A DNA stretch of 44,115 nt from NCBI RefSeq assembly GCF_001419695.1, contig NZ_LIRG01000007.1, forward strand, positions 1,781-45,895, read 5' to 3'. A program made the position numbers and the translations under genes. Under the pieces are notes generated by a model. The model had not been told where the DNA came from, searched no databases, and saw nothing but the letters and a program-made list of their open reading frames with translations. Of the stretch, positions 1-44,115 are shown piece after piece (position 1 is the first letter of the stretch; each line of letters opens with the position of its first letter). The stretch is from Streptomyces prasinopilosus (GTDB taxonomy: Bacteria; Actinomycetota; Actinomycetes; Streptomycetales; Streptomycetaceae).

Positions 1-287
1 GATACCGGTGCCGTCGGGGTTTCCGGGCGATGTCGTCTGTCAAGTTCTCGACTGAACCATTGACAGATGCTTCATGCAGTAGAAACCTCTCACCTCAGCG
101 ATGCAAGCAAGTCACAGCGTTGCTTAAGAAATTGGCTTGATGCCGTTGTTCCTTGTCGGAGTCATGTTGGGCTCCCGGCGTGTGATTCCGCTGCCTTCCT
201 CACCGGGCCCCTCAGGACTGCCGGCCCCGGCCGAAGGAGAGGCCAAAGGCGGGTCACGTGCAGCGCCCACATCGCGGAAAGGCCACC
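1..287. other. Leader region upstream of the glucanase gene
   Basis: No convincing gene is seen here. A TTGACA hexamer at 60-65 could be a -35 box for the downstream secreted glucanase, but no well-spaced -10 box follows (TAGAAA comes only 14 bp later), so the promoter is tentative. A purine-rich stretch GGAAAGG at about 276-282 serves as ribosome binding site for the ATG at 288. Confidence 0.3.
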
Positions 288-3200
288 ATGAGAGGTACAC
301 ACATCAGCAGGCGATGGGGGGTCGGTCTGCTGGCAGCGGGCCTGGCCACCATCGGACTGCTTCCCGCCCCCGCACATGCTGCGGACGACGATCCCAACCT
401 CGCACTTGGCAGACCGGCAACGGCCGGCGGAGTCCACGGCAACTACCCGGCGACGAACGTCACCGACGGAAGCCAGGCTTCGTACTGGGAGGGCCCGGCA
501 GGCTCCTTCCCGCAGTGGGTGCAGGTCGATCTGGGCTCGCAAGTCCCCCTGGACCGCGTAGCGCTGAAACTGCCCACCGGTTGGGAAGGGCGCTCCCAGT
601 CCCTGTCCCTCCTCGGCAGTTCCGACGGCAGCTCCTTCAACACCCTCGTCGGCGCGCAGGCCCGCGTGTTCGCCCCCTCCGAGGCGAACACCGTGAACAT
701 CGACCTGCCTTCTGCCACCGTTCGATTCGTCCGGGTGCAGGTAGCCTCCAACTCGGGCTGGAACGCCGCACAGCTGTCCGAACTGGAGATCTACGGAGAA
801 GGCGGTGAAGATCCCGTAGACCCGCCCCTCGAGGGCACCAACCTGGCGCGGAACAAGCCGATCGAGGCAACGTCCACGACGCAGAGCTATGTGGCGACGA
901 ATGCCAACGACGACAATCTCAACACCTACTGGGAGTCAGCGGGATTCCCGTCGGACCTGACCGTGAAGCTCGGTGCCGACGCGGACGTCGAAGCCGTGGT
1001 CGTCAAGCTGAACCCGGATCAGGTATGGGCAGCACGCAAGCAGTCCCTGGAGGTCCTCGGGCGCGCTCAGGGGGCTTCCGCTTTCACCACGCTGAAGGCC
1101 CGGGCCGACTACTCCTTCAGCCCGTCGTCGGGTCAGAACTCCGTTGTCATCCCGGTGAAGGGCCGTGTCGCGGACGCCAGACTGGCCTTCCACTCCAACA
1201 CCGGCGCTCCCGGTGCCCAGGTCGCTGAACTTCAAGTGATCGGCAAGGCGGCGCCGCATCCGGACTTCGTCGTCACCGACCTGACATGGTCTCCAGCTTC
1301 CCCGTCCGAAAGGGACGAGGTGACGGTCGACGCCACCGTGCGCAACGCCGGAACCGCCACCGCCCCCGCGACGACGGTGAACGTCAGTGTCGAGGGTGCC
1401 GTCGCAGGCTCTGCTCCGGTCGCCTCCCTGTCGGCCGGATCGTCCGCCACCGTCTCCCTCCCCGTCGGCAGGCGCCCGACCGGCTCCTACACCGTTTCCG
1501 CCGCCGTCGACCCGATGGACACCGTCGCCGAGCTGGACAACAGCAACAACAGCCGGACCGCGGACAAGAAGCTGACCGTCTCCCAGAGCCCGGGCCCGGA
1601 CCTGCGGGTCACCGGCATCATCAGCAACCCGGCCTCACCTGCGGTCGGTTCCTCCGTTTCGTTCACCGTGACGGTCAACAACCGCGGTACCACCGCCGTC
1701 CCCGCCGGCACCATCACCCGCCTCACCGTCGGCGGGACCACCCTTCAGGGCACAACGGGAACCATCGCCGCCGGTGACACGGCCACCGTCGCCATCGAAG
1801 GCACCTGGAAGGCCACGAACGGTGGTGCCACCCTCACCGCGACCGCTGACGCCACCGCGAAGGTCGACGAGACCGACGAGAACAACAACGTCTTCGCCCG
1901 CTCCCTCGTCGTCGGACGCGGCGCCGCTGTGCCGTACACCGAATACGAGGCCGAAGACGCCCGCTACGACGGTACCCTCCTCAACGCGGACAAGCAGCGT
2001 ACTTTCGGGCACACCAACTTCGCCACCGAATCCTCGGGGCGCAAGTCGGTGCGGCTCGACGACACCGGAGACCATGTGGAGTTCACCTCCACCCACGCCG
2101 CGAACTCCGTGGTCGTGCGCAACTCGATCCCGGACTCCGCCGCGGGCGGCGGACGCGAGGCCACGCTCAGCCTCTACGCGGACGGAAAGTTCGTCCGGAA
2201 GCTGACGCTCTCGTCCAAGCACAGCTGGCTCTATGGCAGCACCGACGACCCGGAGGGTCTGACCAACACTCCCGGCGGTGACGCGCGCCGGTTGTTCGAC
2301 GAGTCCCACGCGCTGCTGACCGAGACCTACCCGGCGGGCACGAAGTTCCGTCTTCAGCGCGACGCGAGCGACTCGGCGGCCTTCTACATCGTCGACCTGA
2401 TCGACCTGGAGCAGGTCGCCCCGGCGGCCCCCAAGCCCGCTTCCTGCACGTCGATCACCGAGTACGGGGCCGTGCCCAACGACGGCATCGATGACGCGGA
2501 CGCCCTCCAGCGGGCGGTCACAGCCGACCAGAAGGGCGAGATCGACTGTGTGTGGATCCCGCCCGGCCAGTGGCGGCAGGAGAAGAAGATCCTCACCGAC
2601 GACCCCCAGAACCGGGGCCAGCACAACCAGGTCGGCATCCGTGACGTCACCGTGCGCGGCGCCGGCATGTGGCACTCCCAGCTGTACTCGCTGACCCCGC
2701 CGCACCAGGCGGGCGGCATCAACCACCCGCACGAGGGGAACTTCGGCTTCGACATCGACCACAACACCAAGATCTCGGACATCGCCGTCTTCGGCTCCGG
2801 CACCATCCGGGGCGGCGACGGCGGAGCCGAGGGCGGGGTCGCGCTCAACGGCCGTTTCGGCAAGGGCACGAAGATCACCAACGTGTGGATCGAGCACGCC
2901 AACGTAGGTGCCTGGGTCGGTCGCGACTACTCCAACATCCCCGAGCTGTGGGGTCCCGGGGACGGCGTCGAGTTCACCGGCGTCCGCATCCGCAACACCT
3001 ACGCCGACGGAGTCAACTTCGCCAACGGCACCCACAACTCCACCGTCTACAACTCCTCCTTCCGTAACACCGGCGACGACGCCCTCGCGGTGTGGGCCAG
3101 CAAGTATGTGAAGGACACCTCGGTCGACATCGGCCACGACAACCACTTCCGCAACAACACCGTCCAACTGCCCTGGCGCGCCAACGGCATCGCCGTCTAC

Positions 3201-3662
3201 GGCGGTTACGGCAACACCATTGAGAACAACCTGGTCTCCGACACGATGAACTACCCGGGGATCATGCTGGCCACCGACCACGACCCGCTGCCCTTCTCCG
3301 GGCAGACCCTGATCGCGGGCAACGGTCTGTACCGCACCGGCGGAGCGTTCTGGAACGAGGACCAGGAGTTCGGCGCCATCACGCTTTTCGCGCAGGGACC
3401 GAGCATCCCCGGCGTCACCATCCGTGACACCGACATCCATGACTCCACCTACGACGGCATTCAGTTCAAGACCGGCGGCGGCGCGATACCGGACGTGAAG
3501 ATCACCAACGTCCGCATCGACAAGTCGGTCAACGGCTGCGGCATCCTCGCGATGAGCGGGGCACGGGGCAGCGTGACGCTGACGGACGTGCACATCACCG
3601 ACTCGGCGGAAAGCGACGTCTGCATCGAACCCGGTTCACAATTCGTCATCAACCGCAACTGA
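288..3662 (+). CDS. Secreted GH87-type alpha-1,3-glucanase (mutanase/mycodextranase) with carbohydrate-binding domains
   Basis: 1124-residue exported enzyme predicted to cleave alpha-1,3-glucan, as in fungal walls or dental mutan. The ATG at 288 is preferred over the earlier in-frame start at 258, because GGAAAGG precedes it and a signal peptide (RR, hydrophobic core, APAHA cleavage site) begins directly there. Domains in order: two F5/8-type C (discoidin/CBM32-like) domains at about 35-175 and 183-320, two CARDB beta-sandwiches at about 324-434 and 437-543, a CBM35-like domain opening with YEAED at about 548-710, and a right-handed beta-helix catalytic domain at about 718-1124 with many NGT/NNT turns. 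Candidate catalytic aspartates are D907 (in DGVNF) and the adjacent pair D930-D931 (in GDDALAVW). This matches the three-aspartate arrangement known for GH87. Family assignment is from recognition of the motif and fold pattern. Other pectate-lyase-fold glycanases remain possible. Confidence 0.85.
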   Translation: MRGTHISRRWGVGLLAAGLATIGLLPAPAHAADDDPNLALGRPATAGGVHGNYPATNVTDGSQASYWEGPAGSFPQWVQVDLGSQVPLDRVALKLPTGWEGRSQSLSLLGSSDGSSFNTLVGAQARVFAPSEANTVNIDLPSATVRFVRVQVASNSGWNAAQLSELEIYGEGGEDPVDPPLEGTNLARNKPIEATSTTQSYVATNANDDNLNTYWESAGFPSDLTVKLGADADVEAVVVKLNPDQVWAARKQSLEVLGRAQGASAFTTLKARADYSFSPSSGQNSVVIPVKGRVADARLAFHSNTGAPGAQVAELQVIGKAAPHPDFVVTDLTWSPASPSERDEVTVDATVRNAGTATAPATTVNVSVEGAVAGSAPVASLSAGSSATVSLPVGRRPTGSYTVSAAVDPMDTVAELDNSNNSRTADKKLTVSQSPGPDLRVTGIISNPASPAVGSSVSFTVTVNNRGTTAVPAGTITRLTVGGTTLQGTTGTIAAGDTATVAIEGTWKATNGGATLTATADATAKVDETDENNNVFARSLVVGRGAAVPYTEYEAEDARYDGTLLNADKQRTFGHTNFATESSGRKSVRLDDTGDHVEFTSTHAANSVVVRNSIPDSAAGGGREATLSLYADGKFVRKLTLSSKHSWLYGSTDDPEGLTNTPGGDARRLFDESHALLTETYPAGTKFRLQRDASDSAAFYIVDLIDLEQVAPAAPKPASCTSITEYGAVPNDGIDDADALQRAVTADQKGEIDCVWIPPGQWRQEKKILTDDPQNRGQHNQVGIRDVTVRGAGMWHSQLYSLTPPHQAGGINHPHEGNFGFDIDHNTKISDIAVFGSGTIRGGDGGAEGGVALNGRFGKGTKITNVWIEHANVGAWVGRDYSNIPELWGPGDGVEFTGVRIRNTYADGVNFANGTHNSTVYNSSFRNTGDDALAVWASKYVKDTSVDIGHDNHFRNNTVQLPWRANGIAVYGGYGNTIENNLVSDTMNYPGIMLATDHDPLPFSGQTLIAGNGLYRTGGAFWNEDQEFGAITLFAQGPSIPGVTIRDTDIHDSTYDGIQFKTGGGAIPDVKITNVRIDKSVNGCGILAMSGARGSVTLTDVHITDSAESDVCIEPGSQFVINRN

Positions 3663-4513
3663 CGCGCGCGGGCACCGGTACGGCGGCCCGATCCCCGGGC
3701 CGCCGCATCGGCATGCCCGCGCACCGGTTTGCTCGTGGATGTTCACGAGGAATGACAGCACTGCTGTGACAGATCGTGTGTCGTCTTGCCCATGCCAATA
3801 TGACGCATTTCGGTGGCTCGAGTTCGGTCAGCAGCGGCAGGGAGGGATCGATGTCGTTCCATCGCAAATCCAGCTTCTCCAGCGATGGAAGCAGGGTGAG
3901 CCGGCCCGGCAACCAGCTGAGGTGGTTGCTCTGCAGGTCGATCTGACGCAGCCGCGGCAGGCCGGCCAGTGACGGCGGCAGTTCCGCCACGGAGTTCTCA
4001 CGCAGATCCAGGTGACGAAGTTCGTGCAGTTCAGCGGTCGACGGCGGCAAACCCTCGATCGTGTTACCTCGGAGCCAGAGCTCACGCAGGTTGCGCCGCC
4101 GGCCGATCGAATCGGGCAACGTGGTCAACTGGTTGTGCTGTGCCCTGAACTCGATGAGGCTGGTCATTCTCCCCATGGCTTCGGGGAGGGCCGTGAGGAT
4201 GTTCTCGCTGATGTTGAGGTAGCACAGTCCGGTCGGATTTCCCACGGCGTCCGGGATTCGTGACAGCTGATCATCGTGCAAGTGGAGGCAGTCGCTGAGC
4301 TCCGTCAGCCTGCCCAGCGCGTCGGGAATCGACGTGAGCGCGTTGTGGCCCAGGTCCAGGGTCATCAGCCGGTGCAGTCGTCCGATCCCTGGTGGGAGGG
4401 CCGTGAGTCCGTGATTCTCACCCGGAGTTCCGGGACAGGCAGCCAGTTCGGAACGAGATCGGCCAGCCTCGGCATGTCCAGTGCATGCGCGTGGAGCTTC
4501 CCCTGGGAGGTGA
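3649..4513 (-). pseudogene. Leucine-rich-repeat protein fragment, frameshifted
   Basis: An open frame from 4365 down to 3649 reads as consecutive leucine-rich repeats of the LxxLxLxxNxLxxLPxxIG type (for example LGHNALTSIPDALGRL and LDLRENSVAELPPSLAGL), about seven repeats. The repeat pattern continues upstream in a different frame: LTALPPGIGRLHRLM directly precedes the ATG at 4365, and an earlier frame gives LHAHALDMPRLADLVPNWLP. A single-base shift near 4400 therefore broke the gene. LRR similarity stops near 4513, where an IS3 remnant begins. The last ~45 codons lose the LRR pattern and run over the glucanase terminator, so the 3' end also looks truncated. Such proteins are normally cytoplasmic protein-binding scaffolds. 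The target is unknown. Confidence 0.7.
3681..3705 (+). terminator. GC-rich hairpin downstream of the glucanase
   Basis: A perfect 10-bp stem, CGGCGGCCCG pairing with CGGGCCGCCG, around the 5-nt loop ATCCC begins 18 nt after the glucanase stop. There is no U tract, which is usual for Streptomyces terminators. It lies inside the trailing end of the opposing broken LRR frame, which suggests that frame's last codons are not native. Confidence 0.7.
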
Positions 4514-4527
4514 AGTGAGCCCTCGCC

Positions 4528-5085
4528 GCTGGGCCCACATCTCCGACAGCCGCACCGACTTCGGCGTCAACGGATCTGCCAGGTGCTCGGGGAGTCCCGG
4601 GCCGGCCACTACCGGTGCTTGGCCACCAAGCAGGCCCGCGTCGAGCGCCGGGCCGAGGAGAAGCGGACCGCGAGCGAGATCCGCGCCCTTCACACCGAGC
4701 GCCATGGCGTCCACGGTGTCCCGCGCGTCCATGCCAAGCTGTGGGCGGGATGGCGCAGGGCCAACCAACCGCAAGCGCGTCACCCGGTTGATGTGTGGAT
4801 CAACCACATCGTCGGTCGGCACCTGCGGACGAAGAAGCGGACGACGATGGCGGACAGGACCGCGCCGGACCCGGTGATGCGCGGCTTCACCGCGGACGCC
4901 TCGAACACCGGGTAGTGCGGCGCCATCACCTCCATAGTTGTCGGCCCGTGCTGGCTCTCCCTCGCCACGGTGATCGACCTCTGCTCGAGGAAGGTCGTGG
5001 GCCGGCCGATCGCCGGCCACATGCACACCGCGCTGGCCACCGACGCGATCGAGATGGCCGTGGCCGCCCGCTCGGTGCCGCGGCG
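4528..5085 (+). pseudogene. IS3-family transposase (OrfB, DDE integrase) remnant
   Basis: Translation in shifting frames recovers the amino half of an IS3-family OrfB: ISDSRTDFGVN, then RICQVLGESRAGHYR, a long helical segment, HGVHGVPRVHAKL, NHIVGRHLRTKKRTTMADR and MRGFTADASNT. A stop (TAG) at about 4914 interrupts it, and the frame continues with the first part of the catalytic core (ATVIDLCSRKVVG and ATDAIEMAVAAR). A frameshift lies near 4570 and the sequence ends before the second catalytic aspartate. No terminal repeats were found. The element is dead. Its left edge coincides with the break in the LRR gene, consistent with the insertion having truncated that gene. Confidence 0.75.
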
Positions 5086-5312
5086 GACGGTGCGACGCAG
5101 GCGGTTTCGGGGAAGGTGAGCCGGTCGTCGATGCAAGGCATAACGCGGTTTGCCGATCGTCATACCGGACCCAGATCCTGGTCAAGGGTGTTCTCTCCGG
5201 GGAAGAGTGCGCGGACGGGATGCCACACCTGGGCAAGTAGCAGGCATCGAGTGCGGCGGATCCCACTCGACCCAGGCTCCTACCTTCCGGGCCGGTCCCG
5301 GTTCTGACCCTG

Positions 5313-6791
5313 TCATGCTCCCGAGGCCTCCCCCTCCGACTTCGTGACGGAGAGCGGGGTGGCGATGTCCTCCAGGGAGCGGCGTTCCGCGTTCACCGCG
5401 AGGAAGGCGGCCACGATGCCGGCCGCGCACATCAGGCCGGCGCCGATCTGGAAGGCGAGGACCGTGTCGCCGACCACGCCCGTGTTCGTGAGATCGGCGA
5501 AGATCAGGGGGCCGCTGATGCCGCCGGTGGCGGTGCCGATGGCGTAGAAGAAGGCGATGGCCATGGCCCGGGTCTCCATCGGGAAGATTTCGGAGACCGT
5601 GAGGTAGGCGCTGGAGGCGCCGGTCGAGGCGAAGAACAGCACCACGCACCAGCAGGCCGTCATCGTGCTCGCGTTCAGCGAGCCCTGGTCGAACAGCCAG
5701 GCCGTACCGAACAGCAGCACGCCGGAGAGCAGGTACGTCCCGGAGATCATGATGCGGCGGCCGACCGTGTCGAACAGTTTGCCGAGCAGCAGCGGGCCCA
5801 GGAAGTTGCCGGCCGCGATGACGGCGAAGTAGTAGCCGGTGTGGCCGGACGGGACGTCGAAGAACTGGATGAGGATCGCGCCGTAGCCGAAGGTGATGGC
5901 GTTGTAGAGGAACGCTTGGCCGACGAAGAGGGCGAAGCTGAGGGTCGAGCGCCGGCGGTACTGGGCGAAGACCGTCCGGGCGATCTCGGTGAAGGTGGTG
6001 CGCCTGCGCTGGTGGATGGTCATCTGGCCCTCGGCACGGGGCAGCGGCTTGTCCGTCTCGGCCATGACCTGCTGCTCGACGCCGTTCACGATCCGTTCGG
6101 CCTCCTCTTCCCGGCCGTGGATCAGCAGCCAGCGCGGGCTTTCGGGGACGTGACGGCGGACCAGGAGGATCACCAGGGCGAGGACGGCGCCCAGGGCGAA
6201 GGTCAGCCGCCAGCCGACGTTCGCTGGGAAGATCGACGTGTCCAGCGCGACGATCGACAGCAGGGAGCCACCGACCGCGCCCAGCCAGTAGCTGCCGTTG
6301 ATCACCAGGTTGACGCGCCCGCGGTAGTACGCCGGGATCAGCTCGTCGATCGCGGAGTTGATGGCCGCGTACTCGCCCCCGATGCCGAAGCCGGTGAGGA
6401 ACCGGAAGAGGAAGAACCACCAGGTCTCAAAGGCGAGCGCGGTCAGGGCGGTGGCGCCGAGATAGACCGCGAGGGTGATCAGGAAGAGCTTCTTGCGGCC
6501 ATAGATGTCGGTCAGCCGGCCCCAGAACAGGGCGCCCGAGCAGGCGCCGGCCACGTAGAGGGCGGCGGCGATGCCGGTGACCTCACCGGAGGTGATGGGC
6601 AGACCGCTACCGGGCTCGGAGAGCCGGCCGGCGACGTTGCCGACGATCGTCACCTCCATGCCGTCGAGGATCCACACAGTCCCCAGACCGATGATGATCG
6701 ACCAGTGCCAGCGCGACCAGGGCAGCTGGTCCAGGCGTGCGGGAATACTGGTGGTGACGGTACGTCCGGCCTCGGATCGAGCGGTCCCCAT
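5313..6791 (-). CDS. MFS transporter, sugar-porter/metabolite-H+ symporter type
   Basis: 492-residue 12-helix inner-membrane carrier. The ATG at 6791 is chosen because AAGGAAGG stands 6 nt upstream; an earlier in-frame start at 6827 lacks this. The first helix carries the D-G-M-E motif typical of metabolite:H+ symporters. The cytoplasmic loop between helices 2 and 3 has GRLTDIYGRKKLFL, the signature of the superfamily, and its counterpart in the second half is GKLFDTVGRR. PESPRWL follows helix 6 as in sugar porters. The central loop is long and charged. Helices are otherwise regular and no frameshift is seen, so the gene should be functional. Substrate cannot be deduced: sugars, aromatic acids and organic acids are all plausible. 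It stands alone, with no enzyme gene adjacent. Confidence 0.9.
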   Translation of the reverse strand: MGTARSEAGRTVTTSIPARLDQLPWSRWHWSIIIGLGTVWILDGMEVTIVGNVAGRLSEPGSGLPITSGEVTGIAAALYVAGACSGALFWGRLTDIYGRKKLFLITLAVYLGATALTALAFETWWFFLFRFLTGFGIGGEYAAINSAIDELIPAYYRGRVNLVINGSYWLGAVGGSLLSIVALDTSIFPANVGWRLTFALGAVLALVILLVRRHVPESPRWLLIHGREEEAERIVNGVEQQVMAETDKPLPRAEGQMTIHQRRRTTFTEIARTVFAQYRRRSTLSFALFVGQAFLYNAITFGYGAILIQFFDVPSGHTGYYFAVIAAGNFLGPLLLGKLFDTVGRRIMISGTYLLSGVLLFGTAWLFDQGSLNASTMTACWCVVLFFASTGASSAYLTVSEIFPMETRAMAIAFFYAIGTATGGISGPLIFADLTNTGVVGDTVLAFQIGAGLMCAAGIVAAFLAVNAERRSLEDIATPLSVTKSEGEASGA

Positions 6792-7268
6792 GGTCAGCCT
6801 TCCTTGAGGAAGTGAACCCCCGCTCATTCTCCTCCGCGCACCGGTTCCACGCCCCTGGTGCCTGTGACGGCGTGGAGATCACCGGACCGGCCAGTCTCCG
6901 GTCGTTGTCGTGGGTCGGGACCGTCGAGCGGTGCGTGCAAGGGGTCAGGACCTCAGTCAGCTGGACGCGGAGAGCCGGCTCCCCGGGACCTTGGGGTGAA
7001 GATGCGCGCGGTCAGGACGTCGGGGATCAGTCGCTGAGTCCTCCGATCTGCCCCGCGGGACGAGGGGGCCGAGAGGGCCGGTGCGGGGTCCACCGTGAAC
7101 CGGCTCTCGAACGCCGGGGTGAGCCTGCTCCTCCTGCCCCTCAGCCCGCTCGCCGGGCAGGGCCGCCCGGCAGCGAGTCCGCCACCGCCCGGGCCGCACC
7201 GGCGCCCCCGGCGGTGAAGGACGCCCCTCGCCACCGCGGCCAGGCATCTCCGAGGCTGCTATGTCATG
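6792..7268. other. Gene-free stretch between MFS gene and IS110 remnant
   Basis: About 480 bp with no frame showing coding character, recognisable domain or good start signal. It should contain the MFS promoter near its left edge, but no clear -35/-10 pair was identified. Confidence 0.4.
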
Positions 7269-7760
7269 TCAAGCCGCTTGAGGAAGCTCTTCTGCGTCCG
7301 GTTGACTCCTTTGTTCGATGATCTCGAAGGGCTGGCGGCAGATGGTGCGCTTGAGGCACCGTCGCGCGTCTCGGGGTTCTTGCCCTCGCCGGTACGGCGG
7401 GCGCCGGTAGACCGCGGGCGCGGATGGTCATGCGGTGCTTGGCGGAGAGCGCGGGGCGGTCGCGGAGGCCGGTGCAGCGTGGGACCTGTTGCGGTCGGCT
7501 GAGGCGTCGCAGTCCGGCGTGGAGGTCGTCCGGTGCGGAGACGATCAGAGTCCTGAGCCGGCTGATGGCTGCGGTGGAGGCGAGCTCGGCGCGGGTCGGC
7601 TCGGCACGCTCGGCGTTGGGCCGGGCGCCGGTATCCCTCGTCCGAGGCGAACGGGGGGTGCGGGGCCCCGGCCTTGTCAGTGCCGTCCGGGTCGGGCCGT
7701 TGGATCCGGGACGACTGACCGCTTCGGACCTGCTGAGGGTCCGCATCCCTGAGAGGATCG
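7269..7760 (-). pseudogene. IS110-family transposase remnant
   Basis: Read across frames on the minus strand, this stretch gives the middle of an IS110-type transposase: ISRLRTLIVSAPDDLHAGLRRLS, then CTGLRDRPALSAKHRMTIRA. That block is followed, after a large deletion and frame changes, by a carboxy-terminal block, CLKRTICRQPFEIIE, ending at a TGA at 7269. The RuvC-like amino domain and the serine motif near the end are not recoverable. IS110 elements lack terminal inverted repeats, so element ends cannot be set. Assignment rests on recalled family motifs. Confidence 0.55.
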
Positions 7761-7821
7761 AGATGTGACACGTCCGTCCGCGGTACCGGCGTCCGATGTC
7801 GGTCAAGGCAGCGAGGGAACC

Positions 7822-8346
7822 ATGCGGAGCCCGCAGGTCGTGGTGGTCATGGAGGTCACAGGCACCGGCAAGACCACCATCGGTGTCCTGCTGGCGGCCA
7901 GGCTCCGGGTCCCGTACGCCGAGGGCGACGACTTTCATCCGCAGGCCAACATCGCCAGGATGTCGGCCGGAGTGGCGCTCACCGACGAGGACCGAAGGCC
8001 CTGGCTGGACGCGATCGGCGCCTGGGCGCGCAAGCGGACGGGGCTCGGCGGGGTGATCAGCGGCTCGGCGCTGAGGAGGGCCTACCGCGACCGGGTGCGG
8101 GCCACGGCTCCCGGCATCGTGTTCGTGCACCTCACGGGTGACCGCGCGCTCATCGAGGAGCGGCTGGCCCGTCGGCAGGGGCACTTCATGCCCACGGCAC
8201 TGCTCGCCTCCCAGCTCGCCTCGCTCCAGCCGCTGGAGCCGGACGAGGCGGGGGTCACGGTGGACGTGTCGGGCGATCCCGAGGAGATCACCGTTCGCGT
8301 CGTGGACGCACTGCGCGAGCTGGAGCGGTCCTCCGCCGAGCAGTAG
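7822..8346 (+). CDS. gntK: Gluconate kinase-like protein with altered Walker A
   Basis: 174 residues, the normal length for GntK, which phosphorylates D-gluconate to 6-phosphogluconate and feeds the pentose phosphate pathway. The ATG at 7822 follows GAGGGA; the upstream in-frame extension to 7765 has no family similarity. Visible family features are the P-loop region, EGDDFHPQANIARMSAGVALTDEDRRPWL for gluconate binding, an SALRRAYRD helix, RLARRQGHFMP in the lid and LASQLASLQPLEPDE. Odd points: the first glycine of the P-loop (family pattern GVSGxGK) is glutamate, E11, giving VMEVTGTGKTT, and the usual cysteine before SAL is glycine. The gene is sandwiched between two dead transposase genes, so it may be drifting toward inactivity. 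No gluconate permease or regulator adjoins it. Confidence 0.8.
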   Translation: MRSPQVVVVMEVTGTGKTTIGVLLAARLRVPYAEGDDFHPQANIARMSAGVALTDEDRRPWLDAIGAWARKRTGLGGVISGSALRRAYRDRVRATAPGIVFVHLTGDRALIEERLARRQGHFMPTALLASQLASLQPLEPDEAGVTVDVSGDPEEITVRVVDALRELERSSAEQ

Positions 8347-8374
8347 GGCTCACTGCCCGGGCCGCCCGGCGCCG

Positions 8375-8869
8375 CTTGTCGTCCACCGCCCACTCCTGGG
8401 ACAGGAACAGTTCCCACTCCCATGGGCAGGACGCGGCATCGGTGGCCGCGTGCACGCTGACCGCGACCTGGCAGTCCGCCCGCTTGCCCAGCGCCCCGCA
8501 GTACTGGCGGGCCACCCCGGCCGACGCGATGCCGCACTGGGGAAACGACACGTCGTCGATGACCCGCACCTCCGGCTGGGTCGCCTCGCACAGCCGCCCG
8601 GCGAACCGCCGGCGCACCGGCGTCCACTCCCACGGTGACTGGTTCACGAACTGCTGCAGGGCCTGCATGTTCCCGTCCGGCAGCCGCTCGGCCATCGGCT
8701 GGATCGACTTGCGCCGCCCCTCCAGCATCAGGCCCCGCAGACAACATTCGCCCCATCACCGCTGGTCCCGCCGTGGCAGTGAGCCGGACACATCGGCAAC
8801 GAACTCCGATAACTCACCCCGGAGCCGTTCCACCTCCCCGAGCTTCACATCCGACAGAATGCCCGTCAC
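8375..8869 (-). pseudogene. IS701-type (DDE superfamily) transposase, amino-terminal fragment with stop
   Basis: Starting at GTG 8869, the frame reads VTGILSDVKLGEVERLRGE and LPRRDQR, then a TGA at 8756-8758 followed by WGECCLRGLMLEGRRKSIQPMAERLP. After that it gives a long intact block including VIDDVSFPQCGIASAGVARQYCGALGK, which carries the first catalytic aspartates, and WEWELFLSQEW. Similarity ends at about 8375, just after the gntK stop, so the carboxy half of the protein is missing. The premature stop probably arose from an arginine CGA (family consensus, from memory). Confidence 0.75.
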
Positions 8870-9015
8870 CAGGAAAGATCACTCAAGGTGACGAATCGCC
8901 ACTAGGTGTGCTGTCCCGGGGTGTTGATGACGCGCGTACTGCGTGCTTGAACGGGCGAGGGTCTTCCGGGTCCGGTGCGGACTGCGACATCTACGCCCGA
9001 CCGCAGGAGGCCCTC

Positions 9016-9345
9016 GTGTTCCACCGTAATGCTCCGCTGACGCGGACCGGCAGGCTGCGTCCGGCCCGGTGTGTCGTGGAGGACGGCCGGCCGTTGCGGC
9101 GGGCCGCGGGACGCTTCCAGGGCAGCCACACCACCGCCGCCCGCCGAGCCAGCCGCTACCGACCCCCGGGTGACGGGGGCATGCACGACCGTGCCGGCCG
9201 CCCGCACCGACGCACCGCGCCGGTGCGACACCCCCCGGGCGCCTGTTCGACGGGCGTCCCGCGCCGCGACCGGGCGGAACGCCGGTCCGGCCGGACGTCC
9301 GCGACGGGCCCCCGCCGCATCGCCCGCGGGAGCGCGGGAAGGCGG
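9016..9345 (+). pseudogene. IS481-family transposase, amino-terminal remnant
   Basis: The GTG at 9016 has GCAGGAGG just upstream and opens VFHRNAPLTRTGRLRPARCV, the characteristic start of Streptomyces IS481-type transposases. It is followed by a helix-turn-helix region (PLRRAAGRFQ, then SHTTAARRASRYR) and GGMHDRAGRPHRR. Beyond about 9220 the similarity becomes faint and frame-shifted, and the DDE core is absent. The remaining DNA to 9367 shows nothing else. The SARP-like gene on the opposite strand ends immediately to the right. Confidence 0.6.
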
Positions 9346-9367
9346 GGACGGCGATGGGCCGTGGCGT

Positions 9368-10144
9368 TCACGCGCCGCGACCGGGCCCCCGAGCGGTGTC
9401 CAGCGGTCGGCGCAGGAACGGCGCGAGGAGGTTGCGGTAGCCGCTGGTGGGCACCAGGCCCAGTTCGTCGCGCAGTTGCCGGCGGTAGGTGCCGTAGAAC
9501 CGCAGGGCGTCGGCGATGTTCCCCTCGGCGAGGTGGATCTCGCTCACGCAGCGGTGGGCGCTCTCGCGCAGGGGGTCCGCCTCCAGTGCGGCCATGGCGA
9601 ACTCCATGGCCGCGTCCATGTGCCCGGACGCGCGCAGTCGTTTGCTGCAGGCCTCCAGGGCGTGCAGCCGCGTCTGACGGAAGTGTTCGCGCGCCACGAA
9701 CAGCCAGCTCTCGCTCCAGTCGGGCAGGAGGTCCTGGCGCAGGTGGCCCGGCACCGCCGGCGGCTGGACGGCGCACCGGTCGGTGGTGAGGTCGCGCACG
9801 ATGTCGTGGGCGGTGTGCAGATCGACCCGGACGTTCCGGTCCAGCCGGAGGTGTTCGCTGTCGCTGACGACGACCTGGCAGGTCCCGCCGGCACGGGACA
9901 GGCGCCACAGGGCGGAGCGCAGGCTGGCGGCGGAGCGCCGGTCGGGCAGGTGCGGCCAGAGCAGTGCGGCCGCGCTGCTGCGGGCCAGGCCCTGTGCGTG
10001 GATCGCCAGCAGCACCAGCACCTTCTGCGTGGTGGGCGCCAGGTAGACGTGTCCGTGGGGGAGACGGAGCGCGAAGTGGCCGAGCAGGGACACGTCCGCC
10101 CAGGGCCGGGGCGGATGATTGCGGTCGGCAGGGGGGAGGGGCAT
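9368..10144 (-). CDS. SARP/AfsR-type transcriptional regulator (winged helix + BTAD), stand-alone
   Basis: 258 residues. The ATG at 10144 is favoured because GGAG lies 8 nt upstream; an in-frame TTG at 10180 is the alternative. An OmpR-like winged-helix DNA-binding domain occupies roughly residues 15-100 (SLLGHFALRLPHG, TTQKVLVLLAIHAQ, LARSSAAALLWP, SLRSALWRLSR). A bacterial transcriptional activation domain of helical TPR-like repeats covers about 105-245 (EACSKRLRASGHMDAAMEFAMAAL, then AHRCVSEIHLAEGNIADALRFY and ELGLVPT). There is no NTPase or long TPR extension, so it is a small SARP. SARPs normally activate secondary-metabolite clusters, but no biosynthetic genes lie nearby. It diverges from the manganese catalase operon, so regulation of that operon or of distant genes is an inference only. 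Confidence 0.82.
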   Translation of the reverse strand: MPLPPADRNHPPRPWADVSLLGHFALRLPHGHVYLAPTTQKVLVLLAIHAQGLARSSAAALLWPHLPDRRSAASLRSALWRLSRAGGTCQVVVSDSEHLRLDRNVRVDLHTAHDIVRDLTTDRCAVQPPAVPGHLRQDLLPDWSESWLFVAREHFRQTRLHALEACSKRLRASGHMDAAMEFAMAALEADPLRESAHRCVSEIHLAEGNIADALRFYGTYRRQLRDELGLVPTSGYRNLLAPFLRRPLDTARGPGRGA

Positions 10145-10523
10145 GCCGAGTTCTCCACATGGTTTCCAGGAGACGAACAAGAATGTCCGAGTTGCCTTGC
10201 ATGGGGAGTTTCATGCATGCCCCGGTCGCCGACCCCCCGTCGCCGGGTGCCCCGCCGAGTGATTCCCGGCCCCGCGCGTAGGGATGGCGTCACCGGTGAC
10301 TTACCGCGACGTCGTCCCGCGGTTCTCGCCGCGCGGGCCGGCCGCCGGGCGAGGACCGGCGGCCGCCGGTACGGCCGTGCGACGCGGTGGGGCGATCGCT
10401 GGTAGGCGCACGGACACATGACGGTGACGGAGACGGCCTAACGTCGTGGCACGGGCGGACGAGCGCCGGCACCGGGCTTGTCCCCGCCTCCGCCGAAACC
10501 GCACCTGCCATCAGGGGAACACC
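10145..10523. promoter_or_regulatory. Divergent intergenic region, SARP gene / manganese catalase operon
   Basis: A 379-bp gap between divergent genes must hold both promoters. An imperfect operator-like palindrome is visible: TGCATG at 10198-10203 and CATGCA at 10212-10217 with an 8-bp spacer. A TAACGT hexamer near 10439 could be a -10 element for the catalase operon. No TCGAG-type direct repeats of classic SARP sites were recognised. Confidence 0.3.
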
Positions 10524-11432
10524 ATGTTCCGACACACTCAGAAGCTTCAGTTCGAGGCCCGGCCGGAGAAGCCGGACCCCGCGTACGCGCACAAGCTGCA
10601 GGAACTCGTGGGCGGCGCCTACGGCGAAATGTCCGTGATGATGCAGTACCTCTTCCAGGGGTGGAACACTCGCATCCAAGGCAAGTACAAAGACCTGATC
10701 ATGGACACCGCCACGGAGGAGATCGGTCACGTGGAGATGCTCGCCACGATGATCGCGCGCCTGCTGGAAGGGGCCCCCGCGACCGCGACCACCAAGATGG
10801 CGACCTCCGACCCGGCCGTCGGCGCGGTCCTGGGAGGCATGGACCCGCAGCAGGCCATCATCGCCGGTGGCGCGGCACTGCCCGCGGACAGCAACGGATA
10901 CCCCTGGAACGGCCGCTACGCGGTCGCCAGCGGCAACCTCCTCGCCGACTTCTACGCCAACGTCGCCGCAGAGGCGCAGAGCCGTCTGCAGACCGCCCGG
11001 CTGTACAACATGACCGACGACCCGGGCGTGAAGGACATGCTCAAGTTCAACCTCGCCCGTGACACCGTGCACCAGAACCAGTGGCTCGCGGCGATCGAGC
11101 AGCTGCGCGAGGACGGCCTGGAGAACGTGGTCGTCCCGGGTGGGTTCGAGGACGTGGAGTACCGCGAACACGCCCAGACGATATGGCACCTGTCCGACGG
11201 GGCCGAGACCGAACTCGGTCTGTGGGCCAGCGGCCCGACCCCGGACGGCGACCACGAGTTCAGCGTGCTGCAGTCCCCCGAACCCCTCGGGGACCTCTCC
11301 GTGCCTCCGCCGCCCGACCCGAAGCTGTACGCCACCTACGACGGCAGCCGGGGTGAGCCCAAGGGGCCGGTGCTCGGCACCGAAACCGGCCTGAAGGGCA
11401 AGATCAAGGACGCGATGGCGCCGGACGAATGA
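10524..11432 (+). CDS. Manganese (non-haem) catalase
   Basis: 302-residue ferritin-like enzyme that disproportionates hydrogen peroxide at a di-manganese site in the cytoplasm. ATG 10524 follows AGGGGA by the usual spacing. All five metal ligands of the family are present at near-identical positions to the Lactobacillus plantarum enzyme: E35 (GEMSVMMQYLFQGW), E66 and H69 (TEEIGHVEM), E150 (NVAAEAQSRLQ) and H183 (ARDTVHQNQW). The carboxy-terminal extension (DGAETELGLWASGP, PPPPDPKLYATYDG) is typical of long actinobacterial and bacilli forms. It is the first gene of an apparent three-gene unit ending in an NRAMP transporter, which could supply its Mn cofactor. No defects were seen. Confidence 0.95.
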   Translation: MFRHTQKLQFEARPEKPDPAYAHKLQELVGGAYGEMSVMMQYLFQGWNTRIQGKYKDLIMDTATEEIGHVEMLATMIARLLEGAPATATTKMATSDPAVGAVLGGMDPQQAIIAGGAALPADSNGYPWNGRYAVASGNLLADFYANVAAEAQSRLQTARLYNMTDDPGVKDMLKFNLARDTVHQNQWLAAIEQLREDGLENVVVPGGFEDVEYREHAQTIWHLSDGAETELGLWASGPTPDGDHEFSVLQSPEPLGDLSVPPPPDPKLYATYDGSRGEPKGPVLGTETGLKGKIKDAMAPDE

Positions 11433-11441
11433 GAGCGCGGG

Positions 11442-11467
11442 GCGGGCCCGTCCGCCGGCGGGCCCGC
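11442..11467 (+). terminator. Hairpin after the manganese catalase gene
   Basis: GCGGGCCCG pairs perfectly with CGGGCCCGC across an 8-nt loop, starting 10 nt after the catalase stop. Because the next gene starts only 27 nt later on the same strand, it may act as a partial terminator. That would lower expression of the downstream membrane genes relative to the catalase. Confidence 0.55.
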
Positions 11468-11493
11468 TTCGGCCGTCCTTCGAGAGGATCACC

Positions 11494-11727
11494 ATGATGC
11501 GTCACTCCGTCGTCTCCGCACCACCGCGTCCCCTGGTGACCCGCCTCGTGCTGAGCGGCCTGTACGCGCTGTCCGCCGTCGTCGGACTCGTGTGCGGCGG
11601 CCCGATGCACCGGTTCCTGGCCGCGGTCCTCCTGATCACTGCCCTCGCGGGACTGCTGACGGCGCGGGCGGTGTGCCGCCCGGGCCCGTCGCGCGGCGGG
11701 CCCGGGCCGGGGAGGCGGCATGCTTGA
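11494..11727 (+). CDS. Small two-helix membrane protein, unknown function
   Basis: 77 residues with ATG 11494 preceded by GAGAGGATCACC, a good ribosome binding site. Two hydrophobic stretches are clear (LVLSGLYALSAVVGLVCGG and FLAAVLLITALAGLLTARAV), followed by a basic Gly/Pro-rich tail. Its end overlaps the start of the NRAMP gene by 8 bp, implying translational coupling. I do not recognise a family. Its position suggests an accessory to the manganese transporter, or it could be a neutral reading frame that supports coupled translation. Confidence 0.6.
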   Translation: MMRHSVVSAPPRPLVTRLVLSGLYALSAVVGLVCGGPMHRFLAAVLLITALAGLLTARAVCRPGPSRGGPGPGRRHA

Positions 11728-13039
11728 TCCGCTCTCCACCCGACGGGTGCCGGACACCCCGCTCGCTCCGCCGACCCGTACCGCCGAGCCCCTGGCGGAG
11801 CCCGCCGACAGGGGCCGGTCCGCGGCGGGGACCACGGCCGGTTCCCGACTGCGGATGACCCTGGCGATGCTCGGCCCGGCGTTCGTCGTGTCGGTCGCCT
11901 ACGTGGACCCCGGCAACTTCGCCACCAACATGACGGCCGGTACCCGCTACGGGCCCATGCTGCTGTGGGTGATCGCCGCCGCCAACGTCATGGCCGTGTT
12001 CGTCCAGTACCTCGCCTGCAAGGCGGGCGTCGCCACGGGCAGGGACCTCCCCCAGCTGTGCCGGGCGCACACGCCCCGCCCGCTGAACCGGACGCTCTGG
12101 CTGCAGGCGGAACTCGTCGCGATGGCGACGGACCTGGCCGAGTTCGTCGGCGGTGCCGTCGCCCTGCACATCCTGTTCGGCATCCCCCTGCTGCCCGCCG
12201 CCTTCATCGTCGCGGCCACCTCGCTGCTGCTGCTGACCCTCGCTCCCGAGGGGCGGCGCCGCTTCGAGATCGTGACTGCCGCCCTGCTCCTGGTCATCCT
12301 TGCCGGCTTCGTCTACCAGGCGGTGGCCGCCGGCGCGTGGAGCGGTGCCCTGTCCGGCATGCGCCCCCGCTTCGCCGACACCCAGAGCATCCTGCTGGCC
12401 ACCGGCATGATCGGCGCCACCGTCATGCCGCACGTCATCTATCTCCACTCCTCGCTGGCGCGCAGCCCCGCCCGGTCCTCCTGGGAACGCAAGCGCCGCC
12501 AGCTGCGCGCCCACCGCTCCGCGCTGTTCATCGCGCTCGGCATCGCGGGACTGGTGAACGCCAGCATGCTCACCATCGCCGCCGCGGCCCTGCACGGGAC
12601 CGGCACGCAGGACACGCTCGAGGCCTTCCATACCGGCCTCGGCAGTGTCCTGGGTCCCGGCGCCGCGTTCGCGTTCGCGCTCGCGCTGCTCGCGTCCGGA
12701 CTGGCCTCCTCGGGCGTCGGCACCTTCGCGGGACAGGTCATCCTGCGCGGTTTCCTCGGACGCCGCATCCCGCTGACGGTACGTCGCCTGGCGACCATGG
12801 CACCGCCCCTGGTCGTCCTCTCCCTGGGGGTCGAACCGACGCAGGCGCTCGTCCTCAGTCAGGTCGTGCTGTCCTTCGGCGTTCCCTTCGCGCTCGTTCC
12901 CCTGCTGGTCTTCACGGCCCGCAGGCGGATCATGGGGGACCTGGTCAACCGCTGTGCCACCACGGTGGCCGCCGTCGTGGTGAGCACCGTGATCAGTGTG
13001 CTCAACGTCCTGCTCCTCGTCCGCACCTTCGCGGGGTGA
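11720..13039 (+). CDS. mntH: NRAMP-family Mn2+/H+ symporter
   Basis: 439 residues, proton-driven divalent metal importer of the inner membrane. The metal-binding motif in helix 1 is intact (YVDPGNFATN; the Asp and Asn of DPGN coordinate the metal). The helix 6 motif also appears as MIGATVMPHVIYLHS, where the methionine favours Mn/Fe over alkaline-earth ions in characterised members. About eleven helices are evident. A disordered Pro/Ala-rich amino tail of ~40 residues precedes helix 1, and a start at an internal ATG (RMTLAM) is possible. Overlap with the previous gene indicates co-transcription with the manganese catalase. The 3' end converges with and overlaps a truncated methyltransferase frame. 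Confidence 0.93.
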   Translation: MLDPLSTRRVPDTPLAPPTRTAEPLAEPADRGRSAAGTTAGSRLRMTLAMLGPAFVVSVAYVDPGNFATNMTAGTRYGPMLLWVIAAANVMAVFVQYLACKAGVATGRDLPQLCRAHTPRPLNRTLWLQAELVAMATDLAEFVGGAVALHILFGIPLLPAAFIVAATSLLLLTLAPEGRRRFEIVTAALLLVILAGFVYQAVAAGAWSGALSGMRPRFADTQSILLATGMIGATVMPHVIYLHSSLARSPARSSWERKRRQLRAHRSALFIALGIAGLVNASMLTIAAAALHGTGTQDTLEAFHTGLGSVLGPGAAFAFALALLASGLASSGVGTFAGQVILRGFLGRRIPLTVRRLATMAPPLVVLSLGVEPTQALVLSQVVLSFGVPFALVPLLVFTARRRIMGDLVNRCATTVAAVVVSTVISVLNVLLLVRTFAG

Positions 13040-13658
13040 CACCGGCCGCGGTCGGGCCCCCGGAGCGTTCCCCGCCGGTGCGCGGGCGCCGCGTGACGAA
13101 GACGAGCTCCCGGCCCGGGCGGCCGGGGGCGTCGCGCACCCCCTCCACCGTGAGGCCCGAACCGTCCAGGTCCGCCTCGACCTCCCGCCGTTCACGGAAG
13201 CGCAGCGTCGAGTCCGACGTCAGCACCTGCCCGTCCGCGCCGAGGACGTACGTCCACCGGAAGGCCACCAGCGGCCCGCCCACCTCGGTCGCCCCGCCCC
13301 GGCTCTCGACCGCGCCGACGCCCGGGACGTCCGTCACGCGGTGCGACTCCTCCCGGTTCCACTCCTCCCACGCCCGCCGGGCCGGGTCCCGGGTCTCGGA
13401 CACCGGCCGGCCTCCGGACCGCAGGACCGTGTGGGCCCCGCGCAGGGTGTCCCGCCACGCCTCCGGGTCGATGATGGCCCGGGCGACGTTCGCCGTCATG
13501 GTCGCCGGATCGACCCGCGGTGGCGGGAGCGCCGTCACGTCGCAGTGGACCCGGCGCACCCGGTCGCCGCCCGGCTTGGCCCGGGCCACCTCGAGGGACG
13601 CCCCGGCGGGATCGACGCCGATGACCTCGATCCCGCGCTCGGCCAGGAACAGGGCGGG
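13002..13658 (-). pseudogene. Class I SAM-dependent methyltransferase, 5' end removed by an IS6 copy
   Basis: The frame reads TAPALFLAERGIEVIGVDPA (motif II strand and acidic residue), then HCDVTALPP, TANVARAIIDPEAWRDTLRGA, VLRSGGRPVSETRDPARRAWEEWNREES and a beta-sheet-rich carboxy half. This is the small methyltransferase family common in Streptomyces. The glycine-rich SAM motif I (LDLGCGTG) that should immediately precede is absent: at 13659 the sequence becomes the terminal repeat of an IS6-family element. Any start codon used now would lie in the IS. Without motif I the product should not bind SAM. The 3' end overlaps the convergent transporter gene by about 38 bp. Confidence 0.8.
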
Positions 13659-14213
13659 TGCTGTCACGTTGGCCGACCGGGTGGGATGATCTTCGGGTGG
13701 TCATGATGAAGGGGGGACCGCCCATGGACAGGGCGCCGTCGTGCAGGGGGCATCGGTACCCGGTCGAGGTGATCTCGCACTGCGTGTGACTGTACTTCCG
13801 CTTCCCGCTCAGTTTCCGTGAGGTCGAGGAGCTGACGCTGGAGCGCGGCGTGATCGTCTCGTACGAGACCGTCCAGCGCTGGTGCCTGAAGTTCGGTCAG
13901 CAGTATGCCAACGGGCTGCGCCGCCGACAGCCCCGGCCCGGCGACAAGTGGCATCTGGACGAGGTCTTCATCCAGATCAACGGTGAGCAGAAACACCTGT
14001 GGCGGGCTGTCGACCAGGGCGGGATGCTGCTGGACATCCTGGTGCAGAGCCGCCGGGACACGGCTGCGGCCAAGTGCTTCTTCCGCACGCTGCTGACGAA
14101 GACGGGCGAGGTGCCGCGGGTGATCGTCACGGACAAGCTCCGCTCCTACGGTGCGGCCCACCGCGAGGTCGTGCCCTTTCGTCGAGCACCGCTCGCACGA
14201 GGGGCTGCAGTGA
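13659..14213 (+). mobile_element. IS6-family element copy 1, 3'-truncated, transposase with stop and frameshift
   Basis: The left end (CTGTCACGTTGGCCGACCGG and GTGGGATGATC) matches the ends of the other IS6 copies in the window. The transposase frame from ATG 13724 (after GGGGGGA) reads HRYPVEVISHCV, then TGA at 13787-13789 where other copies have Trp, then LYFRFPLSFREVEEL, SYETVQRWCLKFGQQ, GDKWHLDEVFIQINGEQKHLWRAVD and VIVTDKLRSYGAAHREV. A one-base insertion near 14179 changes frame, and the element ends at about 14213. The last ~55 codons and the right terminal repeat are lost. Confidence 0.85.
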
Positions 14214-14326
14214 AGCGGAACGCCCGCCGGGTCGGCGCCCCGGTCAGGCGCCGGCCCGGCGGTTGGCCACCGTGGAAGTTCGTTTCTTTTGGGGACTTGC
14301 CCACCGTCCCCGCCCTCCCCGGCTGC

Positions 14327-14851
14327 TCATTCCTGTCGCAGGGCCTGGCGCATCCAGCGGAGGTGGTCCAGGGAGTGGCGGCGCACCCGCAGGACCCAGA
14401 AGCACAGCGCGACCATGCCGACCGCGAGGAGAAGAGGGAAGACCAGAGAACCGCTGACGGCCCCCAGGACGACCATGCCGACCGCGAAGAGGCCCATGGC
14501 GCCGAGCCAGTACGGCAGCCACTTGCCCGCCCGCTCCATCTGGCCGAGCTGCTCGGCGACCAGCCGTCGCATGGCCGTCTGCTCCTCGGGATCCTGCGGC
14601 ATCTCATGGTGCCGGATCTTCCGGTTCAGATCGGCGAGCCCGCCCGCGTCGGTGCCCGCGGCTCGGGCGGCCCGGCGGCGCTGGACGGCCAGGACCGCGA
14701 CGGCGACCCCGGTGTAGAGAGCGCTCTGGAACACCCAGACAGCCGGGTGCTCGTCCCTGCGGATCAGGGCCGTGACGCCCAGTCCCAGCAGGAAGACCAG
14801 AGCCGCCTGCGCGGTCAAACTGCGGTCGAGTAAGCGCTTGAACGAGAGCAC
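14327..14851 (-). CDS. Four-helix membrane protein, unknown function
   Basis: I place the start at GTG 14851, preceded by GAGAAGG at 8 nt; an in-frame ATG at 14923 has no ribosome binding site. The 174-residue product has two helical hairpins: AALVFLLGLGVTALI with a second helix WVFQSALYTGVAVAVLA, then a cytoplasmic basic linker with a helical charged segment (ADLNRKIRHHEMPQDPEEQTAMRRLVAEQL in part), then two more helices ending in LRVRRHSLDHLRWMRQAL. No catalytic motif is visible and I do not recognise the family. Its upstream flank is the end of an IS5-type relic, so its native promoter may be displaced. Confidence 0.65.
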   Translation of the reverse strand: MLSFKRLLDRSLTAQAALVFLLGLGVTALIRRDEHPAVWVFQSALYTGVAVAVLAVQRRRAARAAGTDAGGLADLNRKIRHHEMPQDPEEQTAMRRLVAEQLGQMERAGKWLPYWLGAMGLFAVGMVVLGAVSGSLVFPLLLAVGMVALCFWVLRVRRHSLDHLRWMRQALRQE

Positions 14852-14991
14852 AGTGCAGACCTTCTCGAAGGGGAGTCGGGACAACGTCGTCGCCTCCCGG
14901 ATACCCCGTGTTTTCCCCTCCATCGGGGCCGTGCGCAGCCGCGCTCACCGGCGACGGCTGGGCACGCGCCTGAGCGGGTCGACGGCCTCCC

Positions 14992-15970
14992 AGCGAACTC
15001 GTGCACGGTAGGCGGTGAGGCGCCGAAGACTTCGACATGGCTCCGTGTTCATGCCTGTCGTGCCGAGGCCAGGACCGCTGTCTGCTGGTGGGACAGCAGG
15101 CCGGCGATGGCCTGGACGGTGTGGCTCATGTGTTCGCGGCGGCCGAGGTAGCGGGTCAGGGTCCGCCAGTTCTTCAAGGGGGCGATGCCGTGCTCGACCC
15201 GGATCCGCCTCGAGGAGTGCGCCCTGCGCTGCCGCTCGTGCATCTTCTCGTATCAGTCGGGAGCGTTCTTCTTGAGCTTGCGGTGCGGCGGTGTGATCGC
15301 CCGGCCGCCGGTCTGCGCGCCCAGGCCCTGGTAACCGGCGTCGGCGAGGATCTCCACCGCGGGGCCGTCGGCCAGGAGCTCGACCAGCCCCAGCCGGCGG
15401 GCGTGGGTGATGTCCGCGCAGCTGCCAGGCTTGGTCGGGCTGCAGAAGAACACGCGGCCGTCGCCATCCGTGACGACCATGGTCTTGACCGCGTTCTGCT
15501 TGTTCATGCCGGAGATGAACCTGTCCCGGTCCTTGTGTCCAGCGGCCGGTCGGCGGACCCGAACCTCGGTGCCGTCGATGATGCCGGGCTTTCCGCTGGC
15601 GCCGAGGTGGTCGACGACCTCGGCCGAGGTCCGCAACCGCACTCCGGGACTGACGGTGCAGCCGCGCTCGACCAGCAGGGGTCGCACCTCACCGACGGCG
15701 CGGGTGATGGTGGAGCGATCCACCCCGAACCAGCAGGCCGGCACGTCATGTGTGACCCCGTGTCGGAGGTACACCAGGGTGGCCAAGAGCCGGTCGACGA
15801 AGACCAGCCGGTGCTTCACGCCGGCACCGATCACCCGCTTCCGCTACCTGGACGCAAGCCTGGCCTGGTGCCGTTCATGCCACAACGGACCAAGCTCAGT
15901 GCGATGGTCGCGCCGTCCGCCGAGACGCCGGGGGCTTCGGAGGACGGCGGGGCGGTGAGCGGGTGAGGTC
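14992..15970 (-). mobile_element. IS5-type (DDE_Tnp_4-like) element, long copy, inactivated
   Basis: The transposase read on the minus strand ends at 15049. It contains ELGPLWHERHQARLASR, a TAG at the following codon, RLVFVDRLLATLVYLRHG, VDRSTITRAVGEVRPLL, the first catalytic Asp in GIIDGTEVRV, the second region in VVTDGDGRVFFCSPTKPGSCADITHAR, and ILADAGYQGLG. A TGA at 15253-15255 replaces the Trp found in the other copy, and HSSRRIRVEHG follows with the last catalytic Glu. The right terminal repeat at 14992-15012 (CTCGTGCACGGTAGGC core) matches the ends of the element at 34474-35181, with substitutions. The left end near 15970 is degraded. It preserves a ~110-codon segment that the other copy lacks. 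Confidence 0.8.
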
Positions 15971-15975
15971 ACGGC

Positions 15976-16914
15976 TCACTCGAAGGCGGACGCGCTCTTC
16001 TTTCGGCTGGTCGTTGCCCACGGGCCGAGGGTGAACCCGTCACTGTCCCGTCGTATTTCCAGGGCCCCTGCGCCACCGAAGTGCGCGGGAACGAGCAACT
16101 CCCGTTCGTCGGCCGCCCGCCCGAGAATCCGACGGCGGCTGACCACCGCTTGTTCCGGTGCCAGGCAGGCGCTGCTGTTGCAGCAGGGGTACAGGATTTG
16201 CACCGGACTGTGCAGCAGATCCCCGACGAAGACTGCCCGGTCGCTGCCGGATGCGAGTCGCAGCACCGATGAGCCGGGAGTGTGACCGGGTGCGGATTCC
16301 AGGGTGAGGTGTTCGTCGATGCGGTGGAGGCCGTCCCACAGCACGGCCTGTCCGGCCTGGTGGATGGGCGCGATGCTGTCTTCGTAGATCAGGCGGTCGG
16401 CCTGCTGCGCGCCCTTCCCGTACGCGTTGTCCGGACCGTAGTGGAAGTCGTCGGCGGCCGGAATGAGGTACTGGGCGTTGGGGAACGCCGGTATCCACTG
16501 CCCGCCCACGTCGACGGTGTTCCAGCCGACGTGGTCGACGTGGAGGTGGGTGTTGACGACGACGTCGACATCCTGCGGGCGGACGCCGGCCCTCGCCAGG
16601 AGGCCGAGGAAATCACTCCGGGAGTGGTGGAACGGTCCCATGCCCGGTCGCTCGCGACCGTTCCCCGCTCCGGTGTCGACCAGGACGGTCCGGCCCGCGC
16701 TGCGCAGCACCCAGCTCTGCAAAGCAAGCACCGCCAAGTCGCTGTCCGGCTCCCAGTGGTCCGGTGCCAGCCAGTCCTCGTTGTCCTTCCATACATCGGC
16801 GGCAGCTCCCGGGAACATGCCGGAGGTGGGCAGGAACGGTTCGTGCCACTCGACAATCCGGATGACCTCGACGTCCCCCAGCACCATGTTCTGCACGCTC
16901 TCGTTCTCGTTCAT
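15976..16914 (-). CDS. Metallo-beta-lactamase-fold hydrolase, possibly lactonase-like
   Basis: 312 residues from ATG 16914; in-frame upstream codons to 17088 exist but would run through the divergent regulator's promoter. The zinc motif HLHVDH is at residues 123-128 (THLHVDHVGWN). APGHTPGSS supplies the next metal histidine and FVGDLLHSP the bridging aspartate, followed by PAHFGGAGALE for the last histidine. This arrangement is shared by AHL lactonases, alkylsulfatase-like and other MBL hydrolases. No signal peptide is seen, so it is cytoplasmic. It faces an AraC-type regulator across about 104 bp, suggesting that the regulator controls it in response to its substrate. The exact substrate cannot be deduced. 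Confidence 0.85.
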   Translation of the reverse strand: MNENESVQNMVLGDVEVIRIVEWHEPFLPTSGMFPGAAADVWKDNEDWLAPDHWEPDSDLAVLALQSWVLRSAGRTVLVDTGAGNGRERPGMGPFHHSRSDFLGLLARAGVRPQDVDVVVNTHLHVDHVGWNTVDVGGQWIPAFPNAQYLIPAADDFHYGPDNAYGKGAQQADRLIYEDSIAPIHQAGQAVLWDGLHRIDEHLTLESAPGHTPGSSVLRLASGSDRAVFVGDLLHSPVQILYPCCNSSACLAPEQAVVSRRRILGRAADERELLVPAHFGGAGALEIRRDSDGFTLGPWATTSRKKSASAFE

Positions 16915-17018
16915 CACGTGATCGACCTTAAGGGAGATCGAATGATCGCCCTGATATGCATTCGGCTCAAAGAAATACGAATACGTCTCATCCTTCATAC
17001 GGCGCATATCTTGGACGG
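16915..17018. promoter_or_regulatory. Divergent promoter region, MBL hydrolase / AraC regulator
   Basis: This 104-bp gap is markedly richer in A/T than its flanks (for example around 16955-17010) and must hold both promoters. CGATCATTCGATC on the minus strand near 16931-16943 is a partly palindromic candidate site. No definite -35/-10 assignment is made. Confidence 0.4.
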
Positions 17019-17957
17019 ATGGATGTGGTGAGTGATGCGATCTCTGCCGTGCGCCTCGGGCACCCTTGGTTCCACCGGCTGCGGACAAGTGGGAGCTGGT
17101 CCGCGCGACTGGACCCGTACGACGGCGCGGGCTTCTACGTCGTCCTCAAGGGCCACTGCCAGCTACTGACCGACGGCAGCGCCCCCCTGCCTCTCAGTGC
17201 GGGTGACGCGGTGCTGCTGCCCCATGGCACAGGCCATGTGATCGCCGATTTCCCGGTTGACGCGGCGGTCGCGAAGAAGGAGGCGGTGCCGTTCGAGCAA
17301 TGGCTTGTGGAGACGAAGCCGCGGACCCGGCCCGGCAGCTACGAGACAGAGGTGCTCTGCGGCAAGTACTGGCTGGACTGCAGCCGCATGCACCCGCTCA
17401 TGGCAGAGCTGCCCGAGGTCGTCAGTCTTCCCGGCCGAGTAGGCAGCCACCTCGAACTCCGTGCCGCCGTCGATCTGCTCGCCGGTGAGCTGGACGAGAT
17501 CCGACCCGGCTCCTGCGCGGCACTCCCGAGCCTGCTCGACCTCCTCCTCGTCTACATGATCCGCGCCTGGATGGTCGAGGCTCCTGGCGGAACCTGGCCC
17601 CGCGCACTGGGTGACCCGGTGGCGGCCGCCGCCCTGCGGGCGCTGCATTCGAACCCGGCCGCGCCGTGGAGCAATGACCGTCTGGCGGCGGAGGCGGGCG
17701 TCTCCCGTCCCACCCTGGCGCGCCGGTTCACCACCTTGGTCGGCCGCCCTCCGATGGCGTACCTCACCTGGTGGCGCGTGATCCGCGCTGCCACCCTGCT
17801 CCGCGACACCCAGGACACCCTGGCCACCATCGCCGACCGAGTCGGCTACGGCAGCCCGTACGCGCTCTCACACGCCTTCCAACGGGAGTTCGGCACCACA
17901 CCGGGACGGTATAGGGCGCAGGCCGCGAGACGATCCTCTGACATCGAAACAAATTGA
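17019..17957 (+). CDS. AraC-family transcriptional regulator (cupin_6 type)
   Basis: 312 residues from ATG 17019; an in-frame ATG at 16956 is possible but would overlap the promoter region. The amino half is a cupin sensor (PYDGAGFYVVLKGHCQLLTDG, then LSAGDAVLLPHGTGHVIAD) characteristic of the AraC_binding family associated with small-molecule sensing. The carboxy end has two helix-turn-helix motifs: WSNDRLAAEAGVSRPTLARRFTTLVG, and DTLATIADRVGYGSPYALSHAFQREFG followed by the family signature TTPGRYR. It is transcribed away from the MBL hydrolase gene, the usual arrangement for a local activator. It appears intact. Confidence 0.9.
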   Translation: MDVVSDAISAVRLGHPWFHRLRTSGSWSARLDPYDGAGFYVVLKGHCQLLTDGSAPLPLSAGDAVLLPHGTGHVIADFPVDAAVAKKEAVPFEQWLVETKPRTRPGSYETEVLCGKYWLDCSRMHPLMAELPEVVSLPGRVGSHLELRAAVDLLAGELDEIRPGSCAALPSLLDLLLVYMIRAWMVEAPGGTWPRALGDPVAAAALRALHSNPAAPWSNDRLAAEAGVSRPTLARRFTTLVGRPPMAYLTWWRVIRAATLLRDTQDTLATIADRVGYGSPYALSHAFQREFGTTPGRYRAQAARRSSDIETN

Positions 17958-18009
17958 CAGCAGACCCCAGTCAGAGGGTATTTGATCCAGGCGTACTGCC
18001 CTGTATGCC

Positions 18010-18192
18010 CTAATGGGTTCCTTGCCGAGTTGGTGTGCTCTCGTCCGTTATGCGCTTGGCGAGGTTGTCGATCGAGGCGCCATGGATCATCGCCTCGGAG
18101 CTGGTCGTGAGCGTCTCGTAGTCGCGGGCGAGGCGGCGGTGCATCATAATCGAGTCGATACTCCGCTCCACTACCCAGTGCCTTTTCGCGAC
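18010..18192 (-). pseudogene. IS5-family transposase, carboxy-terminal scrap (type A)
   Basis: The minus strand gives RHWVVERSIDSIMMHRRLAR, then DYETLTTSSEAMIHGASIDN and a TAG stop at 18010. The VVERSI block corresponds to the Y-(2)-R/Glu region that ends IS5-family DDE domains. Only about 60 codons remain. The fragment abuts, head to tail, another IS5-type relic on the opposite strand at 18193. Confidence 0.6.
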
Positions 18193-18778
18193 ATGGAATC
18201 CACGCTTTCCTGGATTGTGGTTGATGCCTTGTCAGGCGTGCGTGCCGATCTTGTTCCTGACGACCTGTGGGAGCGGGTTGCTCCACTGCTGCCGCCTGCT
18301 CCTGAACGGCGTCATCACCATCCCGAGCGGTTGCGTGTTCCGGACCGTGTGGCACTCGCCGGTGTGATGTACGTGCTGCGGACCGGTGTGGCCTGGCGTG
18401 ACGTCTCAGCGGAGGCCGTGGGCTGCTCCGGGGTGACGGCCTGGCGCCGGCTGCGGGACTGGACCGGAGAATCCCGAGACGATGTCAGGGGCGTAGGGGT
18501 CGTGCGGTAGGGGGTGTAAGGGGCGTCAACCGATCGGTTGATCGCTGACGAGCGTGTTGGGTGATGTGCCGGCCCGAACCGGCCCGGCACTGTGGAAGCA
18601 TGACTCTCACGAACGGTTGGGGCGCCGCCGCCGGGTGATCGAGCGCACCATGTCCTGGCTGTCCGGTTACCGGCGCTTGAACCCTCGCTACGAGCGCGAT
18701 CCCCGTAATTACCTGTCCTTTCTCGGTCTCGCCGCAGCCCTGTGCTGCTACAAGCGGCTCATCCGCCTCACCACGTAG
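18193..18778 (+). pseudogene. IS5-family transposase with internal deletion (type B)
   Basis: The amino part reads VRADLVPDDLWERVAPLLPP, RLRVPDRVALAGVMYVLRTGVAWRDV and SGVTAWRRLRDWT up to about 18468. The next ~125 bp is out of frame with several stops. From about 18600 the carboxy end reappears: RRRRVIERTMSWLSGYRRLNPRYERDPRNYLSFLGLAAALCC. The central DDE residues are therefore deleted, and only the terminal Glu region survives. Terminal repeats were not identified. Confidence 0.75.
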
Positions 18779-18847
18779 GACACGGTCTTATAAGTGGTTA
18801 TGCGTACACGACGGCTCGTTGTCGGACCGTTCTTGTACGGTCCGCCC

Positions 18848-19726
18848 ATGACATCAGGACCAGAAGACCGCTTCCGCCCTTTCCGGGAGAGGGCGAAGGC
18901 GAAAGGGATACCGGCTGACGATGTGGAGCGGTGGCTCACCCTGGTGCGGCCCTGCGCGACTCTGGCATCGACGGCGGATGACGAGTTCGGGCCCGTCGTA
19001 GGCAGGTTCGGTGGCCCCCTGCTGCTTCCGGACGGCATCCCGGATCCCGGGCACCCCTTCGTGGCCTCCATCGATCTTGCCGCTCTGCCGGCCGACGCGA
19101 CGGATCTGCCCCTGCCGCCCGAGGGGCACCTGCTGTTCTTCGCCCTGGCCGACGACCAGAGGGACCACCAATCGGTCGGCTCCGTGGTCCATGTGCCCGT
19201 GGGCACACAGGTCTCACAGCGGGACAAGCATGCCTGGAACGTACACGAATACGAGGAGTGGGACAGGGAATTCGGCAAGCTCTTCGAGGGCTATCCGGAA
19301 GGCGAGCTGCGCGCGCGTGCCGAGGTGTCGCTCCCGCACCACACCTCTGTCTTCCCGGTCGGCCGGCAGCTGAGGGCCGACATCCCCGGTCACCCCCTGT
19401 GCGATGACCTCGTCGAGGCGTGGCAGGAGACCAAGGACGGCATCGTCCAAAGTGGCGAGATGCAGATCGGGGGATTCGGGGACGAGGAGGACGTCGACGT
19501 CGACCCCGTCGACGTGGCCGTACGCACAGCCCTGTACGCAGTCGAGATGGGTGACTGGGAGGGGCCGGTGTCCGACGACCCCGCCGACTGGGTGCTGCTC
19601 GCCGACTGGTACGCCCCCGGCCTCAGACATCGCGAGGGCTCCACCCTGCACTGGGTGATCCAGCGTGAGGATCTGATCGCGCGACGCTTTGAGCGCACCT
19701 TCACCACTTTTGCCTGGAACCCGTGA
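18848..19726 (+). CDS. DUF1963 (YwqG-like) family protein
   Basis: 292 residues. ATG 18848 is chosen because family similarity begins within the next 20 residues; upstream in-frame codons at 18794 look like leader. The body matches the YwqG/DUF1963 pattern: SRFGGPLLLPDG-like block (GRFGGPLLLPDGIPDPGHPF), FVASIDLAALP, GHLLFFALADDQ, an acidic middle segment, HPLCDDLVEAWQ, QIGGFGDEEDVDVDP, WVLLADWYAP and a closing LHWVIQREDLIARRFERT. The function of the family is unknown; members have been linked to stress and toxin-immunity neighbourhoods, which is not evident here. The Shine-Dalgarno signal is weak, so leaderless translation is possible. The gene lies between IS5 and IS6 relics. Confidence 0.8.
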   Translation: MTSGPEDRFRPFRERAKAKGIPADDVERWLTLVRPCATLASTADDEFGPVVGRFGGPLLLPDGIPDPGHPFVASIDLAALPADATDLPLPPEGHLLFFALADDQRDHQSVGSVVHVPVGTQVSQRDKHAWNVHEYEEWDREFGKLFEGYPEGELRARAEVSLPHHTSVFPVGRQLRADIPGHPLCDDLVEAWQETKDGIVQSGEMQIGGFGDEEDVDVDPVDVAVRTALYAVEMGDWEGPVSDDPADWVLLADWYAPGLRHREGSTLHWVIQREDLIARRFERTFTTFAWNP

Positions 19727-19732
19727 GTGGGC

Positions 19733-19922
19733 GCCGTCACGTCGGGTGACTGGGCGGGGTGATCTTCGAGTTGATCAGGCCGGGAGGAGTCCTCCGTAGA
19801 CAGTGCGCCGCCGTACAGGGGGCACCGGTGTCCGGCCGAGGTGATCGTGCACTGCGTGTGGCTGTACTTCCGCTTCCCGCTCGGCTTCCGGGAGGCGGAG
19901 GAACTGATGCTCGAGCGCGGTC
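19733..19922 (+). mobile_element. IS6-family element copy 2a, 5' fragment
   Basis: The fragment opens with an IS6-like end (GTCACGTCGGGTGACTGGG and GGGGTGATCTTC) seven bases after the DUF1963 stop. It continues through the transposase start region into HCVWLYFRFPLGFREAEELMLERG in shifted frames. It stops abruptly at about 19920, where the sequence switches to the opposite-strand 3' end of another IS6 copy. Confidence 0.75.
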
Positions 19923-20634
19923 ATCTCGGTTCGGTAGCCGGGGGCGGTCATCCGGTGGCGGGGCCGGAAGTGGGGGAGAGGCCGCTGAACGCGGCCAGGA
20001 ACCGCTGGGCTCCGCCGACGCCACGGAAGCCTTTCATGGCGCGCTCGCGCTGCCGGGTGGGCCGGTCGGTTGTTCTCGGCCCGGTTGTTCAGGCTCTTGT
20101 GAGCACGGTGCTCGACCGAGGGCATGACCTGGCGGTGGGCGACGCCGTAGGAGCGCAGCTTGTCGGTGACGATCACCCGGGGCACCGTGCGCGTCGTCTT
20201 CAGGAGCTTGCGGAAGAAGCGTCGGGCCGTGGCCTTGTCCCGCCGGTTCTGCGCGGGGATTTCCAGGACGGTGCCGTCGGCGTCGACGGCCCGCTACAGG
20301 TACTTCAGCTCACCGTTGATCTTGATGAAGACCTCGTCCAGGTGCCACTTGTCACCCGGACGAGGACGCCGGCGGCGCAGCACGTTGGCGTAGGCCTGCC
20401 CGAACTTGGCGCACCACCGCCGGACGGTTTCGTAGGAGACGACCACGCCGCGCTCGAGCATCAGTTCCCCGGCCTCCCGGAACGACAGCGGGAACCGGTG
20501 GTACAGCCACACGCAGTGGGGGATGATCTCGACGGGGTACCGGTGCCCCCGGACGGCGATACGGACGCCACAAGCAGTCCCCTCCCCGATACGACCTCCA
20601 CGAAGATCATCCCATGCCGGTCAGCCAACGTGAC
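19919..20634 (-). mobile_element. IS6-family element copy 2b, 3'-truncated, inactivated
   Basis: The terminal repeat CGTTGTCACGTTGG (minus strand) lies at about 20622-20635. The transposase then reads WLYHRFPLSFREAGELMLERG, SYETVRRWCAKFGQAYAN, GDKWHLDEVFIKINGELKYL, a TAG at 20294-20296 in place of Trp, RAVDADG, VIVTDKLRSYGVAHRQVMPS and, after a frame change, RQRERAMKGFRGVGGAQRF. It ends at TEM near 19923. The upstream part of the gene is also frame-shifted near 20540. The last ~20 codons and the distal repeat are missing. Confidence 0.8.
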
Positions 20635-20895
20635 AACGTCGGTGCGGCCTCAAGGCCATTCGTCTTCGACTCCGCCTGCGGGCGCTCCGCCTTGCCTCCG
20701 TACCCTGGGATCGGCGCTGCCTGCAAGCGCCCGTAAATCGGAGAAAAAGGACGAGGATACCCTCTTGTCCACCCCGCTCCTTCAGGGATGACAGTGCCCG
20801 CTTGGACCATGTCGGGGCATGACGACTGGAATAGAGCTGCAGCCTGTGGTCGTTACCCCTGCACTTGGTGCTGCGAACATAAGGAAAATCCCACA

Positions 20896-21885
20896 GTGTC
20901 TGTGCCTTTGAACATTCTCGATCTGGTCTCCATCTCCGAGGGGTCCACCGCCCAAGAAGCCATCGCCGCCTCGATGGGATCGGCCCGCCTCGCCGATCAA
21001 CTGGGCTATCGTCGGCTCTGGTTCGCCGAGCACCACAACACCCCGAATCTCGCTGCCAGCGCCACCGCGCTGCTGATCTCCCGGGCCGCCTCGGTCACCG
21101 AGCGGATCCGTCTGGGCTCCGGCGGGGTGATGCTTCCTAACCACGCTCCGCTCATGGTAGCCGAGCAGTACGGAACCTTGGCCAACATGCATGGGGATCG
21201 GATCGACTTGGGCTTGGGACGGGCTCCAGGAACAGACATGATGACCGCCCAGGCACTGAGCCGCTCCTCAGCTGAGCCCCAGGCCTTCGCCCAGAGCATC
21301 TACGACCTTCAGGGTTGGTTCAGTAAGATGGGCACCGCGCACAGCGTGAAGATTGTGTCTTCCGTTTCCGCCGGGACCGAGGTGCCCATCTGGGTTCTCG
21401 GATCCACCGTCAATGGCGCCTCCATCGCGGGCCAGCTGGGTCTGCCGTTTTCCCTTGCCTCGCATTTCGCGCCCGACCAGATCGATCAGGCGATCCAGGT
21501 ATACAGGGAGGCATTCAATGCCGAAGCGCTCACCGCTCAGATCGAAAAGCCCTACGTGATGGCCGGCATCAACGTCATGGTTGCCGGCACCGACGAGGAG
21601 GCGAAGCGCGAATTCACGGTGGTCGAGCAGATGTTCCGCGACGTCATGCGCGGTCAGTCCCGCAAGATGCAGCCGCCGGTGGCCCCGGAGACGCTCGCAG
21701 GGCAGGGCCGACCAGACCGATCCATGCTGCGGATCAAAGCCGTGGGTGCCCCGCAGACGGTGAAGGCTCAGCTGCAGGAATTCGTGGAGCGCACCGGCGC
21801 CGATGAACTCATCACCGTCACCTACGCGTACGACCCAGCCGTACGAGACCGCTCACTGCGGCTGCTCGCCGAGACCTGGCTCTGA
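20896..21885 (+). CDS. Luciferase-like (LLM class) flavin-dependent oxidoreductase
   Basis: 329-residue TIM-barrel monooxygenase using reduced flavin. GTG 20896 follows AAGGAAAA at good spacing, and the product opens directly with strand 1 (VPLNILDLVSISEG). Recognisable blocks are SARLADQLGYRRLWFAEHHN, SVTERIRLGSGGVMLPNHAPLMVAEQYGTL, RIDLGLGRAPGTD (phosphate contact of FMN), VPIWVLGSTVNGASIAG, LGLPFSLASHFAPDQ and ADELITVTYAYD near the end. The order is that of the MsnO8/YhbW-type single-subunit group. Substrate unknown. Base composition is visibly less GC-rich than neighbours. It is flanked on both sides by inward-facing left ends of IS6 copies, so horizontal acquisition is plausible. Confidence 0.9.
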   Translation: MSVPLNILDLVSISEGSTAQEAIAASMGSARLADQLGYRRLWFAEHHNTPNLAASATALLISRAASVTERIRLGSGGVMLPNHAPLMVAEQYGTLANMHGDRIDLGLGRAPGTDMMTAQALSRSSAEPQAFAQSIYDLQGWFSKMGTAHSVKIVSSVSAGTEVPIWVLGSTVNGASIAGQLGLPFSLASHFAPDQIDQAIQVYREAFNAEALTAQIEKPYVMAGINVMVAGTDEEAKREFTVVEQMFRDVMRGQSRKMQPPVAPETLAGQGRPDRSMLRIKAVGAPQTVKAQLQEFVERTGADELITVTYAYDPAVRDRSLRLLAETWL

Positions 21886-21888
21886 GCC

Positions 21889-21909
21889 TCACGGAACACC
21901 GCTCCGTGA
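21889..21909 (+). terminator. Short hairpin after the LLM oxidoreductase
   Basis: TCACGGA pairs with TCCGTGA across a 7-nt loop, starting four bases after the stop codon. The stem is short and not followed by a T run, so it is only a candidate terminator. Confidence 0.4.
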
Positions 21910-21944
21910 TCCCGCGGTGCCAGCGGAAAGACACCGGTCACGAC

Positions 21945-22262
21945 ACTGTCGCGTCGGCTGACCGGGTGGGATGATCTTCTGGTTGGTCATGCCGGGGAGG
22001 GATCGCCCGTGGACAGCGTGCCGCCGTCGTACCAGGGGCACCGCTTCCCGCTGTCGTACCGCGAGGCCGGGGAGCTGCTGCAGCAGCGTGGCGTGATCGT
22101 CTCCCACAAGACGGTGCGCCGCTGATGCGCCACGTTCGGACAGGACTACGCCAACGCCCTGCGCCACGGGCACCCCCGCCCTGGCGACAAGTGGCACCTC
22201 GACGAGGTCTTCATCACCGTCAACGGCGAGCGGAAGTACCTGTGGCGCGCGGGACCAGGACG
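21945..22262 (+). mobile_element. IS6-family element copy 3, 5' fragment
   Basis: The left end is ACTGTCGCGTCGGCTGACC followed by GGGTGGGATGATCTTC. The gene region gives PPSYQGHRFPLSYREAGELLQQRG, SHKTVRR, a TGA at 22123-22125 where other copies have Trp, CATFGQDYAN, GDKWHLDEVFITVNGERKYLWRA, and then stops at about 22250. The sequence QHRFPLSYREAG is more divergent than the other copies, so this is a distinct IS6 subtype. The right half is replaced by an IS3 end. Confidence 0.75.
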
Positions 22263-22267
22263 GCAAT

Positions 22268-22464
22268 GAGGATGATCCTTTGGAGTGGACACCCTGACAA
22301 TGGATCTTGATGGTCCAGGGAGGGATGTCCAGGTGGGACGCAAGTCTCCGTATCCGGAGGAGTTCAGGAAGGACGCCGTCGCGCTCTACCGCGCCGCGGC
22401 CGGGAAGCGGACGTACTCGGCGGTGGCCGCGGATCTCGGGATCACCGCGGAGTCTCTGCGGAGG
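22268..22464 (+). pseudogene. IS3-family element, left end and OrfA amino terminus
   Basis: TGGAGTGGACACCCTGACA near 22280 resembles an IS3-family left end. A frame from GTG 22333 gives VGRKSPYPEEFRKDAVALYR, then TYSAVAADLGITAESLRRR, the helix-turn-helix of OrfA. It is cut at 22464 by the terminal repeat of IS6 copy 4, and no further IS3 sequence appears on the other side of that copy. Confidence 0.75.
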
Positions 22465-23311
22465 CGTTGTCACGTTGACGAGGATGTGATCACTTGACGC
22501 CATGTCAGGTGTTGTGGGGATCCGGGGGTCTGGGCTCAGGCCCCCACGGGCGGGCCGACGCTGCCGGTGATCTGAGCCCAGATCACGAAGCGGATAGTCG
22601 TCTCGGCGTGGTATGTGGTGGCGGTGGGGCCGGAAGTGCGGTGAGATGTCGCTGAACGCGGCCAGGAACCGCTGGGCTCCGCCGGTGCTGCGGAAGCCCT
22701 TCATGGCGCGTTCGCGCTGCCGTGTGGGCTGGTGGCTGTTCTCTGCCCGGTTGTTGAGGCCCTTGTGCGAGCGGTGTTCCACGCAGGGCATGACCTCGCG
22801 GTGGGCCGCGCCGTAGGAGCGGAGCCTGTCGGTGACGATCACCCTCGGCACCGTGCGGGTCTTCTTCAGCAGCCTGCGGAAGAAGCGCCGGGCCGCGGCC
22901 GTGTCCCGGCGGGACTGGACCAGGATGCCGGGCACGGTGCCGTCGGCGTCGACGGCCCGCCACAGGTACTTCCGTTCCTCGTTGATTTTGATGAAGACCT
23001 CGCCCAGGTGCCATTTATCCCCGGGCCGGGGCCGTCTCCGGCGCAGGCCGTCGGAGTATGCCTGCCCGAACTTCGCGCACCAGCGCCGGACCGTCTCGTG
23101 GGGGACGAGCACGCCGCGCTCGAGCATCAGCTCCTCGACCTCGCGGAAGCCGAGCGGGAAGCGGAAGTACCGCCACACCCAGTGTGCGATGACCTCGACC
23201 GGGTACCGGTGCCCCTTGTAAGACGGCGGCGTACTGCCCACGGATAACCCCCTCCGCGCGACGACACCCGGGCGGTCGAGGCCATCGGTGCGGTGATCAT
23301 GCAAGCGGTCA
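22464..23311 (-). mobile_element. IS6-family element copy 4, nearly full length, C-terminal frameshift
   Basis: The right terminal repeat GCGTTGTCACGTTG is at 22464-22477. The transposase starts at GTG 23241 (GGAGGGGG upstream) and reads PPSYKGHRYPVEVIAHWVW, FREVEELMLERGVLVPHETV, CAKFGQAYSDGLRRRRPRPG, DKWHLGEVFIKINEERKYLW, QSRRDTAAARRFFRRL and VIVTDRLRSYGAAHREVMP with no stop as far as ISPHFRP. A deletion of about 10-11 bp near 22610 then shifts the frame, so the closing block IRFVIWAQITG is out of frame before the intended stop at 22536. In the catalytic motif WHLDEVF the Asp is replaced by Gly (WHLGEVF), which would remove the first DDE residue. The left terminal repeat is not recognisable beyond TGACCG at 23306-23311. 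Confidence 0.85.
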
Positions 23312-23671
23312 CTCCGGCGAGCCGGCCGTAGCGACGAGCTTGTGACGGGGACCCGCTGGGTGCGACGAGCCGGGTATGGCTTCGGCATCCGGCGGGTTCA
23401 CCCCTTGCCTGCGCGACGCACACGAATATCTGGTGCACCGCCGAGTTCGCGAGGGAGCGGCAGCGCTGCTGTCGGCACGACCGGGAGCCCGGCCGCTCCG
23501 AATGCCACGACGACGGACCGGTCCCGCCGCGGACCGGCGGGGCGACGCGCTGGTCACGCCGGGGTTGCCTCCGGGGGCGGACGTGTGAGGGATGCTGCCA
23601 GGTCGGCGGTCGGGGAGCTTGGAACACGGCTGGTCGTCGGGTTCGCGCCCCCCGCTGAGCGTCCGTCGCGC
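23312..23671. other. Gene-free stretch between IS6 copy 4 and the ROK regulator
   Basis: About 360 bp containing short frames on both strands but no recognisable domain, start signal or repeat. It may contain the terminator of the ROK gene, which ends at 23672, and flanking DNA of the IS copy. Confidence 0.35.
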
Positions 23672-24907
23672 TCACACCGCCGTCGCGTCCGTCGCGAGGG
23701 CGCGGTCGACCTGGGCGGGGGACAGCGCGTGCTCGATCGCCAGGATGCCGGCGCCGATCGCGCCCGCGTTCTCGCCGATCCGGCTCGGCTCGATCCGCAG
23801 GACGTTGGTCGCCAGTGGGTTGGAGCGGCCGTAGACCGCCTCGCGGACGCCGGCGAGCAGTTGGTCGTGTACGGCGGAGAGGGCGCCGCCGACGACGACC
23901 GTCTCCGGGTTGAAGAAGTTCACCAGTCCGGACAGCACCTCGCCGATCGCGCGACCGGCCTCGCGGACTGTGCGGACGGCTTCGCGGTTTCCTTCCCTGA
24001 CCAGTCGGACGACGTCGAGGCTCCCGATGGCCTCCAGCCCCACATCCCGCAGCCGGGCCGCCATTGCGGCACCTGCTGCGACGGCCTCCAGACAGCCGGA
24101 GTTGCCGCAGTGGCAGGGCTCGTCGCGCTCGCCGACACGGATGTGCCCGATGTCCCCGGCCGAACCCTGGGCGCCTCGGTGGATGTGGCCGTCGGCGACG
24201 ATGCCGCAACCGATGCCCGTGCCGACTTTCAGGTACAGCAGGTGCAGCGCGTCGGAGAATGCCCGGCGCTGCTCGGCCAGTGCCATGACGTTCACGTCGT
24301 TGTCCACCAGTGCCCTGACGCCGAAGCGCTCGCCGAAGAACTCGGGAACGGGGTAGTGGTGCCAGCCCGGCATGATCGGCGGATCCACCGGGCGTCCGGT
24401 GGAGAACTCCACCGGGCCGGGCACACCGACGCCGATGGCCCGCAGCGTCCGCGGGGCCGTCCCGTCGGCTACTTTGAGCAGCCTGGGCAGGGTCCGCTCG
24501 ACGTGTCCGAGGACGGCCTCGGGCCCGTCCGCGATGGTCAGCGGGTCCTCGCGGACCGCGAGCAGGGTGCCCTTGACGTCCAGCAAGCCGACCCGGCAGT
24601 GCGAAGCCCCGATGTCGACACCGGCGATGGCATGTCCGTGGGTCCGCAGGGAGAGCCGGCGCGGCGGACGGCCGCCGGTCGAGGGCGCCTCGGTGTCCTC
24701 GTCGACGAAACCATGGGCGATCAGGGCGTCGACGCGGTGGGAGACGGTGGAACGGGCGAGCCCGGTGTGCCGGGCGATCTCGGCGCGCGTGACGGCGACG
24801 CCCGAACTGATCAGTGCCAGCACCTCGCCGGGGGTCTGGCCCGGGGGCGAACTCGGTCCTGGGCTGGGGTCCGATGTCAGGGACGGCGAGGAGAAATGGG
24901 AGCTCAC
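23672..24907 (-). CDS. ROK-family transcriptional regulator (NagC/XylR type)
   Basis: 411 residues if GTG 24907 is used; GTG 24928 (seven codons earlier) is an equal alternative, and neither has a strong ribosome binding site. The amino domain is a winged helix-turn-helix (VTRAEIARHTGLARSTVSHRVDALIAHGFV, with GGRPPRRL as wing). The rest is a ROK sugar-kinase fold: VDIGASHCRVGLLDVKG as phosphate-1 region, GVGVPGPVEF, VDNDVNVMALAEQ, KVGTGIGCGIVADG, GSAGDIGHI and the zinc-binding CHCGNSGCLEAVAAG. It diverges from the sugar ABC importer, the standard position for a local repressor released by the imported sugar. Kinase activity is unlikely to be its role. Confidence 0.9.
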   Translation of the reverse strand: MSSHFSSPSLTSDPSPGPSSPPGQTPGEVLALISSGVAVTRAEIARHTGLARSTVSHRVDALIAHGFVDEDTEAPSTGGRPPRRLSLRTHGHAIAGVDIGASHCRVGLLDVKGTLLAVREDPLTIADGPEAVLGHVERTLPRLLKVADGTAPRTLRAIGVGVPGPVEFSTGRPVDPPIMPGWHHYPVPEFFGERFGVRALVDNDVNVMALAEQRRAFSDALHLLYLKVGTGIGCGIVADGHIHRGAQGSAGDIGHIRVGERDEPCHCGNSGCLEAVAAGAAMAARLRDVGLEAIGSLDVVRLVREGNREAVRTVREAGRAIGEVLSGLVNFFNPETVVVGGALSAVHDQLLAGVREAVYGRSNPLATNVLRIEPSRIGENAGAIGAGILAIEHALSPAQVDRALATDATAV

Positions 24908-25044
24908 AGAAGCAACGATAAAGATCACCTTGCCTATGGGCCATACTTTGTTCGGTGAACGATCAAAATGCGGGGACTATTGCTTCTCAGTGATCCGTGC
25001 TTTATGTATTGACAGGGGAAAGTCAGGTCGCAATTCTGCCGGGC
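24908..25044. promoter_or_regulatory. Divergent control region of the sugar importer with candidate operator
   Basis: An 11-bp inverted repeat GTTCGGTGAAC lies at 24950-24960, flanked by A/T-rich arms (ACTTT on the left, GATCAAAAT on the right). The whole region is A/T-rich compared with the genes on either side. ROK regulators bind A/T-flanked palindromes between divergent genes, so this is the best operator candidate. Confidence 0.4.
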
Positions 25045-26529
25045 ATGCTGACGATGAGCAGTGTCTCGAAGAGCTTTCTCGGGGCGCGTGTGTTACACGG
25101 GGTGTCGCTCGACCTGGAACCGGGCGAGGTCCACGCCCTGGTCGGGGAGAACGGCGCGGGCAAGTCCACGCTGATGAAGGTCCTTGCCGGGGAGTACACC
25201 CCGGACGAGGGCACCATCACCCTCGACGGCACCCCCCGCGCCTTCTCCCACCCCGTACAGGCACAGGCCGCCGGAATCGCCCTCATCCACCAGGAGTTCG
25301 CCCTCCTCCCGCACCGCACCGTCGCGGAGAACGTCTTCCTCGGCCGCGAGCCGGTGCGCCGGGGACTGGTCGACCGGCGGGCGATGGAGCGGCGTACCGC
25401 CGAGCTGCTCGCCGAGCTGGACGAGACCGGGATCGACCCTCGCATGCAGGTCAGGGAGCTGTCGGTAGCCCGGCAGCAGACCGTGGAGATCGTCAAGGCG
25501 CTGGCGGCCTCCGACGTCCGAGTTCTTGTCATGGACGAGCCGACCGCACCCCTCGCCGACCACGAGGTGGAGCTGCTCTATGCGCTGGTCCGGCGGCTCG
25601 CCGCCCGCGGCATCGGGATCCTCTACATCAGCCACCGCCTGCGTGAGGTCTTCGACCTCTCCCGGCGCATCACCGTGCTGAAGGACGGGCGCAAGGTCGC
25701 CGCCCTCACCACCGCCGAGACCACCCCCGACGAGGTGGTGCGGGCCATGGTCGGCCGTGAACTGCGCTCCTACTACCCACCCCGCGCCGAGCCCGGGGAG
25801 ATCGGCGAGCCGCTCCTGACCGTCACCGACGCCGGCAACGAGCGCCTCACCGGCATCGGGCTGACCCTGCGTGCCGGCGAAATCACCGGGGTCGCCGGCC
25901 TTCAGGGCTCGGGCCGCACCTCGCTCGTGCGGGCCCTGTTCGGCGCCGCGCCCTTCACCCACGGCCGGATGACCGTCACCGGCCGGACCCTGCTGCCCGG
26001 CAGCCCGCGGCAGGCGATCCGCGGCGGCATCGCGCTGGTCACCGAGGACCGCAAGGCCGAGGGCTTGGCGCTGCGTCAGTCCGTGCGGGACAACGCCCTG
26101 CTCGTCACCCGGGCCGTGTCCGGGGTCGGAACACGGGAGGTCGGCGGACTGCTGGAGCGGGTCGCGCTGCGCTCCCGCGGCCAGGGCCAGGAGGTGCGCT
26201 ACCTCTCCGGGGGCAACCAGCAGAAGGTGGTCATCGCCAAGTGGCTCGCCGCCCGCCCCCGGGTGCTGCTGTTCGACGAACCGACCCGTGGTGTGGACGT
26301 CGGCGCGAAGTCCGCGATCCACACGCTCGTGCGCGAACTCGCCCGGGAGGGCCTCGCGGTGCTCATCGTCTCCTCCGAACTGCCCGAGCTGATCGGGATG
26401 AGCGACCGGATCCTGGTGATGGCCGACGGAGCGTTGGTGGGCGAACTGCCCGCGGGCGCGGCCGAGGAGGACGTCATGCGGCTGGCGACCGGCGACACCG
26501 CCGGCCCCTACGAGGGGAGCGCCGCATGA
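25045..26529 (+). CDS. CUT2-type sugar ABC importer ATPase (RbsA/MglA-like)
   Basis: 494 residues, two fused nucleotide-binding domains that power import of a monosaccharide or small glycoside. Domain 1 has the full Walker A (GENGAGKST), the CUT2 form of the signature (LSVARQQ) and Walker B (VLVMDEPTAPL). Domain 2 has the usual degenerate P-loop (GLQGSGRTSL), a canonical LSGGNQQ signature and LLFDEPTRGVDVG. ALVTEDRKAEGL is the typical regulatory loop of the group. I start at ATG 25045 since domain similarity begins just after; ATG 25054 and upstream GTG starts are possible and ribosome binding signals are weak. The stop overlaps the next start by 4 bp (ATGA). Confidence 0.93.
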   Translation: MLTMSSVSKSFLGARVLHGVSLDLEPGEVHALVGENGAGKSTLMKVLAGEYTPDEGTITLDGTPRAFSHPVQAQAAGIALIHQEFALLPHRTVAENVFLGREPVRRGLVDRRAMERRTAELLAELDETGIDPRMQVRELSVARQQTVEIVKALAASDVRVLVMDEPTAPLADHEVELLYALVRRLAARGIGILYISHRLREVFDLSRRITVLKDGRKVAALTTAETTPDEVVRAMVGRELRSYYPPRAEPGEIGEPLLTVTDAGNERLTGIGLTLRAGEITGVAGLQGSGRTSLVRALFGAAPFTHGRMTVTGRTLLPGSPRQAIRGGIALVTEDRKAEGLALRQSVRDNALLVTRAVSGVGTREVGGLLERVALRSRGQGQEVRYLSGGNQQKVVIAKWLAARPRVLLFDEPTRGVDVGAKSAIHTLVRELAREGLAVLIVSSELPELIGMSDRILVMADGALVGELPAGAAEEDVMRLATGDTAGPYEGSAA

Positions 26530-27614
26530 CGGCCGTCCCCAGCGGATCCGCGGCACCGGTCGCGACCCACAGACCGCACGCCCTGGGCCGCGTCCGCCTC
26601 GGCGACCCGGTGGTCGCCGTGTGGCTGGCCGCCCTCGCGGTCACCCTCGTCGGCTGGATCGTCGTGGTCATGGACGGCGGCGAGTTCATGACGCGGTCCA
26701 CCGTCACGGGCATCCTCCAGAACTCGGTCGCCCTGGGCCTGGTCGCGGTCGGCCAGTCGGTGGTGATCCTCACCGGGTCCCTCGATCTCTCCGTCGCGTA
26801 TCTCGTCAGCCTCGGCACCCTGGTCGCAGCGGAGATGATGGAGAGCGGCAGCGTCCTCACCGCGGTCCTGGCGGTCCTCGCGCTGTCCGCCGCCGTCGGC
26901 CTCGCGAACGGGCTGATCGTCACCGGACTGAAGGTCAACGCGTTCATCGCGACGCTCGGCATGGCGTTCATCCTGCGCGGCTACATCGAGGACACCTACA
27001 CCGGCCCCGCCGGCCACGTGCCCGCTTCCTTCCGGCGTCTGGGCTACGACCGCATCGGCTTCGTGCCGGTCTCCGTGCTTCTGCTGCTCGCGGTCGCCGT
27101 CGTCGCCTGGCTGATCACCCGGCGCACCCGCGTCGGCCACCACATGTACGCCACCGGCGGCGACGAGCACGCCGCCCGGCTGTCCGGCGTGCGCACCGGA
27201 CGCACTGTCGTCCTCGCGCACGTGCTGTGTTCGCTGTGCGTCGGCGCCGCCGCCCTGTTCCTCGCCGCCCGGCTCGGCGCGGGCGCCCCCTGGGCGGGCA
27301 CGGACGCCCGCTACGACCTGGAGTCCATCGCCGCCGTCGTGCTCGGCGGTACGGCCCTCGCCGGCGGACGCGGGGGAGTGACGGGCACCCTCGGGGGCGT
27401 CCTGGTCCTCTCCGTGCTGGACAGCATCTTCAACCAGCTCTCCGTCGACCCGTTCTTCAAGAACGTCGTCCGCGGCGTCGTCATCATCGCCGCCGTCGCC
27501 CTCTACGCCCGGCCCCGCTCGGACCGGGCCGCCGGACGGCCGCGACGCGCCGGCCGGGGACGGGTGAAACCGGGCGGGGCGCCGGGCCTCCCGGGGCAGG
27601 AGCAGTCCGCATGA
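26526..27614 (+). CDS. CUT2-type sugar ABC importer permease 1
   Basis: 362 residues, about nine to ten transmembrane helices of the BPD_transp_2 family. The family motif is present in SVVILTGSLDLSVAYLVSLGT, followed by VGLANGLIVTGLKVNAFIATLGM, the cytoplasmic coupling region YATGGDEHAARLSGVRTGR, and LESIAAVVLGGTALAGGRGG near the end. It has an unusually long basic Gly/Pro tail. Start and stop overlap neighbours by 4 bp on both sides, so expression is tightly coupled with the ATPase and permease 2. Confidence 0.92.
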   Translation: MTAVPSGSAAPVATHRPHALGRVRLGDPVVAVWLAALAVTLVGWIVVVMDGGEFMTRSTVTGILQNSVALGLVAVGQSVVILTGSLDLSVAYLVSLGTLVAAEMMESGSVLTAVLAVLALSAAVGLANGLIVTGLKVNAFIATLGMAFILRGYIEDTYTGPAGHVPASFRRLGYDRIGFVPVSVLLLLAVAVVAWLITRRTRVGHHMYATGGDEHAARLSGVRTGRTVVLAHVLCSLCVGAAALFLAARLGAGAPWAGTDARYDLESIAAVVLGGTALAGGRGGVTGTLGGVLVLSVLDSIFNQLSVDPFFKNVVRGVVIIAAVALYARPRSDRAAGRPRRAGRGRVKPGGAPGLPGQEQSA

Positions 27615-28645
27615 CCACCACCACGACCACCACCGAGTCCCCCATCCCGAACACCGCAGTCCGGGCGGTCCGGCGCCTGGGCACCGGCGCCCCCGTCTAC
27701 GCGCTCCTCGTCGTCCTGCTCGCCGCCCTGGCGATCACCGACCCCGGCTTCTACGAGCCCGACAGCTTCCTCGCCTTCGTCAAACGCGCCGCCCCGCTGG
27801 TGATCCTCGCCGCAGGCCAGTACCTCGTCATCGTCTCCGGCGGCTTCGACCTCTCCGTCGGCGCCGTGGTGACCGCCGGAGTGGTGGCCGGGGCCGAGTT
27901 CTACGGCTCCTACCCGGACGCCCACTGGCTGCTCGTCACCGCCGGACTGCTGGTCGCCGGGGCGGTGGTGGGACTGGCCAACGGGCTCATCACCACCAGG
28001 CTGCGGGTGCCGTCGTTCATCACCACCCTCGGCATGATGCTGATCCTCGAGGGCGCCGTCTTCTACTGGACCGGCGGCTCCCCACAGGGCGTACTGCCCC
28101 AGAGCTTCCGGGAGTTCGGCCGCGGCACCGCGGGCGGCTGGCTGCCCTGGGCCGTGCCCGCCTGCGTCGTGGTCGGCGCGGCCGCGGTATGGCTGATGCG
28201 CTCCGACTTCGGCCGCACGCTCCTCGCCACCGGGGACAGTGAACGCGCAGCGAACCTCGCGGGCGTACGCGTCCCCCGCGTCCGCACCCTCGCCTTCGTG
28301 CTCTCGGGTGCGGCCGCCGCGCTGGCGGCGGTACTCGTCGCGGGCTTCTCCGGCGTCTCCGCCCAGGCCGGCCGCGGCCTGGAGTTCGAGGCCATCACCG
28401 CCGTCGTGCTCGGCGGGGTCCTCCTCGGCGGCGGGCGCGGGTCCGTCGTGGCCGCCATGGTCGGGGCCTTCTCCCTCCAGGCGCTGTTCACACTGCTCAA
28501 CCTCCAGGGCATCTCCGGCGCGCTGGAATCCACCGTCCAGGGCGTCATCGTCATCGCGGCCGTCGGGCTCGGAGCCACCGGGCGTCCGGGACTGAACCGC
28601 CCGCGCCGTCACCGTTCACAACCCTCCGGAGGCACCTCCTCATGA
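27611..28645 (+). CDS. CUT2-type sugar ABC importer permease 2
   Basis: 344 residues, second and clearly different member of the same permease family, implying a heterodimeric channel as in the E. coli YtfT/YjfF galactofuranose importer. Motifs: YLVIVSGGFDLSVGAVVTAG, VGLANGLITTRLRVPSFITTLGM, LLATGDSERAANLAGVRVPR and FEAITAVVLGGVLLGGGRGS. A run of threonines opens the protein before the first helix. Its stop overlaps the start of the binding-protein gene by 4 bp, and GGAGG of that gene's ribosome site lies inside its last codons. Confidence 0.92.
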   Translation: MTTTTTTTESPIPNTAVRAVRRLGTGAPVYALLVVLLAALAITDPGFYEPDSFLAFVKRAAPLVILAAGQYLVIVSGGFDLSVGAVVTAGVVAGAEFYGSYPDAHWLLVTAGLLVAGAVVGLANGLITTRLRVPSFITTLGMMLILEGAVFYWTGGSPQGVLPQSFREFGRGTAGGWLPWAVPACVVVGAAAVWLMRSDFGRTLLATGDSERAANLAGVRVPRVRTLAFVLSGAAAALAAVLVAGFSGVSAQAGRGLEFEAITAVVLGGVLLGGGRGSVVAAMVGAFSLQALFTLLNLQGISGALESTVQGVIVIAAVGLGATGRPGLNRPRRHRSQPSGGTSS

Positions 28646-29877
28646 GCCGCGCACTTCGTACCGGACGCCCCGGCGGCCACGCCCGCCTGGCCGCCCCCCT
28701 CGCCGCGCTGTTGGCCGCGGCACTGCTGTCCTCCTGCTCCTCCGACCTGCCCGAGGACGAACCGGCGGGCGGCGCCACCACCTCAAAGCAGTCCCAGAAC
28801 AGCGGCGAGGAGTCGAAGTTCTTCGACCCGGCCGCATACGAGCGCCAGCTCGCGCTCGCCGGGACGACACCTCAAGGCCCCGCGGACAAGCCGTGGGAGC
28901 AGATGCTGAACCCGGAGATGACCGACACGTCGAAGTACGCCAAGAAGGGCGGCGCCAAGGACGTCCACCTCTGCTTCTCCAACGCGGGCGTCTTCAACCC
29001 CTGGCGGCAGGTGGGGCTGAAGAGCATGAAGGCGGAGGTGGAACTGCACGACGAGATCACCGACTTCACCGTCCTGGACGCGCAGGGCAAGGACGACAAG
29101 CAGATCTCCGACATCCAGGAGCTGTCAGGCCAGGACTGCGACGCGCTGATCGTCTCGCCCAACACCACCGCCACCCTCACCCCCGCGGTGCAGGAGGCGT
29201 GCGGCAAGCTCCCGGTGATCGTCTTCGACCGGGGCGTGCAGACCGACTGCGGGGTCACCTTCATCAGCCCCATCGGCGGCTACGCCTACGGCGCCGCGGC
29301 GGCCGACTTCCTCGTCGACGAGGTGGCCAAGGGCGGCAAGATCGTCGCACTGCGCATCTCGCCCGGTGTGGACGTCCTGGAGACCCGCTGGGCCGCCGCG
29401 AAGAAGGCGTTCGACAAGGCCGGACTCGAAGTGGCCGAGGTGAAGTTCACTGACGGCGACCCCTCGAAGACCAAGTCGATCCTCTCCGACGCCATCGCCC
29501 GGCACGGCACGATCGACGGGGTGTGGATGGACTCCGGTGCCACCGCCGTCGCCGCCCTCGAGGCATTCGAGGACGCCGGCAAGGACGTCCCCCCGATCAC
29601 CGGCGAGGACCAGCAGGACTTCCTCCAAGCATGGAAGGACAAGGACCTGACCGCCGTCGCACCGACGTACCCCACCTTCCAGTGGCGTACACCCGTGATC
29701 GCCGCGCTGCGCATCCTGGACGGTCAGGAGGTCCCGAAGCAGTGGACCCTGCCGCAGCCGGTCGTGACCAAGGAGAACTTCGACTCCTACTACAAGGACG
29801 GCATGCCACCCCTGCACTACGGCGCCTGCGGCTGCGAGAAACTGCCCGGCTACCCCGACGACTGGGGCGGCAAGTGA
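28642..29877 (+). CDS. Sugar-binding lipoprotein of the CUT2 importer
   Basis: 411 residues, extracellular receptor of the importer. A signal peptide with lipobox LLSSC places the lipidated cysteine at residue 32. An unusual ~65-residue acidic linker follows before the periplasmic-binding-protein type I fold begins (KDVHLCFSNAGVFNPWRQVGLKSM). Further landmarks are CDALIVSPNTTATLTPAV, VIVFDRGVQTDCGVTFISPIGGYAYG, ETRWAAAKKAFDKAGL, GVWMDSGATAVAALEAFEDAG and PITGEDQQDFLQAW. It is longer than typical ribose or galactose receptors (about 300 residues). Two cysteines near the end (YGACGCEKL) could form a disulfide or metal site. The ligand is not deducible from sequence. The GTG of the next gene overlaps its stop. 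Confidence 0.9.
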   Translation: MSRALRTGRPGGHARLAAPLAALLAAALLSSCSSDLPEDEPAGGATTSKQSQNSGEESKFFDPAAYERQLALAGTTPQGPADKPWEQMLNPEMTDTSKYAKKGGAKDVHLCFSNAGVFNPWRQVGLKSMKAEVELHDEITDFTVLDAQGKDDKQISDIQELSGQDCDALIVSPNTTATLTPAVQEACGKLPVIVFDRGVQTDCGVTFISPIGGYAYGAAAADFLVDEVAKGGKIVALRISPGVDVLETRWAAAKKAFDKAGLEVAEVKFTDGDPSKTKSILSDAIARHGTIDGVWMDSGATAVAALEAFEDAGKDVPPITGEDQQDFLQAWKDKDLTAVAPTYPTFQWRTPVIAALRILDGQEVPKQWTLPQPVVTKENFDSYYKDGMPPLHYGACGCEKLPGYPDDWGGK

Positions 29878-30782
29878 AACCCGTCGTACGGCGCCCGATC
29901 GGCGCCAACCCCTGGATCTGGCACTCACCGATCACCGAGAAGGTGCTGGCCGAGGTGCTGCCGCGGCTGGCCGGGTGGGGCTTCGACTGCGCCGAACTCC
30001 CGTTGGAGCAGCCCGGCGACTGGCAACCCGCCACCGCCGCCAAGATCCTGGACGACCAGGGCCTCCCACCCGCCGCGGTGATGGCGGTGATGCCGCCCGG
30101 ACGCGACCTCGTACACGCCGAGCCCGCCACGGTCCGCCGCACCCAGGACTACCTGCGGCACTGCGTCGATGCGGCCGCGCTGATCGGCGCCCCCGTCGTG
30201 GCCGGACCCGTCTACGCCGCGGTCGGCCGCACCTGGCGGATGGACGAGGTGGAGCGGACGGCGGCGTACGAGCAGTGGCGGGAGAACATCGCACCGGTCG
30301 TCGCACACGCCGCCGAGGCGGGCGTCCGGATCGCCGTCGAGCCGCTCAACCGGTACGAGACGAGCCTGTTCAACACCGTCGCCCAGACGGTGACGGCGAT
30401 GGAGGAGCTGCCCGCCCGCACCATCGGCGTCGCCCTCGACACGTACCACCAGAACATCGAGGAGCGCTCACTGCCCGACGCCGTACGCCGGGCCACGGGC
30501 CGCCTCTTCCACGTCCAGGTGTGCGCCAACGACCGGGGCGCCCCGGGCGACGACCACCTGGACTGGCCGGGCTTCCTCGACGCCCTGGACGACGAGGGCC
30601 ACCAAGGGCCGCTGTGCATCGAGTCGTTCACCGCCCACAACGCGACCATCGCGGTCGCCGCCTCCATCTGGCGGCCGCTCGCCCCGAGCCAGGACGCCCT
30701 CGCCACCCGGGGCCTCGCCTTCCTCCGCGAGGCCGAACACCGCCCAGCCCGCCCCACCTTCCCCAGCCCGCCGCCGGCCTGA
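29874..30782 (+). CDS. Sugar phosphate isomerase/epimerase family TIM-barrel protein
   Basis: 302 residues, GTG 29874 overlapping the previous stop by 4 bp. It has the AP-endonuclease-2 TIM barrel of the D-tagatose/D-psicose 3-epimerase and IolE group. Metal-binding positions appear as the Glu of IAVEPLNRYETS, the Asp of VALDTYHQNIEE, the His of RLFHVQVCANDRGAPGDDHLDW and the Glu of LCIESF. This is the Glu-Asp-His-Glu set characteristic of 3-epimerases. No signal peptide, so it acts on the imported sugar in the cytoplasm, probably by epimerising or isomerising a free keto-sugar. Tight coupling to the importer supports the pathway link. The exact substrate is unknown. Confidence 0.85.
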   Translation: MKPVVRRPIGANPWIWHSPITEKVLAEVLPRLAGWGFDCAELPLEQPGDWQPATAAKILDDQGLPPAAVMAVMPPGRDLVHAEPATVRRTQDYLRHCVDAAALIGAPVVAGPVYAAVGRTWRMDEVERTAAYEQWRENIAPVVAHAAEAGVRIAVEPLNRYETSLFNTVAQTVTAMEELPARTIGVALDTYHQNIEERSLPDAVRRATGRLFHVQVCANDRGAPGDDHLDWPGFLDALDDEGHQGPLCIESFTAHNATIAVAASIWRPLAPSQDALATRGLAFLREAEHRPARPTFPSPPPA

Positions 30783-30865
30783 CACGCCGGTCCGGCGCTC
30801 GTGTTCCACGCACCGCGAAGTCCGCAGGGTCCCCGTATCCGATCCCACGACCGCAGGAGCCGCAC

Positions 30866-33800
30866 ATGAGATCAAGAACGGCGAGATGGGTGCTGAGCTT
30901 AGTCAGCTCGGCCCTCCTCGTGGCAGGCCTGGCCGCGCCGGCCACCGCCCATCCGGAGGGCTTCCACGTCCTGTTGTTCACCAAGACCGCGCCAGGCGCC
31001 TACCGGCACGACTCCATCCCGGCCGCCATCACGATGTTCGACCAGGTCGCCGCCGAGCGCGGATGGGAGCTGACCAAGAGCGAGAACGCGGCGGTCTTCA
31101 ACGACGCCGACCTCGCCGAGTACGACGTGGTCGCCATGGTCCAGACCTCCGGCATGGTCTGGCAGACCGACGCCCAGCGCCAGGCCGTGCAGAAGTACGT
31201 GCGCAACGGCGGCGGCATCGCGGCCGTCCACAACACGCTCGACATGGGCATCGAGAACGACTTCCCCTGGTGGGACCAACTGGTCAACGGCGGCGCCCAC
31301 ATGCCCGCCCACTCACCCGGCAGCCTCAAGGGCACCGCCAAGGTCGCCGACCGGGTCCACCCCTCCACCGCGCACCTTCCCGACCGCTGGGAACGCACGG
31401 AGGAGTGGTACAACTTCGACCCGAACCCGCGCGGTGACGTGCACGTACTGGTCACCGCCGACGAGACCACGTACAACCCGGGCAGCGAGGCCATGGGCCC
31501 CGACCACCCGATCTCCTGGTGCCGCGACGCCGAGGGCGGCAGCGTGTGGGCCACCGCCATGGGCCACGACGCGGCCAGCTACTCGGACCCGAACTTCCGC
31601 AACCACGTCGTGGGCGGCGTCGAGGCCGCGGGCGGCAAGGTCAAGGCGGACTGCGGCCCGACGACCTGGGCCGCCTACGAGAAGGTCCCGCTGGACGAGA
31701 ACACCGTGGGCCCGGCGGCCCTGGACATCGCCGACGACGGCCGGGTGTTCTACGCCGAGTACGGCGGCAGGGTGAAGGTCCACAAGCCCGGCACCGGCGA
31801 TGTGCTCACCGCCGCCACTCTCGACGTCTACACCGGCGGCGAGGACGGACTGACCGGCCTCGCACTGGACCCGGACTTCGCCACCAACCACTGGATCTAC
31901 CTGATGTACTCGCCGGCCGGCGGCAACGAGGACATCGCACGCGTGTCGCGGTTCACCGTCAACGGCGACACCCTCGACAAGGCCAGCGAGAAAGTCGTCA
32001 TGAAGGTCCCCTCCTCACGCCAGTCCCCGGAACCCGGGCACACCGGCGGCTACATCACCTTCGGGCCGAACGGCAACCTCTACATAGGCACCGGCGACGA
32101 CACCGAACCGTTCCGCTCCGACGGATACGCCCCGATCGACGAGCGCACGGGACACGCCGACAACGACGTCCAGCGCACCTCGGCCAACACCAACGACCTG
32201 CGCGGCAAGATCCTGCGCATCCACCCGGAGGACAACGGCACCTACACCGTCCCGTCCGGCAACATGTTCGCGCCGGGCACGGCGAAGACCAAGCCCGAGA
32301 TCTACGCCATGGGCTTCCGCAACCCCTTCCGGTTCTCCGTCGACCCGGCCGACGGCACCCTGTACGCCGCCGACTACGGGCCGGACGCCGGCTCCGACAA
32401 CACCGCCCGGGGCCCGGCGGCGATCGTCGAGTGGAACATCATCGAGCAGCCCGGCTTCTACGGCTGGCCGTACTGCGTCGGCGACAACATCCCCTACCGG
32501 GACTACGACTACGCCACCGGCCGGTCCGGCCCCGACTTCAACTGTGAGGCCCCGGTCAACAACTCGCCCAACAACACCGGCCTCACCGACCTCCCGGCGG
32601 CCAAGAAGGCGGACGTCTGGTACGGCAACGGCGCCAACGGCGGGAAGTTCCCGGAGATGGGCACCGGCGGTGAGGCGCCCGCCGCCTTCCCCGTCTACCA
32701 CTACGACCCCGACAACCCGTCGGAGACGAAGTTCCCGGCCTACTTCGACAAGACGCCGTTCTTCGGCGAGTGGTCCCGCAACAACCTGCACGAATTCCGG
32801 CTGGACGACGACGGGAAGCTACTCAAGATCAACGACTTCCTGCCGAACCTGAGCTTCAAGTCCCCGATGGACATGAAGTTCGGCCCCGACGGAGCGATGT
32901 ACCTGCTGGAATGGGGAAGCGGCTTCGGCCGGGACAACCCGGACTCCGGCCTCTACCGCATCGACTACAGCTCGGGTGACCGACGTCCCCTCGCCAAGGC
33001 CACCGCGACCCCGACGTCCGGACCCTCGCCGCTGACCGTGAAGTTCTCCAGCGAGGGCTCACGCGACCCGGAGGGCGGCACGATCTCCCACCACTGGGAC
33101 TTCGGCGACGGCGCGACCTCCGACCAGGCGTCCCCCACGCACACCTACACGGCGAAGGGACAGTTCACCGCCCAGCTCACCGTCACCGACACCGGCGGCC
33201 GCACCGGCACCGCCAACCTCACCGTGACCTCCGGCAACACGGCGCCGACCGTCAAGCTCTCCCTGCCGAACGGCGGCATGTACGACTGGGGCGACCGCCT
33301 CCCGTACACGGTGGACGTCACCGACCCGGAGGACGGCACGATCGACTGCACCAAGGTCAGAACCGTCCCCTCACTCGGACACGACGAGCACGCGCACGAC
33401 ACCGACGCGATCACCGGGTGCTCGGGCACCATCGTCCCGGAGACCGACACCGGCCACGCCGACCTGAACGTGTCCTACGTCGCCTCCTCCAGCTACACGG
33501 ACAAGGGGGCCTCCGGAGCGCCCGTCCTGACCGGCAGCGCCAAGGCGGTGCTCCAGCCCAAGCACAAGCAGGCCGAGTTCTACACCCGGCAGTCCGGGAT
33601 CCGGGTCGTCTCCCAGGGCGGCGCCGAGTCCGGTGGCCGGCTCGGTGACGTCAGCAACAACGACTGGGTCTCCTACTCCCCGGTCAACTTCACCGGCATC
33701 GACAAGGTCTCGCTGCGGCTCTCCTCACCCTCGGGCGGCGGAACGGTCGAACTGCGCGACGACTCGCCGACCGGCGCGCTGATCGCCTCGGTACCGGTCC

Positions 33801-34339
33801 CGAGCACCGGCGGCTGGGATACCTACCAGAGCACACCGGCGGTCGACGTCACCAAGCCCGACGGAACGACCGAGCTGTACCTGGTCTTCAAGACGACCTC
33901 GGACAACTCGTACGACATCGACTCGATGACCTTCGTCGGGAACGGCGTCGGCCAGGGCGGCCCCTCCGCCCCGAAGCAGATCGCCGGCATCGGCGGCAAG
34001 TGCGTCGACGTGGACGGCTGGGGCGCGACGAACGGGGCCAAGGTGCAGCTGTGGGGCTGCAACAGCGGTGACAACCAGAGGTGGCAGACCACGGGCGCCA
34101 CCCTGCGTTCGATGGGCAAGTGCCTCGACGTGGACGCCTGGGGAACGGCCAACGGGACCAAGGTCCAACTGTGGGACTGCCACGGCGGCACCAACCAGGA
34201 CTGGTCCGTGCGGTCGGACGGCACCATCCGCAACCGCGGCACCTGCCTGGACACGGCCGGCGGCAGCGCGGCGGACGGAACCCAGCTGATCATCTCCCAG
34301 TGCAACGGCCGCGCGTCCCAGAAATGGACGGTGACCTGA
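30866..34339 (+). CDS. Secreted ThuA / PQQ-dependent sugar dehydrogenase-like / PKD / CBM6-like / ricin-B protein
   Basis: 1157 residues with ATG 30866 after GCAGGAG. A signal peptide ends near ATAHPEG. Domains: ThuA-like Rossmann domain at about 29-250 (FHVLLFTKT, HNTLDMGIENDFPWWDQLVNGG); six-bladed soluble glucose/sorbosone dehydrogenase propeller at about 265-700; PKD at about 703-790 (HHWDFGDGATSDQASPTHTYT); an Ig-like segment at about 791-893; a CBM6-like sandwich at about 900-1030; ricin B trefoil at about 1038-1157 with three QxW repeats. In the propeller, H392 (GHTGGYITFGPNG) corresponds to the catalytic base of soluble glucose dehydrogenase, and GFRNPFRFSVDP to its PQQ-contacting arginine. 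Presumably a polysaccharide-anchored extracellular sugar oxidase or hydrolase. It starts 83 bp after the epimerase and likely belongs to the same regulon. ThuA function in such fusions is undefined. Confidence 0.88.
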   Translation: MRSRTARWVLSLVSSALLVAGLAAPATAHPEGFHVLLFTKTAPGAYRHDSIPAAITMFDQVAAERGWELTKSENAAVFNDADLAEYDVVAMVQTSGMVWQTDAQRQAVQKYVRNGGGIAAVHNTLDMGIENDFPWWDQLVNGGAHMPAHSPGSLKGTAKVADRVHPSTAHLPDRWERTEEWYNFDPNPRGDVHVLVTADETTYNPGSEAMGPDHPISWCRDAEGGSVWATAMGHDAASYSDPNFRNHVVGGVEAAGGKVKADCGPTTWAAYEKVPLDENTVGPAALDIADDGRVFYAEYGGRVKVHKPGTGDVLTAATLDVYTGGEDGLTGLALDPDFATNHWIYLMYSPAGGNEDIARVSRFTVNGDTLDKASEKVVMKVPSSRQSPEPGHTGGYITFGPNGNLYIGTGDDTEPFRSDGYAPIDERTGHADNDVQRTSANTNDLRGKILRIHPEDNGTYTVPSGNMFAPGTAKTKPEIYAMGFRNPFRFSVDPADGTLYAADYGPDAGSDNTARGPAAIVEWNIIEQPGFYGWPYCVGDNIPYRDYDYATGRSGPDFNCEAPVNNSPNNTGLTDLPAAKKADVWYGNGANGGKFPEMGTGGEAPAAFPVYHYDPDNPSETKFPAYFDKTPFFGEWSRNNLHEFRLDDDGKLLKINDFLPNLSFKSPMDMKFGPDGAMYLLEWGSGFGRDNPDSGLYRIDYSSGDRRPLAKATATPTSGPSPLTVKFSSEGSRDPEGGTISHHWDFGDGATSDQASPTHTYTAKGQFTAQLTVTDTGGRTGTANLTVTSGNTAPTVKLSLPNGGMYDWGDRLPYTVDVTDPEDGTIDCTKVRTVPSLGHDEHAHDTDAITGCSGTIVPETDTGHADLNVSYVASSSYTDKGASGAPVLTGSAKAVLQPKHKQAEFYTRQSGIRVVSQGGAESGGRLGDVSNNDWVSYSPVNFTGIDKVSLRLSSPSGGGTVELRDDSPTGALIASVPVPSTGGWDTYQSTPAVDVTKPDGTTELYLVFKTTSDNSYDIDSMTFVGNGVGQGGPSAPKQIAGIGGKCVDVDGWGATNGAKVQLWGCNSGDNQRWQTTGATLRSMGKCLDVDAWGTANGTKVQLWDCHGGTNQDWSVRSDGTIRNRGTCLDTAGGSAADGTQLIISQCNGRASQKWTVT

Positions 34340-34359
34340 CCGAACCGGGCTGATCGACC

Positions 34360-34393
34360 GGCGCGGAGCGGGGACCGACCCCCGCTCCGCGCC
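34360..34393 (+). terminator. Strong hairpin ending the sugar locus
   Basis: A perfect 14-bp stem, GGCGCGGAGCGGGG with CCCCGCTCCGCGCC, around a 6-nt loop begins 20 nt after the stop of the secreted dehydrogenase. It is the strongest terminator in the window and marks the end of the importer/dehydrogenase transcription block. Confidence 0.8.
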
Positions 34394-34473
34394 TCCCGTG
34401 TCCGCTCTCACCGGCGGTCATCGAATCCCTTCCGCACCGGACTGAGGTTCCCCCGCTGTGCGGGAGTTGCTGA

Positions 34474-35181
34474 CTAACGAGCTCGTGCACGGTAGGCGGT
34501 GAGACGTCGAGCCTGAATGGTTGATCATGGTCAGGTGGTGGGGAACTCGACGCGTGCGGTGATCATCGGTAATCGGAGGATCACGGGCCTGTCGGCCGGC
34601 GTGACTGCTGAGCTTGGTCCGTTGTGGCAGGAGCGTCACCAGGCCAGGCTTGCGTCCCGGCCGCGGAAGCGGGCCGTGGGCGCGGGTGCGAAGGTCGTCA
34701 CAGACGGGGACGGCCGCGTGCTGTGGTGCAGCCCAGCTCGTCCCGCAAGCTGCGCGGACATCACCCACGCTCGCCAGTCAGGGCTGGTCAAGCTCCTGGC
34801 CGACGGACCCGCGGTGGAGATCCTCGCCGACGCCGGCTACCAGGGCCTGGGCGCCCAGACCGGCGGACGGGTGATCACACCACCACACCGCAAGTTCAAA
34901 AAGAACGCCCCGGACTGGTACGAGGAGATTCACGAACGACAGCGCAAAGCCCACTCCTCACGCCGCATCCGGGTCGAACACGGCACCGCCCACCTGAAGA
35001 ACTGGCGGGTCCTGGCCCGCCACCTCGGCCGCCGCGAGCACATGAACGACACCGTCCAGGCCGTCGCCGGACTGCTGTCTCACCAGCAGACCGCGGACCT
35101 GACATCGGCACGGCAGATGTGAACATCAAGCCCCGCCGACATCCTCGACACCTTCCTGCCTACCGTGCACGAGCTCGTTAG
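34474..35181 (+). mobile_element. IS5-type element, internally deleted, with perfect 24-bp terminal repeats
   Basis: Positions 34474-34497 and 35158-35181 are perfect inverted repeats (beginning CTAACGAGCTCGTGCACGG). The single gene, 34517-35122, has no stop or shift and encodes 201 residues: ELGPLWQERHQARLASRPRK and AVGAGAK, then directly VVTDGDGRVLWC, ILADAGYQGLG, WYEEIHERQRKAHSSRRIRVEHG and AGLLSHQQTA. Compared with the long copy at 14992-15970 about 110 codons are missing in frame at about 34690, including the helix-turn-helix and the first catalytic Asp. The protein should not transpose by itself, but the intact ends could be mobilised by a full-length relative. Confidence 0.85.
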
Positions 35182-35241
35182 GCCGTGTTTTGGAAGTGGT
35201 GCAGGATGGGGTCAACCGCGTGCCGATGGGAAGAAGCTCTC

Positions 35242-35478
35242 GTGGTTGACCCCGTGCTCAAGGTCGCCCTGCGTCACCTCCGTGCTGTGAAGTCGGAGCG
35301 GCCGACTGGCGCAGAGCCCGTCGAGTTTGCTGAATGGCGGGAGAGGATCGCTGCATCCCTGGACGCTTTGGCTCGCGTGCTCCGCTTCGAGGAGGACCGG
35401 GTCAGGGCCAGGGCGGAGGCAGCCGCGGCACGGGTTCAGGCGGACGAAATCCGGAGTCGTGGTGAGACCGTGCTCTGA
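35242..35478 (+). CDS. Small helical hypothetical protein
   Basis: 78 residues from GTG 35242, preceded by GGAAGAAG at suitable distance. The product is almost wholly helical and charged (EFAEWRERIAASLDALARVL, then EEDRVRARAEAAAARVQADEI), compatible with a coiled coil. No family is recognised with confidence. It lies between two IS5-type elements, and the first 60 bp upstream abut the repeat of the element at 34474-35181, so its original promoter may have been removed. Confidence 0.5.
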   Translation: MVDPVLKVALRHLRAVKSERPTGAEPVEFAEWRERIAASLDALARVLRFEEDRVRARAEAAAARVQADEIRSRGETVL

Positions 35479-35516
35479 ACCGAAAGTGGATCAAGGCCGT
35501 GTCATGATCATCTATT

Positions 35517-36391
35517 GTGGCTCGGGGAGATCTGTCGGACGTTCAGCGGAAGGTGCTGGAACCGTTGCTGCCGGTAGGCGTCAAGCCTGGTCGGCCGCCG
35601 GTTCACGGCAAGCGGCAGCTGATCGGCGGGATACGGTTCCGCACGCGGACGGGCATACCGTGGCGCGACCTGCCCCAGCGATATGGGCCGTGGGAGACGG
35701 TGTACAGGCTCTTTCGCCGCTGGCAGCGCGATGGCACGTGGCACCGAATCTCCGAGCAGTTGCAGGCCGGGGCGGACGCGAAGGGCCTGATCACCTGGGA
35801 CATCCCGGTGGACTCCACGATCGCCCGCGCACACCAGCACGCGACCGGCGCCCGCAAAAGGGGGATCTGCAGGTCGAGCCGCCCGGCGGAGCGTTCACCG
35901 AGTCCGCGGACCACGGTCTCGGACGCTCCCGGGCGGGCTGAGCACGAATATCCACCTGTCGGTCGAGCAGGGCCAGAAGCCGATGTCGCTGGTGATCACG
36001 GCCGGGCAGCGCGGCGACTCCCCTCAGTTCCAGGTCGTCCTGGGCCGTATCCAGGTTCCCCGGATCGGGCCGGGAAGGCCGCGCACCCGTCCGGGCAAGG
36101 TCCGCGCCGACAAGGCTTACGGCTCCCGCGCGAACCGCGCCTACCTGCGTCGACGTGGTATCCGCTGCACGATCCCGGAAAAGAAGGACCGGATTGCCAA
36201 CCGCAAGAAGCGCGGCTCGCGCGGAGGGCGACCGCCGAAGTTCGACAAGGACGATTACAAGGAACGCCACGCTGGTCGAGTGCGGGATCAACCGCCTCAA
36301 GCGCCACCGCGCGGTTGCCACGCGATACGACAAGCTCGCGGTCCGCTACGAAGCGACCGTGCTGGTCGCGGCCATCAACGAGTGGCTGTGA
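35517..36391 (+). pseudogene. IS5-family transposase with three frame changes (type C)
   Basis: From GTG 35517 the frame reads ARGDLSDVQRKVLEPLLPVG, GIRFRTRTGIPWRDLPQRYG, WETVYRLFRRWQRDGTW and the first catalytic Asp in IPVDSTIARAHQHATG. Near 35865 it shifts (GDLQVEPPGGAFTESADHGLGRSRAG), hits TGA, and resumes in another frame with LSVEQGQKPMSLVITAGQRGD, VRADKAYGSRANRAYLRRRGI and GRPPKFDKDDYK. A last shift near 36275 precedes the closing Glu block VECGINRLKRHRAVATRYDK. All parts of the protein are present but split, so the element is inactive. Clear terminal repeats were not found. Confidence 0.8.
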
Positions 36392-36579
36392 CCAGAACTT
36401 TCGAAAAACTCCCTGGCAGAAAGGCGATCCGTCCAGCGCCTCGACGAGATCCACGGGCACGTCCTGGCCCCAGCGTTCTCCAGGGCGCGCACGACCGCAC
36501 GACGGGTGGGTAGTTTCTCCGGCCCGCACCCGGGTACTGCGATGTCTCGTTCCGCCCCGTGACCACGAGGAGGCCTCCC

Positions 36580-37389
36580 ATGTCCGCTCCCACTCCCGCG
36601 ACCGGCAAGGTCGCCGTGATCACCGGCGCCGACTCCGGCATCGGCAGGGCCACCGCCGTACGGCTGGCCCACGCGGGCATGGACATCGGCATCACCTGGC
36701 ACCGCGACCACCGGGGCGCCGAGGAAACGGCCGAGGAGGTCCGGGCGCACGGGCGGCGGGCCGAGGTGGCCCCGATGGACCTCACCCGGCTGCCCGACGC
36801 CGCGGACACCGTCGACGAGCTGTGCGACCGTCTCGGCCGCATCGACGTGCTGGTCAACAACGCCGGCACAGGCACCATGACGCCCTTCCTCGACCTGGCG
36901 CTGTCCACCGTGCGTGAGGTTCTGGACGTCGATCTGGTGGGCCCGTTCCTGTGCGGGCAGAAGGCGGCGCGGCACATGATCCGGCAGGGCGGTGGTGGCC
37001 GCATCGTCAACGTGACCTCCGTCCACGAGCACCAACCCCGCGTGGGCGCCGCCCCGTACTGCGCGGCCAAGGGCGGCCTCGGGCTGCTCACTCAGGTCAT
37101 GGCACTGGAGCTCGGCGAGCACGGCATCACCGTCAACGCGGTCGCCCCCGGCGAGATCGCCACACCGATGACCGGCCAGGAGGACACCGACCCGCACGCC
37201 GAGAGCCGTCCCGGCGTCCCGCTCGGGCGGCCCGGCGACGCCCGCGAGGTCGCCGCGGTCATCGCCTTCCTCGCCGGTCCGGACGCCTCGTACGTCACCG
37301 GCGCCTCCTGGAGCGTGGACGGCGGCATGCTCCGGATGGGCCCGCAGGCCGGGTCGCATCTGACGAACGACGACTGGCGGCGCCCCTGA
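36580..37389 (+). CDS. Short-chain dehydrogenase/reductase
   Basis: 269 residues, classical SDR using NAD(P)H. ATG 36580 follows GAGGAGG; in-frame codons from 36559 are not needed. Motifs: TGADSGIG for the dinucleotide, NNAG at about residues 93-96, catalytic S147, Y160 and K164 (YCAAK), the PGEIATPM loop after strand 6, and GASWSVDGG at the C-terminal substrate region. It is similar in layout to SDRs acting on small ketones or sugars. An intact gene between IS relics, no partner gene adjacent. It may belong to the same acquired segment as the sugar locus, but that is not shown. Confidence 0.9.
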   Translation: MSAPTPATGKVAVITGADSGIGRATAVRLAHAGMDIGITWHRDHRGAEETAEEVRAHGRRAEVAPMDLTRLPDAADTVDELCDRLGRIDVLVNNAGTGTMTPFLDLALSTVREVLDVDLVGPFLCGQKAARHMIRQGGGGRIVNVTSVHEHQPRVGAAPYCAAKGGLGLLTQVMALELGEHGITVNAVAPGEIATPMTGQEDTDPHAESRPGVPLGRPGDAREVAAVIAFLAGPDASYVTGASWSVDGGMLRMGPQAGSHLTNDDWRRP

Positions 37390-37433
37390 GCGGGCGACGG
37401 ACGCGAACGCCGTGTTCACGCGGTTTGCGTTCT

Positions 37434-37613
37434 TCTGCGACATCCCACGGGTTCGTCCTGGCTTTCCTCCGGCAGCGACCATGGACGTCCCGGCCGCGGC
37501 ACTTCGGCTCCTTTGCGGCGCAGCATCGTGATCAGCTTGCGGAAGGCGCGCGGGTTCAGCCCGGTGAACGGGGCTGTCCAAGACGGCTCCGACGCCGTGA
37601 TCACTGCTGTCAC
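37434..37613 (-). pseudogene. IS5/HARBI-type transposase, amino-terminal scrap
   Basis: The minus strand gives SEPSWTAPFTGLNPRAFRKLITMLRRK and GRPWSLPEE. This is the opening of a DDE_Tnp_4-type transposase, where a helical block is followed by GRPWALPLEDR in intact relatives (recalled consensus). After that the sequence is unrelated. About 60 codons survive. Confidence 0.55.
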
Positions 37614-37733
37614 AGCAAGATCGTCGCACCATCCCGGAGCCCAGGCTTGCGGAGATCAGCACCTGCCAGTATTTCGCTGGGCGGTCCCGTCGGCGGCCGG
37701 TGCCGTGCGGCGCAGAGCCAAGGGGGGGAGCTG

Positions 37734-37845
37734 GTGCGCCCAGTGCTGTTGGTGGATGTGGACGGACCGCTGAATCCGTATGCCGCCAAGCCACACCGGC
37801 GGCCGGAGGGCTATGAGACGCGGCGCTTGCCGATAACCTCATCTG
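37734..37845 (+). pseudogene. HAD-like protein, amino-terminal fragment
   Basis: GTG 37734 has GGGGGGAG just upstream and opens RPVLLVDVDGPLNPYAAKPH, followed by RRPEGYETRRLP. The DVDGPLNP motif is the first catalytic motif of HAD-type phosphatases (DxDGxx). Similarity to a Streptomyces HAD-like family ends after ~35 codons near 37845, where the sequence leads into the neighbouring transposable element. The gene was probably cut by that insertion. Confidence 0.6.
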
Positions 37846-37947
37846 CCCTGGTCGGAGCTGGTGTGCGGGGTGTGCGGGATGTCGAGTGCGGTCGGTCGAG
37901 TCTGTGCCGTCGCGCGTCTGTCGATCAACGCGGCATGATGACCGACC

Positions 37948-39026
37948 GTGCTGCTGCGACTGGCCTACTTGGGCATGGCGAACGCGTTCGCCGTGCTGCG
38001 CCTGCTACCGATGAGCGATCGGGACAAGGACATGGAGATCCTCGCCCTGCGCCACCAACTGTCGGTGCTGGAGCGCCGACTCGGTAAGGAGAAGGTGCGC
38101 TTCAGCCCGAGTGACCGGGCTTTCCTGGCGGCGCTGCTGTACCGGCTGCCGCGGGACGTGCTGCGTAGGCTGCTGATGCGGCCGGACACGGTGCTGCGTT
38201 GGCACCGTGACCTGGTCGCCCGCCGCCACACCGCCGAGTCCAAGCCGAAGCGCCCGGGCCGGCCCCGCACCGTGCGCTCCATCCGCGCCTTGGACGGGAG
38301 AATCCCGCGTGGGGCTACCGGCGCCTCCACGGCGAGCTGCTGGTGCCGGGCGTGAAGGTCGCCGCCTCCACGGTCTGGGAGATCCTGCGGGAGGCCGGGA
38401 TCGACCCGGCGCCCGAGCGGACCTCCAGCACGTGGGCCGACTTCCTGCGCTCCCAGGCCGACGCGCTGCCGGCCTGCGACTTCTTCGAGACGGTCACCCT
38501 GACCGGGGCACGACTGTACGTGTTCGCCGTGATCGAGCACGCCGGCCGACGGATCCGGATCCTGGGCGCGACCGCGCACCCGACGGCCTCGTGGATGGCG
38601 CAGGCCACGAAGAATCTCGTCATGGACCTCGAGGACGCAGGCCTGCGGGTGCGGTTCCTGATCCGGGACCGGGACGGGAAGTTCCCCGCCCTGTTCGACG
38701 CGGTCCTTGCCGATGCGGGGATCGAGGTCGTGCTCAGCGGTGTCCGGACGCCGCGGATGAATGCGGTCATGGAACGCTGGGTGCAGACCTGTAGGCGCGA
38801 GCTGCTGGACCGGACCTTGATCTGGGATCAGCGGCATCTGCTCCACGCCCTGCGGGAATTCGAGCGTTTCTACAATGTGCACCGACCCCATCAGGGCATC
38901 GCGAACGCCCGCCCGTTGAACCCGTTGCCTCCGCCGATCGTCGATCCGGACCAGATCGCCTGCCTCGAGGTACGACGACGCGATCGCCTCGGCGGCCTGC
39001 TCCACGCGTACGAGCATGCCGCCTGA
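37948..39026 (+). pseudogene. Integrase-core (rve, DDE) transposase, split by a small deletion
   Basis: Frame 1 from GTG 37948 reads LRLAYLGMANAFAVLRLLPM, DMEILALRHQLSVLERRLG and PDTVLRWHRDLVARRH, ending in PGRPRTVRSIRAL. The reading then continues in another frame from about 38300: ENPAWGYRRLHGELLVPGVK, ASTVWEILREAGIDPAP, then the rve core with first Asp in ALPACDFFETVTLTG, second in LIRDRDGKFPALFD, Glu in MNAVMERWVQTCRREL and a terminal RRRDRLGGLLHAYEHAA. Relative to intact relatives, a few codons (about VLRLxR) are deleted near 38294, causing the shift. All DDE residues are present. Confidence 0.8.
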
Positions 39027-39213
39027 CCTGCCAGGACGAGGATTTCGGCAAGGGCAGCCTCATGCGCACACGCAACGTAAGCGTGTGGTCACTTTCCAGG
39101 CGAGCGGGCACGTACCCCTCGGGGCGGACGGCACCCTGTCAGCGGAGCACCGGTGGTGCGATGCTGGAGACAGCAGCGATCTCCTGTCGGTCCGTGGGGT
39201 GAGGAGTTCCGCC

Positions 39214-40578
39214 GTGTTGCGTGTCGCCGTCGTAGGTTCCGGACCGAGCGGGTGCTACACCGCACAGAGTCTGGTCCAGCAGGATGCCCAGGTGCGCGTC
39301 GACGTCCTGGACCGACTGCCGTGCCCGTACGGGCTGGTCCGCTACGGCGTGGCACCGGACCACGAGAAGATCAAGTCGCTGCAGAACAACCTCCGCGCGG
39401 TCTTGGAGCACGAGCGGGTGCGCTTCCTCGGCGGGGTGGCGGTCGGCCCCTCAGGAGTGTCGGTCGCCCGGCTGCGGGAGTTGTACCACGCGGTGGTGTA
39501 CTGCGTGGGCGCCGCCACCGACCGACGGCTGGGCATCCCCGGTGAGGACCTGCCGGGGAGCTGGTCGGCGACCGAGTTCGTGTCCTGGTACAGCGCCCAC
39601 CCGGACTTCCCCGGGCAGGGAGGCACCCCCACCGACGACGGGTTCCTGCGCGGGGTCAGGTCGGCCGTGGTCATCGGCGTGGGGAACGTCGCCGTGGACG
39701 TCACACGGATGCTGGCCCGGGGGGTGCCGGAGCTGAGCCCGACCGATGTGCCGCACGCCGCCCTGACCGCGCTCGGGGTGAGCCGGGTGACGGACATCGC
39801 CATGGTGGGCCGGCGCGGTCCGTCCCAGGCCCGCTTCACCACCAAGGAACTGCGCGAGCTGGGCATCCTGCCGGACACCGGGATCGCCGTGGACCGGGCC
39901 GAGTTGGCGCAGGATCCGGCCTACGCCGATCCCTCCGGGCTGCCCGCCCCGCAGCGCCGCAACGTGGAGGTGCTGCGCGGCTGGGCCGAGACCCCCGCAC
40001 CGAGTGCCCGGCGGCGGATCCAGCTGCGTTTCTTTCTCCGCCCGGTCGAACTGCTCGCCCGGGACGGCCGCGTGGGCGCGGTGCGCTTCGAGCGGACGGT
40101 GCCGGACGGGCACGGTGGCGTGACGGGCACGGGAGCGTACGAGGACATCGAGGCGCAACTGGTGCTGCGTTCGGTGGGGTACCGCGGAGTGGCGCTGGAG
40201 GGTCTGCCGTTCGACGCCTCGGGCGGCACGGTGCCACATCTGGCCGGGCGGGTGCTGCGGGAGGGTGCCGTGGCGCCGGGCGAGTACGTGGCGGGCTGGA
40301 TCAAGCGGGGCCCGACGGGTGTCATCGGTACGAACCGGCCGTGCGCCAAGGAGACGGTGGCCTCCCTGCTGGCGGACACGGCCGCGCTGGTCCGCCGGGA
40401 CGTGCCCGGGGATCCGCTGGTGGCGCTGCGTACCGAGGGGATCGAGCCGGTCGAGTGGGCCGGGTGGCGGGCGATCGAACGGGCCGAGGCGGAACTCGGC
40501 GCCTCGCTGGGCCGGAACGTGGTCAAGCTGCCCGACTGGGCCTCGCTGCTCGATGCGGCGCGGAGGACGCGAGCGTAG
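39214..40578 (+). CDS. fprA: Ferredoxin-NADP+ reductase, adrenodoxin-reductase type (FprA-like)
   Basis: 454 residues, equal to the FprA family length. GTG 39214 is chosen since GAGGAG lies 7 nt upstream and the FAD-binding strand begins at once (LRVAVVGSGPSGCYTAQSL). Motifs: LPCPYGLVRYGVAPDHEKIKSL, the NADP-site motif VVIGVGNVAVDVTRMLAR, GRRGPSQARFTTKELREL, LRSVGYRGVALEGLPFD and the late GWIKRGPTGVIGTNRPCAKET. It transfers electrons between NADPH and ferredoxin, often to cytochrome P450s. No P450 or ferredoxin gene is adjacent. One polymorphism from the family: the dinucleotide Gly-rich loop is intact, so activity is expected. IS relics border it on both sides. Confidence 0.93.
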   Translation: MLRVAVVGSGPSGCYTAQSLVQQDAQVRVDVLDRLPCPYGLVRYGVAPDHEKIKSLQNNLRAVLEHERVRFLGGVAVGPSGVSVARLRELYHAVVYCVGAATDRRLGIPGEDLPGSWSATEFVSWYSAHPDFPGQGGTPTDDGFLRGVRSAVVIGVGNVAVDVTRMLARGVPELSPTDVPHAALTALGVSRVTDIAMVGRRGPSQARFTTKELRELGILPDTGIAVDRAELAQDPAYADPSGLPAPQRRNVEVLRGWAETPAPSARRRIQLRFFLRPVELLARDGRVGAVRFERTVPDGHGGVTGTGAYEDIEAQLVLRSVGYRGVALEGLPFDASGGTVPHLAGRVLREGAVAPGEYVAGWIKRGPTGVIGTNRPCAKETVASLLADTAALVRRDVPGDPLVALRTEGIEPVEWAGWRAIERAEAELGASLGRNVVKLPDWASLLDAARRTRA

Positions 40579-40760
40579 CGGCTCGGCGGGCGCCGCCACC
40601 TGGCCGACCCCCAAGGACGGCCAGGGCTCGCGGCCCCCGCGGAACATCCCGATTGTCCGGAACAGCGACAAGCCGCCGTCTCAGGTACCGCCCACACGCG
40701 CGCGTACCTCCCCGGTCAGCTCCCGCTGATAGTCGGCGTACGCGGCCCGCAGTGCGTCAG

Positions 40761-41618
40761 GCGTTGTCACGTTGGCTGACCGGCCTGGGATGATCTTGGA
40801 GTTGGTCGTGCCGGGGAGGGGGTCGTTCGTGTCGTCCGCGCCGCCGTCGTACAAGGGCCACCGGTACCCGGTGGAGATCATCTCCCACTGCGTGTGGCTG
40901 TACTTCCGCTTCCCGCTGTCGTTCCGTGAGGTGGAGGAGTTGATGCTCGAGCGCGGTGTGCTCGTCTCGTACGAGACGGTCCGGCGCTGGTGCGCGAAGT
41001 TCGGGCAGGCCTATGCCGACGGCCTGCGCCCGAGGCGGCCCCGGCCCGGGGATAGATGGCACCTGGACGAGGTCTTCATCAAGATCAATGGAGATCAGAA
41101 GTACCTGTGGCGGGCCGTCGACCAGGACGGCACCGTGCCCGGCATCCTGGTCCAGTCCCGCCGGGACACGGCGCGGCCCGGCGTTTCTTCCGGCGCCTGC
41201 TGAAGACGACCCGCACGGTGCCGCGGGTGATCGTCACTGACAAGCTCCGCTCCTACGGCGCCGCCCACCGCCAGGTGATGCCCTCCGTGGAGCACCGCTC
41301 CCACAAAGGCCTGAACAACCGGGCAGAGAACAGCCACCAGCCCACCCGGCAGCGCGAACGCGCGATGAAGGGCTTCCGCAGTGTCGGCGCAGCCCAGCGG
41401 TTCCTGTCCGCGTTCCGCGGCATCTCACCCCACTTCCGGCCCCGCCGCCACCTGATGACCGTCTCCGGCCACCGGGCCGAGATGGCCCTCCGCTTCGCGA
41501 TCTGGGACCAGATCACCGGCGCCGCCGGCCGGCCCACCACGGCCTGAGCACAAGCCCGGGCCGCCGGCCACCACGCCCCGACGCGCCATCAGACAGTCAC
41601 CCAACAACGTGACAACGC
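40761..41618 (+). mobile_element. IS6-family element copy 5, complete ends, single-base frameshift
   Basis: Perfect 14-bp inverted repeats GCGTTGTCACGTTG (40761-40774) and its complement (41605-41618) bound an 858-bp element. The transposase starts at GTG 40829 after GGGGAGGGGG and reads PPSYKGHRYPVEIISHCVW, FREVEELMLERGVLVSYETV, GDRWHLDEVFIKINGDQKYL and QSRRDTA. A missing C near 41169 (GGCGCGGCC versus GGCCGCGGCC in copy 4) shifts the frame. The rest follows in the next frame: RRFFRRLLKTTRTVPRVIVT, SVEHRSHKGLNNRAENSHQP and LRFAIWDQITG, stop at 41547. The best-preserved copy. No matching 8-bp target duplication is seen at its flanks. Confidence 0.9.
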
Positions 41619-41690
41619 CCTGTCGAGGGTACAGCGTGACGTCAGCCGTCCAGCCCTCGTTGAACCGGCTGGTCAACGAAGTGCACCGCA

Positions 41691-41726
41691 AGACCCCGGC
41701 CGCCTGCCATGGCAAGGCCGGGGTCT
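41691..41726. terminator. Long perfect hairpin in the intergenic region
   Basis: AGACCCCGGCC (41691-41701) pairs perfectly with GGCCGGGGTCT (41716-41726) across a 14-nt loop. The stem looks like a bidirectional terminator that is now separated from its gene by the IS6 insertion 73 bp to the left. Confidence 0.55.
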
Positions 41727-42120
41727 CGTGCCACCGGACGCGGCGCCGCGAGCAGTAGCTGCTACAAACCCGGCGCCGCAACACACAGCTGTTCATCGGC
41801 CGAGCCCGGCGGCGCCTCAGCCGAATCACGTAGCAGGATAGGGCCGCGAGAAGACCCGGCGGACATAGCCCTCAGCCGACGCAGCGCTTCAGCGTGGCCA
41901 CGGCGCCGTCGTCGCCGGTGAGCACAGCGGCCGTCAGCACGGTCACCAGGAGCACCGGGAGCAATGGCAGCAGCCGCAGGATGATGAGGGTTGGGCGCGG
42001 GAGCCACCTGGGGACGCCGAGCGCCCGTGACCGGCGCGGAGGATCTACTTGTCTGGTTGCCGGGTGCGATGCCGGTCATCTGGACCTGCCTTGCTCATGA
42101 GCCGACGGTAGGTTCCATTT

Positions 42121-42175
42121 CTCAGGTGTCCGTAAGAGCGCGGTACCCAGCGACGCTCTAATCCTGGCCTCAGGT
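42121..42175 (+). promoter_or_regulatory. CTCAGGT direct repeats upstream of the response regulator
   Basis: Two CTCAGGT heptamers at 42121-42127 and 42169-42175 lie 48 bp apart, start to start, and end 52 bp before the response regulator start. Direct repeats with a CTCAGG core occur upstream of autoregulated OmpR-type regulators in actinobacteria (recalled knowledge), so autoregulation is a reasonable but unproved reading. Confidence 0.3.
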
Positions 42176-42227
42176 TGATCGGGGACAATGAGCGGCAAAA
42201 ACATCGACTGGAAGGGGGCGGGCCGGC

Positions 42228-42920
42228 GTGCGGATCATGATCGCGGATGATGAAGCGGCCATCCGTGAGTCGCTGGAGCGGGTGCTCCAGGTCGAGGGTT
42301 ACGACACCAGCACCGTCGCCAACGGTTTCGCCGTGCTCGACGGGGTCGGCGGGGCCGACGGCGACACGCTGGATCTGCTGATCCTCGACGTGATGATGCC
42401 CCGCCTCGGCGGGTTGGAGACCTGCCGGCGGTTGCGGGCCGCGGGTCAGGATCTGCCGGTGCTGATGCTGACCGCCCGTGACCAGGTCTCCGACCGGGTC
42501 ACGGGGCTGGACGCGGGCGCCGACGACTACCTGCCCAAGCCGTTCGCCACCGAGGAGCTGCTGGCCCGGGTGCGGGCCCTGCTGCGCCGGCGCACGCCGA
42601 CCGACGGGGAGTCGCAGATCCTGTCGTTCGCCGACGTCCGGCTCGATCCCGACAGGTTCGAGGCGTGGCGGGGCGGGCGGCCGCTGCGCCTGACCCGGAC
42701 CGAGTTCTCCCTCCTGCAGGTCCTCATGAGCAACGCGACCCGGGTCCTGACCCGCGACGCGCTGTTCGAGGCGATCTGGGGCTTCGACATGAGCGCCACC
42801 GCCAACAACCTCCAGGTGTATGTGAGCTACCTGCGCCGCAAGATGGAGGCCGAGGGTGAGCCGCGATTGATCTACACGCTGCGCGGCCTGGGTTACGTGC
42901 TGCGGGAGACTCCTCCGTGA
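42228..42920 (+). CDS. OmpR-family response regulator
   Basis: 230 residues from GTG 42228 with a GAAGGGGG ribosome site. The receiver domain (1-120) has the acidic pair DDE at the start, the phospho-acceptor D54 ([13 protein letters not shown]), T of MLTARD and K of LPKPF. The winged-helix DNA-binding domain follows from about 130 ([63 protein letters not shown] and [12 protein letters not shown]). It is most similar in layout to MprA/TcrX-type regulators. Its stop overlaps the kinase start by 4 bp. Signal and targets are unknown. Confidence 0.95.
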
Positions 42921-44115
42921 GCAGGCCCGCCGGCCGGGAACCGCGCCGTCTGACCCGATGGTGGCGCCGGCGGTCCCTGCGGGCCAGGCTGACGGTGATC
43001 GCGGCGACGGCCATCGCGGTCAGCGTGTTCGTGGCCTTCCAGGTGGCCAGCGAGCTACTGGGCTGGGAGCTGCAGGACAGCGCCAAGAATCAGCTGCGCG
43101 CCGATTCCCGCGTCCTGGCGACGAACGCGCAGCGCGCCGGTCTGGCGCAGGTCCAGCTACCGCCGTATCCCGGATCCGGTCGGCTGGTGCGGGTCATCCT
43201 GCCCGACGGCTCGACCCGGACGCCGGCCGGCCAACCCGCGCTGCCCCCCGTCAGCGAGCACGCCGAGCGGGTGGCGCAGGGCGCGTCGGCCGACCTGATG
43301 GAGTCCAACGACAGCGACGAGGACGGCTACCTCATCTACACGCTGCGGGCAGGCGACGGCGCGGTCCAGGTGGCCCAGGTCACCGACGACAGCCCGATCA
43401 ACCAGTTCGGGTTCGGCATGCTGCTGATCGGGCTGCTCTGCGTGGCCGGCGGCGCCCTTGTCGGGCGGACCGTGGCGCGGACCGGGCTGGCACCGATCGA
43501 CCGGCTGACCGCCGCCGCGGTACGTGTCGCGCACACCCGGGATCTCGACGCCGACATCCCGGACGAGGGCGGTGGGGAGATCCGGCGGCTGATCCAGTCG
43601 ATCAACGACATGCTCGCCGCGCTCCGGAACTCCCGGCGGGCCCAGCAGCTGCTCGCCGAGGACGCCGCCCACGAGCTCAAGACCCCGCTCACCAGCCTGC
43701 GCCTCAACGTCGAGCTGCTGATCCGGCTCGATCGGCGCGGCACCCTGGACAGCGCACTGCCGGCGGAGAGCCGGACCCGGCTGCTCAACGATCTCGGCGC
43801 CCAGGTGGCCGAGTTGAGCACCCTATCCGCCGAGCTGACCGACCTGGCGCGCGGTGACGTCAGCGACGAGAACACCGAGCTGCTCGACCTCGCCGACGTG
43901 GTGGCGGCCGCCGCGATCCGGGCACGTTCCCGCACGCCCGACGTCGAGGTCGCGCTCGACGTGACCTCTGTGTGGGTGAGCGGGCGTCTCGCTGCGCTCC
44001 AGCGAGCGGTGCTCAACCTCATCGACAACGCCGGCAAGTGGTCCCCCGCGGACCAGCCGGTCCAGGTCCGGCTCCGTGCCGAGGGCGCGTCGGCGGTGCT
44101 CGAGGTCGACGACGC
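42917..44115 (+). CDS. Sensor histidine kinase, carboxy end beyond the window
   Basis: The frame from GTG 42917 stays open to the last base; 399 codons are visible. Transmembrane helix 1 is [20 protein letters not shown] at about 30-50. An extracytoplasmic sensor of ~110 residues follows (including [20 protein letters not shown]), then helix 2 ([18 protein letters not shown]) and a HAMP linker ([19 protein letters not shown]). The HisKA phospho-acceptor is H252 in [19 protein letters not shown]. The ATPase domain begins with the N box [11 protein letters not shown]; the G boxes are mostly outside the window. It pairs with the preceding regulator by overlap. Confidence 0.93.

Follow-up and report, generated by a model that had tools for sequence, protein, structure and literature searches.

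A stand-alone small SARP regulator encoded divergently from a manganese catalase gene in Streptomyces prasinopilosus is likely to be a dedicated activator, encoded at the locus itself, of the operon comprising the catalase, a two-helix protein and an NRAMP transporter. From the genes, their synteny, a candidate operator and a SARP tree, all established by sequence comparison, I infer binding and activation by the SARP and a single three-gene transcript, as well as the metal of the transporter and the role of the small protein. In the proposed mechanism, SARP protomers would bind side by side on heptamers spaced 11 bp apart (consensus GNGACGG), the last of which would end 8 bp before the TARCGT -10 box, and the bound SARP would recruit RNA polymerase in the manner of AfsR. 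The operon would yield a haem-free catalase, its translationally coupled gene pair would supply a small membrane partner along with a Mn2+ importer, and enzyme and cofactor would thereby increase together.

The window analysed here is the whole stretch of 44,115 nt from contig NZ_LIRG01000007.1 (positions 1,781-45,895), part of a 6.4-Mb draft assembly in 1058 contigs. Re-derivation of its open reading frames left the placement of the four genes as the preliminary description had given it, with the small SARP divergent from the catalase, the two-helix protein and the NRAMP transporter (Table 1). The SARP frame is open from TTG 10180, and the ATG at 10144, which lies behind a GGAG, is its most likely start, giving a protein of 258 aa.

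Table 1. Features of the SARP-catalase-NRAMP region in window coordinates.
Feature	Position	Strand	Evidence or remark
Small SARP	9368..10144	-	Winged helix and BTAD, catalase-linked subgroup; PF03704 at 4e-14, profile, Foldseek, tree
Degenerate upstream heptamer GACACAT	10413..10419	+	11 bp from next heptamer; weak in the window; GAGACAG in sister locus L003
Candidate SARP heptamer GTGACGG	10424..10430	+	8 bp upstream of -10 box
Predicted catalase promoter -10 box TAACGT	10439..10444	+	TAGCGT in most relatives having one
Putative manganese catalase, 302 aa	10524..11432	+	PF05067 at 2e-96; NCBIfam ManCatBAC NF052557, 417 bits
Two-helix protein, predicted membrane, 77 aa	11494..11727	+	Related ORF in 6/6 Streptomyces loci
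Stop/start overlap ATGCTTGA, 8 bp, two-helix protein/NRAMP	11720..11727	+	[A/G]TGCTTGA in 6/6 Streptomyces loci
NRAMP divalent-metal importer, MntH type, 439 aa	11720..13039	+	NF001923, 469 bits

By family score (the NCBIfam cut-off for ManCatBAC is 350 bits) and by ligand positions, the first gene of the operon encodes a putative manganese catalase. All five metal ligands reported earlier were recovered: E35, E66, H69, E150 and H183 align with 1jku, which I take to be the L. plantarum manganese catalase with its metal ligands at these E/E/H/E/H positions, and they are invariant in 128/128 aligned catalases. A149 and D180 replace R147 and E178 of 1jku, positions that presumably have a role near the metal site; A149 is found in 113/128 and D180 in 124/128 catalases. 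Homology to 1jku (PF05067) extends over the whole length, and the present enzyme differs further in its pairing with a SARP and a metal transporter. The transporter matched structurally solved MntH proteins at 1e-110, in an alignment that includes the DPGN and MPH motifs, and resembles the importers 8e6h and 6c3i as a member of the MntH subfamily, while here its start overlaps the two-helix gene. This 8-bp overlap, already pointed out in the preliminary description, is again 8 bp long, with ATG or GTG as the start, at all six Streptomyces loci. Between the window and its sister locus L003, dN/dS was 0.15 for the catalase, 0.28 for the NRAMP protein, 0.51 for the SARP and 0.86 for the two-helix protein, on which constraint is weak by this measure.

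The search for catalases in named records used the best 80 of 264 loci, a sample biased towards relatives of the window catalase, and more Streptomyces catalases may therefore exist. The nearest relatives within this sample were from Streptomyces (four loci, L003-L006), each with a divergent SARP (51-73% identical) and an NRAMP gene. The catalase is rare in the genus, being present in one of 295 sampled genus genomes, namely its own; the class sample added one more genome of the same genus (G555, locus L142), likewise with a divergent SARP and NRAMP. SARP, two-helix ORF, catalase and NRAMP occur together at 6/6 Streptomyces loci, window included. Neither SARP nor NRAMP was found near a Kitasatospora catalase that is 71% identical (L021). 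Outside Streptomyces, the SARP-catalase arrangement was found in a Nocardiopsis MAG and five Pseudonocardiaceae. One Actinomadura locus (L012) has the SARP directly downstream of the catalase, not divergent, and another (L049) has it behind the NRAMP gene, the SARP and NRAMP matches there both lacking their C-terminal parts.

The catalase was present in 65/394 genomes of the class sample. A profile built from 12 linked SARPs of Streptomyces, Actinomadura, Nocardiopsis and Pseudonocardiaceae was searched in the same 394 genomes, scoring at most six candidates per genome, and a match adjoined the catalase in 11 of them (G000, G527, G555, G369, G355, G354, G481, G658, G338, G506 and G412). Eight of these belong to families f26 and f28, neither of which supplied rows to the profile. 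Among the 13 best profile matches, 11 adjoin a catalase (the other two are in G521 and G344), as opposed to 0/40 of the weaker matches among those listed. A looser SARP scan of the catalase loci (E 1e-5) recovered no extra SARP beside a catalase. Catalase neighbourhoods covered 59 of the 65 class genomes (61 loci); those left out were from G297, G443, G452, G552, G576 and G584, plus a distant second catalase in each of G631 and G669, and none of these eight genomes had a match to the SARP profile. Ten loci taken as duplicates because their contigs were equally long, among them L158, which is also absent from the tree, were dropped before linked and unlinked loci, motifs and NRAMP genes were counted. 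Across all distinct catalase loci, 22/131 are SARP-linked, 19 of them divergently, and 109/131 are without such a SARP.

Linkage of SARP and catalase was seen in at least five families, and the genes further out differ. The proposal that the SARP belongs with the catalase operon held in Streptomyces (6/6) and finds support in the gene order of other families, in the tree and in the operator, but it does not extend to the 109 SARP-free loci, among them the Kitasatospora locus, and SARP linkage is thus confined to part of the Mn catalases. Unlinking of the SARP gene in most genomes, which the preliminary description had named as evidence against its idea, was accordingly not seen within Streptomyces, while over all loci the SARP is absent from most.

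The SARP tree comprised 22 linked and 49 unlinked SARPs (29 and 20 from two collections), with at least one gene entered twice (L104 = L258). The labels linked and unlinked required three changes on it, compared with a mean of 18.9 after shuffling, and 0/500 shuffles were as low. A main clade of 18 SARPs contained 17 linked members and a single unlinked one (L254; support 97/94). The five linked SARPs of Pseudonocardiaceae formed a separate clade (100/97), to which unlinked Streptomyces SARPs were joined with support 88/81. Both a single origin of the linkage followed by losses and two origins would fit this topology. Linkage, tree and operator agree in supporting a SARP subgroup that would be dedicated to Mn catalase operons.

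The SARP has a BTAD domain (PF03704). Its N-terminus gave no match to a DNA-binding domain (Trans_reg_C) in Pfam at E<=0.1, and the group profile aligned to AfsR through the recognition helix of an OmpR-type winged helix, matching AfsR (8hvr) and EmbR (2fez). The Pfam scan found no further C-terminal domain and no other family above the cut-off, as in a small SARP. The predicted model (pLDDT 78, pTM 0.49) shows winged-helix and BTAD strands and helices in the expected order, and Foldseek returned AfsR and EmbR as the sole hits at E<=0.001 (probability 1); with a TM of only ~0.38, support for the fold comes mainly from sequence. AfsR residues T88 and R92 (counted along 8k60), which contact bases according to the available text of PMC10936776, align with S77 and R81, both of which are invariant in the 12 linked SARPs. 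Winged helix and BTAD are shared with small SARPs of the RedD, ActII-ORF4 and DnrI type, with the SARP domain of AfsR (8hvr, 8k60) and with EmbR (2fez), and so is a promoter layout with heptamers every 11 bp, 8 bp from the -10 box. Unlike these, the present SARPs are linked to a metalloenzyme and metal-transport operon across families and have their own heptamer, GNGACGG.

The SARP may instead activate the operon within growth phase, development or secondary metabolism, and not in a response to peroxide or manganese, a reading that is compatible with a dedicated activator and differs on the signal only. I consider it a serious possibility, if somewhat short of an even chance: the domain searches (Pfam, profile and model) found winged helix and BTAD and no sensor domain, and SARPs are described as secondary-metabolism regulators in the available text of PMC10972967, while the genes called around the operon include no recognised biosynthetic cluster and the linkage is repeated in several families whose outer neighbours differ. 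An antibiotic cluster-situated SARP was rejected, as no biosynthetic genes were recognised alongside; close to it the window contains transposase remnants, a metallo-hydrolase and two ORFs, one kinase-like and one methyltransferase-like. A survey has taken small SARPs that lie outside known biosynthetic clusters as beacons of undetected ones, and those outside antibiotic clusters amounted to 17.9% of its small SARPs (available text of PMC12224297). The present SARP likewise lies away from a recognised cluster, its partner here being the catalase operon. The unusual role ascribed earlier to a stand-alone SARP stands with respect to this partner and to the lack of a recognised cluster, but going by the 17.9% in the same text, and by the relatives found here next to contractile-injection genes, such SARPs are less rare than was implied.

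For a SARP dedicated to the catalase operon, a candidate operator lies in front of the catalase. The pattern GNGACRG-N8-TANCGT has its sole match in the window at 10424-10444, with 0.03 expected from shuffles. GNGACGG-N8-TARCGT, with the heptamer exactly 8 bp before the -10 box, recurs in 6/6 Streptomyces loci, and a strict GNGACNG-N4-GNGACNG in 4/6 (L003, L004, L006 and L142), the upstream copy being altered in L005 and the window. In 19 divergent regions, which were scanned from the SARP profile match so that a few start within the first SARP codons, 14 GACGG pairs lie 11 bp apart against 0.2 expected (0/300 dinucleotide shuffles reached 14), and pairs also occur at 22 bp (6) and 33 bp (6). 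The available text of PMC10936776 describes as common to SARP promoters a distance of 8 bp between the 3' repeat and the -10 box, and a repeat spacing of 11 or 22 bp. This layout was found in Streptomyces and some other linked loci, not in every one, and in the window itself it consists of one good and one degenerate heptamer.

Comparing linked with unlinked loci upstream of the catalase, heptamer-N4-heptamer was present in 10/22 versus 1/109, TARCGT in 12/22 versus 2/109, GNGACNG-N8-TANNNT in 9/22 versus 0/109 (p 2e-8), and either heptamer-N8-TANNNT or two heptamers 11, 22 or 33 bp apart in 13/22 versus 2/109 (p 1.6e-10); these p-values overstate the enrichment because the motif was derived from linked loci, which are themselves related, and the unlinked loci serve as the control. 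Of the 22 linked loci, nine passed neither strict motif test (L049, L067, L069, L075, L078, L212, L213, L217 and L218), although on visual inspection variant heptamers can be seen in L049 and the Pseudonocardiaceae among them. Runs of repeats occur at the f26 and f28 loci, but TARCGT does not. Genome-wide, GNGACRG-N8-TANCGT matched twice in G000, twice in G555 and once in G527, one match in each lying at the catalase promoter, while among the f26 genomes scanned G354 had four matches, none at the catalase, and G481 had none; the f26 operator therefore differs, and the pattern alone defines no regulon. Catalase-free genomes gave five matches (G013) and one (G107) and reversed-pattern controls 0-2 per genome, so that single matches are near background. 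A wider regulon was rejected, with one extra match each in G000 and G555 only, that of G555 8 bases ahead of a same-strand called ORF and that of G000 between called ORFs.

Because the intergenic region is common to the divergent genes and each genome has other SARP-like candidates, the repeats could also belong to the SARP's own promoter or be bound by another activator of SARP/AfsR type, with a classical peroxide or manganese regulator running the catalase. This is improbable, given that the repeats stand at a fixed distance from a catalase-directed -10 box where TARCGT is present, that in Actinomadura L012 they stay at the catalase promoter although the SARP lies downstream, that the heptamer is unlike the AfsR sequence CGTT(T/C)ATCG (available text of PMC10972967), and that SARP-free loci are mostly without the motif (some form in 2/109). 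A chance neighbourhood, in which the catalase would have an unrelated SARP next to it within a transposon-rich island, would suit the many transposase remnants in the window and the dozens of candidates per genome in the initial SARP search, but is very improbable and is contradicted by the linkage in at least five families, the clustering on the tree and the operator enrichment.

Turning from the putative dedicated activator to the transporter, NRAMP adjoins the catalase in 14/22 linked versus 7/109 unlinked loci, these seven catalase-NRAMP pairs managing without such a SARP. The 77-residue protein, called undescribed earlier, indeed matched no family in Pfam or NCBIfam. Relatives that are 31-62% identical lie between catalase and NRAMP at 6/6 Streptomyces loci, and the AlphaFold model places helices at residues 14-34 and 37-60 with low confidence (pLDDT 65). 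Across the 295 genus genomes, its own copy alone was a strong match; five were weak (E 3e-4 to 7e-3), two of them with internal stops. Locus L003 has a second NRAMP (10729-12648 of that locus, minus strand) in one open frame with an upstream two-helix-like stretch, no stops lying between, and this stretch is 43% identical to the two-helix protein over 65 residues (E 2e-4). It may be a natural fusion, and the fused frame points to joint action of small protein and transporter, provided that translation starts upstream of the two-helix-like stretch.

In family f26, a relative of the PF11449 10-TM protein lies downstream of the catalase instead of NRAMP (5/5 loci). PF11449 was confirmed in L214 and the NCBIfam family 'arsenic efflux' in L214 and L219; the remaining relatives were found by tblastn (64-78%), in two pieces in L218. 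The unlinked locus L232 also has a PF11449-type 10-TM protein. A small hydrophobic two-helix ORF follows the 10-TM gene in L214, L215, L219 and, as a gene call, L216, and was likened to the 77-aa protein by helix pattern, not by sequence relation.

The operon could act as the self-contained peroxide-defence unit envisaged in the preliminary description. A more far-reaching and rather doubtful proposal is that a SARP subfamily of several actinobacterial families might be the peroxide/manganese regulator of a catalase operon with interchangeable metal transporters (NRAMP, or the PF11449 10-TM protein in f26), to which some lineages would add the two-helix membrane protein as a transporter subunit or brake. 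None of the papers in the library searched mentions 'SARP' together with 'manganese catalase', and broader searches gave no such link among the matches listed (titles and abstract starts). SARPs, treated as markers of antibiotic clusters, would gain a conserved target outside clusters with a defined candidate operator, and genome mining with orphan small SARPs as beacons, as in the available text of PMC12224297, would need to exclude the catalase-linked subgroup. In addition, a set of Mn catalases now has a candidate regulator, and NRAMP a candidate small partner.

Several further observations were made around the operon and its relatives. A methyltransferase-like ORF (window 13002-13667), convergent with NRAMP, covers the last 38 bases of the latter and perhaps lacks its N-terminus. 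Transposase-like remnants, named by eye and some of them antisense ORFs, lie at window positions 13850-14161, 15049-15834, 20294-20512, 22832-23221, 34814-35122 and 40790-41547, and their number suggests that the operon region is mobile and eroded. In L217 the catalase is split across two frames, through a real lesion or an assembly error, beside NRAMP and a co-directional SARP. Small called ORFs of 52-84 aa, similar in look through RxW and a C-terminal WL, lie near or just downstream of the SARP in L212, L217, L253 and L254; they possibly encode a partner protein, and Pfam gave no family above the cut-off for the three that were scanned. Among related, unlinked stand-alone SARPs of Streptomyces, 5/20 loci (L166, L167, L169, L170 and L171) adjoin genes of contractile-injection type (by eye, tail sheath and tube), and the SARP of L253 is near a sheath-like gene too. 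The intergenic regions of those five loci have in common ACGTCGC/ACGTCAC at a spacing of 11 bp, which reads GNGACGT on the opposite strand.
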